Of a DNA stretch of 64,000 nucleotides, positions 1-64,000 are shown piece after piece; the stretch's first letter is position 1, and each line of letters starts with the position of its first letter. Below the pieces are notes generated by a model that worked only from the letters and a program-made list of their open reading frames with translations, was not told the origin of the DNA and searched no databases. Origin of the DNA: Mangrovibacterium diazotrophicum (lineage in GTDB: Bacteria; Bacteroidota; Bacteroidia; Bacteroidales; Prolixibacteraceae); assembly GCF_003610535.1 (NCBI RefSeq), contig NZ_RAPN01000001.1, positions 2,095,320 to 2,159,319 of the forward strand. The letters are read 5' to 3'. The translations under genes were made by a program, and so were the position numbers.

Positions 1-681
1 CCGATGTTCATGGTGATTACTGCCAAATGGCTTGTCGAAGCACTTGAAAAAGGATCGCCCAAAAGAATCAAACAACTCCTTTTTGCGCAAAATACACTCA
101 ACACATTACTGCTGCTTTTCATCGGAATAGCGATGTTTTACTTGTTCCCCACACAAAAAATAATCTATCCGATACTACTAATACTTTCCCTGGCTGCCTG
201 CCTACTCGTTTTAAAAAGCGGTTTCGGAAAAAACTACAAACTAATTTTACCCGGAGCCATCTTAATTTCCACACTAGCCGTTTTCCTCAACTCAAGCGCA
301 CTACCGAAAGCTTTCAGCTACCAGGCATCAACGAAGGCAGCAAAAATTTACAACGAAAATGCAGCACCAGCCGAAAAGATCTTTAGCTACCACTACCCGC
401 AATACGAAATCTTCTTCTACGCCAAGTCCGATGCGATTCAACTTTATTCCTTGCATGACCTTCCAAAACTACTGCCCGAAGAAAAGTTTTGGTTACTCAC
501 AACCGAAGCCGGCAAGGATAGCATTCAATCGAATCCGGATTTAAAAATTATTGCAGAACACCCCCTAAAAAACAGGGGTATGAATCGCGCAGGTCTCCAA
601 TTTATCCTTCCGTCCTCCCGCGAACGCTCGCTGGATACCGTTTATTTAATTGAAGCCAAAACGAACGAACAGATCCAATGA
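1..681 (+). CDS. C-terminal part of a membrane glycosyltransferase (ArnT/PMT-like, GT39 type), 5' truncated
   Basis: The reading frame is open from the first base, so the gene starts outside the window. What is visible is about 227 residues: roughly four hydrophobic segments in the first 100 residues, then a soluble tail of about 120 residues. This layout (multi-pass membrane body, C-terminal extracytoplasmic domain) is typical of polyprenyl-phosphate-sugar-dependent glycosyltransferases of the ArnT/PMT group, which add sugars to lipid A or proteins on the periplasmic face of the inner membrane. The catalytic N-terminal loop is not in the window, so the family call rests on overall layout only. 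Other multi-pass membrane proteins with a C-terminal domain remain possible. The gene ends in a normal stop and is followed by a 610-bp gap. Confidence 0.5.
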   Translation, partial: PMFMVITAKWLVEALEKGSPKRIKQLLFAQNTLNTLLLLFIGIAMFYLFPTQKIIYPILLILSLAACLLVLKSGFGKNYKLILPGAILISTLAVFLNSSALPKAFSYQASTKAAKIYNENAAPAEKIFSYHYPQYEIFFYAKSDAIQLYSLHDLPKLLPEEKFWLLTTEAGKDSIQSNPDLKIIAEHPLKNRGMNRAGLQFILPSSRERSLDTVYLIEAKTNEQIQ

Positions 682-1291
682 ATGTGAATTAATTTACCAT
701 ATTTATTTTACAATACACAAATAAATAACCCAACTAGTACACGCCTTTAAATTGTACCCCCTGCGCTGTTAAACTGTCGCTATTTCAGCAACAAAAAGCA
801 CTTCGTCTACAAACGCACACAGGTCACTATTGAAAACCAAAATGATTTGCGCTATGAAAGAAAAAGACGAATTGTCTACAAAAAGGCGATTAAAAATGAA
901 AGAAATACAGAATTAACCCCACATTTCTACTTTTAGACAACCGATTGCCTTTTCAAACTATTTTCCAAATTCCGGAGGAGCAGTTTCTACAAAAACATTA
1001 CAAATTATCACAATACCCCTTCACAGAGACACCTTTTGTAGTAATTTGACACTTTTCATGCTGTTTTGCCATCTTTTTATAAGGGTTCGAATGTTAATTT
1101 TTTATTAATTTGGGGAACACCCCCTGTTTTTTACAACCACCGTATCAAAATATCGATACTTTTGAACTCGGAGACAAAAATAAAAGGGGCCCTTTCAAAA
1201 ATTCGAGCATTTTAAGAGATCACACGTTAAAGCAAAACCAAACAAAATTTTTTATCTAAAAAGTTCAGTTAAACCCTTAAATTTTCACATC
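682..1291. other. 610-bp intergenic region upstream of the ammonium-uptake operon
   Basis: No convincing gene was found. A 24-codon open frame at 842-916 is charged and has no recognisable family. The stretch is AT-rich and holds several copies of a TCTACAAA-like word (near 806, 875 and 985, with an inverted copy near 1034), plus a TAnnTTTG box at 1157-1164. It probably carries the control region for the porin/P-II/Amt unit. Confidence 0.5.
1157..1164 (+). promoter_or_regulatory. Candidate Bacteroidota -7 box (TACTTTTG) for the porin/P-II/Amt unit
   Basis: The sequence matches the TAnnTTTG -7 consensus of Bacteroidota housekeeping promoters. No clear TTTG -33 box lies 18-23 bp upstream, so this is a weak call. 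It would leave a long leader of about 125 nt before the porin start. Confidence 0.35.
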
Positions 1292-1936
1292 ATGAAAAAG
1301 ACTTTCAAAACACTTTTAGTTTTTGGACTTGCTGTTATTTTTGCTTTAAACGTTCAGGCACAAGACGAAGAATCAAAATGGAGTCTTGGTTTGGATTTGA
1401 CCAGTACATACGTATGGCGTGGTACGTCTTATAGCGGACCATCTATCCAGCCTTACGTTGAGTATTCATCAGGTATTTTCACCATGGGTGCATGGGGTTC
1501 TCAAGGTTTCGACGGATTCCAAGAGATGGATCTTTATGCTTCTTTGGGATTTGACTTCGGTTTAAGCCTTGGCGTTACTGACTATTATTACCCGGGAACA
1601 GACTACGGTAATAAAATGTCACACTCCTTCGAGTTAAATGCAGGTTATTCTATTGGCGCACTTAGCCTTTCAGGTAACTACATTTTCGCAGGCGAAGGAT
1701 CTGTTGGTGATGACCTTTATTTCGAAGCAGGTGTTACAGTTGGTAAAGTTGACTTATTCGTGGGTGCAGGAGACGGCTGGCACACTACAGACACTGAGTT
1801 CAACCTGTGTAACGTTGGTATTTCTTCATCTAAAGAAATCAAAATCACTGATTCATTCTCACTTCCAGTTTCAGGTTCTTGTATCTGGAATCCGGATTCA
1901 GAACAATTCTACATCGTAGGTACTATTTCTTTCTAA
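1292..1936 (+). CDS. TorF-family putative porin (outer membrane beta-barrel)
   Basis: The protein has 214 residues. Residues 1-23 form a Sec signal peptide ending VQAQ. The mature part consists of alternating aromatic/polar strands and ends in a beta-strand with a terminal Phe, as expected of an outer membrane barrel. The opening of the mature protein (LDLTSTYVWRG) is characteristic of the Gcw_chp/TorF putative porin family. It precedes a P-II protein and an ammonium transporter on the same strand, so it may let ammonium or another small nitrogen compound cross the outer membrane; that role is inferred from neighbours, not shown by sequence. The spacer to the next gene holds overlapping hairpins that could separate its expression from that of the P-II gene. 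Confidence 0.8.
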   Translation: MKKTFKTLLVFGLAVIFALNVQAQDEESKWSLGLDLTSTYVWRGTSYSGPSIQPYVEYSSGIFTMGAWGSQGFDGFQEMDLYASLGFDFGLSLGVTDYYYPGTDYGNKMSHSFELNAGYSIGALSLSGNYIFAGEGSVGDDLYFEAGVTVGKVDLFVGAGDGWHTTDTEFNLCNVGISSSKEIKITDSFSLPVSGSCIWNPDSEQFYIVGTISF

Positions 1937-1962
1937 GAAAACAAATTACAGATTTTAATGAA

Positions 1963-2011
1963 ATGACCATGATTGGACTACCAATCTGGGGGAGCTACCA
2001 ATCATGGGCAT
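1963..2011 (+). promoter_or_regulatory. Overlapping, mutually exclusive stem-loops in the porin to P-II spacer
   Basis: CCATGATTGG at 1967-1976 can pair with CCAATCATGG at 1998-2007 (10 bp, perfect). The inner GATTGG (1971-1976) can instead pair with the nearer CCAATC (1981-1986) across a 4-nt loop. The word CTACCAATC occurs twice (1978-1986 and 1995-2003), so the left arm has two competing partners. No U-run follows, so a simple terminator is unlikely. An attenuator or processing element is possible. Confidence 0.45.
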
Positions 2012-2045
2012 TCCATGTGACACAAAAAATATAAACTAATATCAC

Positions 2046-2402
2046 ATGAAAAAGATTGAGGCAATTATTAGAAAAACCAAATTCGACGAGGTAGTTGAAG
2101 CACTTCACGAAGCTAATATCGAATTTTTCTCCTATTGGGATGTGCGCGGTGTAGGCCAGACACGTCAAGGACGTGTTTACCGCGGTGTTGCTTACGACAC
2201 AAGCTCTATTGAAAGAACAATGATTTCTCTTGTTGTGCGTGACAAAAATGTTGAGAAAACAGTTTTGGCAATTATGAAAGCCGGTAGAACCGGAGAAATC
2301 GGTGATGGTAAAATTTTCATCTCAAGCATGGATGAATCTTACCGAATCCGTACGGGAGAATTTGGAGACGAGTCATTATTCATTAAAGGTAAAGAAGAAT
2401 AA
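2046..2402 (+). CDS. glnK: P-II family nitrogen regulatory protein
   Basis: The protein has 118 residues, close to the usual 112. The T-loop region carries the RGxxY motif (Tyr50, matching the uridylylated Tyr51 of enterobacterial P-II). The C-terminal signature TGEIGDGKIFI (near residues 94-104) contributes to the nucleotide-binding clefts. P-II proteins bind ATP/ADP and 2-oxoglutarate as trimers and gate Amt channels by inserting the T-loop into the cytoplasmic pore. The ammonium transporter follows after 12 bp, so the two are co-transcribed, which is the usual arrangement for GlnK rather than GlnB. Whether it is modified cannot be told from sequence; the target Tyr is present. Confidence 0.93.
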   Translation: MKKIEAIIRKTKFDEVVEALHEANIEFFSYWDVRGVGQTRQGRVYRGVAYDTSSIERTMISLVVRDKNVEKTVLAIMKAGRTGEIGDGKIFISSMDESYRIRTGEFGDESLFIKGKEE

Positions 2403-2414
2403 AAATATTAGATC

Positions 2415-3647
2415 ATGGAAGATACTTTACAAGGCCTACAAATAGGTATAGACAACATGTGGTTGCTGATTGCGGCATTCATGGTAATGTTCATGCAACC
2501 TGGTTTTGCGATGGTAGAGGCTGGTTTTACCCGCTCTAAGAACACCGCAAACATCTTAATGAAAAACATGATGGACTTCTGTATTGGTTCATTGTTGTAT
2601 TGGGCAATTGGTTTCACCCTGATGTATGGTGATTCAATTGGCGGAATCATTGGTACTCCGGATTTGTTCTTCATCAGCGAAGGTTTCGGAGACAACTACT
2701 CTGATTATGCTGACCTGTTCTTCCAAACTGTGTTTGCTGCAACTGCTGCAACAATTGTTTCGGGAGCTATGGCAGAACGTACAGAGTTCATTTCATACCT
2801 TATTTTCTCAATCTTCATCACGTTGTTCGTGTACCCAATTTCAGGTCACTGGACATGGGGTGGTGGCTGGTTGAGCGAGCTTGGCTTCCACGACTTCGCC
2901 GGTTCATCAATCGTACACTCTTGTGGTGGATGGCTTGGTTTGGCTGGTGCTGCGATCATCGGACCTCGTATCGGAAAATACAAGAAAGACGGAACTCCAA
3001 ACGCGATTCCTGGTCACAACCTGGCATTAGGTGCCTTGGGTGTGTTCATCCTGTGGTTCGGATGGTTCGGATTTAACCCTGGTTCTCAGTTGGCTGCTGC
3101 TGGTACTGACAACGCTGTTGCTATTGGTCACATCGCTGTTACTACTAACCTGGCTGCTGCTGCCGGAGCCGTTACTGCAATGATCGTTGCTTGGGTTCGT
3201 TACAAACGTCCTACTTTGTCACTGACATTGAACGGTGCATTGGCTGGCTTGGTTGCCATTACCGCTGGTTGTGATGCTGTTGACCCGATCGGTGCCGTAT
3301 TCATTGGTATCATCGCTGGTTTCGCATTGCCATTTGCTGTTGAATTCTTCGATAAAGTATTGAAAATCGACGACCCTGTAGGTGCTGTATCAGTACACGG
3401 TGTTTGTGGTGCTATCGGTACTTTACTGGTTGGTGTATTCTCAACTTCAGAAGGTCTGGCATACGGTCACGGTGTTCACGCACTGGGAATCCAGGCAATT
3501 GGCGTATTAACATTCTTCGTTTGGGCATTCGGTACAGGTGTTATCCTCTTCACAATTTTGAAGAAAATCGGTATCCTGCGCGTTTCAGCTCGCATCGAAG
3601 AAGAAGGATTGGATATTTACGAGCATGGAGAAAGTGCCTACAATTAA
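2415..3647 (+). CDS. amt: Ammonium transporter (Amt/MEP/Rh family)
   Basis: The protein has 410 residues with about eleven hydrophobic helices. It carries the family signature beginning DFAGSSIVHSCGG near residues 160-172; this holds the first pore histidine. The second appears in VGAVSVHGVCG, about 150 residues later. These are the twin histidines that conduct ammonium in AmtB. It forms a trimeric channel in the inner membrane and takes up ammonium under nitrogen limitation. There is no cleavable signal peptide before the first helix, unlike many proteobacterial AmtB proteins. It lies directly after the P-II gene, its expected inhibitor. Two tandem hairpins follow the stop codon. Confidence 0.95.
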   Translation: MEDTLQGLQIGIDNMWLLIAAFMVMFMQPGFAMVEAGFTRSKNTANILMKNMMDFCIGSLLYWAIGFTLMYGDSIGGIIGTPDLFFISEGFGDNYSDYADLFFQTVFAATAATIVSGAMAERTEFISYLIFSIFITLFVYPISGHWTWGGGWLSELGFHDFAGSSIVHSCGGWLGLAGAAIIGPRIGKYKKDGTPNAIPGHNLALGALGVFILWFGWFGFNPGSQLAAAGTDNAVAIGHIAVTTNLAAAAGAVTAMIVAWVRYKRPTLSLTLNGALAGLVAITAGCDAVDPIGAVFIGIIAGFALPFAVEFFDKVLKIDDPVGAVSVHGVCGAIGTLLVGVFSTSEGLAYGHGVHALGIQAIGVLTFFVWAFGTGVILFTILKKIGILRVSARIEEEGLDIYEHGESAYN

Positions 3648-3681
3648 TAATTTCTTCAGCCTTTAAGTCTGTAGCTTTCTC

Positions 3682-3706
3682 AAGGGTCTGCCATTGGCAG
3701 ACCCTT
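3682..3706 (+). terminator. First hairpin after amt
   Basis: A 12-bp perfect inverted repeat (AAGGGTCTGCCA and its complement) with a minimal loop lies 34 bp after the amt stop. The tract that follows is CU-rich rather than a pure U-run. Confidence 0.55.
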
Positions 3707-3726
3707 TCTGCTATATATGAAATAAC

Positions 3727-3770
3727 AAAAAAGGATGTCAACCGATTCGCTGACATCCTTTTTCTATTTT
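3727..3770. terminator. Bidirectional rho-independent terminator between amt and the convergent M20 gene
   Basis: AAAAAGGATGTCA and its complement flank a loop of about 11 nt. An A-run precedes and a T-run follows the stem, so it can terminate transcripts from both sides. It lies between two convergent genes. Confidence 0.75.
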
Positions 3771-3786
3771 TAACGGGTTGAAAATT

Positions 3787-4839
3787 CTACGCTGTAATCT
3801 GAAGATCTTTCAATAGTGCAACGTAAGTTTCAAAACCGTGCTCAATTTCTGAAATCAAAATGTATTCGTCCGCCGTGTGGGAACGGGCACTGTCACCAGG
3901 ACCAATTTTAATTGAAGGGAACGGCATCACGGCCTGATCCGATGTTGTTGGCGATCCGTAGTAAGTCCGTCCAAGACTTAATCCACGCTGAACAATCGGG
4001 TGTGCTACCGGTATTCCGGACGAATTCAAACGGGTTGAACGAGGCGTTACATCAGCCTGAACCAATTCGCGAATAATCTCGCAAGCCCGCTGATTCGAAT
4101 AAAACTCATTCGTCCGAACATCAACAACAAACGAACAATTGTCGGGCACGACATTGTGCTGATAGCCGGCCTGAATTTGCGTGATCGACATTTTCACTTC
4201 GCCCAGAACCTCTGAGACTTTCTCGAATTTGTAATTCCGAAGAATCGTGATATCGTCGATTGCTTTGTAAAGTGCATTTTCACCTTCATTACGGGCAGCA
4301 TGTCCTGCACGACCGTGTGCCACACAATCCAGCACCATCAAACCTTTTTCGGCAATAGCCATCTGCATCTGCGTTGGCTCCCCAACGATGGCCAAATCTA
4401 TCTGCTCCAGTTCTTCAATTAAACACTCCATACCGTTTGGGCCGGAGATTTCCTCCTCAGCCGAAGCAGCAAACATTAAATTGTAGGGTAAATCGTCCGA
4501 TGCATAAAAATGAACGAACACAGCAAGCAACGTCACCAGCGAAGCACCGGCATCATTGCTCCCCAATCCGGTCAGTTTTCCATCAATCAACTCGGCTCCA
4601 AACGGATCCTTGGTCCAGTTTTTTACCGGCTTCACGGTGTCGATATGCGAATTCAACAAGATGACTGGCTTGCCTTCTTCCCAATATTTATTCCTGGCCC
4701 AGGTATTCATTCCCTTAACCTGGTAAGTAACAGACTTCGATGTCAAAAAATTGCGGACCAAACGAGCAACCGGCTCTTCTTCCTTGCTAAAAGAAGGCGT
4801 TTGAATCATCGTCCGCAGCAGTTGAATATATTCTTCCAT
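3787..4839 (-). CDS. M20 family metallo-hydrolase (ArgE/DapE-type N-acyl amino acid deacylase)
   Basis: The protein has 350 residues with the full M20 metal site: H65-x-D67 (SHIDTVKP), D96 in GLGSNDAGAS, the catalytic/ligand Glu run at 128-130 (SAEEE), a GEPT motif near 155, and a late His in SHTADEY. M20 enzymes use two zinc ions to remove acyl groups from amino acids. At this length, and in Bacteroidota, the closest role is the ArgE-type deacylation of N-acetyl- or N-succinyl-citrulline/ornithine in arginine synthesis, or a succinyl-diaminopimelate role. No arginine genes are adjacent, so the substrate is not settled. It is transcribed toward amt and shares the terminator between them. Confidence 0.82.
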   Translation of the reverse strand: MEEYIQLLRTMIQTPSFSKEEEPVARLVRNFLTSKSVTYQVKGMNTWARNKYWEEGKPVILLNSHIDTVKPVKNWTKDPFGAELIDGKLTGLGSNDAGASLVTLLAVFVHFYASDDLPYNLMFAASAEEEISGPNGMECLIEELEQIDLAIVGEPTQMQMAIAEKGLMVLDCVAHGRAGHAARNEGENALYKAIDDITILRNYKFEKVSEVLGEVKMSITQIQAGYQHNVVPDNCSFVVDVRTNEFYSNQRACEIIRELVQADVTPRSTRLNSSGIPVAHPIVQRGLSLGRTYYGSPTTSDQAVMPFPSIKIGPGDSARSHTADEYILISEIEHGFETYVALLKDLQITA

Positions 4840-4857
4840 CCAATTAAGTTAAAGTAA

Positions 4858-4865
4858 CAAATGTA
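4858..4865 (-). promoter_or_regulatory. Candidate -7 box for the M20 gene
   Basis: On the minus strand this reads TACATTTG, a TAnnTTTG match ending 18 bp before the start codon. No -33 TTTG was found at the expected distance. Confidence 0.35.
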
Positions 4866-4975
4866 ATAATGTTTGCGAAAGTAATGCCCGAAGCGTCGGC
4901 ATCGCCTCCGAAACGATTAAATAACCATCACATTTCATAAAAGTTTCGATTTGGAGAACCATTCGCTTTCCAAAA

Positions 4976-5008
4976 TTGATTTCGATCCGAAAATAAACTT
5001 TATCTTTG
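4976..5008 (+). promoter_or_regulatory. Candidate promoter of the first arsR
   Basis: TATCTTTG at 5001-5008 matches the TAnnTTTG -7 box, and ATTG (TTG at 4976-4978) lies 22 bp upstream as a possible -33 element. The following inverted repeat begins at the last base of the -7 box, so a bound repressor would block the start site. Confidence 0.5.
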
Positions 5009-5025
5009 TTCGTAATTTACCGAAC
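5008..5025 (+). promoter_or_regulatory. ArsR operator candidate 1 (GTTCG-N8-CGAAC)
   Basis: A perfect 5-bp inverted repeat separated by 8 bp starts at the end of the -7 box and lies just before arsR. The same repeat with the same spacing recurs before the next gene at 5356-5373. ArsR/SmtB repressors bind such dyads and leave when arsenite binds. Confidence 0.65.
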
Positions 5026-5040
5026 AGAAATATAAGGTCG

Positions 5041-5337
5041 ATGAGCTATTCCGTATTTACAGATGAACAACAACAAGCAGCCCGGTTTGCCAAGGCAATG
5101 GGACACCCGGTGCGCATGTATGTATTGGAATTGCTCAATAAACAAAGCTGTTGTTACAGTGGCGACTTGTCGGACATTCTGCCAATTGCCAAATCGACGC
5201 TCTCGCAACACCTGAAAGAACTGAAAGACGCAGGACTGATCCAGGGTGAAATAGAAGCGCCCAAAGTGAAGTATTGCATCAACAAAGAAAACTGGGCTAA
5301 AGCTCAGCAGTTATTCAAAAATTTTTTGGACTACTAA
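5041..5337 (+). CDS. arsR: ArsR-family winged-helix repressor, first copy
   Basis: The protein has 98 residues from the ATG at 5041, chosen because an earlier in-frame TTG would place the start upstream of the promoter and operator. The fold is an ArsR/SmtB winged helix: a helical start (AMGHPVRMYVLELL), a recognition helix near residues 46-62 (AKSTLSQHLKELKDAGL) and a wing ending in KVKYCI. Cysteines are C37, C38 and C79. C37-C38 sit before the recognition helix and could bind arsenite with C79 or with the partner subunit; the classic CVC of enterobacterial ArsR is absent. It likely represses itself and the genes that follow through the two identical dyads. It is distinct from the second ArsR at 10047. 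Confidence 0.88.
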   Translation: MSYSVFTDEQQQAARFAKAMGHPVRMYVLELLNKQSCCYSGDLSDILPIAKSTLSQHLKELKDAGLIQGEIEAPKVKYCINKENWAKAQQLFKNFLDY

Positions 5338-5355
5338 AAAAATTTTAACCTACTT

Positions 5356-5373
5356 GTTCGTATTTCTGCGAAC
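5356..5373 (+). promoter_or_regulatory. ArsR operator candidate 2 (GTTCG-N8-CGAAC)
   Basis: The same dyad as at 5008-5025 lies in the 57-bp gap between arsR and the thioredoxin-like gene. The 5-bp arms and 8-bp spacer are unchanged and the flanking TTGTTCGTA is shared. This suggests that the downstream genes have a promoter of their own under the same repressor. Confidence 0.65.
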
Positions 5374-5394
5374 AACGAATAAAAACCAAAGATC

Positions 5395-5628
5395 ATGGAA
5401 ATCAAAGTACTTGGAACCGGCTGCAAAAAATGTAAAACGCTGGAAGAAATCACCAAACAAGCAGTCATTGAAGTCGGCATAGACGCGAAAGTCGTTAAAG
5501 TTGAAGACATGCTCGAGATTATGAAATTGGGCGTCCTGACAACACCGGCACTGGTGATCGACGGCAAGGTTGTACTGAAAGGACGAGTTCCTTCAATTAT
5601 GGAAGTGAAAGAACTAATCACAAAATAA
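5395..5628 (+). CDS. arsE: Small thioredoxin/glutaredoxin-like protein (ArsE-like)
   Basis: The protein has 77 residues and is a complete minimal thioredoxin fold of the redox-active disulfide protein 2/TM0996 type. The redox motif is C10-K-K-C13, and the cis-proline is in the TTPALVIDG stretch. It has no signal peptide, so it acts in the cytoplasm. It sits between an ArsR repressor and arsF/arsG-like genes; the order thioredoxin, ArsF, ArsG is that of the arsEFG cluster described for reduction and export of nitro- and amino-aromatic arsenicals in Shewanella. A general role in passing electrons to the membrane protein ArsG, as thioredoxin does for DsbD/CcdA, is also reasonable. The symbol rests on gene order and fold. 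Confidence 0.72.
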   Translation: MEIKVLGTGCKKCKTLEEITKQAVIEVGIDAKVVKVEDMLEIMKLGVLTTPALVIDGKVVLKGRVPSIMEVKELITK

Positions 5629-5635
5629 ACCGACC

Positions 5636-6073
5636 ATGAAAAAGACCTTCATCACTCTTGCAATCATTTTTATCGCTCAGTACGTTAGTTACGCACAATG
5701 TTGCGATAAGACATCCGAAACAAAATCAGCGACAAAAACATGTTGCTCTAGCGACTCAGTCGCAACCGAAGCGGCCGTTACAACCTACTATTTTCACACA
5801 ACGCGCCGATGCGAGACCTGTATTGCCGTTGAAGCCGTCAGCAAAGAAGCTATTCAGGAATACACCAAACTGAAAGTGCCGTTCACCTCAATCAATATTG
5901 AAGACGAAAGCCAGAAAGCGTTAATTGAAAAGTACAAGGCTAGCGGCCCAACTTTAGTAATTGTAGGTAACGGAAAGACTGTCGACCTTACAACTGTCGC
6001 ATTTATGAATGCCGGCACCAATCCGGAAAAACTAAAAGCAAAGATTAAAGAAACGATTGATTCCATGCTGTAA
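5636..6073 (+). CDS. arsF: ArsF-like periplasmic thioredoxin-fold protein
   Basis: The protein has 145 residues. A Sec signal peptide (1-20, ending VSYA) is followed by a cysteine-rich linker (C22-C23, C36-C37) and a thioredoxin-like domain whose motif is C59-E-T-C62, with a proline in GPTLVIVG near 106. This layout fits the family annotated as nitrophenyl compound nitroreductase subunit ArsF. It begins 7 bp after arsE and its stop codon abuts the arsG start. The two adjacent Cys pairs in the linker could bind As(III) or another soft metal, which is an inference from composition. A periplasmic thiol-disulfide role fed by ArsG is the simplest reading. Confidence 0.72.
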   Translation: MKKTFITLAIIFIAQYVSYAQCCDKTSETKSATKTCCSSDSVATEAAVTTYYFHTTRRCETCIAVEAVSKEAIQEYTKLKVPFTSINIEDESQKALIEKYKASGPTLVIVGNGKTVDLTTVAFMNAGTNPEKLKAKIKETIDSML

Positions 6074-6772
6074 ATGGAAACGCTGCAAAACATACTCGAG
6101 AATTCGCAAATCCACCTGTTATCGGCATTTATCTTGGGGCTCATGACGGCTATCAGCCCATGTCCGTTAGCGACCAACATTACGGCAATCGGCTTTATCA
6201 GCAAAGACATCAAAAGCCGGAAACGGGTATTGTTTAACGGAATGACCTATACCGTTGGCAGAGCGGTTTCGTACTCTACAATCGGCTTGCTCTTTTTCTT
6301 TGGAGCCAACCAATTTAAACTTTCCGGTTTTTTGCAGCAATGGGGCGAAAAGCTACTGAGCCCGCTTTTAATTGTCATCGGTCTGTTTATGCTTGGCGTG
6401 TTCTCCATCACGATTCCCGGCGTGAACAAACTCACAGAGAAAGTCGAATCGCAGGCACAAAAAGGTTATTGGGGAGCTTTCCTGCTGGGCCTTGTATTTG
6501 CACTGGCTTTTTGTCCCTACAGCGGCGTGCTGTATTTTGGCATGCTCATCCCAATGACGATCAGCAGCCCGCAAGGCCTTTTTCTACCCATGATTTTTGC
6601 CCTGGCAACCGGTATTCCAGTTATCTTATTCTCATGGATCATCGCCTTCAGCATGAATTCGATCGGAAAAATCTACGACCGAGTGAAGCTCGTCGAACAG
6701 TGGTTCCGCAAAACAGTCGCCTTCGTTTTTATTGCCGTCGGTATTTACTATTTCGTTTCAATTTATCTTTAA
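6074..6772 (+). CDS. arsG: ArsG-like membrane protein (CcdA/DsbD transmembrane family)
   Basis: The protein has 232 residues and about six membrane helices. Two helices carry the buried cysteines of the DsbD/CcdA transmembrane domain: C30 (ISPCPLATN) and C147 (AFCPYSG). CcdA-type proteins carry electrons from cytoplasmic thioredoxin to periplasmic thiol proteins; the ArsG branch is annotated as an efflux permease for aromatic arsenicals. Its flanks (a cytoplasmic thioredoxin upstream and a periplasmic CxxC protein just before it) match both ideas: electrons could pass from ArsE through ArsG to ArsF. The start codon follows directly on the arsF stop, implying translational coupling. Confidence 0.78.
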   Translation: METLQNILENSQIHLLSAFILGLMTAISPCPLATNITAIGFISKDIKSRKRVLFNGMTYTVGRAVSYSTIGLLFFFGANQFKLSGFLQQWGEKLLSPLLIVIGLFMLGVFSITIPGVNKLTEKVESQAQKGYWGAFLLGLVFALAFCPYSGVLYFGMLIPMTISSPQGLFLPMIFALATGIPVILFSWIIAFSMNSIGKIYDRVKLVEQWFRKTVAFVFIAVGIYYFVSIYL

Positions 6773-6782
6773 AATTCAGTCG

Positions 6783-7826
6783 ATGAATATTAAACAACTC
6801 AGTCACACCGAAAATACAAACAATTGGCTCATACCAATCTTACTGCTGCCGGTATGGCTGTTGCTATATTTCAACTTGCAGCCAATCGCCGACTTCCTGA
6901 TTGATCGACTTTTCCAGATGAATCCGGGGACGCACCTGACCGAGTCAATCCGCTTTTTCGTGTTTGAGGTGCCGAAAGTAATGTTGTTGTTGGTGCTCAT
7001 CATTTTTATCGTTGGTGTTGTTCGAAGCTATTTTTCGCCTGAAAAGACACGAAAATTACTGGAAGGAAAATCGCTTTTCACCGGCAATATCATGGCGGCT
7101 GCATTGGGGATCGTTACCCCATTCTGTTCGTGTTCGGCCATTCCGCTGTTCCTCGGGTTTGTAGAAGCAGGTATTCCTATCGGCGTCACCTTTTCATTTC
7201 TGATTGCCGCTCCTTTGGTAAACGAAGTAGCCTTGGTTTTACTAATCGGGCTATTTGGCTGGAAAGTAGCGCTAATCTATGTTTCAACAGGTTTGCTCAT
7301 CGCCATTTTTTCGGGCTGGATTATTGGTAAACTGAAGCTGGAAAAATATGTGGAAGAATGGGTATTCCAGGTAAAAACCAACCGCGAAGACTCGGGAAAC
7401 GAACGAATTCCCTTCTCCGAACGCATTAAAACCGGCATTGAAACGGTCAAAGAAATTCTTGGAAAAATCTGGATATACATCCTCATCGGTATTGCCGTGG
7501 GCGCCGGAGCACACGGTTATGTACCCGAAGATTTGATGGGCTCCATCCTTGGAAAAGGAAACTGGTACAGTGTTCCTTTAGCAATCCTTGTTGGCGTCCC
7601 GATGTACTCAAACGCTGCAGGAATCATCCCCATTGTCAGTGTGCTCATCGAAAAAGGCGTTTCGCTCGGAACGGCACTCGCCTTCATGATGTCGGTTATT
7701 GCGCTTTCGCTGCCCGAAATCATTATCCTGAAAAAAGTACTGAAATGGCAATTAATTCTGACCTTTGTCGGTATCGTTGCCACCGGCATTTTAATAGTCG
7801 GATTCCTCTTCAATTTGTTGATTTGA
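6783..7826 (+). CDS. arsP: ArsP-like permease (DUF318/YraQ family)
   Basis: The protein has 347 residues from ATG 6783, chosen because upstream in-frame starts run into arsG. It has about eight membrane helices. The first half carries the family hallmark TPFCSCSAIP with C115 and C117, and a related proline-rich motif (GVPMYSNAAG) occurs in the second half, so the protein is a two-repeat transporter. ArsP members export trivalent organoarsenicals such as methylarsenite through membrane cysteines. Position after an ArsR-controlled arsEFG-like set supports an organoarsenic role. Other DUF318 permeases have unknown substrates, so the substrate is inferred. Confidence 0.75.
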   Translation: MNIKQLSHTENTNNWLIPILLLPVWLLLYFNLQPIADFLIDRLFQMNPGTHLTESIRFFVFEVPKVMLLLVLIIFIVGVVRSYFSPEKTRKLLEGKSLFTGNIMAAALGIVTPFCSCSAIPLFLGFVEAGIPIGVTFSFLIAAPLVNEVALVLLIGLFGWKVALIYVSTGLLIAIFSGWIIGKLKLEKYVEEWVFQVKTNREDSGNERIPFSERIKTGIETVKEILGKIWIYILIGIAVGAGAHGYVPEDLMGSILGKGNWYSVPLAILVGVPMYSNAAGIIPIVSVLIEKGVSLGTALAFMMSVIALSLPEIIILKKVLKWQLILTFVGIVATGILIVGFLFNLLI

Positions 7827-7877
7827 TCAGCAATAAATGTTCTAACCACGCTCACTCAAAACCAAAAACGAACCAAC

Positions 7878-8651
7878 ATGAAATCCGTATCAATGGGCTT
7901 TATCGGTGCCGGAAGGATAACCCGGATTTTTCTCCAGGCATTCAGCAACCGATCAATCAGTCTAAAGAACATCACCGTTTGCGACACCAGCGAATTGGTG
8001 CTGCATGAACTTCAAAACCAGTTTCCGGAGATTTGCGTAACCAGGCACCCACAAGACTGCACCAAACAGGATATTATTTTCCTTGCACTTCATCCGCCTC
8101 ATGTCATGGGCGCTTTGGAATCGATTAGAATGATCGTTAATACCAGCAAATGTATCGTGTCGCTGGCCCCGAAAATCAGTATGGCAAAGATGTCAGAACT
8201 CCTTTCAACCCTCAACTTGGCACGAATGATCCCGAACGCAACCTCGTTTATCAACAGTGGCTTCAACCCTATTTGCTTTCACCCCGATTTCGAGGAGACT
8301 AAAAAGGAAGAACTGTTGGATTTATTCTCCGCTCTGGGCAAGACCTTCGAAACCGACGAGCAAAAACTAGAAAGCTACGCCCTGGTTTCGGCCATGCTTC
8401 CAACTTATTTTTGGTTTCAATGGAACGAGCTACAAGTCATTGCCCAGCAATTGGGGCTCAGTGAAGATGAAACAAACCGAGCACTTCATGAAACAATTGC
8501 TGCAGCCAACGACCTGTATTTTGATTCAGGGCTGACCAGCAAAGAAGTCATCGATTTAATACCGGTGAAACCGATTGCTGAAAACGAGGATTACATCAAA
8601 AACTGTCTGCGCGAAAAAATAATCGCTCTCTTCGAGAAGATCAAAGCATAA
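7878..8651 (+). CDS. ProC-like NAD(P)-binding protein, divergent from pyrroline-5-carboxylate reductase
   Basis: The protein has 257 residues. An N-terminal Rossmann motif (GFIGAGRITRIF, residues 7-18) is followed by a helical domain resembling ProC dimerisation helices (LPTYFWFQWNELQVIAQQLG). ProC enzymes normally close with an SPGGTT-type motif that builds the substrate pocket; here the matching stretch reads IPVKPIAE, and the GSGPA loop reads AMLPT. The protein therefore probably does not reduce pyrroline-5-carboxylate. It lies 51 bp after the permease, before the terminator, so it is likely the last gene of the ars unit. Its substrate is unknown. A reductase acting on an arsenical or a detoxification product is possible but unsupported beyond position. 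Confidence 0.65.
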   Translation: MKSVSMGFIGAGRITRIFLQAFSNRSISLKNITVCDTSELVLHELQNQFPEICVTRHPQDCTKQDIIFLALHPPHVMGALESIRMIVNTSKCIVSLAPKISMAKMSELLSTLNLARMIPNATSFINSGFNPICFHPDFEETKKEELLDLFSALGKTFETDEQKLESYALVSAMLPTYFWFQWNELQVIAQQLGLSEDETNRALHETIAAANDLYFDSGLTSKEVIDLIPVKPIAENEDYIKNCLREKIIALFEKIKA

Positions 8652-8653
8652 AA

Positions 8654-8695
8654 AAATGTCCGGGAGGCTCATCCTAACGGGCCTTCCGGACATTT
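8654..8695. terminator. Terminator between the ProC-like gene and the convergent acetate transporter
   Basis: AAATGTCCGG (8654-8663) pairs with CCGGACATTT (8686-8695), with further pairing inside (GGAGGC/GCCTTCC-like). An A-run lies on the left, giving a U-run on the minus strand, so it can serve both convergent genes. Confidence 0.8.
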
Positions 8696-8720
8696 AGTTT
8701 GTTACAACGGATCCGCTAAC

Positions 8721-9290
8721 TTACTTCTTTGCAACCAGTGGTTTTCCGCTTTTCAGAATCTCGCGACCAGCCAGGTCATTCAGAATGGCAGCTGCCATCA
8801 TATACCAGGCCGATAAAGCACATACGATCAACACAACCGCAGCAACGGTATTCATTACCGGAAAGCCAAAATGGCCCAGATCAAGCAAAATAAATCCAGC
8901 CAGCAGTGTTGTGAAAGTCACAAACATGGCTGTGTGGATAAAGAATGATCCAACCCAGAAAATCGCCGTAATCAGCGTCCAGGCAACCAGGTAAAAACCA
9001 ACATCGCTATGTGTTGAAGGGTAAACATTCAAATGATTCAGAATCCAGATAATTCCCAAACCAATCCAGAATGAGCCATAAGCAGAGAAAGCAGCAAAAC
9101 CAAAGTTATTGCCCATTTTGTGTTCCAAAAATCCGGCAATCAACTGTGCTGTGCCACCAAAAATAATTCCCATTGCCAAAATAGGACCAAGACCTACCCA
9201 GCCCAAATTGTGGAATTGTAATAACAGGGTTGTCAAACCGAAACCTCCGAGTCCAACAACTGCTGGATTACCTAACTTAGTGTTTTGCAT
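8721..9290 (-). CDS. satP: Acetate/succinate uptake transporter (SatP/YaaH, GPR1/FUN34 family)
   Basis: The protein has 189 residues and six membrane helices. It opens with the family motif NPAVVGLGGFGLTTLLL (8-24) and contains the AFSAYGSFWIGLG stretch, both diagnostic for AceTr transporters. These are small hexameric channels or proton-coupled carriers for acetate and other short monocarboxylates in the inner membrane. It has its own good promoter on the minus strand and is convergent with the ars genes, so it is probably not part of arsenic resistance. It separates the two ars clusters. Confidence 0.9.
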   Translation of the reverse strand: MQNTKLGNPAVVGLGGFGLTTLLLQFHNLGWVGLGPILAMGIIFGGTAQLIAGFLEHKMGNNFGFAAFSAYGSFWIGLGIIWILNHLNVYPSTHSDVGFYLVAWTLITAIFWVGSFFIHTAMFVTFTTLLAGFILLDLGHFGFPVMNTVAAVVLIVCALSAWYMMAAAILNDLAGREILKSGKPLVAKK

Positions 9291-9320
9291 ACGTTTATGT
9301 GTTTACTAAAAATGAGAGCG

Positions 9321-9350
9321 CAAAAATAAATATATTTTCGTGCGCGCAAA
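9321..9350 (-). promoter_or_regulatory. Promoter of satP
   Basis: On the minus strand TTTG (9350-9347) lies 18 bp before TATTTTTG (9328-9321). Both match the Bacteroidota -33/-7 consensus, and the start codon follows 30 bp later. Confidence 0.6.
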
Positions 9351-9545
9351 CGGGTAAGCAAAATATTCGTTGATTCGAAAGTCAATTTAGTTTCATTATA
9401 AAGTAAAAAATCAATAGACTACAAAACACAACCAAACCTGACCTATTTGTTAACTTAAACCCCACTAATCAATCATTACTCTATTTATTCGGCCAGCGAC
9501 GAAGAAATCTGTCTATATTCGGATAAAAATCAAAAATCCATCACC

Positions 9546-9944
9546 ATGACAGAAGCAGACATCAAGGTAATCCAAAAATCATATACCGAGATTAAAAATA
9601 CCTTACCCCGACTGGGAAAATACTTTTACAACCGCGCGAACGACATCGGTTCCGACTTAGATCCGCTTTTCGCGGAGGACAGAGCAAATCACGGTGCTGC
9701 ATTTGCCGCTATTTTCGCTAAAGCAGTCGATTCGCTTGAGAATCCGGAAGCGATGCTCCCAGAAATTGAAAGAATGGAAGCCAAACTGAAATACTTCAAT
9801 TTTAAAGCTGATGCGCTGAACACGATCGGTGTTATTTTTATTGATACGCTGTCGTTCGGTTTCGGAAATAACTTTACTCAAGACATCATCGACCCTTGGG
9901 TGAAGGCCTACAAAACATACGCTGCGATGTTCTTCACCAAATAA
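9546..9944 (+). CDS. Single-domain globin-fold protein lacking the proximal histidine
   Basis: The protein has 132 residues. It aligns without gaps from about residue 39 onward to bacterial single-domain haemoglobins: LDPLFAEDRANHGAAF, then LENPEAMLPEIERM, then FTQDIIDPWVKAYKTYAAMF near the end. In these globins the F8 proximal His is in an ARRH/AVKH motif; the aligned residue here is Leu81 (in EAKLKYF). The only histidine in the whole protein is His49, which falls at the distal E7 position (Gln53 in Vitreoscilla haemoglobin). It may be a haem-free globin fold, as in some stress-sensor domains, or may bind haem in another way. It stands alone, between satP and the second arsR; function unknown. 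Confidence 0.72.
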   Translation: MTEADIKVIQKSYTEIKNTLPRLGKYFYNRANDIGSDLDPLFAEDRANHGAAFAAIFAKAVDSLENPEAMLPEIERMEAKLKYFNFKADALNTIGVIFIDTLSFGFGNNFTQDIIDPWVKAYKTYAAMFFTK

Positions 9945-9986
9945 CTCGACCGGCGACTCTACTGTTGAGATTTTAATCAAATTTTA

Positions 9987-10006
9987 ATGACGCATTTATA
10001 CGTCCA
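9987..10006 (+). promoter_or_regulatory. Operator candidate for the second ArsR (ATGACG-N8-CGTCCA)
   Basis: An imperfect copy of the dyad at 10015-10034, with the same 8-bp spacer. The two dyad centres are 28 bp apart. Confidence 0.5.
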
Positions 10007-10014
10007 ATACTTTT

Positions 10015-10034
10015 ATGACGTATTTTTGCGTCAT
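10015..10034 (+). promoter_or_regulatory. Operator candidate for the second ArsR (ATGACG-N8-CGTCAT) with embedded -7 box
   Basis: A perfect 6-bp inverted repeat with an 8-bp spacer. The spacer itself reads TATTTTTG, a match to the -7 box, so repressor binding would mask the promoter. The start codon follows 13 bp later. Confidence 0.65.
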
Positions 10035-10046
10035 TATTATTTGATC

Positions 10047-10382
10047 ATGACATCACCCAAACTGGAATTATTCGACGAAGAGCTGCAGACTGCTGCAGGC
10101 TACTTTAAAGCACTCGCCCACCCTGCCCGACTGGCTATTTTGAAATACCTGGCCGAGTCGAAAGTGTGTATTTCCGGCGATATTTCCAATGAACTCCCAC
10201 TCAGTCGCACCACGGTCAACCAACATTTGGCCGAGCTAAAAAACATGGGCCTGATAAAAGGAACAATCGATGGTGTGAAAGTAAACTACTGCCTCAATCC
10301 GCAGAAAATAGAAGAACTCAAAACCGTCATGAACGACTTTCTTTCCGGAATTGAATTGCCAAAGAATTTCTCGTGCAAATAA
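10047..10382 (+). CDS. arsR: ArsR-family winged-helix repressor, second copy
   Basis: The protein has 111 residues from ATG 10047, chosen because the earlier in-frame ATG at 9987 lies within the operator region. It has a winged-helix fold: AHPARLAILKYLAE, recognition helix near residues 52-68 (LSRTTVNQHLAELKNMG) and wing KVNYCL. Cysteines are C41, C82 and C110. C41 and C82 align with C38 and C79 of the first ArsR, so these two are probably the shared arsenite ligands; the third could be C110 near the C terminus. It is followed by arsC and acr3 and probably controls them. Its operator words differ from those of the first ArsR, so the two circuits are likely separate. Confidence 0.88.
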   Translation: MTSPKLELFDEELQTAAGYFKALAHPARLAILKYLAESKVCISGDISNELPLSRTTVNQHLAELKNMGLIKGTIDGVKVNYCLNPQKIEELKTVMNDFLSGIELPKNFSCK

Positions 10383-10436
10383 TAATCATCAACGCAATTC
10401 AAAAACAAGTGTAAACACATCTAATAAGCATACAAA

Positions 10437-10862
10437 ATGAAAGTTTTAATTCTGTGTACCGGCAATAGCTGCCGCAGCCAAATGGCTCATGGTTTCCTGC
10501 AGTCGTTCGATCCGAACATCACTGTTTGTTCTGCCGGAACTGAAGCCTCAGGAAAATTGAACACCAAAGCTGTTCAGGTGATGAAAGAAGCCGGAATCGA
10601 CATCAGTGGACATACTTCTGATTCTGTATCGAAATACCTGAACGACGAATGGGATTATGTGATTACCGTTTGCGGCGGAGCCAATGAAAGCTGCCCGGCC
10701 TTCATCGGTAAAGTTAAACACCGTCTGCACATTGGCTTCGACGATCCTTCGCACGCTGTTGGTACCGACGAATTTATCATGAGCGAATTTTACCGCGTGC
10801 GCGACGAAATTAAAGCAGGCTTTTACGATTTCTATTTGAAAAACATCAAGAATGAGCAGTAA
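10437..10862 (+). CDS. arsC: Arsenate reductase, thioredoxin-coupled low-molecular-weight phosphatase type
   Basis: The protein has 141 residues. The phosphate-loop is C7-TGNS-C12-R13 (C-x5-R), the relay cysteines are C79 and C86 in CGGANESC, and the general-acid Asp is in FDDPSHAVG (102-103). This is the full three-cysteine set of pI258-type ArsC enzymes, which reduce arsenate to arsenite using thioredoxin. The product is exported by the ACR3 carrier encoded next, whose start overlaps this gene by 11 nt. It is cytoplasmic. It lies 54 bp after the second arsR. Confidence 0.93.
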
Positions 10863-11895
10863 CAAGCGACTTTCTTTTCTAGATCGTTACCTCACGTTTT
10901 GGATCTTGACAACCATGCTCGCCGGCGTGGTCATCGGTTACCTTTCACCAGAGATCAGCAACTTTTGGAACAGTTTCCAAAGTGGTTCTACCAATGTGCC
11001 ACTGGCTATCGGTTTGATCCTGATGATGTACCCGCCATTGGCCAAGGTTCGCTACGAGGAATTGGGACGTGTATTCCGAAACGTGAAACTGCTGGGAATA
11101 TCGCTGGTGCAAAACTGGGTGATCGGGCCGCTACTGATGTTTGCGCTCGCCGTTCTTTTTCTGCGTGATTACCCTGAATACATGGCCGGAGTGATCCTGA
11201 TTGGACTGGCGCGTTGCATTGCCATGGTGATTGTTTGGAACGACCTCGCTGGCGGAAACCGCGAATACGCAGCCGGATTGGTGGCTTTCAACTCGATCTT
11301 CCAAATCCTGTTTTTCTCGGTATATGCGTGGGTATTTTTGGGAATCCTGCCCGACCTGCTTGGCATGCAAACCTTCCAGGTTAACATTACCATCGGTCAA
11401 ATTGCAGAGTCGGTGTTGATTTACCTCGGCATTCCGTTTGCCGCCGGTTTCCTCACCCGGTTCAGCCTGATCCGCATCAAAGGAGAAGAGTGGTACAAAG
11501 AGAAATTTATCCCAAAGATTAGCCCAATTACCCTGATTGCGCTACTATTCACCATCTTTGTGATGTTCTCCCTGAAAGGCGAATACATTGTGAAAATCCC
11601 GATGGATGTGGTGCGCATCGCTATTCCGCTGGTGATTTACTTCGTTATCATGTTCGTGGTTTCTTTCTTTATGGGTAAGAATTCGGGCGCCGACTACGAG
11701 AAAACAGCGACGATCTCGTTCACTGCTGCCTCCAATAACTTCGAGCTGGCTATCGCCGTGGCAGTTGCCGTATTCGGCATCAACTCTGGTGAAGCTTTTG
11801 CTGCAGTCATTGGGCCACTGGTAGAAGTTCCGGTCTTAATCTCGCTGGTCAACCTGGCCTTCTGGTTTAAGAAAAGATACTTTGCGACCGCATAG
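10852..11895 (+). CDS. acr3: ACR3-family arsenite efflux transporter
   Basis: The protein has 347 residues and ten membrane helices. It holds the conserved membrane cysteine C122 in [13 protein letters not shown] and the glutamate of the NNFE motif (about residue 298), both needed for transport in characterised Acr3 proteins. It exports arsenite from the cytoplasm in exchange for protons. The start codon lies inside arsC (11-nt overlap), so the two are translationally coupled. A strong terminator follows at 11915. Confidence 0.94.
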
Positions 11896-11914
11896 AAAAA
11901 TCAAAACGATACAG

Positions 11915-11946
11915 AAAAGCTGCTTTTACGAAGGCAGCTTTTTTTG
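11915..11946 (+). terminator. Rho-independent terminator after acr3
   Basis: AAAAGCTGC (11915-11923) pairs with GCAGCTTTT (11934-11942) across a 10-nt loop and is followed by a T-run. Confidence 0.85.
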
Positions 11947-12063
11947 TTTCCGACCGCCCTACCCCGCAATGAGTAAGAGGCGCATTCATCTTGTATGAAA
12001 AGTGAAAACTAATCTGAGGCATCTCGCAACAGCAAGTAACCTCAATCCTAAACCACAAACAAA

Positions 12064-14559
12064 ATGAATAAACGAAACTCGTTGCTTTTACTACTCTCCC
12101 TGTTTGCAGCTTTGGTAACACATGCCCAAGACTGGCGCCCGAAACAAGCGCAGTTGATGACTTCCTTTGCAAACGATGTCAACCCGGAGCAGGTGCTACC
12201 GGAATACCCGCGCCCCCAACTCGTTCGCCAAGAATGGTTAAACCTGAACGGCCTGTGGCAATACCAACCAGGCACAGGACAATCGGAACCGCTTCCTTCA
12301 GGTCAACTCTCCGGTACCATACTGGTCCCTTTTGCTGTCGAATCAGCACTATCCGGAGTCATGGAACACCATCCCCGTTTATGGTACAAACGAAATTTCA
12401 GCATTCCGACCGAATGGAGCGGTATGCGACTCATTTTACACTTTGGCGCTGTGGATTATGAAGCTGAAGTCTTTGTAAACGGACAAAGCATCGGCACCCA
12501 CCACGGCGGTTACGACGCTTTCAGCTTCGACATTACCGATTATCTGTCTGACGAAACAGACCAGAAACTGGCTGTTCGGGTGTATGACCCAACCGACTCT
12601 GGGGGCTTCCCTCGAGGAAAGCAAACCTGGTATCCCGGCGGAATCATGTACACCTCTACAACCGGTATCTGGCAAACAGTTTGGCTTGAACCGGTTACAG
12701 AAACACATATCGAAACCATCAGGCTGACTCCTGATATCGATCAGTCTATTCTAAAATTGACAGTCAATACAAAAGGGAATGCTAGCGGCCTTTCCATCTC
12801 TGCAAGAGTTGAAGATCAGGGAAGCCCGGTAACAACAATTGCAAGCAATGCTAACCAGGAAATTTCGATTGAAGTACCAAATGCCAAACTTTGGTCCCCT
12901 GATAGTCCATTCCTTTACGATTTGAAAATAACTTTATCAAAAGACGGAGAACCAATTGACTACGTTGGCAGCTACTTTGGCATGCGAAAGATATCGGTTG
13001 AGTCGGAAGATGGGTACCGCAAATTGTACCTTAACAACGAATTTTTATTCCAGATGGGCCCACTGGATCAAGGTTTTTGGCCCGATGGATTATATACCGC
13101 CCCAACTGACGAAGCTTTACGCTACGATTTGGAGAAAGCCAAAGCCTTTGGGTTCAATATGGTTCGGAAACATATCAAAGTTGAACCGCAACGCTGGTAC
13201 TATTGGGCCGACAAGCTGGGCTTGATGGTTTGGCAGGACATGCCGTCGGTCAACTCATACACCAGCAATCCACAGCCCATCGACCAATATGCTTACGAAA
13301 GCGAATTGACTGAACTTGTTCAGGAACACTGGAACGCTCCATCGATTGTTATGTGGGTGGTGTTTAATGAAGGTCAAGGGCAACATCACACGCCTGAACT
13401 GGTGCAAAAAGTAAAGAACCTTGATCCTTCGAGGTTGGTAAACCAGGCAAGCGGTGGCAACTTCTTCGGTGTTGGGGATGTGCTCGATGTACACAGCTAT
13501 CCGCCGCCTGCTTGTCCCAAAAGTTCAACTCAGACGCTGGCATGTGGCGAGTACGGCGGTGTTGGCTACAAGATTCCGGGGCATATCTGGGATGGTAGCT
13601 TCTCATACGTCATGGCAAATACGGAGGAAGAACTCCTGACCTACTACGAAGATTTCATTGACCAACTCACGATCTTCAAATCCAACTCAGGTCTAAGCGC
13701 TGCTGTTTACACGGAGATTACCGACGTTGAAATCGAGTTGAACGGCCTGATGACCTACGACCGAATCATCAAATCAGATGTTGATCGCATTTACCAGGCC
13801 AATCGGAAAGTAATTGAAGAAGATCTCTTTTTAACCGAAGTCGTTCCGAATTCATCAAACAGTGCTCAAAGCTGGAAATACACTTTCAACCCTCCCGCAA
13901 GCAACTGGAACCAATCCGATTTCGACGATAGCAACTGGTCCAGCGGTTCTGCCGGTTTCGGAACGGAGGGTACACCAGGCGCAGTGATCAGAACGCTTTG
14001 GAGCAGCGATGATATCTGGCTCCGTAAGGAAGTGCAAATAGGTGATCTGTCGGCCAAGAATCAGGAAAATCTGGTACTCACCATTCACCACGATGAAGAT
14101 TGTGAGGTTTACATCAACGGAGTTTGGGCTGCCAGTTTAAGCGGCTGGACAACAAGCTACGTCACGACCCCCATTTCAGCAGAAGCTAAAAACGCGATTG
14201 TCAGTGGCACCAACACCATCGCCATCCACTGCAAACAAACCGCCGGAGGTCAATACATCGACGCGGGAATCAGCATCCTGAGCTCCGAGAAGATCGGGTC
14301 GATCTCGACATCAACGAACGATATGAAACAAGAATCAGGGCAATATTTATTCCCGAACCCAACCCTGAATACGGTTCATTTCTCGCAACAATTGCCAGCC
14401 GAATCACAAATATCAGTCTATAATAATCAGGGCAGTGTGCTCAAACAATTAAGCGGCGCACTCAGTCAAATTGATGTTTCCACTTTTCGCCCGGGTTATT
14501 ACCTGATTAAAGTGAACGACAATTGCCAGCAACAGCGGTTCCGTTTTCTGAAGTTGTAG
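12064..14559 (+). CDS. Secreted glycoside hydrolase family 2 enzyme with T9SS sorting domain
   Basis: The protein has 831 residues. A signal peptide (1-21) is followed by a GH2 sugar-binding sandwich (about 45-200), an Ig-like domain (about 205-310) and a TIM barrel (about 310-600). The acid/base is E436 in VFNEGQG and the nucleophile E496 in CGEYGG. A second sandwich at about 608-745 (SWKYTFNPP...) looks like a carbohydrate-binding jelly roll. The last 80 residues form a T9SS type A domain (YLFPNPTLNTVHF..., ending RFRFLKL), so the enzyme is exported to the surface or medium. GH2 members cleave beta-galactosides, beta-mannosides, beta-glucuronides or alpha-L-arabinosides; the substrate is not fixed by these motifs. 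A shorter paralogue without the last two domains is at 39589. Confidence 0.87.
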   Translation: MNKRNSLLLLLSLFAALVTHAQDWRPKQAQLMTSFANDVNPEQVLPEYPRPQLVRQEWLNLNGLWQYQPGTGQSEPLPSGQLSGTILVPFAVESALSGVMEHHPRLWYKRNFSIPTEWSGMRLILHFGAVDYEAEVFVNGQSIGTHHGGYDAFSFDITDYLSDETDQKLAVRVYDPTDSGGFPRGKQTWYPGGIMYTSTTGIWQTVWLEPVTETHIETIRLTPDIDQSILKLTVNTKGNASGLSISARVEDQGSPVTTIASNANQEISIEVPNAKLWSPDSPFLYDLKITLSKDGEPIDYVGSYFGMRKISVESEDGYRKLYLNNEFLFQMGPLDQGFWPDGLYTAPTDEALRYDLEKAKAFGFNMVRKHIKVEPQRWYYWADKLGLMVWQDMPSVNSYTSNPQPIDQYAYESELTELVQEHWNAPSIVMWVVFNEGQGQHHTPELVQKVKNLDPSRLVNQASGGNFFGVGDVLDVHSYPPPACPKSSTQTLACGEYGGVGYKIPGHIWDGSFSYVMANTEEELLTYYEDFIDQLTIFKSNSGLSAAVYTEITDVEIELNGLMTYDRIIKSDVDRIYQANRKVIEEDLFLTEVVPNSSNSAQSWKYTFNPPASNWNQSDFDDSNWSSGSAGFGTEGTPGAVIRTLWSSDDIWLRKEVQIGDLSAKNQENLVLTIHHDEDCEVYINGVWAASLSGWTTSYVTTPISAEAKNAIVSGTNTIAIHCKQTAGGQYIDAGISILSSEKIGSISTSTNDMKQESGQYLFPNPTLNTVHFSQQLPAESQISVYNNQGSVLKQLSGALSQIDVSTFRPGYYLIKVNDNCQQQRFRFLKL

Positions 14560-14594
14560 TTGAATCCAAACAAAAGACAAAAGCTTTTAGAAAC

Positions 14595-14630
14595 AGATTG
14601 CCCGGGTGACCATTGTCGCCCGGGCAATCT
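14595..14630. terminator. 16-bp stem hairpin between convergent GH2 and GH43 genes
   Basis: AGATTGCCCGGGTGAC pairs with GTCGCCCGGGCAATCT (one G-U pair) around a 4-nt loop. It is GC-rich and very stable, and serves convergent genes; the flanking U-run is poor. Confidence 0.7.
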
Positions 14631-14662
14631 TACAAATATCCTGGTTGGTCTATCCCTTTACT

Positions 14663-15634
14663 TTAGAGTTTCCGCTTGGCAACTCCTTCAAAAGTAATCT
14701 TCACCGGTTTGATAAAACCATCTGAGTCAAATTCAACTTTGTCGATACAAGTAACACGGTGGTCTCGCCCGGTATCGCCGAGCGGTCGACGGTGATAAAC
14801 AATGTACCAATCATCGGTTCCGGGAACATTGATCATCGAGTGATGACCGGCCCCCGTGGCCACCTCCGGGTCTTGCTTCAGAATTTTTCCAATCCGCTTA
14901 AACGGACCAAAAGGCGAGTCGGCAATTGCGTAGGCTACGCTATAGTCCGGGCCGCCCCAGCCGCCTTCCGACCACATGAAATAATATTTTCCATTCCGGA
15001 TAAACATAAAGGGCCCCTCAACATATCCTTCGGGCGTAATTTCCTTGAAGTAGCTTCCGTCAGCGTAAGGCTCGAAACCTGTAAAATCATCCTTCAACCT
15101 GACGATATTGCAGTGTTGCCATCCACCGTAGATCATGTAATACTGACCGTCTTTATCGTGAAATACAAACTGGTCAATCGGCTGTGCCCCGTTGTAAAAC
15201 TTATCCAGCAAAGGTTTGCCCAGGTAATCTTTATACGGACCTTCGGGCTTATCAGCCACGCCAATGCCAATACCGCCTTCCTGCTGGTCGTTCTGAATAT
15301 CGTTAGCCGCAAAAAAAAGGAAATACTTGCCGTCCTTCTGCACAATAGCCGGCGCCCACATCGCACGATTCGCCCACTTCACGGCCGTCGTGTCAATCAC
15401 ATGCTCATGCTTCGTCCACTTTATCAGGTCAGGCGAAGAATAGCAATCCAGAAACACCTGCTCCTCGTAAAGTGCCGAGTAAGTTGGAAATATCCAATAT
15501 TTGTTTTCAAATATTGCTCCTTCCGGATCGGCATACCAGCCCGGAAAAACGGGGTTACCGGATGTTTTCTTTCCCTGCGAAAACGCTGTAGCCGAGAGTA
15601 CCATCAGCAAAATATATAAAATGTTTTTTTTCAT
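14663..15634 (-). CDS. Glycoside hydrolase family 43 enzyme
   Basis: The protein has 323 residues with a signal peptide (1-20, ending AFSQ). It is a single five-bladed GH43 propeller: base D36 in GWYADPEG, pKa-modulating Asp in PIDQFVFHDKDG, and acid Glu in GYVEGPFMF. GH43 enzymes remove alpha-L-arabinofuranose, beta-xylose or beta-galactose residues. No C-terminal sandwich is present. It is the last gene of a two-gene unit with the Gfo/Idh gene upstream and is predicted to be periplasmic. Confidence 0.87.
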   Translation of the reverse strand: MKKNILYILLMVLSATAFSQGKKTSGNPVFPGWYADPEGAIFENKYWIFPTYSALYEEQVFLDCYSSPDLIKWTKHEHVIDTTAVKWANRAMWAPAIVQKDGKYFLFFAANDIQNDQQEGGIGIGVADKPEGPYKDYLGKPLLDKFYNGAQPIDQFVFHDKDGQYYMIYGGWQHCNIVRLKDDFTGFEPYADGSYFKEITPEGYVEGPFMFIRNGKYYFMWSEGGWGGPDYSVAYAIADSPFGPFKRIGKILKQDPEVATGAGHHSMINVPGTDDWYIVYHRRPLGDTGRDHRVTCIDKVEFDSDGFIKPVKITFEGVAKRKL

Positions 15635-15666
15635 CTTCTTTAAGTTTGATTTTCAGAAATGTGAGA

Positions 15667-16764
15667 TCATGGATTCAAATAGACCGTCTTCCCGGTTTTT
15701 GCAGACTCGCGCGCTGCATCCAGAATTTCAACGACCTGAACATTATTCTTCAGGCTGTACAAGCCAAATTCTTCCGGCTTTATTTTCCCGTGAATGACGT
15801 CGGCGAAATAGGCAAACGGATCTTCAGAAACAGCCACATCTTCGGATGTCACGGTCACTTCTTCTGCCTTTTTCATGCCTTGGGTTCGAATGTTCATCTC
15901 GTAGTTATCGCTTGTTTTAATGTAGCCGCTGACACCGTAAATTTCCATGTCTTTCCGGTTGAAGGGCCAGTTCCACGATGCCTGAATAATGCACTGCGAT
16001 TCGGGATACGAAACAATAATCGTTGCCTCGTCATCCACCTTCGGATACACCTCCGGTTTAAACTGCCGCGTGACTGCTGTAACTGAAACCGGTTTTTCGC
16101 CCTTTGTCAGGGCTGTCATGATATTTGCCCCGTAGCAACCAAAATCGACCAGCGCACCGCCACCATTCAACACAGGGTCGGTCAGCCAACTCAGGAAAAT
16201 AGAGTCACAGCCAATCTCCGCCGGCCCCTGGTGCCCATCATGAATAACGACCTTTCGCATCAGACCGGTGACTTCTCCCTCACGAACTAACTCGATCGAT
16301 TTGGCCGTGGTTGGATACCAGGATGTTTCGTAATCCGTTAATAAATGAATCTTGTACTTTTCGGCCAGTTCCTCCATGCGTGTGGCGTGTTCCATGCTCA
16401 CAGCCAGCGGCTTTTCAACCATCACGTCGATACCGCGGGGAGCACAAGCCTCCACAACTGCCAGGTGATCGTATACCGAGCCAAAAGCAACTACAGCGTC
16501 GGGCTTGGTTTCATCCAGCATTTTCCCCAAATCGGCATAAATTAAGTCTGTGGAAACTTTAAAATGATTGGCCAGATTGACGGCTAACTCCTGGTTGGGG
16601 TCACAAATTCCGACCAATTCAAAGTCTCCCTTGTCCGGTCTTCCGAGTATGAACGAAATGTGACCGTGCGTCATTCCGGCAACAGCCAGTTTGATCGGCT
16701 TTTGTGCACTCAATCCTTCGGAAAACAGCAGCGCAAAAACGATCAGTAGATATTTAATTTTCAT
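15667..16764 (-). CDS. Gfo/Idh/MocA-family oxidoreductase with signal peptide
   Basis: The protein has 365 residues. A hydrophobic leader (1-20, ending GLSAQ) precedes a Rossmann domain (LAVAGMTHGH) and the EKP motif (VEKPLAV, near 115) typical of the family. These proteins oxidise sugars or cyclitols with NAD(P), or use bound NAD to hydrolyse glycosides by redox elimination (GH109-type). A signal peptide suggests a periplasmic site, where a tightly bound cofactor and a glycosidase-like mechanism would make more sense than free NAD turnover. It shares a transcript with the downstream GH43. Confidence 0.82.
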   Translation of the reverse strand: MKIKYLLIVFALLFSEGLSAQKPIKLAVAGMTHGHISFILGRPDKGDFELVGICDPNQELAVNLANHFKVSTDLIYADLGKMLDETKPDAVVAFGSVYDHLAVVEACAPRGIDVMVEKPLAVSMEHATRMEELAEKYKIHLLTDYETSWYPTTAKSIELVREGEVTGLMRKVVIHDGHQGPAEIGCDSIFLSWLTDPVLNGGGALVDFGCYGANIMTALTKGEKPVSVTAVTRQFKPEVYPKVDDEATIIVSYPESQCIIQASWNWPFNRKDMEIYGVSGYIKTSDNYEMNIRTQGMKKAEEVTVTSEDVAVSEDPFAYFADVIHGKIKPEEFGLYSLKNNVQVVEILDAARESAKTGKTVYLNP

Positions 16765-16798
16765 GTGATCGGTACTGGGTTATTTGGCAACAAATGAT

Positions 16799-16846
16799 AA
16801 AAAAAACAGTCTGGCAGCTGAGACTTTACCTCAAATTGCCAGACTG
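16799..16846 (-). terminator. Terminator after the first GH92 gene
   Basis: CAGTCTGGCA and TGCCAGACTG (10 bp) flank an inner TGAG/CTCA pairing. On the minus strand an eight-base T-run follows the stem. It separates GH92 from the Gfo/Idh-GH43 unit. Confidence 0.85.
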
Positions 16847-16855
16847 CTTGTATTC

Positions 16856-19141
16856 TTATTGTTTTTCTTTCGAGAACGAATAAGGGAAGTCTTCGTCTTT
16901 CGTCCCTCGTTCCTTGTTCGGTTCGTCTCCCATTTCATAGGAGATCTTCGCTCCCTTCATCAGGTCTTCGTATTTCAGGAAGTTCTTGTCGTAAGTCTTT
17001 CCATTCATTTGCATCGACTCCACATAGCGGTTTTTGCTGCTGTTATCCGGTGCATCGATTTCTACGGTTTTACCATTTTCGAGCGTTACCGTGATCTTCT
17101 TGAAGAGCGGTGCTCCGAGCACATACTCGTCAACAGCAGGCGTTACCGGGTAGAAACCCATGGCCGAGAACACATACCAGGCCGATGTTTGCCCGTTATC
17201 CTCGTCTCCGCAATAACCGTCAGATTGAGGTGTGTACAAACGATCCATCACTTCGCGTACCCAATACTGGGTTTTCCAAGGCTGGCCGGCATAATTGTAC
17301 AGGTAAATCATATGCTGAATGGGCTGGTTACCGTGTGCATAGTTGCCCATATTCATGATCTGCATCTCACGGATTTCGTGGATCACCTGACCATAGTATG
17401 AATCGTCGAAAATTGGCGGAACCACAAAGACTGAATCCAACATGCTGGTAAACTCTTTCTTGCCTCCCATCAGGTCAATCAGTCCCTGCACGTCGTGGAA
17501 AACCGACCAGGTGTAATGCCAGCTATTTCCTTCTGTAAAGGCATCACCCCATTTAAACGGGCTGAATGGCGACTGGAAGGTACCGTCTTCGTTTTTACCA
17601 CGCATCAGTTTCGACTCCGGATCGAACACATTCTTATAGTTCATGGCACGCTTAGCAAAGATGGCAATTTCCTTTTTCGGTTTTCCCAACTCTTTACCCA
17701 GCTCGTAAATACAGTAATCAGCAAAAGCATATTCCAGCGTGCGGGCTACGTTCTCGTTGATGCCTACATTGTAAGGCACATAACCCAGCTTATTGTAATA
17801 ATCGTAACCGTAACGGCCAACTGAATGTACAGGCCCCTCGTGAGTCGTATTTTTCACCACGGCATCCCATAATGCATCAATATCATAACCGCGCAGGCCT
17901 TTCAAGTAAGCGTCGGCGACAATCGTTGCCGAGTTCGAGCCGATCATACAATCGCGGTGGCCCGGGCTAGCCCATTCCGGCAAGAAACCACTTTCCTTGT
18001 AGGCATTTGCCAATCCCTCCTGAATTTTCTCGTTCAACGATGGGTACATCAGGTTGAAGAAGGGGAATACAGCTCGGAAGGTATCCCAAAAACCATTGTC
18101 GGTAAACATGTAGCCCGGCAGAACTTCGCCGTTATAAGGGCTGTAATGAACGACTTTACCATCAGCATCAAACTCGTAAAACTTACGCGGAAAAAGCATC
18201 ACACGATAAAGACACGAGTAAAAAGTTTTCATTTGGTCATCTGTTCCACCGGAAACTGCAATACGGGATAATTCCTTATTCCAAATGTCAGCACCTTTTG
18301 CTTTCACCTGGTCAAACGAGTCATCACCCAATTCTTTCAGGTTCAATTCAGCTTGTTCGTAGCTAATAAACGACGAAGCCACACGAGCACAAACCTGCTC
18401 ACCTTTTTTCGTTTTAAATTGAAGTGCGGCACCAACATGATTGTCTTTCAATTCGCTCACACCTTCAATAATCTTGTCGGTGCTCCAAACATCACTTTCA
18501 GTGAAAGGTTTGTCGAAGACAATCACAAAATAGTTTTTGAAGTTATCGGGTACACCGCCGCTGTTTCGGGTGGTATAACCGATGATTTTTTGCTCTTCAG
18601 GGATGATTTTCACATACGATCCACGGTCGAAAGCATCAACAATCACCCGTGATTCATCTGTTTCGGGAAAAGTGAAACGGAACATCGCAGCCCGTTCGGT
18701 TGGTGTAATTTCCGTCACCACATCATAGTCCGCCAGATACACTTTGTAGTAATTTGGCTTCGCAATCTCCGCTTTGTGCGAAAACCAACTGGCGCGTTCC
18801 TCGCCTTTAATTTTCAGTTCGCCGGTCATTGGGAACAGCGAGAACTGGCCGTAATCGTTGATCCACGGGCTGGGCTGATGGGTTTGTTTGAATCCCTGGA
18901 TTTTATCAGCATCGTAGCCGTAAACCCAACCATCTCCCATGTTGCCGGTTTGAGGGGTCCAAAAGTTCATACCCCACGGCAAGGCAATTGCCGGGTAAGT
19001 GTTTCCATTCGAAAGCTTGAATTCCGAATCCGTTCCCATCAAAATATTCACATAATCGAGGGGAGTAGTATCCTCCGCACGCGCGGTGTGTCCGCACACA
19101 GCGAGAATTACAAGCATAAACATTGATAACTTTCTGATCAT
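16856..19141 (-). CDS. GH92 alpha-mannosidase, predicted alpha-1,2-specific
   Basis: The protein has 761 residues with a Sec signal peptide (1-22). The N-terminal sandwich opens with the family stretch VNILMGTDSEFKLSNGNTYP, and the catalytic helical domain holds EGNSWHYTW (E537), GDEDNGQTSAWYVFSAMG and AHGNQP. GH92 enzymes are calcium-dependent exo-alpha-mannosidases. E537 matches the catalytic acid of the Bacteroides enzyme BT3990 (Glu533); 51 residues later come H588-E589, equal in spacing to the His584/Glu585 pair linked there to alpha-1,2 specificity. I therefore predict an alpha-1,2-mannosidase of the periplasm. It forms its own transcript, ended by the terminator at 16799. Confidence 0.9.
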   Translation of the reverse strand: MIRKLSMFMLVILAVCGHTARAEDTTPLDYVNILMGTDSEFKLSNGNTYPAIALPWGMNFWTPQTGNMGDGWVYGYDADKIQGFKQTHQPSPWINDYGQFSLFPMTGELKIKGEERASWFSHKAEIAKPNYYKVYLADYDVVTEITPTERAAMFRFTFPETDESRVIVDAFDRGSYVKIIPEEQKIIGYTTRNSGGVPDNFKNYFVIVFDKPFTESDVWSTDKIIEGVSELKDNHVGAALQFKTKKGEQVCARVASSFISYEQAELNLKELGDDSFDQVKAKGADIWNKELSRIAVSGGTDDQMKTFYSCLYRVMLFPRKFYEFDADGKVVHYSPYNGEVLPGYMFTDNGFWDTFRAVFPFFNLMYPSLNEKIQEGLANAYKESGFLPEWASPGHRDCMIGSNSATIVADAYLKGLRGYDIDALWDAVVKNTTHEGPVHSVGRYGYDYYNKLGYVPYNVGINENVARTLEYAFADYCIYELGKELGKPKKEIAIFAKRAMNYKNVFDPESKLMRGKNEDGTFQSPFSPFKWGDAFTEGNSWHYTWSVFHDVQGLIDLMGGKKEFTSMLDSVFVVPPIFDDSYYGQVIHEIREMQIMNMGNYAHGNQPIQHMIYLYNYAGQPWKTQYWVREVMDRLYTPQSDGYCGDEDNGQTSAWYVFSAMGFYPVTPAVDEYVLGAPLFKKITVTLENGKTVEIDAPDNSSKNRYVESMQMNGKTYDKNFLKYEDLMKGAKISYEMGDEPNKERGTKDEDFPYSFSKEKQ

Positions 19142-19375
19142 AGCTAATAGCGTTTTATAAATAATTGATTTAGGTTAAAAAGACGTTGCCGAAGTTCAGG
19201 TGTCCGATACTCGTTCAGGCAGAATACAATAATAGCACAATTCGAGTAATTTATAAAGCACAAATTGTCATTTACTGAGATTCATACCATCATCTACTAC
19301 CACTTAATTCAACCTCCTTTTATTTCGTCAACTATTACTGTTTAAAATCATTTTATGTACTAAAAAATAAGTGCT
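19142..19375. other. Intergenic region between GH125 and GH92, with candidate shared motif
   Basis: 234 bp without a gene. CTACTACCA at 19294-19302 lies 153 bp before the GH92 start and recurs at 23146-23154 before the other GH92. No consensus -7 box was seen. Confidence 0.4.
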
Positions 19376-20809
19376 TTAGCCGAGCAGGTCGACTTTTCCT
19401 TCGTTAACCAGTTTCAGAATCAGTTCGCCAAACAGGGTATTGGCCCAGGCAAACCAGCTTCGCGAGAAATTGGTCGGATCGTCTTTATGGAACGTCTCGT
19501 GCATAAAACCGGTGTCAGCGTCCGTATCTCGTAGTGTTTTCACACACCAGGCAATTTCAGCATCATCGTCGCTGGTCATTGCCCGCATGATGATGCTCAT
19601 CGGCCAAACCATATCGTAGCCCACATGCGGGCCACCGATGCCTTCTGCAGCCTTCCCTTTAAAGAAGTAAGGATTGTCTTCACTCCACACCAGCTTCCGT
19701 GTATTTTTGTAAATCGAGTCATTTTCCTCAACGCATCCCAGGTAGGGCAATGCCAGCAAACTCGGCACATTGGCATCGTCCATAAACGTATGGTTGCCAA
19801 AACCGTCCACTTCAAAAGCATACACTTTGCCGTACTTCGGGTGTTTCACAATCGCATATTTCCGAATGGCGGCCTCAACCTCGTCAGCCAAAGTCAAACA
19901 ACCAGCGGCAAAGCTCGAGTCGCCGGTAACTTTGTTGCTGATTTCTGCCAATTGCCGTAACGAGGTTACTGCAAACAAGTTCGATGGAATCAGGAATCCG
20001 TAAGTTACTGCATCGTCCGACGGACGAAATGAAGAATTGATTAAACCGACCGGTTTCAATGGACGACCGTAGCCATGGTTGGAAAGCGTATCGAGCTGAC
20101 GGGTTGTTTCGCGCTCAAACTTGTAAGGTCCCAAACCGCTTTTCCGCTGCTGCACTTTAAAGGTATCAACAATGCTCGCAGCCGCTTTTTGCCAATCGGC
20201 ATCAAAAACCGTATCGTCGCCCGTCGTTTTCCAGTAATGGTAGGCCAAGCGAACGGTGTAGCAAAGCGAGTCGATTTCCCACTTGCGCTCGTGCAAACCT
20301 TGTTTCATATCAGTTTGGTCGCTCATCCATTCTACCTTTTCTTCTTTTGTTTTATTGAAGGCATTCGCATAAGGATCGAGCAAAACGCACTGTGTTTGCC
20401 TGTAAATAACTCCAGCCAGCAGTTTTTTCAATTCCGCATCTTTGTTTGCCAATGGCAGGTAGGGCCAAACCTGGGCCGACGAGTCACGCAGCCACATAGC
20501 GTGAATATCGCCGGTAATCACAAATGTATCGGGCTTGCCGTTCAGCATTCCAAACTCGACCGTGGTATCAAGGGTATTCGGGAAACAGTTCTCGAACATC
20601 CAGGCCAGCTTCGGATCCTTCAGTTTTGCTTTGGTGGCTGTAATCGCATCTTCTACAGCCTTCGAACTAAAATTTCGTTTCGCGAGCGGTGGCCGGTTCG
20701 AAACATAGTCAGTTTTCGACGTTGTTCCCCAAACGCTCCCGGTTCCGGCAATCGCCAGCCCAGCAACAGTTAATCCGCTGGCTTTCAAAAAATTTCTTCT
20801 ACTTGTCAT
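19376..20809 (-). CDS. GH125 exo-alpha-1,6-mannosidase
   Basis: The protein has 477 residues. Its start (SRRNFLKASGLTVAGLAIAG) is a Tat-type leader with twin arginines at 4-5. The remainder matches the GH125 (alpha/alpha)6 barrel, with motifs GDIHAMWLRDSSAQVWPYL and DQTDMKQGLHERKWEIDSLCY, and GIGGPHVGYDMVWPMSIIMRAMTS near the end. GH125 enzymes are metal-independent inverting exo-alpha-1,6-mannosidases and act after GH92 enzymes have removed side branches. The start overlaps the upstream GH92 gene by 11 nt, so the two are coupled and probably made in fixed ratio. Confidence 0.92.
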   Translation of the reverse strand: MTSRRNFLKASGLTVAGLAIAGTGSVWGTTSKTDYVSNRPPLAKRNFSSKAVEDAITATKAKLKDPKLAWMFENCFPNTLDTTVEFGMLNGKPDTFVITGDIHAMWLRDSSAQVWPYLPLANKDAELKKLLAGVIYRQTQCVLLDPYANAFNKTKEEKVEWMSDQTDMKQGLHERKWEIDSLCYTVRLAYHYWKTTGDDTVFDADWQKAAASIVDTFKVQQRKSGLGPYKFERETTRQLDTLSNHGYGRPLKPVGLINSSFRPSDDAVTYGFLIPSNLFAVTSLRQLAEISNKVTGDSSFAAGCLTLADEVEAAIRKYAIVKHPKYGKVYAFEVDGFGNHTFMDDANVPSLLALPYLGCVEENDSIYKNTRKLVWSEDNPYFFKGKAAEGIGGPHVGYDMVWPMSIIMRAMTSDDDAEIAWCVKTLRDTDADTGFMHETFHKDDPTNFSRSWFAWANTLFGELILKLVNEGKVDLLG

Positions 20810-22994
20810 TTGTCAATATTTTCTGGTTTGAATGGTCTGTTTTGTTGACTGAAATTTTCAGTGTCCCTCCTTTTTTCAACTCATTGTAGGAGATAAAATA
20901 GCCTTTGATTTCTTTGTCATCATAAGTAATTCGACTGATTTTTAGCCCAGTTCCTTCTTTCGCAATAGTACACACGTTTTCGCCCAAGGTCAGTTCTGTT
21001 TTGTCAAACAAGGGAACCGCAACCAGGTAATCCGGATCAGCCGGGGAATACGAGTAAATTCCTATTGCTGAGAGAACATACCACGACGACATTTCGCCGG
21101 CATCGTCCATGCCGCACAAAGCCAGACCGTGTTCACCCATGCCGTAAAAATGGCTCATGATGCTATCGAGTATGGCCTGCGATTTTTCCTGTTTATCGAC
21201 GAAATAATACAGAAACGGGAAACTGTGGTCGGGTTGATTGCCGTGGCAATATTGCCCGATGAACGACGACACATTTCGTGCGATGTAATTGTCATTCCAG
21301 GGAATTGAGAACAGCGAATCGAGCTTGTTCTCAAAGGCGGCTTTGCTCGAGTACAAAGCAATCAAACCGGGCGTGTCGTGCGGTGCAAAAAACGACGACT
21401 GCCAGGCATTAGCCTCGCGGTACATATACTCGTAGTAAGGATATTGCGGGTTGAAGTTAGACACAAAATCGCCGTTTTCGAGCTTTCCGCGCATCAGCCC
21501 GGTCGAAGGGTCGAACATGTTTTTATAGTTTGAAGTGCACTTCATCAGCATCCGATAATTGACAGTATCTCCCAATTCTTTGGCCAGCAAAGCCACCGCG
21601 TAATCGTCGTAAGCGTACTCCAAGGTTTTGGTCACCCCTGCTTTCGCTTTTGTTTCCACATGCGGCTTTTCAACCTTGGGGGTAGAAATGTATCCCTTCT
21701 CCATGTATTCGGTAATGTAAGGTCGTGTTCCGCCTTCGACCGTAGCGTTTCGGAGCAGCAGATTATAAGCGCTTTTCACATCGTAACCGCGTAATCCACG
21801 CAAGTACGATCCAGCAATAAACGCTGCCGCATGGTCGCCGTGGAAGAAAGTGGGCATAAAACCGCTTTTCTCGCCGCGATCAATCATCGACTGAATCACG
21901 TCATTCGTCACATCAGGCTCCAACATACTCAGCAAAACCAACTTATTGCGATAAGTGTCCCAAATTGACGGGAGTGTATAATAACGGAAATCTTTTTTAA
22001 CAACCTCGTGGTTTTCATCGGTAAACTCGCCGTTGACATCACTGCGTAACGCAGGCCACAGGAACGAGCGGTACAAACTCGAATAGAACAGCATCTTCTC
22101 TCGCTCCGTTCCGCCGGTTACCCGAACTTTCGAAAGCAACTGCTCCCAGGTTTCCGACGCTGCTTGCCGCACTTCGTCAAAGCTTTTCCCCGCAAGTTCG
22201 GCATCCAGGTTCATTTTTGCATTTTCGGAACTTACAAACGATAAGCCGATTTTCAGTTCCAGCGGCTCATCCGAGTCTTCGAACGAAACAACAGAAATCT
22301 CCTTTTCTCCTTCTTTCAGCGTTTCGATAGTTGTAATCGCCAGGTTCGTTTCGGCATAAAAACACACCTTATCACCCGTTTGTTGAAAGCCTTTGAAAGC
22401 ATTCGTGCCGGCTTGTTCCAACTGCCAATCACGAATATGTTCGTTCGAACGGGCTAGGTTCAAAACCAGTTTCTTCGCCCCTCCTTTCGCATAGGTGTAT
22501 TTGTGGTAACCACAATGCGTAGTTGAAGTCAATTCTGCATTCACCTGGTAGCGTTTGAGGAAAACCCGGTAGTACCCGGGATGCGCCTCTTCGTTATCGT
22601 GACTAAAACCCGACCCAAAATTCGTAGCCGTAAAATCGCCGGTAACCGGGAGAATAGGTATGTGACACAGATTCCAGTGCCCTTTATTGGTATGGGTGAA
22701 CGCGTAAATGACGGTATCCTCGTACTCGTAACCGGCACCGCTTCCGAACTCCGTAATCGGGCTCAACTGCACCATAGCATTCGGTAGGGCTGCTCCGGGA
22801 TAGGTCAGTCCTGCCCAGACGCGCCAATCTCGAGGCGGCTTATAGCCAACATCCACACTATCCGCTAAAGGGGCAGTCCCTAAGAACGGGTTCACACAAT
22901 CCGTTAATTGTTTGGGTGATTTCGTGCAACTAATAAAAATTAGCAGCGACAAAACCACTCCAATTCTGAAATTTATTGTTTTTGTTCTTCTCAT
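20799..22994 (-). CDS. GH92 alpha-mannosidase, lipoprotein, predicted not alpha-1,2-specific
   Basis: The protein has 731 residues from the ATG at 22994; a longer frame starts at a GTG at 23024. The leader ends in a lipobox (LIFISC), so the protein is a lipoprotein. GH92 motifs are present: NPFLGT, REANAWQSSFFAPHD, CHGNQPDHS and DDAGEMSSWYVLSAIGIY. The catalytic acid is the Glu of EANAWQ. At the distance where the other GH92 has the His-Glu pair, this one has Phe-Ile (SFIGQY), so it probably cleaves another linkage, such as alpha-1,3. It is followed by GH125 with an 11-nt overlap. The two GH92 enzymes look complementary rather than redundant. Confidence 0.9.
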   Translation of the reverse strand: MRRTKTINFRIGVVLSLLIFISCTKSPKQLTDCVNPFLGTAPLADSVDVGYKPPRDWRVWAGLTYPGAALPNAMVQLSPITEFGSGAGYEYEDTVIYAFTHTNKGHWNLCHIPILPVTGDFTATNFGSGFSHDNEEAHPGYYRVFLKRYQVNAELTSTTHCGYHKYTYAKGGAKKLVLNLARSNEHIRDWQLEQAGTNAFKGFQQTGDKVCFYAETNLAITTIETLKEGEKEISVVSFEDSDEPLELKIGLSFVSSENAKMNLDAELAGKSFDEVRQAASETWEQLLSKVRVTGGTEREKMLFYSSLYRSFLWPALRSDVNGEFTDENHEVVKKDFRYYTLPSIWDTYRNKLVLLSMLEPDVTNDVIQSMIDRGEKSGFMPTFFHGDHAAAFIAGSYLRGLRGYDVKSAYNLLLRNATVEGGTRPYITEYMEKGYISTPKVEKPHVETKAKAGVTKTLEYAYDDYAVALLAKELGDTVNYRMLMKCTSNYKNMFDPSTGLMRGKLENGDFVSNFNPQYPYYEYMYREANAWQSSFFAPHDTPGLIALYSSKAAFENKLDSLFSIPWNDNYIARNVSSFIGQYCHGNQPDHSFPFLYYFVDKQEKSQAILDSIMSHFYGMGEHGLALCGMDDAGEMSSWYVLSAIGIYSYSPADPDYLVAVPLFDKTELTLGENVCTIAKEGTGLKISRITYDDKEIKGYFISYNELKKGGTLKISVNKTDHSNQKILTNDK

Positions 22995-23202
22995 TGATTC
23001 TGGTATTAAAAAAGAAAAGAGCACGTCACGAAGCCATACTCTTTCCCTTAATATTGATCAGCTTGAGATTTCGAATCCAAAATAGAAACCCTTACCGTTA
23101 AGAGTGAACCTCACTTGATCAGTATTGCGAACTACTACACTTAAACTACTACCAGTAATACCTGCAAAGGGCATGAATTACTCACGCCCTCGCGGAAAAA
23201 TA

Positions 23203-24285
23203 TCAATTGCCTTCGCTTTCTTCAAGCACAACTTCTCCAGAGGGTCGGGAAATTTGCTTTCCGGCTGGAATGGCGATACCAAAATTTGGGGTTCCATCGG
23301 CTTTCCAACTAAAGGGTTGCATCCGCACATCGCGTTCCCAACCGGGCGTTGTACTTTTTTTCGAGTGATAGACAATCCAGTCTTCTGTCCCATCAGGAGA
23401 TTTTACGAAAGAACAGTGTCCTACTCCGTAAACCAAATCGTTTCCTTCGAATACGGGTCCTTGCTTTTTCCAGTTTGACGGATCCAATAAGTTTCCATCG
23501 GGATTGATCAGTTGTAACATCCCCTGGCGGTATTCAACCAACCACGATTCGCGGCAGGAATAGACGATAAAGACTTGGCCTTTGTGAATCAAAGCCTCCG
23601 GACCTTCGTTCAGATTGAGAGGCCCGCCAGTTTCCCAGCTTTCTTCCGGCGACGAAAGTAAAACCCGGGTCCCTTTCAATGTCCATGGATTTTCCATCTC
23701 CTGGATGAACAGATGTTGCGGTGTTGCATCGGTGTCCATCTGCTCTTTCCAGCCCGACCAAACAGCATACAGCTTACTGTTATGCTCAAATACCGTCATA
23801 TCAATTGCCCAAACATTGCTGGCCGGATCATCCGGATTATCGCCCGTATAAAGCATCCCCATGTCTTCGTAATTACTGAACGGATCATCGGTTTGGGAGC
23901 GCAACACGCCGGTACGCTGGTGAATGAACGGAGGGCCCGAAACACCAGCCGCATAATACACATACCAATGTCCATCAACGAAATGAACTTCAGGCGCCCA
24001 AACACAATTGCGATTCCAACCGCTTGAAGGAGCCGTCCAAATGGCTTTCTTTTCACCTAATTTCGTCATGTATTTTGAACGCGAAAGAACGATGCTGTTA
24101 TTTTGCGAGTAACAGTAAATGTATTCGTCGCCTTGCTTCACCATCCAGGGATCGGCTCCGTCCCAAACGGGATTGATAAAAGTGGTTTTCACCTGGCTTT
24201 CCGGTTCGCCTGCTTCAGCAGACTCGCTGCTGCAAGCGAACGACAAACCAACTAATAGCGCGACTGTTCCGAGGTATTTTTTCAT
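23203..24285 (-). CDS. GH43-family enzyme, lipoprotein
   Basis: The protein has 360 residues. The leader carries a lipobox ending at C18 (LSFAC). GH43 propeller residues: base D45 in WDGADPW, modulator Asp in WAIDMTVF, acid Glu in NEGPEALIH. It ends without an extra domain. Arabinofuranosidase or related exo-activity is likely. It starts 18 bp after the GH127 stop, so the two are co-transcribed and may act on the same arabinose-containing side chains. A 208-bp gap follows before the next GH92 gene. Confidence 0.86.
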   Translation of the reverse strand: MKKYLGTVALLVGLSFACSSESAEAGEPESQVKTTFINPVWDGADPWMVKQGDEYIYCYSQNNSIVLSRSKYMTKLGEKKAIWTAPSSGWNRNCVWAPEVHFVDGHWYVYYAAGVSGPPFIHQRTGVLRSQTDDPFSNYEDMGMLYTGDNPDDPASNVWAIDMTVFEHNSKLYAVWSGWKEQMDTDATPQHLFIQEMENPWTLKGTRVLLSSPEESWETGGPLNLNEGPEALIHKGQVFIVYSCRESWLVEYRQGMLQLINPDGNLLDPSNWKKQGPVFEGNDLVYGVGHCSFVKSPDGTEDWIVYHSKKSTTPGWERDVRMQPFSWKADGTPNFGIAIPAGKQISRPSGEVVLEESEGN

Positions 24286-24303
24286 TTTATGCTGTTTTTA
24301 AGT

Positions 24304-26355
24304 TTAGTTAGTCAATGCGGGAAAAGCTGAAATCCGCAGACGAGCTGCCCCCATGGGAATCAGTATAATATCCACCGTTTTCTCGTTCGTCTTTGCAGGA
24401 TACAGCGGGAGCACATCAACCAAACCATATTGATCAATTCCCCACCCCGGGATTATCTTCCCTTTGGCCTCGATTTCAATCGGTACATTTCCCACGGAGA
24501 ATGGGTAATTATCGGCCGGCCACGCTTTCTTCACAACTTTCAACGAAGAAGTCAAATTGTCTTCATCCAGTAATAAGCCGTAGTTCCAGTCCGACTTTGG
24601 CTCGATCTTGAAAGCCGGCCATTTCTCGGGATCAGCATTTTTCTGCCACTTTGAATCATTAATCGCCGAAGCCGTACTGCTGATTTTTTCGTAATCTTCA
24701 TCAATCTTCAAGGAAAAGGTTAGCGGACCGTAATCGACAGAAATGCTGTTCTGATTGGCCTGCCAGTTTCGGCTATTTAGTTCCATTGGCAAATCTAAAG
24801 TCAGTTGGTCACCATCTTTCCATTCGCGATCAATCTTCAGGTAAGCACCGGGCTGAGATCCGACATTCAACTTTTTACCGTTCAAAATCACCGATGCATT
24901 TTTGCACCATGCCGGGATACGCAGATAAAGCGGGAATTGTACTTTTGACTTCATGCTTAAGTTGAAGCGAACCCGCTCCTCAAACGGATAGTTTGTTTCC
25001 TCAAGGAGAGTCACTTCCGTTCCGTCACCGACTTTCGCAGTTGTTTTGCACGAATTGTACATCACAGCAGCCAAACCATTGTCATTACTAGCCATCACCA
25101 GGTTTTGAATGTAGTACGGAATCGCATGCCCATGGTTGTGCTGGCAACACCGGCTGCTAAACGGGTTCATCGTTAGGAAAGGTCCTTCGTTAGCAATGCC
25201 CGGCGCATGGTTCTGGTCATCGGCTGTTACGCCGTTGGGGCAAGTAATGTAGCGCAGCGCTTTCATATCGGGCGTGAAAGCTGCCGGGAAGCTGTTGAAC
25301 AGAACATCCTCGCAGTTGTCGGCCCAAAGCGGATCGCCAGTTAGCCGCATTAAGATTCCATCCGAGGTCATCTGCTCGGCAAAGCCGCAAGTTTCTGTGC
25401 CTTGTCGAGGGTCGATGTAGCCCATTCGGGCATTTTCGTCCGAGCCAAACATGCCACCGGGAACCTGTCCAAAGGTGCGTCGAATCAGATAATAGTCATT
25501 GTAAGTCGCCTGCAAATCGGTCGAATCAGCCGACTGTAAAAACCAGGTTGCCGGCTCGCGGAAACATTCAGCGATATTCACATTGTGCCAGTTGGGCAAA
25601 GTCGATTTTTGCGTCCAGTCAGCCGTATTTCGGTGAATCTTTTCAGCCAGTTCCAGCAAAAACTGATCACCTGTGATATTGTACAACCAGTAAACGCTGT
25701 AGAGATTGTCGCCGCCACGACTATTTTCCCAGTAACTGGACAAAAACTGATCATCGGGAACGTCAAATTCAAATTGAAAATATTTTTTCATGAAATCGAG
25801 TACACGGGCATCTTTGGTGTATTCGTAATAATTCTGTAGGGTGAATAAAACGACCATGTTCGACCAAAAATCGAGGTTTCCGTTCCCGGACCGTACTTCA
25901 GGCCCAAACCAGCCATTTTCACGTTGGCTGTTTAAAATACCTTCGATCCAAACCATAGCCTCTTTTTTCATATCGGCATCGTCCAGCATAAAAGCCATGT
26001 CCGAATACCCACGTAACCAGTAGGGAACTTCCTCCCACCCGTGGTCGCCACCTTCCGACAACCAGGCATTGTTGTCTTTTTCAAGCCAGGCACTTATCTC
26101 GCCTAAATGACCACATAAGCCGTCTTTTTGCAACTCCAGCATTTTCAAAATCCAGCCTTTGGGCTGAATACTTCCGAGCGGTAGTTTGATGAAATGCGCG
26201 GGTTGCAATGGAGACCGATTACTCAAATAAAACTCGTTTTGTCGGTTTATATCCGGACGCTCAACCGAGCTCACTTCATCTTTGCTCGTTTGAAAGGCTG
26301 TTAACATGACAAGTAGACCGCCAACGATGAAAAGGAGATATCTTTTTTGAAACAT
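24304..26355 (-). CDS. GH127/GH146-type beta-L-arabinofuranosidase
   Basis: The protein has 683 residues with an N-terminal hydrophobic leader (1-21). The catalytic zinc site of this clan is visible: E321-x-C323 in ETCGFAEQM and the pair C403-C404 in SRCCQHNHGH. This matches the E338/C340/C417/C418 arrangement of HypBA1, where one cysteine of the pair is the nucleophile. Such enzymes release beta-L-arabinofuranose from pectin or hydroxyproline-linked glycans. The family cannot be fixed between GH127 and GH146 by eye. It precedes the GH43 gene by 18 bp and follows a DUF4965 gene, with a stable hairpin between. Confidence 0.85.
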   Translation of the reverse strand: MFQKRYLLFIVGGLLVMLTAFQTSKDEVSSVERPDINRQNEFYLSNRSPLQPAHFIKLPLGSIQPKGWILKMLELQKDGLCGHLGEISAWLEKDNNAWLSEGGDHGWEEVPYWLRGYSDMAFMLDDADMKKEAMVWIEGILNSQRENGWFGPEVRSGNGNLDFWSNMVVLFTLQNYYEYTKDARVLDFMKKYFQFEFDVPDDQFLSSYWENSRGGDNLYSVYWLYNITGDQFLLELAEKIHRNTADWTQKSTLPNWHNVNIAECFREPATWFLQSADSTDLQATYNDYYLIRRTFGQVPGGMFGSDENARMGYIDPRQGTETCGFAEQMTSDGILMRLTGDPLWADNCEDVLFNSFPAAFTPDMKALRYITCPNGVTADDQNHAPGIANEGPFLTMNPFSSRCCQHNHGHAIPYYIQNLVMASNDNGLAAVMYNSCKTTAKVGDGTEVTLLEETNYPFEERVRFNLSMKSKVQFPLYLRIPAWCKNASVILNGKKLNVGSQPGAYLKIDREWKDGDQLTLDLPMELNSRNWQANQNSISVDYGPLTFSLKIDEDYEKISSTASAINDSKWQKNADPEKWPAFKIEPKSDWNYGLLLDEDNLTSSLKVVKKAWPADNYPFSVGNVPIEIEAKGKIIPGWGIDQYGLVDVLPLYPAKTNEKTVDIILIPMGAARLRISAFPALTN

Positions 26356-26387
26356 GTAGTTTAGGTTTAGGAAATGGTTTAGGTTCA

Positions 26388-26430
26388 GAATTGCGATAAT
26401 CAGTCCGGTAACGACCGACTATCGCAATTC
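26388..26430 (-). other. Intercistronic hairpin between DUF4965 and GH127 genes
   Basis: GAATTGCGATA pairs perfectly with TATCGCAATTC (11 bp), with an inner AGTC-GG/CCGACT stem. No U-run is present on either strand, so an RNA-processing or stabilising element is more likely than a terminator. Confidence 0.5.
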
Positions 26431-26454
26431 AGGATATACATTGGGAGTACAGGT

Positions 26455-28956
26455 TTATTCCAACAGTTTAATGAAATAACCACCAACAACAGAGCGCGCC
26501 TGAAAACCAACTTGCTTGGCATCCGGGGTTTCGTACCAGTCGCTCATCGGCACGCGATCCGGCGTGTCGGTCACATATTGATGAACCGGATCAATAAACT
26601 TCTCAAAAGTTTCTTGGTCACCAGCCAAAGTTGCTGTCCAAACAATCCAGTCAGATTTGGTGTACGTTCTGCGATTATCCAGTGGCAGGCCATATTTATT
26701 TTGCTTGGTCAAATAATACGCAATTTCTGTCTCCGCTACTTCCGGCGGGAAAATACCAAGATTCATCAGCTTGTCCCAAACCAGGTTGTACTTTTGGCTC
26801 CAGGTTCCCGGCTGGTCAAAAGTCAGGCGGTAGTGATCGCCGTCTTTCGCCATGTCAACCCATTTCGCCGCCATGCTTTTCGCTTCCGACGTATATTTTT
26901 CGGCCATCTCTTCTTTACCCAACATTCTGGCCATTTTACCGTAGCTTGCAATCCCCATAATCGCTTTTACCGAAAGGTTAACGTTGTGGGCAAAGTGTCC
27001 GGCAAAGTCATCGGTACACAATTGGTTTTCCGGATCGAGTCCATTCTCCAATAGGTAGTTCGCCCAAACGGTCAGTACATCCCAATGTTTAGCTGCATAG
27101 TCGGCATTGCCTTCCATCTCGGCAATTGCGGCCGTGAGGATAACCATGTTGCCACACTCTTCAACCGGCATATCGCCGCCATAGGTCTGGCCATTTGCCA
27201 GCGGGTATGTACCAACATCGTGCGCTGCAAAAGGCTTCGCCCATTTGCCACTTTCCGAATAATAGAAAATCGGGTTGAGCATGCCTTTCAGCAAGTCAGG
27301 ATTGTATTTCAGGAATAAGGGAGCCGACGGGTAAGTTACGTCAACAGTACCAATCGATCCGTTACTGAAGTTTTCTTTCGAAAGGAACAAAATGTTGCCC
27401 TCGGTATCTTTCACCAATTTGTGAGCTGCTATCGACTGACGGAAAGCCAACACACACAAATCAGCATAATTTTTACCACCGGCAGCCAGCGTTTCATTCC
27501 ACAAACCATTGTCAAAATCCACGCAGCGTTTCATCACCTTGTCATGTTCGGCTGATGCTGCCTGCAATGCATCGTTAATTGTTTTTGTGCCGTTTTCAGT
27601 CCACCAGGCTTTCAGGTTGTTGCCAAAATATTGAATCGATTCCAAATCATCGTAAGCAATCATGACGTAGCCGGTAGACGCATCTTGTCCAACTGATCCC
27701 AATTTTTCAATGCACACCATTGCCGGCATCTTTTTAGTCATTTTGGCTGTCATAGTCTCAGGACCTTCCAGCGTTCCGTTTTTAATAAAGGTCGCTTTGG
27801 AATCGAAATAATCTCCTATCGCCAGTGTTGTGTTCTCCGTTTTTTTGGCAGCCAAATACACATAGCCCCAGTCAATGCGAACGTTGTCGCCTTTCTTCTG
27901 CAGGACGGGTTGCTCGGTTGTCCCCGCTTTTACAAAACCGATATTTCCGGTTTCGCCCTTGCTTACTTCTACCTCCTGGCTCACTTCGTTAACAGCCCAT
28001 TGGGGAGTCGTTTCAAAATAGACTTGCACATCGTGTTTGGCCCCATCATTCGAGTTCACCTGATAGTTGATGTAATTTACCGGACGCGAAAGAAGATTCA
28101 AATCATCGGGCAGCAATGGAGATACAAATTGAAGTTTCAAATCAACCGGCCCGCAGGTAAAGCTGTAATTGGTTTGTGTTGCTGAAAGAGCAACTTTGTT
28201 TTGCACGGCTGTTTGGGCAAAGATGTCTTTCTTTTCGCTTTCCTGGAACAATCCAAAATCGACATAACCGCCGCCTGTCCTGTTATGACAATGAGCTGCG
28301 ATCACATTCGCTTCGCCCTCGTTCAACAACGAGCGATCAATTTTTAATACCACATTGTTATGCCACTCATATTGGGTTGCAACCAATTGGGTACCGTTCA
28401 GATATAATTCAAAAATATCATCGTGCGAATATATCAAATAGATATCGCCGCCTGGCAAATCAGTCGGCAAGTCGAATGTCCGGCGCACCCAAATATCTTT
28501 TGTATCCCAAACTGTTTTTAACGATGGCATCTCAGGCGTTCCAAATGCACCTTCGCCTGTCTCCCATTTTTTGTCGTTGAAGCCTGGCTTCTCCCAACCT
28601 TCTTTGGGTTCGCTAAACGTATATTGTCCCTCCCAACTCTCGTAATTGGCCGATGGCAAAACAGGTACCCAAGGCACATCAATCTGGCCTAGGAACCGAT
28701 AAACTTCTCCATCCACGCGAATCGCACCAATCAGCGAATGCGTTTTACCGGTCCAGTGCCGAACGGGCGAATCGTACAAGTTGTCGCTTTCTGACCAGGC
28801 GCTCGTATACGGATCGATGGTAATTAACGGATAAGCAGGTGCCCGCAGCTCTGTGGTCTGGCTTTCAATCAACTCCTGCGAATTCGAGCACGAGAAAAAA
28901 GCCAATAGGCTGACCACTAACAAGAATAGCGGACAAAAAATGTTTCTTTTTTGCAT
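26455..28956 (-). CDS. DUF4964/DUF5127/DUF4965/DUF1793 protein (glutaminase A-like architecture), first copy
   Basis: The protein has 833 residues and a lipobox leader (LLAFFSC). It shows the DUF4964 start ([23 protein letters not shown]), then an inserted beta-sandwich of about 150 residues ([21 protein letters not shown]... [13 protein letters not shown]) resembling a carbohydrate-binding jelly roll, then DUF5127, DUF4965 and a helical barrel (DUF1793; [25 protein letters not shown]-like). The family was named for a fungal glutaminase, but Bacteroidota members sit in glycan loci, and the (alpha/alpha)6-type domain suggests a glycosidase. The substrate is unknown. A paralogue is at 42438. 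Both are predicted outside the cytoplasm. Confidence 0.82.
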   Translation of the reverse strand: [833 protein letters not shown]

Positions 28957-28970
28957 GATATTTTTGAGTT

Positions 28971-29003
28971 AAAAAGCTTTCTCCGGCTGTCTCGGCAGAA
29001 AGC
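28971..29003 (-). terminator. Terminator after the unknown gene at 29024
   Basis: GCTTTCT and AGAAAGC with an inner CCG/CGG pairing; on the minus strand TTTTT follows. It separates the unknown gene from the DUF4965 gene. Confidence 0.75.
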
Positions 29004-29023
29004 GAAGTGAATAATTCTGTTTT

Positions 29024-29662
29024 CTATTTTATTTGATCAACCTGTTGAAGCAACAGCAACAGGTCATCCGAATTGTCGAATTTTATTTTATTTGCTTTCA
29101 CAAACGGCTTTAAGTTCTTATCCGGAAATATTTTCTGGGCCTCCTTCAAACTGTTTATCCGCCCGTACTTTTCATTAACCAAAGTCCAAAACGAATCGTC
29201 TGATAACACACGATAGTCCTTTCCAATTTCCAATTCGTAAACTTTACCGCTTGAATACACATTCGAAATGTTATCCACGGCGGTGGTCTGGGAGTTTCCG
29301 AAACCCGTCGACTTTCCGGCGGAAATCAACTTGCTTTTATATTGTACAAACAAGGGATATTTTTCCCCACCCTCACATTCGAAAAAAATGCCATCGACCG
29401 GAATAAACTTACGCTGAGCAATCAGAATGCTGTCGATACTCGTTACATTAGCTATGGCTAAAAACTTTCCGTTTTCAACAAAAACCATTTCTTCAGTCAA
29501 CTTATTGAAATTCAAATCCGACTTTTGCTGCAAACCAGTTTTAAAGAAGATCGTTGCCGACTTGAATTCCGGAAACAAATAGTGTCCATCGTTTTGGGCT
29601 GCCCACGAAAATGAAAGCACCGCTAGAAGAAAAAGCGTCAGGAGCATTCTAAATTTAACCAT
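29024..29662 (-). CDS. Exported protein of unknown function
   Basis: The protein has 212 residues from ATG 29662; an upstream in-frame TTG lies beyond the preceding terminator stem and is unlikely. A signal peptide (about 1-21, ending SWA) precedes a mixed alpha/beta region with no family I recognise. It is rich in Lys, Phe and Asp. The second half (GKDYRVLSDDSFWTLVNEKYGRINSLKEAQKIFP) could be a small helical domain. It has terminators on both sides, so it is a single-gene transcript, and lies between the SusC/SusD unit and the enzyme block. A housekeeping gene caught in the locus is as likely as a glycan function. Confidence 0.65.
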   Translation of the reverse strand: MVKFRMLLTLFLLAVLSFSWAAQNDGHYLFPEFKSATIFFKTGLQQKSDLNFNKLTEEMVFVENGKFLAIANVTSIDSILIAQRKFIPVDGIFFECEGGEKYPLFVQYKSKLISAGKSTGFGNSQTTAVDNISNVYSSGKVYELEIGKDYRVLSDDSFWTLVNEKYGRINSLKEAQKIFPDKNLKPFVKANKIKFDNSDDLLLLLQQVDQIK

Positions 29663-29683
29663 GAGCGTTTCCTTTTTTAGTAA

Positions 29684-29719
29684 AAAAGGCGTGCTGTCCA
29701 ATTGCACAACACGCCTTTA
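29684..29719 (-). terminator. Terminator after the SusC-SusD-DUF3823 unit
   Basis: AAAAGGCGTG pairs with CACGCCTTT(A) (9-10 bp); on the minus strand a six-base T-run follows the stem. It closes the first transport operon. Confidence 0.85.
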
Positions 29720-29729
29720 AGACAAACTT

Positions 29730-30395
29730 CTATTTTATATTTTGAACCAATGAATAAATTGCCTCGCGACCGGAGATTTTAACACCAACACGGGCGTTCA
29801 AAGTCGCATTGCTTAAGACATCATCCGAGAGAGTCATTGTCATGGTGATCTGTCCCGTTCCGGGGTCAGTCAGGTCGACACGCTGGATTTGCGCTGTTTC
29901 ATCAACAAAACTCGTCTTGTTGACAACCAGTATAGCTCTTTCTACAGATTGCGAACCGGAAACCTGCGCCACATTAAAGGTAGCCGTAAGGGTACTCCCT
30001 GATAAACTGAAGTTTTCGTTGGAAACGGTATAGAACGGAGTCACCGGGTAATCCACCGTTGTACTTCCCTTTACAGTTACCACAACTGTGTCCTGAGCAC
30101 TAACCCAGGGGCCGTTTCCGCTTTTGGACACCAGTTTGTAAGTGCCATCAAACAGACTTGCACTAAAGCTTCCGTCCTGCGTCAGGTACACCGGAATTGA
30201 AGTATACAAATCGTAACCATCCTGCCACAATTCGAGCTGCACGGCACTACCGGTTCCTTTTACACCGATCGCCTCGCCGTTGTACACAACCTTTCCCATT
30301 AACATGGATGAAGGTTCGTCGTAGTTGTCTTTACCACACCCTGCAACCAAAACAGCCAGAGCGAAAATGAGAATATAGAATTTATTTAATCGCAT
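29730..30395 (-). CDS. DUF3823-type surface lipoprotein (candidate glycan-binding protein)
   Basis: The protein has 221 residues and a lipobox at residue 20 (LVAGC). It consists of two beta-rich parts: an N-terminal carboxypeptidase-regulatory-like sandwich (GKVVYNGEAIGV... DGTYKLVSKSG) and a second domain beginning near residue 115. DUF3823 proteins are encoded right after SusD and probably act as surface glycan-binding proteins. It follows susD by 19 bp and is the last gene of the operon. Confidence 0.8.
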   Translation of the reverse strand: MRLNKFYILIFALAVLVAGCGKDNYDEPSSMLMGKVVYNGEAIGVKGTGSAVQLELWQDGYDLYTSIPVYLTQDGSFSASLFDGTYKLVSKSGNGPWVSAQDTVVVTVKGSTTVDYPVTPFYTVSNENFSLSGSTLTATFNVAQVSGSQSVERAILVVNKTSFVDETAQIQRVDLTDPGTGQITMTMTLSDDVLSNATLNARVGVKISGREAIYSLVQNIK

Positions 30396-30414
30396 AATCG
30401 TTTCAATTTTAGGT

Positions 30415-32247
30415 TTATTGATATGGGTTTTTAACCAATTGCGGGTTACGGTTAATCCAATCCTGATCGATGAAGTTATAGTAGTTCTTCATCTGGAAAT
30501 ACCTCGGATAAACGCTCATGTGAGCTTTTTGCTTATCGAACACCCACTTGCCGTCGTTAGGGTTACCCGGTTCATTAATCAAATAAGGGAACAGTGCATA
30601 ATGTGTAGCTGTAGGATCACCTTCGATACCATTCCAAAGAATGTGTGCTTTACGCCAGCGTTTCAAATCCCAGTAACGGTGATTTTCAAATGCAAACTCA
30701 ACCCGGTTTTCATTGATGATATCATCCAGAGTCACCGACGAAAGCGACTGAATGCCTGCGCGAGTGCGGATCTGGTTGATGTACTTAACGGCATTGGTTT
30801 GATCACCCAACTCCATAGCAGCTTCAGCAGCAATCAATACTGACTCGGCATAGCGGAAGTTCACAAACCACATTTCGCTACCGCGACCACGCGTACCTGC
30901 GCCAACTGTTTCATCCAAAAACTTACGAATACAGAAGCCTGTTTTGTTCACGTTCTGATCGTTGCTGGTTGTTGGTCCGTCCTCTGCTGTAATCACCAGG
31001 CCGTCATCATCTTTCGAACCGATATTATCAACAATATCTGTCCACACACCGTCAACCAGATGCTTTTGTCCTGCCTGGAAAACAATGTCTTTTCCTTTAA
31101 AAGAAGAACCGCCATAGATTACAGTTCCCCACAAACGAGCATCCTTGTTTGCGTAAATATCCTGTGGTTTGTCGTAGAAAACATAGTCTCCTTCTGTATC
31201 CATGGTTGCCAATTCTCCGTCCCGATCATTGGTGTATTCATACGCTTCGACCAAATTCAGAATCGGCGTAATAATGGTCCCGTCCATATCTTCACGAATT
31301 GAACGCGGAATATTGCGTGTCGTAAACTGGGTAGTCTGCCCCGGATAGATGTAATCGTTGGTCCACATTACTTCCACATTGTTGTCCTTCACACTGGTTG
31401 TTTCGTAGAAATTGCGGGCTTTGTCGTCCAATTGGTCCTGCAACATGTAAGGACTCTCGTCGATAATTTGCTTAGCCGTGTTGTAGGCTATCTGATAGTA
31501 TCCTTCAGACAAAGAAGCAGGAATTCCGACTTCATTACCTGATGTCATAATCGGATCAGCTAACTCGTTGTTGTATTTAGACAAAGACGCTGCATAGATG
31601 GCAGCACGAGCTTTCAAGGCCAAAGCCGTCCATTTATTTACACGTGCCGAATTCGTTGTTTTATCTCCTGGTAGCAAGTCAAAAATAGCATCACACTCAC
31701 TGATTACATAATCGTAACTTTCTGCTTCAGTCGAACGTGGAATTTGAAGCGGTGCTACATCCATCCCCTGGTTGTACTCGAATACTTCGTCGCCAACAAT
31801 TGGCATACCTCCCATGCAACGCACCATGTTGAAATAGGTCCAGGCTCTCAGGAAACGAGCTTCTCCCTCAATCTGACTGCGTTGATCTGTTGTAAGATCA
31901 GCCGCCGCATCAGAGCGAATTCCTTCCAAAAACTGGTTGATGTTACGGATCAGGCCGTAATCAAAAACCCGCCAATGCGCGTCACCAAAATTTTGGGTGT
32001 AGTCCGGGCCACCGCTCGAATTACAAGCTTCGTCCAGGTAAATGTATTGCCAATCGTCGCCAATACGTTGTCCCCATTTTACGCGTCCGTAGTAGTTCGC
32101 CAAAACCGACTGAATCATGTTCCAGTCTTTGAACACTTCTTCGTTGGTTAAGATATTATCCGGACTTTGATCCAACATATCACTGCAACTGGAGAAGAAC
32201 CCCAGCCCAAGTCCGATGATTAGAATTATTGAATATATTTTTTTCAT
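30415..32247 (-). CDS. susD: SusD/RagB-family surface glycan-binding lipoprotein, first system
   Basis: The protein has 610 residues and a lipobox (GFFSSCSD). Tetratricopeptide-like helices in the first half carry the SusD stretch EARFLRAWTYFNMVRCMGG, and the C-terminal part has the conserved NENRVEFAFENHRYWDLKRW. SusD proteins form a lid over the SusC pore and bind the incoming oligosaccharide. It follows susC by 14 bp. The partner SusC has an STN domain, so this pair is expected to respond to the ECF sigma/FecR genes upstream. Confidence 0.93.
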   Translation of the reverse strand: MKKIYSIILIIGLGLGFFSSCSDMLDQSPDNILTNEEVFKDWNMIQSVLANYYGRVKWGQRIGDDWQYIYLDEACNSSGGPDYTQNFGDAHWRVFDYGLIRNINQFLEGIRSDAAADLTTDQRSQIEGEARFLRAWTYFNMVRCMGGMPIVGDEVFEYNQGMDVAPLQIPRSTEAESYDYVISECDAIFDLLPGDKTTNSARVNKWTALALKARAAIYAASLSKYNNELADPIMTSGNEVGIPASLSEGYYQIAYNTAKQIIDESPYMLQDQLDDKARNFYETTSVKDNNVEVMWTNDYIYPGQTTQFTTRNIPRSIREDMDGTIITPILNLVEAYEYTNDRDGELATMDTEGDYVFYDKPQDIYANKDARLWGTVIYGGSSFKGKDIVFQAGQKHLVDGVWTDIVDNIGSKDDDGLVITAEDGPTTSNDQNVNKTGFCIRKFLDETVGAGTRGRGSEMWFVNFRYAESVLIAAEAAMELGDQTNAVKYINQIRTRAGIQSLSSVTLDDIINENRVEFAFENHRYWDLKRWRKAHILWNGIEGDPTATHYALFPYLINEPGNPNDGKWVFDKQKAHMSVYPRYFQMKNYYNFIDQDWINRNPQLVKNPYQ

Positions 32248-32261
32248 GTCAATCTCCTTTT

Positions 32262-35200
32262 TTAGAATGTCACATTAACACCTACGCTAACCACTCGGTT
32301 AGTAGGATATGTTACGCCTGAACCACTAGTAATCTCTGGATCAATCCCGTTCAGATTATCAATTGAGAATACGTTTTGAGCCATCGTATAAACTCTCGCT
32401 TTCGATAACCCAACTTTCGATAGAACATTTTTTGGAATATTGTAGCCAAATTCAACGTTCTTCAACTTGACATAGCGACCATTAATTTTCCAGAAATCAC
32501 TGTTCCAGTAATTGCTGTGACCTCCGTTTCCAACAATCAATGTCGGGTATTTCCCGGGGATCAATTCACTATCCGGGTTTGTCGGATCTGACAATCTCCA
32601 CTGATCTTCCATGTAGAATTGCGGGTTGTTACCGCCATCGTGGAATGGGTTTTTCGCTTCCCAGTTATATTCGAAGGTATATCCCGTGGCACCGGTAAAG
32701 TCAAGTGCTAAATCGAAGTTTTTCCAGGCAAAAGCGAAATTTATACCGAAGTTCAAAATCGGAGTCGATCCCTGACGGAAACCAATTGGACGTTCGTCCA
32801 TACCGTTAATCATTTGGTCACCATTCACGTCCTCGTATTTCAAGTCACCTGGGCGAAGCGTTTTGTTTCCTTGTCCGTCAATATCAACATCGTAGCTTGC
32901 AATCTCTTCCCAGCTTTGGAACTGGCCAATGCAATGGTATCCCCAGTTGATGTATCCGAAACGTTCGTTGATTGTACTGCGGTACTGGTTCCAGGAGTTC
33001 CCGAAGCGGGGTTTATACTGATGCCAGTCGTACATACGTGCATAAGTAAAGTTACCACCAACACTGTAGTCAAACTCGCCTATCTTGCTGCTGAATTTAA
33101 TAAAGCCGTCCATACCGCGTGTTTTGTCTGAATTGAGGTTCTCGTTTGGTAGAGAATATCCTGCTTCAGCCGGAATCAGCACATCATAGCGGGCTGCTGG
33201 CAAACCATCACGCTGGCGGTCGAAATAGTCGAGACTACCAACCAACTTGTTATTAAACAAACCAAAGTCAACACCAATATCCAGGATTTTTGCTTTAATC
33301 CAGGACAAACTGGTTACCGGCAAACCGCGAGGCTGAGCACCATTGTAATAAGCACCATCCAGAGTGGCACCACCACTTCCGTAGTTGTAACCGCTCATAT
33401 AATCGAAAGCACTGTAGCCGTCTACATTATCATCTCCTAATAAACCATAGGAAGCACGAAGCTTGAAGTCGCTCACTTTACTCATCACCGAAGAGGATTT
33501 CCAGAAGTTCTCTTCAGACATACGCCATCCCACAGATCCGGATGGGAAAAATCCCCAACGGTCATTCGGAGGGAACTTCCAGGAACCATCGTAACGGGCT
33601 GAAAATTCGAATAGGTACTTTTGCTGGAAATTGTAGTTGAAACGACCAACGTAACCTAAACGAGCCTCGGTGTTATCGCCGTCGTCATTGAAAGTATCCA
33701 TTGTTTCGTAATCCAACAGATGCAGCGAATTTGATTCCGGACGGGTATGAATCCAGAAGCCCGGCGTTTTACGTTTATAGGATTCGGCAGCCACAACAGC
33801 ATTCACGCTGTGATCGCCAAATATTTTGGCGTAGGTAAGCTGCCCCTGCGCCATGATTTCTTCAACCTGACGGATATCCCGCTCCCTCCAGGGATTGTCC
33901 ATACTGAAAATGACAGGATAAGTATCAGTAGCCTCATCGTAATCATAAAGCTTGTACGTGTATTCCTGGTTATCCATCCACTTTGAAGCAAAGTAGTAAC
34001 CGAAAACACCTTTGGCACTCAATCCGTCGGCAATTTCATATTCGGCATCAAAGTTCAACTGCATGACACGCCAGGTTTCTTTGTATTGACCAGCCAAATC
34101 ATAAGTCAGCATACCAAAGTTCGTCTCGTTCAGCGCTGATGTTTTGGTTGGATATTTCGGGTTGTCGTTTGCAAAAGGACGGGCGGTCGGCAAGTTGCGG
34201 TAGATCGCAAACAAGGCTTGCCAAGTATCGTCACCACCAGGCACACCAGGGTGTTTGCGGGTTTCGATACGGCCGTTCATTGAACCACCAACTTTAAAGC
34301 GGTCGGTGATATTGGCATCAATATTCATCTGGATGTTGGTACGGTAGAAACCACCGTAATTCAAAATCGCAGCTTTTTGCGACAAGTGGTTCAGCGACAG
34401 GTAATAGTTAATCTTCTCAGATCCACCAGTCGTGTTCACACCTACATAATCCTGCGGAGCAGTAATCAATACATAGTCGTACCAATCCCATGGGCGATAG
34501 CCTTTTTCTGTTCCTTCTTTCCATTTGGCCAAATCCTCCATGGTATATTTGGGAGTACTTCCGGTAATCGCGTCCGACTGGATATAACTGCGAATGTAGG
34601 TTTCAACATTGGCCGGACGTGGAAATTTGAACATCTTCTGCCATCCGTGGTAAGCATTAACATTCACTGTATTTTTCGTATTGCGACGACCTTTTTTGGT
34701 AGTCACCACAACCACACCATTCGCCGCTTTTACCCCGTAGATTGAAGCAGATGCATCTTTCAATACCGAGATACTTTCAATATCGTTAAAGTCGAGGTTG
34801 TTAAACTGACCTTCATCTTTTTGCACACCATCGATCACGTACAAAGGCGTTCCCATGTTACGGATCTGGATGCTGGTGCTGCTACCGGGACGACCATCAG
34901 ACTGGCGGCTGTTAACCCCGGCAATCTTTCCAACCAGTGCTCCTGAAGTTGTTGGTGACTGTGAGCGTTTCAAATCTTCAGCACCAACAGACGAGATCGC
35001 ACTGGTCAGGGATTCTTTCTTCTGGATACCAAAACCAACGGCAACCACTTCTTCGAGCCCGATTGAACTTTCCTGCATCACCACATCAATGACCTCCTGG
35101 TTACCGATTGGCATCTCGACTGTTTCCATTCCGACAAACGAAAAGACCAAGGTTTTCACTCCCGGCTTCAGGGTCAGGCTGTATTTACCATCAGCATCGG

Positions 35201-35684
35201 TAATGGTTCCAATCGTAGCTTCCTTGGCAGCAATGGCAACTCCCGGCAAGGGAACGCCACTTTTGTCGGTGACCGTACCCAAAACCACGCCAACCTGTTG
35301 ATAGGCCGCTTGCTTTCCGGTGGTCGTTAGCACAACCAAATCATTGTCTAAAATTTTGTATTGGATATCGGTTCCGTCGAAAAGACGTTCCAAAATAGCT
35401 TCCACATCGTCATCCTTCACCGTAAAGTCGACCTTTTGATCAATATCAATCAGATCGTCGTTGAAGAAGAAGCGAAACCGACTTTCATTTTCAATGGTCG
35501 TAAAAACTTGTCGAATACTCTTGCCCCGATAGTCCCCGCTGAACTTGGTGTTCTGCGAGTAAACCGACGCGTTGACCTGAAAAAGCAAAGCCAGTATAAA
35601 TACGGCAGTTAGTTTCATTACAAGCAGTGTTTTTTTAAGCTTCCCCCTTGCAGGGAAAACAAATCCATTTAGATTTTTTTTCAT
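32262..35684 (-). CDS. susC: SusC/RagA TonB-dependent transporter with STN signalling domain, first system
   Basis: The protein has 1140 residues. The signal peptide ends near residue 43 (SVYSQ); an STN domain follows (about 47-125, IRQVFTTIENESRFRFFFN), then a carboxypeptidase-regulatory-like domain (about 130-215), the plug (GLEEVVAVGFGIQKK... ASIYGVKAANGVVVVTTKKG) and a barrel ending GVNVTF. It imports oligosaccharides across the outer membrane with TonB energy. The STN domain lets the ligand-bound transporter signal to FecR, and fecR plus an ECF sigma gene sit directly upstream, so it is self-regulated by trans-envelope signalling. Confidence 0.95.
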   Translation of the reverse strand: MKKNLNGFVFPARGKLKKTLLVMKLTAVFILALLFQVNASVYSQNTKFSGDYRGKSIRQVFTTIENESRFRFFFNDDLIDIDQKVDFTVKDDDVEAILERLFDGTDIQYKILDNDLVVLTTTGKQAAYQQVGVVLGTVTDKSGVPLPGVAIAAKEATIGTITDADGKYSLTLKPGVKTLVFSFVGMETVEMPIGNQEVIDVVMQESSIGLEEVVAVGFGIQKKESLTSAISSVGAEDLKRSQSPTTSGALVGKIAGVNSRQSDGRPGSSTSIQIRNMGTPLYVIDGVQKDEGQFNNLDFNDIESISVLKDASASIYGVKAANGVVVVTTKKGRRNTKNTVNVNAYHGWQKMFKFPRPANVETYIRSYIQSDAITGSTPKYTMEDLAKWKEGTEKGYRPWDWYDYVLITAPQDYVGVNTTGGSEKINYYLSLNHLSQKAAILNYGGFYRTNIQMNIDANITDRFKVGGSMNGRIETRKHPGVPGGDDTWQALFAIYRNLPTARPFANDNPKYPTKTSALNETNFGMLTYDLAGQYKETWRVMQLNFDAEYEIADGLSAKGVFGYYFASKWMDNQEYTYKLYDYDEATDTYPVIFSMDNPWRERDIRQVEEIMAQGQLTYAKIFGDHSVNAVVAAESYKRKTPGFWIHTRPESNSLHLLDYETMDTFNDDGDNTEARLGYVGRFNYNFQQKYLFEFSARYDGSWKFPPNDRWGFFPSGSVGWRMSEENFWKSSSVMSKVSDFKLRASYGLLGDDNVDGYSAFDYMSGYNYGSGGATLDGAYYNGAQPRGLPVTSLSWIKAKILDIGVDFGLFNNKLVGSLDYFDRQRDGLPAARYDVLIPAEAGYSLPNENLNSDKTRGMDGFIKFSSKIGEFDYSVGGNFTYARMYDWHQYKPRFGNSWNQYRSTINERFGYINWGYHCIGQFQSWEEIASYDVDIDGQGNKTLRPGDLKYEDVNGDQMINGMDERPIGFRQGSTPILNFGINFAFAWKNFDLALDFTGATGYTFEYNWEAKNPFHDGGNNPQFYMEDQWRLSDPTNPDSELIPGKYPTLIVGNGGHSNYWNSDFWKINGRYVKLKNVEFGYNIPKNVLSKVGLSKARVYTMAQNVFSIDNLNGIDPEITSGSGVTYPTNRVVSVGVNVTF

Positions 35685-35778
35685 ACATTTGGTTTGTTAA
35701 ATGATTCACAATTCAATGCTTGCAATAGCCGTCACACTTTGCAGCATTGATAAAATTTAACTCGAACATTTTTCAACG

Positions 35779-35808
35779 AAGGGATCTGATGGGCAAATCA
35801 GGTCCCTT
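35779..35808 (-). other. Hairpin between fecR and susC
   Basis: AAGGGATCTGAT pairs with ATCAGGTCCCTT (one G-U pair, 6-nt loop). A T-run follows only on the plus strand. In the minus-strand RNA there is no U-run after the stem, so it may block read-through from the plus side or act as a processing site. The nearby susC promoter would be recognised by the ECF sigma factor. Confidence 0.5.
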
Positions 35809-35818
35809 TTTTTTAGGT

Positions 35819-36880
35819 TTACTTTTTGCTTATAAAAACGGTTTTTCCTTTTATGCTGTAACTAATCGGCGAAGAAATCCGAATCACTTCCATCACCTGG
35901 TCAATGCTCTCGTCTTCGAGCACACCCGTAAAGTGATAATTCAGGATCTCGCTTTGTTCCAGTTTGATTTGAACATCATATTTCCGCTCCAGAATCTTAA
36001 CCAGGTCTTTAAACGTCACTTTTTTAAAGACAAGCCGGTCATCTTTCCATGAAGTGTATAATAGGGGGTCGTTGTTGGGGCTAATTGTTAAACGGGGCTG
36101 ACCATTTTCGCGAGCTACGTCCCTGCTCTTGTAAAAAGTCGACATGAATTTCGGATTCAGGTAAGTATCGTCAGCGATGTTCACATCCCGATGTTCCAGC
36201 TTCACTTTACCTTCCACTAAAATGGTTTCAATGGTCTCTTCATCCGGGTAGGCTTTTACATTGAATTCGGTGCCTACGGCTCGAACCTGGAAACCATAGG
36301 CGTCAACAACAAAGGGTAGTTTCTTATTTTTAGCAACTTTAAAATACCCCTCGCCTTCCAGACTCAAATCCCGGTTATCCACATTAAAACGCGTAGAATA
36401 CTTCAACTTACTTCCGGCGTTCAACCAAACAACCGAACTGTCGGGAAGAGTAAGCTGAGAAATAGAGCCAAGTGGTGCTGAAACCTCGCAATAAGAAGCC
36501 AATTCAAGATGTCCTTTTTCCTCTTTGCTCAAGAAGTAAGTGACAACACCTCCAAAAACAAATGCCAGTACTACCGAGGCGGCTACCTGAATCCAGTTGA
36601 ATTGGATCTTCCTGATTTTTTTCTCTTCTGAACGTTGGGACTTCTGCTTTAGAATCTGAAGATTAAGCTTCGCAAAGAGTTGATCACCATCAAAGTTTTC
36701 AATACTCGGAAATTCATCTTCTTCCAACTCCGCCATCATTCGATCCCGTAGCATCTCCGAACTGGCTCGGCCGTCTAAATACGACTGCAACTCATACAAC
36801 TCTTCCAGTGAACAGTCGTTTGAATTGAACCGATCGAGCAGTTCATAAAATCGTTTTGCTATGTTCTCGTCTTTCCTCAT
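35819..36880 (-). CDS. FecR-family anti-sigma factor
   Basis: The protein has 353 residues. The cytoplasmic N-terminal part (1-95) would hold the sigma factor; a single membrane helix spans about 98-117; the FecR domain follows (about 130-225, LPDSSVVWLNAGSKLKY) and a DUF4974 domain ends the protein. This is the inner-membrane link between an STN-bearing SusC and an ECF sigma factor. Its neighbours are exactly these, sigma upstream by 95 bp and susC downstream. Confidence 0.93.
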   Translation of the reverse strand: MRKDENIAKRFYELLDRFNSNDCSLEELYELQSYLDGRASSEMLRDRMMAELEEDEFPSIENFDGDQLFAKLNLQILKQKSQRSEEKKIRKIQFNWIQVAASVVLAFVFGGVVTYFLSKEEKGHLELASYCEVSAPLGSISQLTLPDSSVVWLNAGSKLKYSTRFNVDNRDLSLEGEGYFKVAKNKKLPFVVDAYGFQVRAVGTEFNVKAYPDEETIETILVEGKVKLEHRDVNIADDTYLNPKFMSTFYKSRDVARENGQPRLTISPNNDPLLYTSWKDDRLVFKKVTFKDLVKILERKYDVQIKLEQSEILNYHFTGVLEDESIDQVMEVIRISSPISYSIKGKTVFISKK

Positions 36881-36975
36881 TTGCTACTTATACAACCATC
36901 GAACAGTACCTACTCACACAAATTCCATTTTTTTCAAAAAATATTCTCGCTCAAAATGAACAATATGATTTCTAA

Positions 36976-37563
36976 CTACTTTGCCTTGAAAAGCACAAAC
37001 ATTGCCAACAGGTATTCTTCTCTTAGATTCTCCTTGAGAAATTTGCTGGCCCGGTAAATCTGGTTTTCAACTGTTCGGATAGATAAGTCCAGCTTTTCTG
37101 CAATTTCACCATTCGACAGGCCTTCTTCACGACTTAGCTTAAACACGTTACGCTGCTGCTCCGGCATCTTGTCCATGAGGCCGGCTATCTTGTCCCGCAA
37201 TTCGGCAAAATGAACTGCAGCTTCCGGGCTTGCAGAAAAATCGTGATTGAAATTCACCAGGTATTTTTCGTATTTCTGTCGAACAACCTGGTGTTTCAAA
37301 TGATTCAGCACCTTGTTGACAGCCATGGTGTAAAGAAAACTTTTGAATGATTTATTTTCGTCGATCTCATCCCGCATCTCCCAAATACGCAGGAAAACAT
37401 CCTGAACGATTTCCTCCGCCTCCGCAGTATCCTTCAGGTATGAGCATGTAAAATGAAATAGCTTTTCACTATACGCAACAAAGACTTTCTGAAAAGCCAC
37501 CATATCCCCTGCCTTCAGCCGCAGAATCATTTGTTGGTCGATATGCTCAGTTCTCGTTGTCAA
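36976..37563 (-). CDS. ECF RNA polymerase sigma factor (Bacteroidota expansion type)
   Basis: The protein has 195 residues. Region 2 lies at about 25-95 (FTCSYLKDTAEAEEIVQDVFLRIWE) and region 4 at about 130-185 (MPEQQRNVFKLSREEGLSNGEIAEKLDLSIRTVENQIYRASK). It should direct transcription of susC-susD when released by FecR. Its promoter is likely just upstream (37564-37620), after the terminator of the GH43 gene. Confidence 0.93.
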   Translation of the reverse strand: MTTRTEHIDQQMILRLKAGDMVAFQKVFVAYSEKLFHFTCSYLKDTAEAEEIVQDVFLRIWEMRDEIDENKSFKSFLYTMAVNKVLNHLKHQVVRQKYEKYLVNFNHDFSASPEAAVHFAELRDKIAGLMDKMPEQQRNVFKLSREEGLSNGEIAEKLDLSIRTVENQIYRASKFLKENLREEYLLAMFVLFKAK

Positions 37564-37625
37564 TTAGATTAGTTTAGTCTTCTTTAAAATCCGCTTGACT
37601 TTTTTATCAAAAGTCGAAAAACACA

Positions 37626-37660
37626 AAAAGGAACCCACTCTCAGAACAGGTTCTCTTTAT
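37626..37660 (-). terminator. Probable terminator after the GH43 gene at 37683
   Basis: GGAACC and GGTTCT(C) form a short imperfect stem, and on the minus strand CCTTTTTG follows. The stem is weak (6-9 bp with a bulge). Confidence 0.5.
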
Positions 37661-37682
37661 CCCTCTATTTTAGTATTTACGC

Positions 37683-39269
37683 TCATTCGTTCTGCTCCGA
37701 TCCCACCTGGTTTAATTCAACACCGGTAATATCTACGTATTGGTCCTGTGAGCCGAGCGAGGTTACTCCCCAACGAAATCCCATGCCCCAGGGAACATAG
37801 GGAGAAGCATCGATTGAATCGGCAATCAGTTCCCAGTTTTTGCCTTTTGAAACATAGAACTGCAGTTGATCCCCGTTTCGGACACGCATTTTCAAGGAAA
37901 TTAAATCGCCATAATCGCTCGATGGAACTGCTTCATATATTTTCTTCTCATTCGCCGATGTGATCCAGACTTCAATTAAATCGTGCCCGGCCGAGATTCC
38001 CACTCCCGCCATGGGTGCACCAAAACTATTATTAGTGGCGCCAATCAGCAAAATTCCACCTTGAACGTCGGTGCCGCTCATGGCCAAATCAACGGTTGCT
38101 GTCACATCAAAATCCTGCGACTTAACAGGCTGTGCCAATAAACTCCCCAACAGATCATTCTCCGTCGATGCCGCCAGCATCAGGCCGTCATCACCTGTTG
38201 CGTAACTCAGCTTTTGGGTGGCTCTCCACTGCCAATCAGGCTCTAATGCTCCGTTAAATTTGTCGCTAAAGTTGATGCGGCTATTGGTTGGATCCAAATT
38301 TTCATCTGGTTCCAGATATGGCCAGTCGTCGTCAGTCCATTGTATTTTTGCCAAAAGCCCTTCGCGCCCGATGTAATCGCCACCTACTGTTTCGTAGGCG
38401 TGGTACAATAAGTAATAATCGCCCTGCTCGTTCAGAACATCTCCCGTACCCGGGCATTTCCAATACGGTGTATCTTTCAGTATTGGGTTGGCCGGATTCT
38501 TTTCCCACGGGCCAAGGAGCCCTTTCGCCCTGGCCACTCCAATTTTATAATTACAGGCTTTATCGCAGCATGCTCCGGCGGAATACAACAAATAGAAATA
38601 TTCGCCCCGACGGAAAATCGCAGGCCCTTCCGTAATCGCTTCTTCCCATTCCTGGTCATTCCGGATCAGTTCATGTTTGGGGCCGCTAACGGTTTGCCGA
38701 TCTTCTGATATGGACTGAGCATAAATCACAGACGGTTTGCCGGGGAAATAAACTTCTTTCCAAATCAGGAACAGGTTACCATCCTCATCGCGCATCTCAA
38801 AGGCATCAATTGTTTCACAATCGTTGAATGTTAACGGGCCATGATCAACAAAAGGTCCTTCCGGACTTTCGGCGCTGGCAACGGCAATGGTCAGTTTGTT
38901 GTTCGACTTGATTCGGCTGGTGTAGTAAACGTATAATTTCTGCTGTTCTTCGTCGTACGAAAGTTCCGGTGCAAAAAAGTTATTCTCTGCCCAATCAGGC
39001 GCACCTCCCGGGAATACATAGGAAACCAGCTTCCAATCAATCAAATTATCCGATTTATAAATTGGGAACAATGGAGACCATTCATTACTGGTCGTCGACG
39101 CATAGTAGCTGTCGCCAATCTTGGTGATGGTGGGATTTGGATTATCACCGGGTAATACCGGATTTGCAATTTCATACGCCTTCAGATTTATCTTGCCCTG
39201 GGTACAGGCAATTAATCCTATCGTTATAAAGCTATAAAATATGAACCAGGTAAATTGGCGTTTCATCAT
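37683..39269 (-). CDS. GH43-family enzyme with C-terminal sandwich domain, lipoprotein
   Basis: The protein has 528 residues from the first ATG (39269); a longer frame would need a TTG. The leader ends in a lipobox (IGLIAC). The GH43 propeller (about 20-330) has the base Asp in PGDNPNPTITK, modulator Asp in TIDAFEMRDEDG and acid Glu in AITEGPAIF. The last 190 residues form a concanavalin-like sandwich typical of GH43 beta-xylosidase/arabinofuranosidase members and shape the active site there. It lies just upstream of the sigma factor gene on the same strand but has its own terminator. Exo-acting arabinofuranosidase or xylosidase is the best guess. Confidence 0.86.
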   Translation of the reverse strand: MMKRQFTWFIFYSFITIGLIACTQGKINLKAYEIANPVLPGDNPNPTITKIGDSYYASTTSNEWSPLFPIYKSDNLIDWKLVSYVFPGGAPDWAENNFFAPELSYDEEQQKLYVYYTSRIKSNNKLTIAVASAESPEGPFVDHGPLTFNDCETIDAFEMRDEDGNLFLIWKEVYFPGKPSVIYAQSISEDRQTVSGPKHELIRNDQEWEEAITEGPAIFRRGEYFYLLYSAGACCDKACNYKIGVARAKGLLGPWEKNPANPILKDTPYWKCPGTGDVLNEQGDYYLLYHAYETVGGDYIGREGLLAKIQWTDDDWPYLEPDENLDPTNSRINFSDKFNGALEPDWQWRATQKLSYATGDDGLMLAASTENDLLGSLLAQPVKSQDFDVTATVDLAMSGTDVQGGILLIGATNNSFGAPMAGVGISAGHDLIEVWITSANEKKIYEAVPSSDYGDLISLKMRVRNGDQLQFYVSKGKNWELIADSIDASPYVPWGMGFRWGVTSLGSQDQYVDITGVELNQVGSEQNE

Positions 39270-39588
39270 CTCGTTATTTCCATACAATACAACAAATCGG
39301 GACGTTGACGCAAGCTAATCATTCTGTTTTATTATCCCTAAACCGTCAATCGAAAATCGATAAGGCCATAAGTCAGGATCAGTTTGGCTTAGCTAAGCTC
39401 TCGTTTTGTATTTCATACAACTTTCCGAGTCGATGTACTCACGCGGCCTACGATTTTTTTCAAATTCTTCTTTTCGACCAAAATTTCACTCCGCTAACAT
39501 GAGCAAATTCCGGCCCGATCTTGTATTACAGATATCAGGAAACAGAAACCTGTAAAGCTTAATTTGAAAACCAACAAAATTTAAGAAC
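39270..39588. other. Divergent intergenic region between GH43 and GH2
   Basis: About 319 bp between divergent genes. No consensus -7/-33 pair, strong hairpin or small gene was recognised. It must carry promoters for both neighbours. Confidence 0.4.
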
Positions 39589-41397
39589 ATGAAAAGACCA
39601 ACTTTGGCCTTCTTCTTCAGTCTCGTTTTAAGCTGTGCTTTTGCGCAATGGCAACCGGCAGGCGACAAAATTAAAACAAAATGGGCTGAAGAGATTGATG
39701 TAAACAATGTTTTGCCTGAGTATCCCAGGCCCCTGATCGAACGTGACCAATGGCAAAATTTGAACGGATTATGGGAATATGCCATCCTACCCGCAGGAAA
39801 AGCTGAGCCTGGCAATTTCGATGGAAAGATATTGGTTCCATTTGCGGTGGAATCGAGTCTGTCGGGCGTGCAAAAGCGCGTTGATGAAAAACAGGAATTG
39901 TGGTACAAACGCAGCTTCACCGTTCCTTCGGCATGGAAAGGAAAACAAGTGCTGCTCCACTTTGGTGCCGTCGACTGGAGAGCGGAAGTTTTTGTGAACG
40001 ACATAAAAGTTGGCTCTCACCAGGGAGGTTACACCCCATTCTCATTCGACATCACCTCATTCCTCAACAAATCGAGTAATCAGAAAGTGGTTGTCAAAGT
40101 GTGGGATCCGAGCGACAAAGGTTATCAACCACGCGGAAAACAAACCAGTAATCCGGAAGGAATCTGGTACACGCCTGTTAGCGGTATCTGGCAAACGGTA
40201 TGGCTCGAACCGGTGAGCTCGAAATTTATTTCGTCGGTTCGCCCAACAGCAGATATTGATCACAACCGCTTGTCAATAAACGTACTTACGGACGGAGCTG
40301 AAAAAGGCGATTATTATGAAGTTGATTTGTTCGACGGCAATCAAAAACTGCAAACGGTTAAAGCCGCAGCTGGTCTGGAAGCGACTTTGTCAATTCCAGA
40401 AGCCAAACTTTGGAGCCCGGATTCGCCGTTCCTCTATGACCTTCAAATCCGACTAATGAGCAACGGTAAAGTTGTGGACGAGGTGAAAAGCTATGCTGCC
40501 ATGCGTAAAGTTTCAACCCACCGGGACGAAAATGGCATTGTACGACTGCAACTCAACAATAAGGATTTGTTCCAGTTTGGCCCGCTCGACCAGGGATGGT
40601 GGCCCGACGGTTTGTACACCGCGCCAACCGACGAGGCCCTGAAATACGACATTGAAAAAACCAAAGAATGGGGCTTCAACATGATTCGGAAGCACGTGAA
40701 AGTGGAGCCGGCACGTTGGTACACGCACTGCGACCAACTGGGAATATTGGTTTGGCAGGACATGCCTAGCGGCGACCATTCTCCTCAATGGCAACCACGC
40801 CAATATTTCGACGGAACAGAGAACAAACGTAGTGCCGAGTCGGAAGCCAACTACCGCACTGAATGGAAAGGCATCATGGATTACTTGTATGCCAATCCAT
40901 CGGTTGTTTGTTGGGTGCCATTTAACGAAGCCTGGGGACAGTTTAAAACTCCGGAAATTGTGGAGTGGACGAAAAATTACGATCCAAGCCGAATCGTCAA
41001 TCCAGCCAGTGGTGGTAACCATTACCAGGTTGGCGACATGCTGGATTTACATCATTATCCGGGTCCGAACATGTTCCTGTACGACGCTCAACGGGCAACA
41101 GTTTTGGGTGAATACGGTGGAATTGGCCTGGCATTGGAAGACCATTTGTGGACTCCAGACCGTAACTGGGGCTATGTACAGTTTAAAACATCAAAAGAAG
41201 TCACCGATCAATATGTGGAATACGGTGAGCAACTTTTGAAATTAATTAAAGCAGGCTTCTCTGCAGCTGTTTACACACAAACAACTGACGTTGAAGTTGA
41301 AGTAAACGGACTGATGACATACGACCGAAAAGTGATTAAAATTGAAGAAAAACGTGTAAGTGACATCAACAAAAAAATATGTAACGCACTGGATTAG
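39589..41397 (+). CDS. GH2-family glycoside hydrolase, short form
   Basis: The protein has 602 residues with a signal peptide (1-19, ending CAFAQ). It has the three core GH2 domains: sugar-binding sandwich (about 50-210), Ig-like (about 215-315) and TIM barrel (about 320-600). The acid/base is E447 in PFNEAWGQ and the nucleophile E508 in LGEYGGIG. It resembles the GH2 at 12064 over its full length (shared LPEYPRP, LVPFAVES, LWYKR, LHFGAVD words) but lacks the jelly roll and the T9SS domain, so it stays in the periplasm while its relative is exported. The substrate cannot be told from the motifs. Confidence 0.88.
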   Translation: MKRPTLAFFFSLVLSCAFAQWQPAGDKIKTKWAEEIDVNNVLPEYPRPLIERDQWQNLNGLWEYAILPAGKAEPGNFDGKILVPFAVESSLSGVQKRVDEKQELWYKRSFTVPSAWKGKQVLLHFGAVDWRAEVFVNDIKVGSHQGGYTPFSFDITSFLNKSSNQKVVVKVWDPSDKGYQPRGKQTSNPEGIWYTPVSGIWQTVWLEPVSSKFISSVRPTADIDHNRLSINVLTDGAEKGDYYEVDLFDGNQKLQTVKAAAGLEATLSIPEAKLWSPDSPFLYDLQIRLMSNGKVVDEVKSYAAMRKVSTHRDENGIVRLQLNNKDLFQFGPLDQGWWPDGLYTAPTDEALKYDIEKTKEWGFNMIRKHVKVEPARWYTHCDQLGILVWQDMPSGDHSPQWQPRQYFDGTENKRSAESEANYRTEWKGIMDYLYANPSVVCWVPFNEAWGQFKTPEIVEWTKNYDPSRIVNPASGGNHYQVGDMLDLHHYPGPNMFLYDAQRATVLGEYGGIGLALEDHLWTPDRNWGYVQFKTSKEVTDQYVEYGEQLLKLIKAGFSAAVYTQTTDVEVEVNGLMTYDRKVIKIEEKRVSDINKKICNALD

Positions 41398-41431
41398 TTA
41401 GTTTTTTTAGTTAGTAGAATTTGACGTTTGA

Positions 41432-41460
41432 AAAAGGCTGTCCGAACTGGATAGCCTTTT
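41432..41460 (+). terminator. Terminator after the short GH2 gene
   Basis: AAAAGGCTGTCC pairs with GGATAGCCTTTT (12 bp, one wobble) around a 5-nt loop; the right arm ends in TTTT. Confidence 0.8.
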
Positions 41461-41476
41461 ATCGTATGTATACGAT
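41461..41476 (+). promoter_or_regulatory. Inverted repeat upstream of the XRE gene
   Basis: ATCGTA-N4-TACGAT, followed by further TACG words to 41489, lies about 130 bp before the XRE gene. It could be an operator; no direct support. Confidence 0.3.
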
Positions 41477-41606
41477 ACGTAATACGTAAGTCCAGGCAAA
41501 CTAATGATCTACGAGTGACCTGTGAATGTCATATTACTGACACACGAATGACACACTGACAAAGAAAACATTGCGCTAATTTCAAATCAAAATTCAAAAC
41601 CAAATT

Positions 41607-42227
41607 ATGGATTCCCAAAACTTTTCGAAAGAAATCAAAGAGCTCAGACTTAAGAAAGGATTATCACAGGAAGAACTGGCAAGCTTGTCTGGCTTGAGTT
41701 TAAGAACAATTCAACGAATTGAAAAAGGAGAAACTAATCCGCACGGAGATACAAAAAGAAAGATTATCAATATTCTGGAAACGTACCCTGATGCCGAATT
41801 CTCCAGATCGGATGTAAGAACGAATAAAAGTAGCTTGTTAAGGAGGTTCGCAACAAATTTGGAATACTTGCTTCTCATCTTCATGTTTTCGCTGTTATCA
41901 GTTCTATTGGGCATGTTTGCCTTAAATCCTTTGTTTTTGATCTCCGGTTTTTTCATCGGGTTTATTTGCGTTATTGCCTTGGCAATTTCCTCTGCACGCG
42001 CTGTCTGGACCGATGGATGGAAAAAGGGGCTGAAATATTTTTCAATCACAGTGGGCTGTGCTTTAATCTATCTCCTTCCACTGATGCACATGACACTTGC
42101 AAGATCCGTGTCCACACAGACAATCAACGACGTAACAACAAGAATCGAGACAAACTTAATTACCGGAAAATCTGATACGACGATTACAATTACTGGCAAC
42201 AAAGAAAGGATAAACGATATCAACTAA
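41607..42227 (+). CDS. Membrane-anchored XRE-family transcriptional regulator
   Basis: The protein has 206 residues. Residues 7-60 form an XRE helix-turn-helix (LRLKKGLSQEELASLSGLSLRTIQRIEKGE). Three hydrophobic helices follow at about 86-103, 106-130 and 143-162, then a C-terminal tail of about 44 residues rich in Thr. The DNA-binding domain is therefore tethered to the inner membrane. It stands alone on the plus strand between the GH2 and the second DUF4965 gene. Its targets are unknown; the second SusC lacks an STN domain, so this regulator is one local candidate for controlling it, by position only. Confidence 0.8.
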   Translation: MDSQNFSKEIKELRLKKGLSQEELASLSGLSLRTIQRIEKGETNPHGDTKRKIINILETYPDAEFSRSDVRTNKSSLLRRFATNLEYLLLIFMFSLLSVLLGMFALNPLFLISGFFIGFICVIALAISSARAVWTDGWKKGLKYFSITVGCALIYLLPLMHMTLARSVSTQTINDVTTRIETNLITGKSDTTITITGNKERINDIN

Positions 42228-42288
42228 CTGATGTCAGCTATCGTTTGAAGCGGTCTTTCCTTTCTTCCAATTACGAATCGATTAGTAC

Positions 42289-42315
42289 CAAAAAAAGCTC
42301 CCAATTGGGAGCTCT
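42289..42315 (-). terminator. Terminator of the second DUF4965 gene
   Basis: AGCTCCCAATTGGGAGCT (42296-42313) is a perfect palindrome; on the minus strand seven T residues follow. It lies about 120 bp after the annotated stop of the DUF4965 gene, leaving room for the alternative reading frame at 42349-42468. Confidence 0.85.
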
Positions 42316-42348
42316 TCGAAATAATTGGTTTAGTTGTACAAATACAGG

Positions 42349-42468
42349 TTAGTTCGTAAGCGAAAAGTCGTTCTGTAAAAATTCTCCACGCTTTGCTTCC
42401 TGCTCGGCGTAGAGAATCGGTTTTAAACGAGTAATCGTTATTTGGACGTTGTTGTTTGTGGCGTCATT
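42349..42468 (-). pseudogene. Out-of-frame coding-like tail after the second DUF4965 gene (probable frameshift)
   Basis: On the minus strand, a 39-codon open stretch in another frame overlaps the end of the DUF4965 gene and runs to a stop 62 bp before the terminator palindrome. Its translation contains ITRLKPILYAEQEAKRGEF and LQNDFSLTN and looks like protein. It joins the upstream frame if one A is added to the AAAA run at the MLDGK codons, giving a C-terminal extension of 39 residues instead of MTPQTTTSK. A natural frameshift, phase-variable homopolymer or sequencing error would each explain it. Confidence 0.5.
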
Positions 42469-44936
42469 TTACCGTCCAGCATTTTGATGAAATATCCGCC
42501 AACAACCGAGCGAGCCTGGAAGCCGCGGTGTTTATCGCTGTCGGTAAACACCCAGTCGGACATCGGGATTCGATCCGAAGTTTCGTTCATAAACAGATGA
42601 ATGGGCGAAATAAATTTCTCGAATGTTGCCTTGTCATCGGCCAGCGTTGCTGTCCACACGATCCAGTCTGTTTTCGTGTAGGTTTCGCGGTTGTCGAGCG
42701 GAAGCCCGTATTTGTTTTGTTTACCCAGGTAGTACTGAATTTCCTTGGGAGCAATTTCTTTCGGGTAAATGTCCATGCCCATCAGCTTGTCCCAAACCAG
42801 GTTGTACTTCTGGCTCCAGGTATCCGGCTTGTCAAAAGTTAAGCGGTAATGATCGCCGGCATTCGCCATCTGTTCCCATTTGGTGGCCATTTCCCTGGCG
42901 ATGTTTTTGTATTTCGCGGCCACTGTCGTCAGCCCCTGCAGTTCGGCCAAATATGAGTAGGACGCAATAGCCAGGGTCGCTTTGACGGAAAGATTGGCAT
43001 TGTGTGCAAAATGACCGGCAAAGTCGTCGGTACAAAGTTGGTTTTCCGGATCCAAACCATTTTCCACCAAATAATTTACCCAGGTGGTTAACACATTCCA
43101 GTGGCGGGCACCATACTCAGCATTGCCTTCCATTGCCGCGATCGCTGCTGTCAAGATCAACATGTTTCCACTTTCTTCAACAGGCATATCACCACCATAG
43201 GTTTGACTGTTCGCCAACGGGTAGGTGCCGACATCGTGAGCAGCAAAAGGCTTGGTCCATTTTCCACTTTCGCTGTAATAGAAAATCGCGTTAAGAAGTC
43301 CCTTCGCCAAGTCTGGATTATACAGTAAGAATAACGGAGCGGAAGGATAAGTAACGTCCACCGTGCCAATAGAGCCGTTGCTGAAGTTTTCTTTCGACAA
43401 GAACAGTAAGTCACCATTCGGCGCTTCCACCAGTTTGTGAGCAGCAATCGCTTGGCGATAAGCCAATGCACACAATTCGGCATAGTCTTTACCACCAGCT
43501 GCCGTTGCTTGTTTCATCATTTGCTGATCAAATTCGGCACATCTGGTCATCAAGCTTTCGTACTCGTTATTTGCCTTAGCAAACTGACCTTCGATTGTTT
43601 GATCTTCAGCCCGGTTCCAATAAGGGCGCAGGTTTGTTCCAAAATATTGAATCGAATAGATGTCGTCGTATCCAACCATCACTTTACCAGAGGCTGAGCT
43701 CACAGATCCCAATGAACGCGTGACCGACAATACATCGTTAAGTCCATTAACTTTCGACTTCTTGCCGGAACTATTTACAAAATTGTTTCTTAAAGTTGAT
43801 TCGCCTCCAATCCCGTAGGCCGTGTTTTCTTTTTCCGACACCAGGTAAAAATAGCCCCAGTCAATACGCAAGTCATCACCGCGCTTTGCCAGCACATCTT
43901 GAGTCTTGCTTCCGGATTTCAAGTAAACCAGACCATCTTTCTCAAAGCTCTCCGCTTCGGTCTCTTGTGTTGGCTGATCAACGGCCCAGTTTGGTGAGGC
44001 TTCGAAATAGAGCTGAACGTTATGCTTTTTGCCATCGGTTGAATTGACATCGTATGAAATGTAATTCACCGGGCGTGAAACAAGATCCAGATCTTCCATC
44101 AGCAAAGGTGCCGTAAATGTCAGATTCAACTCCACCCCGCCACAGGTAAATGCATAATGAGTTTGAGTGGCCTGTACATCAACCGATGTTTGAACCGCAG
44201 TATTCGGAAAATACTTTTTCGATTCTTTTTCAACCAGCAAACCGAAGTCTAACAATCCATTTCCAACACGGTTATAGCAATAGCCTGCAATAAGGTTATC
44301 GCCTTTTTTCAACGAAGCAACCATTTCGTCCGAAAGCTTGATCCGGGCATTCTTTTGGCAAGCATTCCCGGTGTTCACTACCTCTATGCCATTGACATAG
44401 ATGATGGCGTCATCGTCATGCGAATATTCCAGGTAGACATTTTTACCGCTGAAGTTTTTGTCCAGCGTTACATGCCGGCGAACCCAAATGTATTCACTAT
44501 CCCAATTGGTGCGGGCAGATGGTTCATTTTGAGTCGTTCCGAAAGCCCCCGTTGCAGAATTCCAAGCGGAGTCGTCAAAGCTTTTCTGATACCAATTTTC
44601 TCCAGGTTCATTTGTCACATACTTACCGTCCCAGCCTGACTCGATGGAAGTGCTCGCAATTGATAGCAACTCCACTTCTTCGGTTCCCATAAAACGGTAC
44701 AGTTCGTTGTCGACCTTGATGACACCCAACAGCGGAAACTTCTTGCCGGTCCAGTGTTTCACCGGCTCATCGTACAAATGATCTGCAAACGACCAACCGC
44801 TTGTGTAAGGGTCGATGGTGATTAGCGGAACGGCGGGTGGCCGAATTGAGTTCGACAAAGCTGACTTCTTTGTTTGTGAAAATCCGTTGACTGCTAACAG
44901 GATGAGAAGCATCCATGCAAATGATATTTTTGTCAT
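42438..44936 (-). CDS. DUF4964/DUF5127/DUF4965/DUF1793 protein, second copy
   Basis: The protein has 832 residues with a Sec signal peptide (1-20, ending GFSQ) and no lipobox, unlike the copy at 26455. The architecture is the same, including the inserted beta-sandwich (ENWYQKSFDDSAWNSATGAFG... YSHDDDAIIYVNG). Long stretches are identical with the first copy, for example LSKENFSNGSIGTVDVTYPS, so they arose by duplication. The C terminus runs nine residues (MTPQTTTSK) past DGK, where a frameshift appears to have cut off a longer tail. It follows GH76 by 37 bp, so the pair is one transcript and probably acts on GH76 products. Substrate unknown. Confidence 0.82.
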   Translation of the reverse strand: MTKISFAWMLLILLAVNGFSQTKKSALSNSIRPPAVPLITIDPYTSGWSFADHLYDEPVKHWTGKKFPLLGVIKVDNELYRFMGTEEVELLSIASTSIESGWDGKYVTNEPGENWYQKSFDDSAWNSATGAFGTTQNEPSARTNWDSEYIWVRRHVTLDKNFSGKNVYLEYSHDDDAIIYVNGIEVVNTGNACQKNARIKLSDEMVASLKKGDNLIAGYCYNRVGNGLLDFGLLVEKESKKYFPNTAVQTSVDVQATQTHYAFTCGGVELNLTFTAPLLMEDLDLVSRPVNYISYDVNSTDGKKHNVQLYFEASPNWAVDQPTQETEAESFEKDGLVYLKSGSKTQDVLAKRGDDLRIDWGYFYLVSEKENTAYGIGGESTLRNNFVNSSGKKSKVNGLNDVLSVTRSLGSVSSASGKVMVGYDDIYSIQYFGTNLRPYWNRAEDQTIEGQFAKANNEYESLMTRCAEFDQQMMKQATAAGGKDYAELCALAYRQAIAAHKLVEAPNGDLLFLSKENFSNGSIGTVDVTYPSAPLFLLYNPDLAKGLLNAIFYYSESGKWTKPFAAHDVGTYPLANSQTYGGDMPVEESGNMLILTAAIAAMEGNAEYGARHWNVLTTWVNYLVENGLDPENQLCTDDFAGHFAHNANLSVKATLAIASYSYLAELQGLTTVAAKYKNIAREMATKWEQMANAGDHYRLTFDKPDTWSQKYNLVWDKLMGMDIYPKEIAPKEIQYYLGKQNKYGLPLDNRETYTKTDWIVWTATLADDKATFEKFISPIHLFMNETSDRIPMSDWVFTDSDKHRGFQARSVVGGYFIKMLDGKMTPQTTTSK

Positions 44937-44973
44937 TGTTTCTAATTATGAATGAATAATTTTCAAATTGTCT

Positions 44974-46098
44974 CTATTTCGCAGGTGCAATAACCTGCAT
45001 CATTGCCGGGCAAGCACTCGCATCGTAAACTTCTATTGCCCCTGTTGGACAGGGATTGCCGAAATCCTTAAAAGTGAGATTCCGATCCTTATCCCGGTTT
45101 TGCCAGGCGTGGATGATATTCTTCCGAATCCACTTCAAATATTGCGGCTGATCGCAATCAATCAGTTCCGAGATGTACTGAGCAAAAATTGCGGCATACA
45201 CACCTTGCTCAATCCCGTTTTCAAAAGGTAAAAACCCATGTTCGTCACACATTTCGGTTTTCACATAGTCGGCAGCCAACTTTGCATTATCCAAGCAGGA
45301 ACTGTCTCGGGTGATTTTATACAGAATAACTCCCGCCCCGATACAAGTTGCCTGGTTGTACAAATGCATTTTCCAATGTGGCTCACCATCACCATGCTTC
45401 GAATCAGCCACTGCCCCCGTCGATTTATTAAGCAAATTGTTGTTCGCCCAGCCGTAAATCTCTTTCGCCTTATTCAGGTAATCTTCTTGCTGCGTGATTT
45501 GGTACAAAAGAGCCGCTGCAATTACCGTGGGATAATTAATACAAGACATCTTGCCTTTCCACTCATCGCGTTTCCATCCCCATCTCATTCCACCTTGCTC
45601 TTTATCGAACGATCCGCGCTCGTCGATCCCCTCTGATCCGTACCAAACCCGATCGAAACCCGATATGGCGAGCTCCAGGTAATGCTCATCTCCGGTCATC
45701 ACATGCGCCCGACAAAGCGAAATAATCCACCACATAATGTCGTCGTAGATAAACCATTCTGTTGTGTTGTTCCAGTTAAAATTATCGTACTGCCCGCAAG
45801 CTCCCTGGTATATTTCGTCCATCAATTGCAAATACTGGGGATCGTTTGTGCGCTTGTAGGCATTCATGATCATATCCCAATAGATAGCTTGGGTCCAAAT
45901 GGCAGCACGGCCTGGCCTGTCCGACAGGGCGTTGTAAACTTTAGTGTCTTTGTTGTAGAAAATCCGGTTGAAAGCATCCAGAGCCACTGTTGCGTCCCGG
46001 GATGTGTAATTCTTTACTTTTTTCCTGCTGTCTTTGCCTCCCGCATAAACCGGACTTAATGAAACACAGAAGAACAGCAATACAAACATGTACTTCAT
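44974..46098 (-). CDS. GH76 endo-alpha-1,6-mannanase-type enzyme
   Basis: The protein has 374 residues with a signal peptide (1-19, ending PVYA). It is an (alpha/alpha)6 barrel with the GH76 catalytic Asp pair D119-D120 in IYDDIMWWI and other family words (IWTQAIYWDMIMNAY, WKGKMSCINYPTVIAAALL). GH76 enzymes cut the alpha-1,6-mannan backbone of fungal and similar mannans. There is no clear lipobox, so it may be periplasmic. It is divergent from the second SusC/SusD operon and shares its 729-bp control region. Confidence 0.9.
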   Translation of the reverse strand: MKYMFVLLFFCVSLSPVYAGGKDSRKKVKNYTSRDATVALDAFNRIFYNKDTKVYNALSDRPGRAAIWTQAIYWDMIMNAYKRTNDPQYLQLMDEIYQGACGQYDNFNWNNTTEWFIYDDIMWWIISLCRAHVMTGDEHYLELAISGFDRVWYGSEGIDERGSFDKEQGGMRWGWKRDEWKGKMSCINYPTVIAAALLYQITQQEDYLNKAKEIYGWANNNLLNKSTGAVADSKHGDGEPHWKMHLYNQATCIGAGVILYKITRDSSCLDNAKLAADYVKTEMCDEHGFLPFENGIEQGVYAAIFAQYISELIDCDQPQYLKWIRKNIIHAWQNRDKDRNLTFKDFGNPCPTGAIEVYDASACPAMMQVIAPAK

Positions 46099-46827
46099 GA
46101 ATTCAACTAACTAAATGCTGCTTTTGATAACAGTACTCCGTACAGCTATCCGCACCAGCGATTAAACTTTGTAATTGTGTAAAAAAGCGAAAGGAAAGAC
46201 CTGAGAAAACTTAAACTGAACAAATTCACACAGCCCCAAGGAAATATTTATGTTATTTTTAAAAATTCGAGGAGACTCTATTTTACTGATTTGATGATGA
46301 TAATATCTCAAACCACGTTCAGTATCCGGATGCAATATAAAGAAAAATCAGAAGGTGCAAAAACTTCAAATGAAAAAATAAAAAACCTATCCGTCAATAA
46401 CGGAGAAATCTCGAAACATTTCCAACTAATGTCTTCCTCCTCCAAATCACAACAATAAAAAACTGTATAACAGAAAAATACAATAAATAAAACCTGAAAA
46501 GACGATCATTCAACTTTTCCATTCATCGGCAAAAACGCAAATGTTTACGCAAGCGTGTGAGTAGTAATCAGCAACATGTTGTAATAATTCCAAAGCAAAG
46601 AGAAAGACCTGACGATTAAATGAAACAAACAACTAATTCTAAACATCTTAATCTAAATTATGAGTAAAAATCAAACGTGTCCTATTTCAACCCAAACGGT
46701 TGAGCTAAGGCCAGAATTTTGTTTTGAAGAAAAACAGACTGGTCTCCTATTCTCTCCCTCTAACTTTTCGCGGCAAAGCGTATTTCGGAACGAAAACCTT
46801 TGCATAAAATAAACTAAACCTCTGTGT
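46099..46827. other. 729-bp divergent control region between GH76 and the second SusC/SusD operon
   Basis: No gene is supported; a 60-codon minus-strand frame at 46671-46853 overlaps the next gene start and looks spurious. The region is AT-rich. A small dyad, TCAACC-N5-GGTTGA, occurs at 46687-46703, and GTAGTAATCAG near 46561. Promoters for both directions must lie here, but no consensus box is obvious, which fits dedicated activators. Confidence 0.5.
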
Positions 46828-48264
46828 ATGAATATGAAAAAATTTGCGATCAAAAGTCGTATGGCTACTTATTGGGTCATCTTAGCGTTAACTGCTTTGT
46901 GTTTCCAAAATTGTAGCGACGACGATCCAGCAGATCTGGTATCAAAACCTTACGATCCTTCCCGACCTGTCGTAGTTACAGACTTCACTCCAAAGACAGG
47001 CAGTGTGGGGCAACGATTGGTAATTTACGGTGAAAACTTCGGGAATGACCCGGAGTATATTCACGTTTTTATTGGCGGCAAAGAGGCCAAAGTGATTGGT
47101 GTTAAAGGCGAAGCGCTCTATTGCCTCGTGCCCGAAAAGGCTTATTCCGGTGAAATTGAAATTTTCATGGGTGACCTCTCGGAACCTTTGGCTATTGCTG
47201 AAAATCCATTTGAGTACGAACGCAAAATGGTCGTCAGTACACTTTGTGGCTATAAGAATGAAAGAGACGATCAGGGTTGGATCGATGGAAAATTCGACGA
47301 AGTAGCCGGATTCAGAGAACCAAGCTATATGAATTTTGACCCCGTCAATCCAAAACATCTTTACATGGCCTACGATTTTGGCCCCGGTATTTACCTGGTC
47401 AATTTTGAAGACAGCACCGTATCTCAACACTTAACTTCAGCCGCCGGAAACTGGAACCGACTGCGAAGCCTGGAATTCTCAAAAGGCGGCGATTATATGA
47501 TCGTTGCGCATGACCAATGGGATCCGAACGGCATCAGCACATCAATCATGTCTCGTGAAAACGGCTTCAAAGACCCACAGATTCTAACGCAATCGCGGGC
47601 TGCCAACGGGGCATCGGTCCACCCGGTTAATGGCGAAATGTATTTCAACGGGTACGAAAAAGGAGAATTTTACCGCTTCGACCTGGAAAATTCCGTCCCG
47701 GTAGTAGGCAATACGGGCATCGGTCCGAAAGACTACGAAACACTGTTCCTGGTTCAGGACAATGGCTGGGAGTTTCGCGTTCACATTCACCCCTCCGGCA
47801 ACTACGCCTATATCGTTGTGGTGAACCAGCACTACATCTTGCGCACCGACTACAACTGGACAACTAAAAAATTTACTCAACCTTACGTGGTTTGCGGCGA
47901 GCCGCGAGCTGCTGCGTGGGTTGATGGAGTGGGTTCTAAAGCCCGCTTGGATAGTCCCTATCAGGGTGTGTTTGTGAAAAACCCGGATTACGAAGGACAG
48001 GAGGATGAATACGACTTCTACTTTACAGAACAGTACAACCATGACATCCGCATTCTGACGCCAGAGGGTAAAGTGACCACTTTCGCCGGACGCGGAAGTT
48101 CCAGCATCAATTCGAACCCTTATGGCTATGTTGACGGTGATCTACGCATGGAAGCCCGTTTCGACAGACCTTCCGGAATTGCCTACAACGAAACTGAAAA
48201 GGCTTTTTATGTACTCGACCAGATGAATCGTCGCATCCGGAAAATCGCCTTGGAAGGGAATTAA
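46828..48264 (+). CDS. TIG/IPT-domain surface lipoprotein with NHL-like propeller
   Basis: The protein has 478 residues. The leader ends in a lipobox at C30 (CFQNC). An IPT/TIG immunoglobulin-like domain (about 46-132, DFTPKTGSVGQRLVIYGENFG) is followed by a beta-propeller of NHL type (FDRPSGIAYNETEKAFYVLDQMNRRIRKI at the end). Such proteins head SusC/SusD operons for alpha-mannan and other glycans and act as surface glycan-binding proteins. It is the first gene of a four-gene plus-strand operon, 25 bp before susC. Confidence 0.82.
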   Translation: MNMKKFAIKSRMATYWVILALTALCFQNCSDDDPADLVSKPYDPSRPVVVTDFTPKTGSVGQRLVIYGENFGNDPEYIHVFIGGKEAKVIGVKGEALYCLVPEKAYSGEIEIFMGDLSEPLAIAENPFEYERKMVVSTLCGYKNERDDQGWIDGKFDEVAGFREPSYMNFDPVNPKHLYMAYDFGPGIYLVNFEDSTVSQHLTSAAGNWNRLRSLEFSKGGDYMIVAHDQWDPNGISTSIMSRENGFKDPQILTQSRAANGASVHPVNGEMYFNGYEKGEFYRFDLENSVPVVGNTGIGPKDYETLFLVQDNGWEFRVHIHPSGNYAYIVVVNQHYILRTDYNWTTKKFTQPYVVCGEPRAAAWVDGVGSKARLDSPYQGVFVKNPDYEGQEDEYDFYFTEQYNHDIRILTPEGKVTTFAGRGSSSINSNPYGYVDGDLRMEARFDRPSGIAYNETEKAFYVLDQMNRRIRKIALEGN

Positions 48265-48289
48265 CCAATTAAGTAAACACACTGAATTT

Positions 48290-51200
48290 ATGAACAAGTT
48301 TATTATCATATGCATGTTATTCTTCGGCTTTTCACTAGGTGCATTTGCCCAGGAAACCGTTGAGATAACAGGTGTCGTGACTGATACCAACAAAGAACCG
48401 CTGGTCGGGGTAAGTATCTATGTTGCTGAAGTTCCGGGCTTGGGTACGATTACAGATGGGGATGGAAATTACAAGATTAAAATTCCCGAATATCAACGAT
48501 TGACCTTCTCGTACATCGGCTACGACAAAGTTGAAATACAAATTAAAGATCAACGCGTGGTCAATATTGTATTGGAGGAATCTGAAAACAGTGTTTTGGA
48601 CGAGGTGGTTGTAACCGGTGCCGGGGTTCAGAAAAAACTCACCGTAACGGGCGCTATCACCACCATTGACACGAAAGATCTGAAATCCGTTCCTTCGTCA
48701 AACCTTTCGAACGCACTGGCCGGTAACGTTCCGGGGATTATGGCGATGACCACCTCGGGACAACCCGGCAAGAATGTTTCGGAATTCTGGATTCGCGGTA
48801 TTTCAACCTTTGGAGCCAGTTCCGGCGCCTACGTTTTGGTTGACGGATTTGAGCGCGACCTGAATGAGTTGAACATTGAAGATATCGAGTCTTTCTCAGT
48901 CTTGAAGGACGCTTCAGCAACGGCCATTTATGGTTCGAAAGGTGCGAACGGCGTTGTTCTCATCACCACCAAAAGAGGTAAAGCCGGCAAGATCAACATC
49001 GATGCAAAAGTTGAAACATCGTACAACACACGCACAATTACCCCCGATTTCGTTGACGGGATCACTTATGCCAACTTACTGAATGAATCTCGTTTGACCC
49101 GTAACCAGGCGCCAATCTACCAACCCGAAGAACTGGAAATCCTGCGTTTAGGCCTGGACCCCGATTTGTATCCGAATGTCAACTGGAAAGACCTGTTGCT
49201 AAGAGACGGCGCCATGAGCTACCGCGCAAACCTGAACATTAACGGTGGTGGTTCAACCGCTCGTTATTACGTTTCGGCCAGCTATGTGCAAGAGCAAGGA
49301 ATGTACAACACCGACTCCTCGCTGAAGGACGACTACGATACAAACGCCAACTACGAACGCTGGAACTACCGTTTGAACACCGATATGAATATTACCAAAA
49401 CAACCTTGCTGAAAGTTGGAGTTTCAGGCTCTTTGGCCAAACGCAACAGTCCGGGATTGGGTGATGATGATGTATGGGGTGAACTTTTCGGCTATTCGCC
49501 AATTAGCACTCCTATTCTGTATTCGAATGGATATGTTCCGGCTCTTGGAACCGGCAACAGAACGAACCCATGGGTAGCCGCTACACAAACCGGCTTCAAC
49601 GAAAACTGGGAAAATAAAATTCAAACGAACGTTTCGTTGGAGCAAAATTTAGACTTTGTTACCAAGGGACTTCGCTTTACCGGCCGATTCGGTTACGACA
49701 CCAACAACTACAACACCATCAATCGCCGGAAATGGCCGGAACAATGGAAAGCCGAGCGTGCCCGGAATTCGGAAGGCGAACTCGTTTTCACCCATATCTC
49801 CGATCCTCAGATTATGACTCAGTCGAGCAGTTCGGCCGGCGACAGAAGAGAGTTTCTGGATTTGATGTTCAATTACGATCGCGCTCTTGACGAACACCAT
49901 TTCAGCGCAACGTTGAAATATACCCAGGACGCTTTTATCAGAACTCAGAATTTGGGCGACGACCTGAAGAACGGCGTTTCAAAACGCAACATGGGGCTCG
50001 CCGGACGGGTAGCATACAACTGGAAACTCCGCTACTTTGCTGACTTCAACTTTGGTTACACCGGCTCTGAAAACTTCGCAATCGGGAACCAGTTCGGATT
50101 CTTCCCGGCCTACTCATTCGCATGGAACGTGGCAGAAGAAGGTTTTGTGAAGAACAACCTGAAATGGGTAAATATGCTCAAAATTCGTTTCTCTCACGGT
50201 AAAGTGGGTAACGACAACCTCGGCGATGAACGTTTCCCTTATCTCTACACGATGGGAAACATCAAAGGATATGACAGCGATGGAAATCCTATTTACTTCT
50301 CCGGCTATCAATGGGCCGACTACACATTCGATCGCTCCTACACCGGCATGGGATTCTCGCAAGTAGCTTCGGCAAATGTGACCTGGGAAGTCGCCACCAA
50401 AAATGACCTCGGTATCGACCTGTCGCTTTTCAATGATAAATTCATCGCCAATGTGGATTACTTTGAGGAAAAACGCGAAGGCATTTACATGACTCGAGAG
50501 TTCCTTCCAGCGATGGTTGGCCTCGAAAGTAACCCGAAAGCCAACGTTGGTGCCGTTCGTTCGGAAGGGTTTGACGGCCGCGTAGAATACAAACAAAAAG
50601 TCAGTTCCGTTGACCTGACCGTCAGAGGAAATATTACCTATAGCAAGAACGAAATCCTGGAACGTGACGAAGAGAACAATGTATATCCTTATCAAATGCA
50701 AAAAGGCTACCGGGTTGACCAAACCCGCGGACTTATCGCCCTCGGCTTATTCGAAGACTACGACGATATCCGCAACAGTCCTGAGCAACAGTTTGGCGAG
50801 TACCAACCCGGGGATATTAAATACAAGGATGTCAACGGTGATGGTGTTATCAATGATGGCGACCGCGTAGCTATCGGTTCAACCCGCAGACCAAACCTCA
50901 TTTACGGTATGGGTGTATCGGGTAAATGGAAAGGTTTGGACATCAACATTCACTTCCAGGGAGCTGGCAAATCATCCTTCTTTATCGAAGGAAAAACGGT
51001 GTACACCTTCAGTGAAGGAGAATGGGGAGTTCCGCTGAAAGAAATGATGAATTCCAATCGTTGGATTGCTGCCGATATTTCGGGAGACCCGGCTACTGAA
51101 AATCCAAACGCTGAATACCCGCGCCTGAGCTTCGGTGGAAATGCCAACAACTACCGCCAATCCACTTACTGGCTAAGAAATGGTGCTTACCTCCGCCTCA

Positions 51201-51400
51201 AAACAGTGGATGTTGGCTACACTTTGCCTAAAAAATTCGTCAACAAATTCCGTTGCAACAGCCTCCGCATTTTTGTGGTTGGAACCAACTTACTCACCTG
51301 GTCTGATTTCAAATTGTGGGATCCGGAAATGGGAAGCAATAACGGAGAAAAGTACCCACTGGCGAAATCCATTACGCTTGGGCTAAACATTAATCTGTAA
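48290..51400 (+). CDS. susC: SusC/RagA TonB-dependent transporter, second system (no STN domain)
   Basis: The protein has 1036 residues. The signal peptide (1-20, ending GAFAQ) leads directly into a carboxypeptidase-regulatory-like domain (about 24-105), then the plug (LDEVVVTGAGVQKKLTVTGA... ATAIYGSKGANGVVLITTKRG) and barrel, ending GLNINL. It lacks the STN domain of the first SusC, so it cannot signal through FecR; regulation must come from elsewhere. It imports the oligosaccharides bound by the SusD that follows 10 bp later. Confidence 0.95.
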   Translation: MNKFIIICMLFFGFSLGAFAQETVEITGVVTDTNKEPLVGVSIYVAEVPGLGTITDGDGNYKIKIPEYQRLTFSYIGYDKVEIQIKDQRVVNIVLEESENSVLDEVVVTGAGVQKKLTVTGAITTIDTKDLKSVPSSNLSNALAGNVPGIMAMTTSGQPGKNVSEFWIRGISTFGASSGAYVLVDGFERDLNELNIEDIESFSVLKDASATAIYGSKGANGVVLITTKRGKAGKINIDAKVETSYNTRTITPDFVDGITYANLLNESRLTRNQAPIYQPEELEILRLGLDPDLYPNVNWKDLLLRDGAMSYRANLNINGGGSTARYYVSASYVQEQGMYNTDSSLKDDYDTNANYERWNYRLNTDMNITKTTLLKVGVSGSLAKRNSPGLGDDDVWGELFGYSPISTPILYSNGYVPALGTGNRTNPWVAATQTGFNENWENKIQTNVSLEQNLDFVTKGLRFTGRFGYDTNNYNTINRRKWPEQWKAERARNSEGELVFTHISDPQIMTQSSSSAGDRREFLDLMFNYDRALDEHHFSATLKYTQDAFIRTQNLGDDLKNGVSKRNMGLAGRVAYNWKLRYFADFNFGYTGSENFAIGNQFGFFPAYSFAWNVAEEGFVKNNLKWVNMLKIRFSHGKVGNDNLGDERFPYLYTMGNIKGYDSDGNPIYFSGYQWADYTFDRSYTGMGFSQVASANVTWEVATKNDLGIDLSLFNDKFIANVDYFEEKREGIYMTREFLPAMVGLESNPKANVGAVRSEGFDGRVEYKQKVSSVDLTVRGNITYSKNEILERDEENNVYPYQMQKGYRVDQTRGLIALGLFEDYDDIRNSPEQQFGEYQPGDIKYKDVNGDGVINDGDRVAIGSTRRPNLIYGMGVSGKWKGLDINIHFQGAGKSSFFIEGKTVYTFSEGEWGVPLKEMMNSNRWIAADISGDPATENPNAEYPRLSFGGNANNYRQSTYWLRNGAYLRLKTVDVGYTLPKKFVNKFRCNSLRIFVVGTNLLTWSDFKLWDPEMGSNNGEKYPLAKSITLGLNINL

Positions 51401-51410
51401 AATCGAAAAA

Positions 51411-53465
51411 ATGAAAAGAAATATGAAGAAGACGATATCTCTTCTGTTATTCGTTGCAATCGGAACTGGATTCCTTTCTTCTTGTTCAGATTACCTGGAG
51501 TCCGACCAATACTTCAAAGACCGGATGAACATCGAGAAAGCATTCTCCAGCAAGCAATATTCTGAAGAATGGCTGGCACACACCTTTTCCGATCTGGAAA
51601 ACGAATGTGCCGATGTAGCCAGTAAAGGTTACACGCCACATTGTTTTGCCGACGACATGTACTATGGCGACCGCGATGGTGATTACGACACCAAGGACAT
51701 CGCTTCGCTTTCCTATAATGAATTTCATACCGGCCTGTATTCTGAAAACGACAAACAGGATACCTGGACGCAATGTTACCGAGGTATCCGCAATGCCACA
51801 ACATTCATTCAGAATATTGACATCAACAAGGAAATGACTGCGGAGGAAATCGCCGACTACAAAGCACAGGCTCGTTTTGTAAGAGCTTACTATTACTGGT
51901 TGCTTTTACGCAAATACGGACCGATTCCACTATTGCCGGAAGACGGGATTGACTATACTGAGAGTTACGACGACGTGGCGACTCCCAGAAGTAGCTACGA
52001 AGAATGTGCCGATTACATCGCCAGCGAGCTGGTACTTGCAGCCAAAGATTTGGCTCAAGGCAGGGACCGCTTGTCGATTGCACGCCCAACCCGTGGAGCT
52101 GCTTTAGCTACCCGCGCCAAAGTTCTTTTGTATGCAGCTTCGCCCCTGGCTAACGGAAATACCGACTCTTATGCCATGGAACTGGTCGATGATGAAGGAC
52201 GTCAACTTTTATCGACAAACTACGACGAGGAAAAATGGGCCAAAGCTGCAGCTGCCGCCAAAGATGTGATGGAACTGGGCGTGTATGAACTGTACACCGC
52301 AAGTTTCCGTGCTACTGGAAACTCTTCATACCCGGCGACAATTGTTCCACCTTACTATGCTGATTTTTCTGAAAACAACTGGCCTGAAGGATGGAAAGAT
52401 ATCGATCCATTCGAGTCTTACCGTTCTGTCTTCAACGGCACTGTTGGAGCCGACAACCCGGAGCTAATTTTTACCCGCGGAAACAACGGCGGAGAAAAAG
52501 GGCAAGCAATGGTTGCACACCAATTACCTCGTGTTGCCAATGGCTGGAACACCCACGGGATTACTCAAAAACAGTGTGATGCTTACTACATGAACGATGG
52601 TACAGACTGCCCCGGCAAAGACAAGGAAATTGGGCGAGGCGACGGCAGTGATCGCTTAAGCGGCTATGTAACACAGGAAGATCTTGATGCGGGTATGTAC
52701 AAACCACTGGCAACAGGCGTATCTCTTCAGTACGCCGACCGCGAACCTCGTTTCTATGCGTCGGTTGCCTACAACGGTAGCGTATGGCACCTGGAAAACG
52801 AGCCGGATAGCTGGAATAAAGAAAAACAAGTATTCTACTACCGCGGCGACGGTAACGGCTATACCAATACCATGTTCTGGCTTCGCACAGGTATTGGCGT
52901 AATGAAGTTTGTCCACCCGCGCGATACATACCGAGATGGCGCCATTGGCCTCATTGTTCCGAAACTGGAACCAGCAATCCGTTACGCTGAAGTACTTCTG
53001 ATTTATGCTGAAGCGTTGAACGAGCTAACCGGCACCTACAATATTCCGGCATGGGATGGTTCTGCCACTTACGCCATTAGTCGTGATGTGACTGAAATGA
53101 AGAAAGGTATTCGTCCAATTCGTATCCGGAGCGGTGTGCCTGACTACACAGCCGATGTTTATGCCGATCAGGATTTGTTCCGCACGAAACTGAAACGCGA
53201 ACGCCAGATTGAATTGATGGGTGAAGGTCACCGCTACTACGATCTGAGACGCTGGAAAGATGCTCCGGTTGAGGAGTCGCTGCCAATTTATGGTTGCAAT
53301 ATTCTGATGACCAGCGAGCAAAAAGACCTGTTCCATACCCCGGTGGCAGAGTTCTCGCTTCAATCTACATTTTCCCGCAAAATGTGGTTCTGGCCAATCA
53401 AACACAGCGAACTGAAGCGCAACAAACGCTTGACTCAGAACCCGGGATGGACTTATAATGATTAA
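51411..53465 (+). CDS. susD: SusD/RagB-family glycan-binding lipoprotein, second system
   Basis: The protein has 684 residues; a second ATG four codons in is also possible. Lipobox: GFLSSC. Typical SusD stretches are QARFVRAYYYWLLLRKYGPIP in the first half and RERQIELMGEGHRYYDLRRW near the end. At 684 residues it is longer than the first SusD, with extra inserts in the middle. It pairs with the SusC upstream; the next gene starts close to its stop codon. Confidence 0.93.
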   Translation: MKRNMKKTISLLLFVAIGTGFLSSCSDYLESDQYFKDRMNIEKAFSSKQYSEEWLAHTFSDLENECADVASKGYTPHCFADDMYYGDRDGDYDTKDIASLSYNEFHTGLYSENDKQDTWTQCYRGIRNATTFIQNIDINKEMTAEEIADYKAQARFVRAYYYWLLLRKYGPIPLLPEDGIDYTESYDDVATPRSSYEECADYIASELVLAAKDLAQGRDRLSIARPTRGAALATRAKVLLYAASPLANGNTDSYAMELVDDEGRQLLSTNYDEEKWAKAAAAAKDVMELGVYELYTASFRATGNSSYPATIVPPYYADFSENNWPEGWKDIDPFESYRSVFNGTVGADNPELIFTRGNNGGEKGQAMVAHQLPRVANGWNTHGITQKQCDAYYMNDGTDCPGKDKEIGRGDGSDRLSGYVTQEDLDAGMYKPLATGVSLQYADREPRFYASVAYNGSVWHLENEPDSWNKEKQVFYYRGDGNGYTNTMFWLRTGIGVMKFVHPRDTYRDGAIGLIVPKLEPAIRYAEVLLIYAEALNELTGTYNIPAWDGSATYAISRDVTEMKKGIRPIRIRSGVPDYTADVYADQDLFRTKLKRERQIELMGEGHRYYDLRRWKDAPVEESLPIYGCNILMTSEQKDLFHTPVAEFSLQSTFSRKMWFWPIKHSELKRNKRLTQNPGWTYND

Positions 53466-53484
53466 TCAAAATCCGAAAGTGTAT

Positions 53485-54474
53485 ATGAAAAAAATATATC
53501 GAATGCTGCTTTTCGTGCTGGCCGGACTATCCTTGTTCAGCTCATGCAACGAAGAATGGAAAGACGAGCAATACGAACACTACGTGTCTTTTAAAGCCCC
53601 TTTAAACAGCGAAGGTGTAACACGTATTTACGTGCGATACAAACACGACGAAAGTACCAACTTCAAACTTCCGGTAATTGTCAGCGGATCGACCACAAAC
53701 GACAAAGCGATAACCGTGAACGTCGCCGTTGACCCCGACACACTGGCTACGCTGAACATCGAACAATTCCAAAGCCGTACCGATCTTTATTACGAAGAAT
53801 TGGAAAGCAGTTATTTTTCGATGCCTTCAACTGTCGATATCGTAGCCGGCGAAAATACTGGTCTGCTGGATATCGATTTTACCCTGCAGGACATTGACCT
53901 GGTCGACAAATGGCTACTGCCGCTGACGATCGTTGAAGATCCATCGAACAGTTACGTCCCACACCCTCGCAAGAACTACAAGAAAGCGCTGCTGCGTGTG
54001 ATGCCTTTTAACGATTACTCTGGGACTTACAGTGGTACAGCACTGAAAACATTCCTCAGAGGTTTCGAGGGAGATGCAGCTATTGTGAAAAGTGATGTTC
54101 CGGTTTATGTTGTCGATGATAACACAGTTTTCTTTTATGCCGGCACAATTGACGAAAAGCGTACCGATCGTCGTAATTACAAGATTTACGCATCGTTCGA
54201 CGAGCAAACCAAGCAAGTAACGTTAACATCTGACAATCCGGATATGGAATTCCAGGTCAACGGCACTCCCGTATTTACGGTTGAAGAAACAATGGATGCC
54301 ACCCGCCCCTACTTGTTGCACCGCTACGTTACAATTAGCAAAATCGATTATTACTTTACCGACTACACATCGGTTCCGAATGCGACAATTGGCTATACCG
54401 TGCGGGGATCATTGATCCTCGAGCGCAAGATCAACACACAGATCCCTGACGAAGATCAGGCTATCGAGTGGTAG
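53485..54474 (+). CDS. DUF1735/DUF4973-type surface lipoprotein
   Basis: The protein has 329 residues from ATG 53485, chosen because it gives a clean leader with lipobox (LFSSC); an earlier ATG at 53458 overlaps susD. An N-terminal DUF1735-type sandwich (about 35-150, VRYKHDESTNFKLPV) is followed by a lipocalin-like C-terminal part. Such proteins are encoded after SusD and probably bind glycan at the surface. It closes the second transport operon, followed by a strong terminator. Confidence 0.8.
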   Translation: MKKIYRMLLFVLAGLSLFSSCNEEWKDEQYEHYVSFKAPLNSEGVTRIYVRYKHDESTNFKLPVIVSGSTTNDKAITVNVAVDPDTLATLNIEQFQSRTDLYYEELESSYFSMPSTVDIVAGENTGLLDIDFTLQDIDLVDKWLLPLTIVEDPSNSYVPHPRKNYKKALLRVMPFNDYSGTYSGTALKTFLRGFEGDAAIVKSDVPVYVVDDNTVFFYAGTIDEKRTDRRNYKIYASFDEQTKQVTLTSDNPDMEFQVNGTPVFTVEETMDATRPYLLHRYVTISKIDYYFTDYTSVPNATIGYTVRGSLILERKINTQIPDEDQAIEW

Positions 54475-54493
54475 TCGAATCTTTATCGAACAG

Positions 54494-54531
54494 AAAAAGC
54501 GTTGCAACAAACTTGATGCAGCGCTTTTTTA
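54494..54531 (+). terminator. Terminator of the second SusC/SusD operon
   Basis: AAAAAGCGTTGCA pairs with TGCAGCGCTTTTT (13 bp, one wobble), ending in a T-run. Confidence 0.88.
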
Positions 54532-54544
54532 TTGGATGGAGGTC

Positions 54545-54583
54545 AAACAAAAAGAGGGGTTCATCGTTTGATGAGCCCCTCTT
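54545..54583 (-). terminator. Terminator of the M16 peptidase gene
   Basis: AAGAGGGGTTCATC pairs with GATGAGCCCCTCTT (14 bp, one wobble, 4-nt loop); on the minus strand TTTTTGTTT follows. Confidence 0.88.
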
Positions 54584-54601
54584 CGATATAATTTTGAAAG
54601 C

Positions 54602-57418
54602 TTAGTTCGCTGCCGTTTCAGCCGGACTCATCAACACCTCAACAGTTGTTGGATTATCCAAAACCTTTTTGGCCAGTGCTGCCACTTTTTCAGGGGTAAC
54701 ACCATCAAGCAAAGCTTTATACTCGTCGTCGTTGTAAATTTTATCTCCTGTTTGCAGGTAGTCCATAATGTCGCGCAACCAGTAACGGTTTGTTTTCACT
54801 CCCTGCTCACGCATACTCATGATCGAAGCTTTTACCTCGTTGAATTCCTTCATGTCGATCTTACCTTCTTTCAACGCTTCAATTTCCTGAAAAACAACCT
54901 CCATGATGCGATTTGCTTTTTCCGGATTGGTATCAAAGCTGATGGTTACTGCAAAACGGTTTTCAGGTAGCGTTGAGAAACCGCCACTTGCGCTAACACC
55001 GTAACTTCCGCCTTCTTCCTCGCGAACGGTTACCAGGTAACGTTTCGACAACAATTGACCGATATAATACATAGTCAACTTCGTATCAGCCTCTTGGTCT
55101 AATTCGCCTGACATTTTCAGGTAAACAGTCGTTTTGGGCGTATTCATTGGGCGAACCACGTTGCGAGTTGTCTCGCCTTCCTTCGGATTCATGTGATGAT
55201 CAACATAGGCTTCCTGCTTACCGGTACTTGGAATATTACCAATGTAAGTTTGAATAGCAGGCAACATACTTTCGTTCACATTTCCAACAAACACGAAAGT
55301 GAAGTCGGCCGCATTCGAGAAACGTTCCTTGAAAATTTCACCGGCACGGTTCATATTCAACATGTCCACATACGACTGATTCATCAGCAAAGTACGCGGG
55401 TTGTAATTGGTTGAAACCAGTGAAATGGTATCGCGCATCGCCTTGTTGTTATCCGCAGCTGCATTTTTCAGATATGCTTCGTACTGGTTGATAATGTTGT
55501 TATAAGCGTTCTCATCAACACGAGCATGTGTGAAGTACAAGTAGATCAACTGCGTCAACGTTTCGAAATCTTTCTGATTTGTCGATCCGCCAAATCCTTC
55601 AGTCAACTCACCAATCGATGGTTGAATGCTGACGATTTTACCAGCCAGTTTTTTGCTCAGGTCGGTTGCTTTAAAATCGCCCAAACCTGAAGACTCAATC
55701 AGGTCAACGGACAAACCGGCAGAAGCCAGATCTGCCTGGTCAACCAATGAAGAACCTCCCCAGCTGTACGCTGAAAACAGGATTTCATCCTTTGCCAAAT
55801 CTGTTGGGTACAGCACAACGCGCGCACCGTTAGCCAACACATAGCCGGTTGCTCCTTCCAAACCTTCAACCGCGAAAGTTTCATTCACCGGAACCAGTTT
55901 CAAATCTTCAGCTACCAATGGTTTACCGGCATCTGCCTCAACGTAAGGTTCCAGTTTCTCAGCATTGACTTCGGCAATCACTTTTTCAAAATCTTCCAGA
56001 CCAGGATAAACAGCTCCTTCAGTTTCAGGACCGGTTACCGTGATCACCTGGTTTTTCCCGGTTTGAATTTTCTTGATCGCTGCATTCACATCTTCCAACG
56101 TAATACCGGCCAAAATCTCTTTTTGCGTTGCCAGCTCTGTTTCCGGCGTTACAAACGGCTCTGCTTCCAGGAAGTAGTTGTACAACTGCTCTGCCCAATC
56201 GTTATTTTCAACTTTGTCTTTATTCGCTACAAAGTTTTCGTATTGGCTTAACGTATTTTCTTTCGAACGGTCAAGTTCCGACTGTGTAAAGCCGAAGCGG
56301 TAAGCACGTTGCCATTCTGTGTACACCTCGCGGAAACCATTCACTTCCTGACCCGGTTTTGGTGCAAGGAAAAGGATGAAATTTCGTTGCAAGCGAGCTA
56401 CATCCGAGTACAGGGTTTGTGCACCCAACACATTTGTTTGGTTGTTCTGTACGTATTCATTCAAACGGTTATTTACCATCGAGAATATCAGCGAATTAAT
56501 GCGTTCGTCGCGCAGGTACTTTTCGTCTTTCACCGCTGGTTTATCCGATGTTTCGTAGTACATGATACGAACGTACTTTTCTTCTTTATCGGTTGCCAAA
56601 CAGAAGTAAGGCTCTTTGTGATCGGGGATGCGATCATAAGTGCGTTCGGCACGATCTTTCTTCAACGGAATTTCAGAGAAAATTGCTTTCACTTTCTTCT
56701 CCATTTCCAATGGGTCGATGTCGCCAACAATTACAACAGCCTGCAGGTCGGGACGATACCATTTGTTGTAATAGTCGCGCAAAACCTGGTATTCAAAGTT
56801 GTTGACAATATCGATATCACCGATCGGCATGCGTTCGGCATATTTTGAACCTTTAAACAAGGTTTGCGAAGTTTGTTCGTGAATGCGATAAGAAGGAGTT
56901 CTGCGTGTTCTCCACTCTTCGCGAATAACGCCACGCTCAGCGTCGATCTCGTCCTCCTGCAACGACAAAGCACCAGACCAGTCGTGCAGAACGTACAAAC
57001 ATGAGTCGATCAACCAAGGTTCTTCATTGGTTGGAACATTGCTCAGGTTGTACACCGTTTCATCATATGCGGTGTAGGCATTAATGTCGGCACCAAAGCG
57101 CACGCCGTATTTCTGAAGCATATCCAGAAAACCCTTTCCCGCAAAGTGTTCCGTACCGTTGAAGGCCATGTGCTCCAGGAAGTGCGCCAAACCTTTCTGG
57201 CTGTCATTTTCCTGCATCGACCCAACGTTTTGGGGGAAATAAAAACTTACCCGGTCTTTCGGGAACTCGTTATGCATGATGTAGTAGTGCATTTTATTGG
57301 GCAACACACCACTCACCACGTTTTCATTCAACGGAATGGTTGTACTCATTTGCGCCTGCGAGGCCAAACTAAAGCACAACAGAAAAAGAAACATAAAAGA
57401 GAATCGGATCAATTTCAT
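54602..57418 (-). CDS. M16-family zinc metallopeptidase
   Basis: The protein has 938 residues with a signal peptide (1-22, ending QAQ). The inverted zinc motif H79-x-x-E82-H83 (HFLEHMAF) and a downstream Glu ligand in DAERGVIREEW mark an active first half; the second half is the inactive M16 partner domain, fused as in pitrilysin-type PqqL-like enzymes. It cleaves peptides in the periplasm. It is not linked to the glycan genes and is divergent from speA. Confidence 0.9.
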   Translation of the reverse strand: MKLIRFSFMFLFLLCFSLASQAQMSTTIPLNENVVSGVLPNKMHYYIMHNEFPKDRVSFYFPQNVGSMQENDSQKGLAHFLEHMAFNGTEHFAGKGFLDMLQKYGVRFGADINAYTAYDETVYNLSNVPTNEEPWLIDSCLYVLHDWSGALSLQEDEIDAERGVIREEWRTRRTPSYRIHEQTSQTLFKGSKYAERMPIGDIDIVNNFEYQVLRDYYNKWYRPDLQAVVIVGDIDPLEMEKKVKAIFSEIPLKKDRAERTYDRIPDHKEPYFCLATDKEEKYVRIMYYETSDKPAVKDEKYLRDERINSLIFSMVNNRLNEYVQNNQTNVLGAQTLYSDVARLQRNFILFLAPKPGQEVNGFREVYTEWQRAYRFGFTQSELDRSKENTLSQYENFVANKDKVENNDWAEQLYNYFLEAEPFVTPETELATQKEILAGITLEDVNAAIKKIQTGKNQVITVTGPETEGAVYPGLEDFEKVIAEVNAEKLEPYVEADAGKPLVAEDLKLVPVNETFAVEGLEGATGYVLANGARVVLYPTDLAKDEILFSAYSWGGSSLVDQADLASAGLSVDLIESSGLGDFKATDLSKKLAGKIVSIQPSIGELTEGFGGSTNQKDFETLTQLIYLYFTHARVDENAYNNIINQYEAYLKNAAADNNKAMRDTISLVSTNYNPRTLLMNQSYVDMLNMNRAGEIFKERFSNAADFTFVFVGNVNESMLPAIQTYIGNIPSTGKQEAYVDHHMNPKEGETTRNVVRPMNTPKTTVYLKMSGELDQEADTKLTMYYIGQLLSKRYLVTVREEEGGSYGVSASGGFSTLPENRFAVTISFDTNPEKANRIMEVVFQEIEALKEGKIDMKEFNEVKASIMSMREQGVKTNRYWLRDIMDYLQTGDKIYNDDEYKALLDGVTPEKVAALAKKVLDNPTTVEVLMSPAETAAN

Positions 57419-57764
57419 TTTAAATGTTTTATATTCAAAATACTACAATAAAAAACTACTTAGATTGCTTGTTTTCGCGAATGATAGGTATCGGCAGTTG
57501 ACAGAATATTACAACCTGAAACGTAAATAAATCTTAAATTTCTTCGAAATCAGATTCGATTGATCGGACTGAAATGGCGAACAAAACCCGTTAAATCTGC
57601 GAATTCAGCCCAAACCTATTTTTATATTGATCTGACTTGAATTTCAACAATGATTTTCCTTAACTTCAATCCGTTAAAAAAAAGCGACGCTTATTGAAAA
57701 AAACTATCTTTGGCGCGCAATTAAAATTAACCCTATTAAGAACTCTTATTGACCAGTTAGAAGA
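57419..57764. other. Divergent region between the M16 gene and speA
   Basis: 346 bp without a gene. TATCTTTG at 57705-57712 is a -7 box candidate for speA, about 52 bp before its start. No -33 partner was found at the expected distance. No promoter could be assigned for the M16 gene. Confidence 0.45.
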
Positions 57765-59657
57765 ATGAGAAAATGGCGCATTGAGGACACCGAAGAACTC
57801 TACAACATCAATGGTTGGGGAATCAACTATTTCTCTGTTAACGAGAATGGGAACGTGGTTGTAACACCACAAAAAGGAGGACCTCAGGTAGATTTAAAAG
57901 AATTAATTGACGAGTTGCAACTGCGTGATGTTGCCTTGCCGGTACTAATTCGCTTTCCGGACATCCTGAATAGCCGGATTGAAAAAATGACAAACTGCTT
58001 CAAAATTGCAGCAAAAGAGTACGACTACCAAGCGAACAGTTACCTGATTTACCCGATTAAGGTAAACCAGATGCGCCCCGTTGTGGAAGAGATCGTCAGT
58101 CATGGTCAAAAATTTAACATTGGCTTGGAGGCCGGTTCAAAACCCGAGCTTCACGCAGTAATTGCCATCAACACCGACAGCGACTCGCTGATTATTTGCA
58201 ACGGTTACAAAGATGAGGACTACGTTGAACTGGCTCTGCTGGCTCAAAAGATGGGACGTCGGATTTTTATCGTTGTTGAAAAGCTAAACGAGCTGAAGCT
58301 GATCGCTAAAATCGCTAAGCGACTTAAAATAAAGCCCAATTTAGGTATTCGTATTAAGCTGGCCAGCAGTGGTAGCGGGAAATGGGAAAGCTCGGGCGGC
58401 GATGGCAGCAAATTCGGGCTGACGTCTTCTGAAATTTTGGAAGCGTTGGACTATCTGGAACGCAACAACCTGAAGGATTGCCTGAAACTGGTTCACTTCC
58501 ATATTGGTAGCCAGGTGAATAAAATTCGCCGCATCAAAATTGCTTTGCGCGAAGCATCGCAGTTCTACGTGCAGCTTGCCAAACTGGGCTTCAGTGTTGA
58601 GTTTGTCGATATTGGCGGTGGCTTGGGAGTTGACTACGACGGTACCCGATCGGCCAACCGCGAAAGCAGCGTAAACTACAGTATCCAGGAATATGTGAAC
58701 GACGCCATTTCTGCTGTTGTTGATGCTGCCAATAAAAACGGCATTCCGCATCCGAACATCATTACCGAATCCGGACGTTCGTTGACAGCCCATCACTCGG
58801 TGCTGATTTTCGAAGTGCTGGAATCAGCAACTCTTCCGACTTGGGACGAAGAGGTTGAATTGAAAGATACTGACCACGAATTGGTAAAAGAGCTGTACGA
58901 CATTTGGGATAACCTGAATGGCCCAAGAATGTTGGAGGCCTGGCACGACGCGCAGCAGATCCGCGAAGAAGCGCTCGACCGTTTCAGCCTTGGCTTGCTC
59001 GATCTGATTACCCGTGCCCAAGTAGAACGTTTGTTCTGGTCGATTGCTCTTGACATCGATAAAATGGTGACCAAAATGCGTCACTATCCGGAAGAGTTGG
59101 GATCGTTGTCGAAGCTGCTTTCCGACAAATATTTCTGCAACTTCTCATTGTTCCAGTCGTTACCCGACAGTTGGGCCATCGACCAGTTGTTCCCGATCAT
59201 GCCGATTCACCGGTTGGATGAAAAACCGGATCGTTCGGCAACTCTGCAGGATATCACCTGCGACTCGGATGGAAAGATCGACAACTTCATCTCAACCCGA
59301 AATATTTCGTACGATTTACCTGTACATACCCTGAAGGCAAAAGATCCCTATTACATCGGTGTCTTCCTCGTTGGTGCTTACCAGGAAATTCTGGGTGACT
59401 TGCACAACCTGTTCGGTGATACCAACGCGGTGCACGTTTCGGTTGACGACAAGACCTACAACATCGACCAGGTGATTGACGGGGAAACTGTTGCCGAAGT
59501 ACTCGACTACGTACAGTACAACCCGAAAAAGATGGTTCGCCAGGTAGAAACATGGGTGACAACATCTGTTAAATCAGGCAAGATCTCGGCAGAAGAAGGA
59601 AAAGAATTCCTTTCGAACTATCGTTCCGGCCTGTACGGATACACATACCTTGAATAA
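57765..59657 (+). CDS. speA: Biosynthetic arginine decarboxylase
   Basis: The protein has 630 residues, the usual size for SpeA. The PLP lysine is K99 in YPIKVNQMRPV. Downstream PLP-barrel motifs are LVHFHIGSQ and VDIGGGLGVDYDG, and the C-terminal domain with substrate Cys/Asp residues includes CDSDGKIDNFI. It converts arginine to agmatine, the first step of polyamine synthesis via N-carbamoylputrescine. It is transcribed alone and followed by a terminator; a nitrilase-domain protein of possibly related function lies two genes on. Confidence 0.95.
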   Translation: MRKWRIEDTEELYNINGWGINYFSVNENGNVVVTPQKGGPQVDLKELIDELQLRDVALPVLIRFPDILNSRIEKMTNCFKIAAKEYDYQANSYLIYPIKVNQMRPVVEEIVSHGQKFNIGLEAGSKPELHAVIAINTDSDSLIICNGYKDEDYVELALLAQKMGRRIFIVVEKLNELKLIAKIAKRLKIKPNLGIRIKLASSGSGKWESSGGDGSKFGLTSSEILEALDYLERNNLKDCLKLVHFHIGSQVNKIRRIKIALREASQFYVQLAKLGFSVEFVDIGGGLGVDYDGTRSANRESSVNYSIQEYVNDAISAVVDAANKNGIPHPNIITESGRSLTAHHSVLIFEVLESATLPTWDEEVELKDTDHELVKELYDIWDNLNGPRMLEAWHDAQQIREEALDRFSLGLLDLITRAQVERLFWSIALDIDKMVTKMRHYPEELGSLSKLLSDKYFCNFSLFQSLPDSWAIDQLFPIMPIHRLDEKPDRSATLQDITCDSDGKIDNFISTRNISYDLPVHTLKAKDPYYIGVFLVGAYQEILGDLHNLFGDTNAVHVSVDDKTYNIDQVIDGETVAEVLDYVQYNPKKMVRQVETWVTTSVKSGKISAEEGKEFLSNYRSGLYGYTYLE

Positions 59658-59684
59658 AACTGAATACAAACCAGTTATACCAAC

Positions 59685-59717
59685 AAAGGCCGTTCAAAAT
59701 TGAATGGCCTTTTCTTT
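59685..59717 (+). terminator. Terminator after speA
   Basis: AAAGGCCGTTCA pairs with TGAATGGCCTTT (12 bp, one wobble, 4-nt loop), followed by a T-rich tract. Confidence 0.85.
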
Positions 59718-59815
59718 TGACTTTTCGCATTAAATATTGGTCAAATTTGATTCGAATCTAACCTATTTCGGACCTGGTTGTTATACCTTTTATGCAGAAA
59801 AAGAAATCCCGAGCA

Positions 59816-60982
59816 ATGAAAACAAAATTACTTCTGTTCTTCGCCATTCTGATATTGAATTTTTCCGGCAGCACCCGTTCGCATGCAACCGGATTGAAAA
59901 CCCTGTGTCGGCTGCCTGAAAAAGTGCAGGAAACCAGTGGTATTGAATTAACCGGCAAAAACGAAGTGTGGACTCTAAACGACAGCGGCGGAGCAGCAGA
60001 ACTGTACCTTTGCGATACCTTGGGAAATTTGGTTAGAACAGTAAAAATAAACGATGCGGAAAACCATGACTGGGAAGATATAACCCAGGATGACCAGGGG
60101 AATTTCTACATCGGCGACATGGGAAACAACAACAACGACCGGGAGAATCTTCGAATTTATAAAATTCCGAACCCATCATCGACTACTGCGTCTTCAGTGG
60201 ACGCTGAGAAGATAAAATTCACCTATGAAGATCAAACCAAATTTCCTCCGGGCGATGACAATCTGAATTATGATTGCGAGGCTATTATCTGGTACAACAG
60301 CAATATTTATCTTTTCACAAAAAACAGGTCAATACCGATCAAAACATCGGTATACAGAATTCCGGATCAGCCGGGCGAATATGTTGCCAAAAAACTGGCC
60401 ACCTTCGATACCGCAGGGTCGAATACGAACGAAACAGATATTTACAGTTACTGGATCACTTCGGCTGATATTAGTCCGAACGGGAAACAGCTGGCATTGC
60501 TGTCGCACGACCGGATTTGGGTTTTCTACAATTTCTCGGACGATAATTTTTTCGGTGGCGACTACAAAGTTTACGAGCTGGAAACCAGTACGCAAAAAGA
60601 ATCTATCTGCTTTGCCGATAACTCAACATTATACTTGACTGACGAATACTGGAGCACTTTCGATATTGGCCGAAACTTGTATGTTTTAACCATCAGCACC
60701 CCGTTTAGCACCAGCACTTCCGACCTGTCGAACTCGACCGAAGAGAAGTTCAGCATTACCCCTAATCCTTTCACTCAAACCCTGAAAATCGCCGGCACCG
60801 AACTTCCCGGCTATCGTCTGCAATTAATGGATCCCCAAGGACGCTTGTACCGAACACTGACCCCGGATGACGTTAGCCTGACCGTTAATTTGGGCAACCT
60901 ACCCAACGGGCCATATTTGCTCAAATTCACAGATAAAACAACCGGCTATTGCTGGGCCGAGAAGCTTCTGAAACAAGAATAA
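59816..60982 (+). CDS. Secreted beta-propeller protein with T9SS type A sorting domain
   Basis: The protein has 388 residues from ATG 59816, chosen for the signal peptide that follows (1-23). A propeller-like region (about 30-300) carries acidic repeats such as ENHDWEDITQDDQGNFYIGD. The last 80 residues (FSITPNPFTQTLKI... GPYLLKF) form a T9SS type A domain, so the protein is exported and surface-attached or released. Function unknown; the GD(M/L)GNN motif suggests calcium binding. It is a single gene. Confidence 0.8.
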   Translation: MKTKLLLFFAILILNFSGSTRSHATGLKTLCRLPEKVQETSGIELTGKNEVWTLNDSGGAAELYLCDTLGNLVRTVKINDAENHDWEDITQDDQGNFYIGDMGNNNNDRENLRIYKIPNPSSTTASSVDAEKIKFTYEDQTKFPPGDDNLNYDCEAIIWYNSNIYLFTKNRSIPIKTSVYRIPDQPGEYVAKKLATFDTAGSNTNETDIYSYWITSADISPNGKQLALLSHDRIWVFYNFSDDNFFGGDYKVYELETSTQKESICFADNSTLYLTDEYWSTFDIGRNLYVLTISTPFSTSTSDLSNSTEEKFSITPNPFTQTLKIAGTELPGYRLQLMDPQGRLYRTLTPDDVSLTVNLGNLPNGPYLLKFTDKTTGYCWAEKLLKQE

Positions 60983-61074
60983 ACACGTGCCGCAAGACGG
61001 TCACTCTCAAGATAAATATCTAATTTGGTACTTTCCAGAACAACCGGTTGCGACCGAATAAAGTCAATGAAAAC

Positions 61075-62595
61075 ATGGAAGAAATTGAAAATATAGAATT
61101 AACCTATCTGACGCTGGATGACTACGATGAGCTGAAGCAAGCCATGATCGAGGCTTACAAGAAAATGGAGGATTCTTATTGGGATAAGAAGCAAATTTCG
61201 ATGCTCATTAAAAAGTTTCCGGAGGGTCAGATAGCAATCAAAATTAACGGGCAATTTGCAGGTTGCGCATTGTCAATTATAGTTGATTACCAGAAATTTG
61301 AGAACGGGCACTCGTACAACCAGATTACCGGCAATTATTCGTTCAATACGCACGACCCGTCGGGCGATATGCTCTACGGGATTGAGATTTTTATCCGCCC
61401 ACGGTACCGGGGTTTGCGCCTGGGACGTCGCCTTTACGATTACCGTAAAGAATTGTGTGAACGACTCAATCTGAGAGGAATTGCCTTTGGCGGCCGAATC
61501 CCGAATTACCACAAGTACTCGAAAGAGATGACTCCGAAGCAATACATCGAAAAGGTACGTCGAAAAGAAATTCACGACCCGGTACTGGATTTCCAAATAT
61601 CGAACGACTTCCACCCTGCCCGAATTTTAACCAACTACCTGGTGGGCGACAAAGAATCGAAAGATTACGCCGTATTGCTGGAATGGGATAACATTTACTA
61701 TGAGAAGCCCTCAACCAAAGCAACGACCATCAAGAAAGTGGTTCGCCTGGGATTGGTGCAATGGCAGATGCGCCCTTATAAAGACATGGAAGAAGTGATG
61801 CAGCAAGCCGAGTATTTCATCGATGCGGTGTCGGGCTACCGGTCTGATTTTGCGCTCTTCCCCGAGTTTTTCAATGCCCCGCTGATGGCTGAGAACAACC
61901 ATTTGTCGGAACCTGAAGCCATCCGCGAGCTTGCCAAATACACTGAAACGCTGGTTTTGCGGTTTTCGGAATTAGCCATCTCCTACAATATCAACATTAT
62001 TACCGGCAGTATGCCCGAGTTGGTCGACGGTGTCCTCTACAACGTGGGCTACCTCTGTAAACGCGACGGTGCTGTCGAGCGTTTTGAGAAACTGCACGTA
62101 ACACCCGACGAAGCCAAAGTATGGGGATTGCAGGGCGGCAGCCAGCTGCGCACTTTCGACACCGACTGCGGCAAAATCGGCATCCTGATTTGTTACGACG
62201 TGGAGTTCCCCGAGTTGAGTCGCCTGTTGGCACTTGATGGCATGGACATCCTTTTTGTGCCCTACCTCACCGACACGCAAAACGGTTATTCTCGGGTTCG
62301 ATTCTGCGCGCAGGCCCGTGCTATCGAGAACGAATGTTATGTGGCAATAACCGGTAGCGTTGGTAACTTACCCAAAGTTCACAACATGGATATTCAGTAT
62401 GGCCAGTCGATGGTATTCACGCCTTGCGACTTTTCGTTCCCGGCCAACGGAATTAAGGCAGAAGCAACGCCGAACACCGAAATGATCCTCATTGCCGATG
62501 TCGACATTGATATGCTGCGTGAGTTGAACCAGTTTGGAGCGGTTCGCAATCTTCGGGATCGCCGTACCGACATTTACCAACTGAAGATGAAATAG
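61075..62595 (+). CDS. Fused GNAT acetyltransferase and carbon-nitrogen hydrolase
   Basis: The protein has 506 residues from ATG 61075; an upstream TTG is less likely. Residues 5-210 are a GNAT domain with its acetyl-CoA loop (RPRYRGLRLGRRLYDY, 108-123). Residues 224-500 are a nitrilase-superfamily hydrolase with the full triad E264 (LFPEFFN), K339 (FEKLHV) and C373 (LICYDVEFPE). The fused family is widespread in Bacteroidota. Nitrilase members hydrolyse amides such as N-carbamoylputrescine, so a link with agmatine made by speA is possible but unproven. Confidence 0.88.
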   Translation: MEEIENIELTYLTLDDYDELKQAMIEAYKKMEDSYWDKKQISMLIKKFPEGQIAIKINGQFAGCALSIIVDYQKFENGHSYNQITGNYSFNTHDPSGDMLYGIEIFIRPRYRGLRLGRRLYDYRKELCERLNLRGIAFGGRIPNYHKYSKEMTPKQYIEKVRRKEIHDPVLDFQISNDFHPARILTNYLVGDKESKDYAVLLEWDNIYYEKPSTKATTIKKVVRLGLVQWQMRPYKDMEEVMQQAEYFIDAVSGYRSDFALFPEFFNAPLMAENNHLSEPEAIRELAKYTETLVLRFSELAISYNINIITGSMPELVDGVLYNVGYLCKRDGAVERFEKLHVTPDEAKVWGLQGGSQLRTFDTDCGKIGILICYDVEFPELSRLLALDGMDILFVPYLTDTQNGYSRVRFCAQARAIENECYVAITGSVGNLPKVHNMDIQYGQSMVFTPCDFSFPANGIKAEATPNTEMILIADVDIDMLRELNQFGAVRNLRDRRTDIYQLKMK

Positions 62596-62611
62596 ACCGG
62601 GCACATGGGGT

Positions 62612-62646
62612 GAGGGATGACATCTCTTGTACAGATGTCATCCCTC
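62612..62646 (+). terminator. 14-bp perfect hairpin after the GNAT-nitrilase gene
   Basis: GAGGGATGACATCT pairs perfectly with AGATGTCATCCCTC around a 7-nt loop. No U-run follows, so termination is plausible but not certain. Confidence 0.6.
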
Positions 62647-62706
62647 AACACTTCGTCTACCCTCTCAATGCAAACGGTGACCATGACCTTCGAACAAAAT
62701 TCCTCT

Positions 62707-62714
62707 TAGTTTTG
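62707..62714 (+). promoter_or_regulatory. Candidate -7 box for the VOC gene
   Basis: TAGTTTTG matches TAnnTTTG and lies 33 bp before the start codon. No -33 element was identified. Confidence 0.4.
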
Positions 62715-62747
62715 TATTTTGGAGAATCAAAAACTCCAAACTCAACC

Positions 62748-63179
62748 ATGGAACCAATTATCGACCACATTCAGATTACCGTAAAAGATTTGGCAAAAGC
62801 CGAAGTGTTTTACGATGCCCTGTTTCCTTTGCTGGGCTTCGACCCGAAACGGAAAGTAAAAGCCCACATTGCAGAACACGATTTCGATGTTATCGAATAC
62901 AGCCACCCGAAGCTGGCTTTTGCGATTACTTCGCCACGGCAAGCTTTTAAAGATGAAGCTGTTCACCGCCGTAAACCCGGAGCACTGCATCATTTAGCGT
63001 TTAAAGCCGAAACACGTGCCGAAATAAACCAATTATACCAGGCTCTTCTCCGCATGCAAGCAACCGTTGTGACTGCTCCCCAATTGTACCCCGAATACAG
63101 CCCGGATTACTACGCTGTCTTTTTTAAAGATCCCGACGGAATTAAGTACGAACTGGTGTGTACCAAAAACGAAAGCTGA
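62748..63179 (+). CDS. VOC-family (glyoxalase/dioxygenase superfamily) protein
   Basis: The protein has 143 residues from ATG 62748; a longer frame begins before a likely promoter. Paired beta-alpha-beta-beta-beta units carry possible metal ligands His6 (IIDHIQITVKD), a mid His in ALHHLAF and a late Glu in KYELVC. It resembles lactoylglutathione-lyase-like proteins; the substrate is unknown. Confidence 0.85.
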   Translation: MEPIIDHIQITVKDLAKAEVFYDALFPLLGFDPKRKVKAHIAEHDFDVIEYSHPKLAFAITSPRQAFKDEAVHRRKPGALHHLAFKAETRAEINQLYQALLRMQATVVTAPQLYPEYSPDYYAVFFKDPDGIKYELVCTKNES

Positions 63180-63244
63180 AGAATCGCGCCCTTTCAGCAA
63201 ACTTCTGTACATTCGCGCTTGTTACAAACTGCAAAAATAGATTC

Positions 63245-63802
63245 ATGCGAAAACTGACAGCTTTTGTTTTTACAACGCTCAACGGATATTACAAAGGAGA
63301 AGGCGATAATATTGACTGGCACAGCAACGGCCTCGAGGAAATTGAATTTGCGCAACACAAACTGCAGGAAGGGAAAACCTTGCTGTTTGGACGCAAAACC
63401 TTCGAAATGATGCGCAACTTTTGGGTAAGCCCGATGGCCTACGAATTGTTTCCAACGATTGCCTTGCGCATCAACCAGACCGAAAAACTCGTTTGCAGCA
63501 ACAGCCTTGAAAAAACCGACTGGAACAATACCACGATTATCAATGGCGATATGATTGAAAAGCTGAAAGCATTGAAAGAAACCGAAGGTGAAGACATAAC
63601 CCTGATGGGAAGTGGAAGCCTTTTGTCGCAGTTAGCCGAAGAAGATCTGATTGATGAATACGAACTGATGATTGACCCGGTACTGATCGGCAAAGGGGAT
63701 ACCCTTTTCGATGGCCTGACTCGTGAATTGCATCTGCAAATGACCGACGCCCGCCTTTTCCGCGAGAGCGGTACTTTATTGTTGTACTATAAAAAAGTGT
63801 AA
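63245..63802 (+). CDS. Dihydrofolate reductase-like protein (RibD C-terminal family)
   Basis: The protein has 185 residues from ATG 63245. The start (RKLTAFVFTTLNGYYKG) and the stretches KTLLFGRKTFEMM and ITLMGSGSLLSQLAEEDLIDEYELMIDPVLIGKG are the NADPH-binding signature of the RibD C-terminal/DHFR superfamily. Members of this stand-alone type (YyaP-like) have no settled substrate. It is a single gene. Confidence 0.88.
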   Translation: MRKLTAFVFTTLNGYYKGEGDNIDWHSNGLEEIEFAQHKLQEGKTLLFGRKTFEMMRNFWVSPMAYELFPTIALRINQTEKLVCSNSLEKTDWNNTTIINGDMIEKLKALKETEGEDITLMGSGSLLSQLAEEDLIDEYELMIDPVLIGKGDTLFDGLTRELHLQMTDARLFRESGTLLLYYKKV

Positions 63803-63805
63803 TCC

Positions 63806-63833
63806 AGTTGAGAGTTGACGGTTGACAGTTAGG
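63806..63833. repeat. Four tandem copies of a 7-bp repeat (AGTTGAC type)
   Basis: AGTTGAG, AGTTGAC, GGTTGAC and AGTTAGG follow one another in the gap before the last gene. A CCCTT-rich tract (63855-63885) follows. This looks like a short intergenic repeat common in such genomes; a role is unknown. Confidence 0.6.
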
Positions 63834-63885
63834 AGTTTCAAGTTCGGCTCTTTACCCTTCGCTCTCTGCCCTTATCCCTTTGCCC

Positions 63886-64000
63886 ATGAAAAAATACAAA
63901 ACCTTCGAAACCGAACGACTACGGATGCGTCCGACAACCGAAGCCGATGCTGATTTCATCTTCGAGTTGATGACCTCCCCGAAATGGCTGACTAACATTG
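63886..64000 (+). CDS. GNAT-family acetyltransferase, 3' truncated by the window end
   Basis: 38 residues are visible. The start (TFETERLRMRPTTEADADFIFELM) is the typical opening of RimJ/RimL-type GNAT N-acetyltransferases. The rest, including the acetyl-CoA site, is outside the window. Confidence 0.78.
   Translation, partial: MKKYKTFETERLRMRPTTEADADFIFELMTSPKWLTNI

Follow-up and report, generated by a model that had tools for sequence, protein, structure and literature searches.

The locus considered here raises the question of what becomes of a globin once its proximal histidine, at position F8, has been lost. The window, that is, the whole analysed stretch of 64,000 nucleotides from Mangrovibacterium diazotrophicum, carries an open reading frame at 9546-9944 on the forward strand, which encodes a protein of 132 amino acids from ATG to TAA. 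An earlier note on this DNA had described the product as a globin with a histidine at the distal position E7 and a leucine at F8, and had offered two readings: either haem is not bound, or it is bound through the distal histidine in reversed geometry. The features of the locus are as follows.

5041..5337, + strand: ArsR/SmtB-family regulator of an upstream arsenic-type module (family matches)
5636..6073, + strand: ArsF-family protein (NF040494 above cut-off; no Pfam match)
6074..6772, + strand: DsbD_TM-type membrane protein (domain match)
6783..7826, + strand: ArsP_1 permease (PF03773; two NCBIfam matches below cut-off)
7878..8651, + strand: pyrroline-5-carboxylate-reductase-like (P5CR-like) protein (match below the model cut-off)
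8721..9290, - strand: acetate uptake transporter, divergent to the globin (family matches)
9514..9522, + strand: tentatively promoter-like TATATTCGG (-7 type), a partly conserved stretch before the globin start in 4/4 loci
9546..9944, + strand: globin-family protein, F8 = Leu81, E7 = His49 (sequence matches and alignments)
9987..10006, no strand: first palindrome of the globin-arsR gap, putative ArsR operator, imperfect (0-5 mismatches to an 18-base consensus)
10015..10034, no strand: second palindrome of the gap, putative ArsR operator (0-1 mismatches, 4/4 loci)
10047..10382, + strand: ArsR/SmtB-family regulator (family matches)
10437..10862, + strand: ArsC-type arsenate reductase (LMWPc fold; best NCBIfam model arsC_pI258, below cut-off)
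10852..11895, + strand: ACR3 arsenite efflux transporter (above cut-off)

Assignment and alignment of the globin

Judged by its sequence matches, the open reading frame encodes a single-domain globin that belongs with HGbRL, HGbI and the flavohaemoglobins. The NCBIfam model for the NO-inducible flavohaemoprotein (PRK13289) matches it at E 1.1e-10, far under the full-length cut-off of that model. Among solved structures the single sequence matches 3wfw best (E 2e-9), which is the HGbRL globin domain of Methylacidiphilum infernorum; the E. coli flavohaemoprotein and Vitreoscilla haemoglobin rank next. A profile of the window protein and its three orthologues matches 3wfw at E 6.6e-13 over residues 1-129, the E. 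coli flavohaemoprotein at E 6.5e-11 and 1vhb at E 7.3e-7. In a profile-profile comparison with 21 His-bearing single-domain globins of Bacteroidota, E 6.4e-22 was reached over 129 columns without a gap. The match to 3wfw and this one both span the whole domain, as expected for a single-domain 3/3 bacterial globin, and the CD1 phenylalanine (Phe42) of such globins is present in 4/4 orthologues. In Pfam, globin is the sole match above chance for the window protein; PF00042 gives E 3.7e-4 and 21.4 bits, just under the 22-bit cut-off, which one orthologue exceeds (28.7 bits) and the other two fall short of (19.6 and 18.1 bits), so that the cut-off is reached by one protein in four. The assignment to the globin family made in the earlier note was thus borne out.

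The alignment with 3wfw is free of gaps across residues 1-128 with the single sequence, and across 1-129 with the four-member profile, which gives HGbRL and the window protein a common residue numbering. In the available text of PMC4476040, HGbRL is described with Tyr28 at B10, Gln49 at E7, Lys52 at E10 and Ala78 at F5. With this numbering and the shared register, His49 of the window protein is placed at E7 and Leu81 at F8, where HGbRL has His81. The positions given in the earlier note are therefore upheld, and a residue count agrees that His49 is the single histidine of the protein. The match described there as ungapped is so for globins of the HGbRL type; Vitreoscilla haemoglobin requires a gap of three residues. 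A misplaced register was considered and ruled out, since the two gap-free alignments match the published numbering. The only other histidine among the four proteins is His63 of Mangrovibacterium marinum, which lies far from the F helix and cannot be a misaligned F8 residue.

The note had also proposed a structure-based alignment; the placement of E7 and F8 was obtained through the published HGbRL numbering, and the predicted structures were poor. Two AlphaFold runs on three sequences each gave mean pLDDT values of 54.1 and 48.9, and in these low-confidence models (pLDDT about 50) the helix is broken near residues 62-67, the feature of comparison being the E-F fusion of the HGbRL type. A Foldseek search with the first model returned no match at E up to 0.001. 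Its best E was 9.8e-3, the best 50 of 713 matches (E up to 10) were all globins, headed by HGbI, and the query-normalised TM was 0.33-0.50 among the matches listed. This lends weak support to the predicted globin fold, and neither model was used to infer anything about the pocket.

Loss of the proximal histidine in the genus

Orthologues were found in 4/4 genomes of the genus that were searched and in 0/37 other relatives. These are the window protein and its counterparts in M. marinum DSM 28823 (G001), in genome G002 and in a Sunxiuqinia MAG (G003). A profile search of 140 genomes of the family gave six matches, namely the same four orthologues and two partial ones (E 0.008 and 0.010) that sit in frames unlike globins. 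With profile A1, 12/395 genomes of the class were matched at E up to 0.001; with profile A2, 2/295 genomes of the order were matched at E up to 0.001 and 20/395 genomes of the phylum at E up to 1e-8, the own genome being included each time. In five scans of viral contigs and in a phage collection, no relatives of the window globin were detected. Among plasmids, 21 records match, all with less than 60% identity; identities are 25-28% for the ten listed, four of which are annotated as globin or flavohaemoprotein. Within the own genome, searches with the family profiles gave one match. PF00042 gave none there and so missed the weakly matching window gene itself; its empty result is thus no evidence that globins are absent. 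Two truncated haemoglobins (PF01152) are encoded elsewhere in the same genome, at C3:291099-291446 (L088) and C1:524297-524620 (L089).

In the window protein, M. marinum, the Sunxiuqinia MAG and G002, F8 is Leu, Leu, Ile and Leu, and E7 is His, His, Tyr and Asn, respectively. The orthologues of the Sunxiuqinia MAG and G002 contain no histidine at all, and the four proteins share no conserved histidine. Thus, the proximal histidine expected of a haem haemoglobin is missing from 4/4 genus proteins, and its loss is fixed in the genus. Among 36 distinct globins, 30 carry His at F8, the four of the genus carry Leu or Ile, and two from other Bacteroidota carry Tyr; the histidine is kept in all 21 reference single-domain globins and in 9/9 flavohaemoglobin rows. 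The survey of homologues for Leu81 that had been suggested sets Leu, Leu, Ile and Leu in the genus against His in 30/32 other distinct globins. This set was gathered with profiles of the window family and its relatives and is a partial survey; matches under 115 residues, two L048 rows and repeats of counted rows were left out, and the label of flavohaemoglobin was given by frame length. L036 and L043 were counted as single-domain globins and group with the flavohaemoglobins in the tree, and L036 and L020 are near-copies.

In the phylogenetic tree, the four genus proteins group together (100/100); the stem of their clade measures 2.13 changes per column and its inner branches about 0.09-0.45. 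The tree is midpoint-rooted and does not settle the position of this clade among the single-domain globins. The simplest reading is that the proximal histidine was lost secondarily in the common ancestor of the genus; it is based on the histidine that all the references carry at F8 and that is usual in all other globins.

Some further globins of Bacteroidota may be recorded here. A single-domain globin at L051:8470-8889 (+), also found at L018 (genome G472, same class), scores 34.7 bits with Pfam Globin and has His at E7 and Tyr at F8. A second globin with these two residues, at L052:8371-8847 (-) (genome G1053), stands in tandem with a normal globin at 7939-8346; it has Leu at both B10 and CD1, no Pfam match and a very long branch, and a third globin lies in L052 at 2973-3410. 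At L034:1492-2838 (-) (genome G511), a single frame fuses three domains (Pfam): a 2Fe-2S ferredoxin, a nucleotide cyclase and, at the C-terminus, a globin that has His at F8. Judged by eye, L045 (genome G1102) has a similar frame on the + strand from base 397. At L022:1985-3385 (+) (genome G258), a globin is followed by repeated PAS domains, and a second single-domain globin precedes it.

The presumed former haem pocket

The residues that line the haem pocket of HGbRL are listed in the available text of PMC4476040. At these positions the genus proteins retain Phe27, Tyr28 (Phe in M. marinum), Phe42 and Val/Ile94; that Tyr28 and Phe42 are largely kept speaks against a haem-free reading. The changes with respect to HGbRL are Leu31 to Ala/Ile, Lys52 to Ala/Gly, Leu53 to Phe, Leu98 to Phe and His81 to Leu/Ile. 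Position 91 is Leu in the genus and Tyr or Phe in the 21 references. The pocket would thus be almost wholly non-polar, its polar and iron-binding residues having been lost. It was expected that bulky residues might fill it, and the summed side-chain volumes do not support this idea. Over nine pocket positions the genus mean is 1462, which falls between 1427 for 9 flavohaemoglobins and 1543 for the 21 single-domain globins that carry the histidine. A ligand of the size of haem could therefore still fit.

In HGbRL, Arg80 and Tyr84 hold a haem propionate, according to the available text of PMC4476040. The genus proteins retain Lys80 at F7 (4/4) and Tyr or Phe at 84, and Lys80 and Tyr83 are invariant in 4/4 orthologues. 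Lys80 and Tyr/Phe84 would be compatible with a pocket that takes an acidic hydrophobic ligand, and they do not amount to proof. Lys or Arg at F7 is common throughout the group (15/21 single-domain references, 9/9 flavohaemoglobins), so that Lys80 says little in favour of a new ligand.

On the present evidence it is proposed, with a probability of roughly 0.6, that the protein is a secondarily haem-free, free-standing globin, soluble and put to a new use in binding or regulation by way of its pocket or its surface. Its ancestor would have been a single-domain globin of the HGbRL/HGbI kind with Gln at E7 and His at F8, and the proximal histidine would have been lost before the four species of the genus split. 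The fold would have been retained, and the pocket would have become non-polar through Leu/Ile at F8, Ala/Gly at E10, Phe at both 53 and 98, and Leu at 91, with Lys80 and Tyr/Phe84 staying at the positions that face the propionate in HGbRL. From there, two options may be envisaged: the empty pocket could accommodate a hydrophobic molecule whose acid group would lie close to Lys80/Tyr84, or the protein could associate with a partner, as the haem-free globin domain of RsbR does within its multi-protein complex. A hydrophobic ligand or a partner protein is probably what such a globin binds.

The arsenic island

The gene lies directly upstream of arsR-arsC-acr3 in 4/4 loci of the genus. The earlier note had described it as standing by itself, with an acetate transporter on one side and an arsenic cluster on the other, which is correct locally; a second arsenic-type module at 5041-7826 (ArsR/SmtB, ArsF, DsbD_TM, ArsP_1) puts the globin within an arsenic island. 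G002 shares the gene order of the window from the ArsF-like gene through acr3. The M. marinum locus has neither the P5CR-like gene nor the acetate transporter gene, and its globin comes directly after the permease; the contig of the Sunxiuqinia MAG stops just upstream of the globin.

Between globin and arsR, two palindromes like ATGACGTATTTTTACGTC recur in 4/4 genus loci. By position and symmetry they are putative ArsR operators. The operator pattern was derived from the window's own region, which makes the chance expectation optimistic; recurrence in four loci is therefore the better argument. For arsR, the start at 10047 is preferred because the alternative at 9987 overlaps the first palindrome and because 10047 fits the relatives. 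No such palindrome turned up in the 250 bases before the globin (164 in the MAG), where the best candidates have 7-8 mismatches of 18. The operator-like palindromes make co-transcription doubtful, and their arrangement suggests that arsR begins a regulated transcript of its own, with the globin probably outside it. The second palindrome also overlaps a promoter-like TATTTTTG element; both this element and TATATTCGG are presumed to be promoter-like from their similarity to the promoter consensus.

A direct role in arsenic or organoarsenical resistance, or in its regulation, would account for this constant place upstream of arsR-arsC-acr3 and within the larger island. It is nevertheless an unlikely explanation, as the palindromes and the separate arsR start intervene and the globin has no palindrome before it. 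The conserved cysteine that arsenite binding would call for is absent (3/4 orthologues are free of cysteine, and the fourth has a single non-conserved one), and a gene order shared by four close relatives may be explained by descent alone. Moreover, relatives of ArsC were found in 40/61 genomes searched, and none of the ArsC-bearing genomes outside the genus yielded the globin, whether in the fetched loci or in profile searches; among 30 ArsC loci of 41 places, judged by eye, the two genes are neighbours only in the four loci of the genus. A functional tie between globin and arsenic is conceivable; a part in the response to arsenic or redox stress is doubtful. More specific, and rather improbable, is that the globin, once its proximal histidine was gone, was converted to bind something other than haem, such as a fatty acid or an iron-free porphyrin, with the acid group of this ligand at the old propionate site, in the service of the arsenic or redox-stress island. 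On that reading, the two globins of other Bacteroidota with His at E7 and Tyr at F8 would suggest that conversions of this sort have occurred more than once.

Less probable modes of haem binding, and selection

Haem or another porphyrin might also be bound with no histidine ligand, either through conserved Lys and Tyr residues (Lys80, Tyr83, Tyr28) or with no ligand from the protein. The invariance of Lys80 and Tyr83 and the unfilled pocket agree with this, and in the available text of PMC4476040 HGbRL has Lys52 at E10 as sixth ligand. The lysine of HGbRL, however, adds to His F8 and does not replace it; the corresponding position is Ala or Gly in the genus, and Tyr28 gives way to Phe in M. 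marinum. Such binding is accordingly regarded as quite improbable.

Still less can be said for haem held from the distal side through His49. E7 is indeed His in the window and M. marinum proteins, and two other Bacteroidota globins combine His at E7 with Tyr at F8, of which the one at L051/L018 may exemplify in nature the exchange of ligands so imagined. In the other two orthologues, E7 is Tyr or Asn and no histidine is present anywhere in the protein, so that a reversed site on His49 cannot be a conserved function. As a property of the family it is ruled out, and for the window protein it is very improbable.

The gene is under purifying selection in the pair of orthologues for which this can be measured. 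Between the window and M. marinum, the NG86 method gave dN 0.187, dS 1.76 and dN/dS of about 0.11, and YN00 gave dN 0.195, dS 1.15 and dN/dS of about 0.17, this being the one pair of six that yields a finite dS. A functionless, decaying relic could be argued from the lost key ligand, from the restriction to one genus and from an evolution faster than that of the neighbouring ArsC (56-69% against 96-97% identity between orthologues), and it is hardly credible, because frames intact in 4/4 species, 52 columns invariant among the four orthologues and the low dN/dS of that pair rule out a pseudogene and make decay unlikely.

Of the two readings first offered, then, reversed binding fails for the family, and the absence of bound haem gains support by inference from Leu or Ile at F8 in 4/4 proteins together with purifying selection. 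On their sequences, the genus proteins likely do not ligate haem.

Relation to known globins

Among known proteins, HGbRL (3wfw/3wfx) and HGbI (3s1i) of M. infernorum provide the closest comparison, with HGbRL as the best solved relative, and Phe27, Tyr28 and Phe42 are common to HGbRL and the window globin. This group lacks helix D in the available text of PMC4476040. Both proteins bind haem with His at F8 and Gln at E7, whereas the window family has Leu or Ile at F8 and a variable E7; HGbRL also carries a Roadblock domain, and the window globin has no second domain. The 'swapped sites' of HGbRL refer, in that text, to a domain-swapped dimer and not to a swap of iron ligands. Vitreoscilla haemoglobin and the flavohaemoglobins belong to the same sequence superfamily; unlike the window globin, the flavohaemoglobins keep His at F8 (9/9 rows) and possess a reductase module.

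The N-terminal domain of RsbR from Bacillus subtilis has a globin fold with Ala74 at F8 and no haem, as the available text of PMC4476040 relates. The replacement of the F8 histidine within a globin fold is the likeness to the window family. In RsbR, however, the globin domain lacks helices C and D and is fused to a STAS domain within the stressosome (same text), and the window globin stands alone; Pfam finds no C-terminal STAS domain in its 132 residues. An RsbR chain is also absent from the 52 PDB sequence matches of the orthologue profile (E up to 1). By analogy, the window globin perhaps works like RsbR, and no membership in that family is claimed.

Globin sensors without haem have been reviewed (PMC11617747, as far as its text is available). 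The pXO1-118/pXO2-61 proteins, the N-domain of MabR, the phycobiliproteins and the photoglobins are all haem-free globin folds, and some are described in the accessible literature as stand-alone cytoplasmic proteins. The MabR domain has no sequence similarity to solved globins, according to the available text of the MabR paper; in contrast, the sequence of the window protein clearly shows its kinship with haem-binding single-domain globins. Phycobiliproteins and photoglobins attach bilin at CXRD or CXQD motifs (PMC10151467, available text), which are absent from the four orthologues.

Thus, RsbR and the other sensors indicate that the globin fold can persist without haem, and since free-standing examples exist, being haem-free and stand-alone is in itself no novelty for a globin. 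What appears to be new, on sequence grounds, is a haem-free member so near to the haem single-domain globins, present throughout a genus and at a fixed genomic place. No description of the window protein or of a globin in an ars cluster was met with in the titles and abstract openings among the literature matches listed. Globins without the F8 histidine can escape by design: a widely cited globin survey demanded His at F8 in its alignments (PMC1457004, available text), and Pfam Globin puts three of the four genus proteins just below its cut-off. The haem-free globin folds in the surveyed papers, as far as their text was accessible, are mostly sensor domains or far-diverged families. The secondarily haem-free globin proposed here aligns without gaps with haem globins, so that the route from haem to non-haem would be traceable and testable residue by residue.
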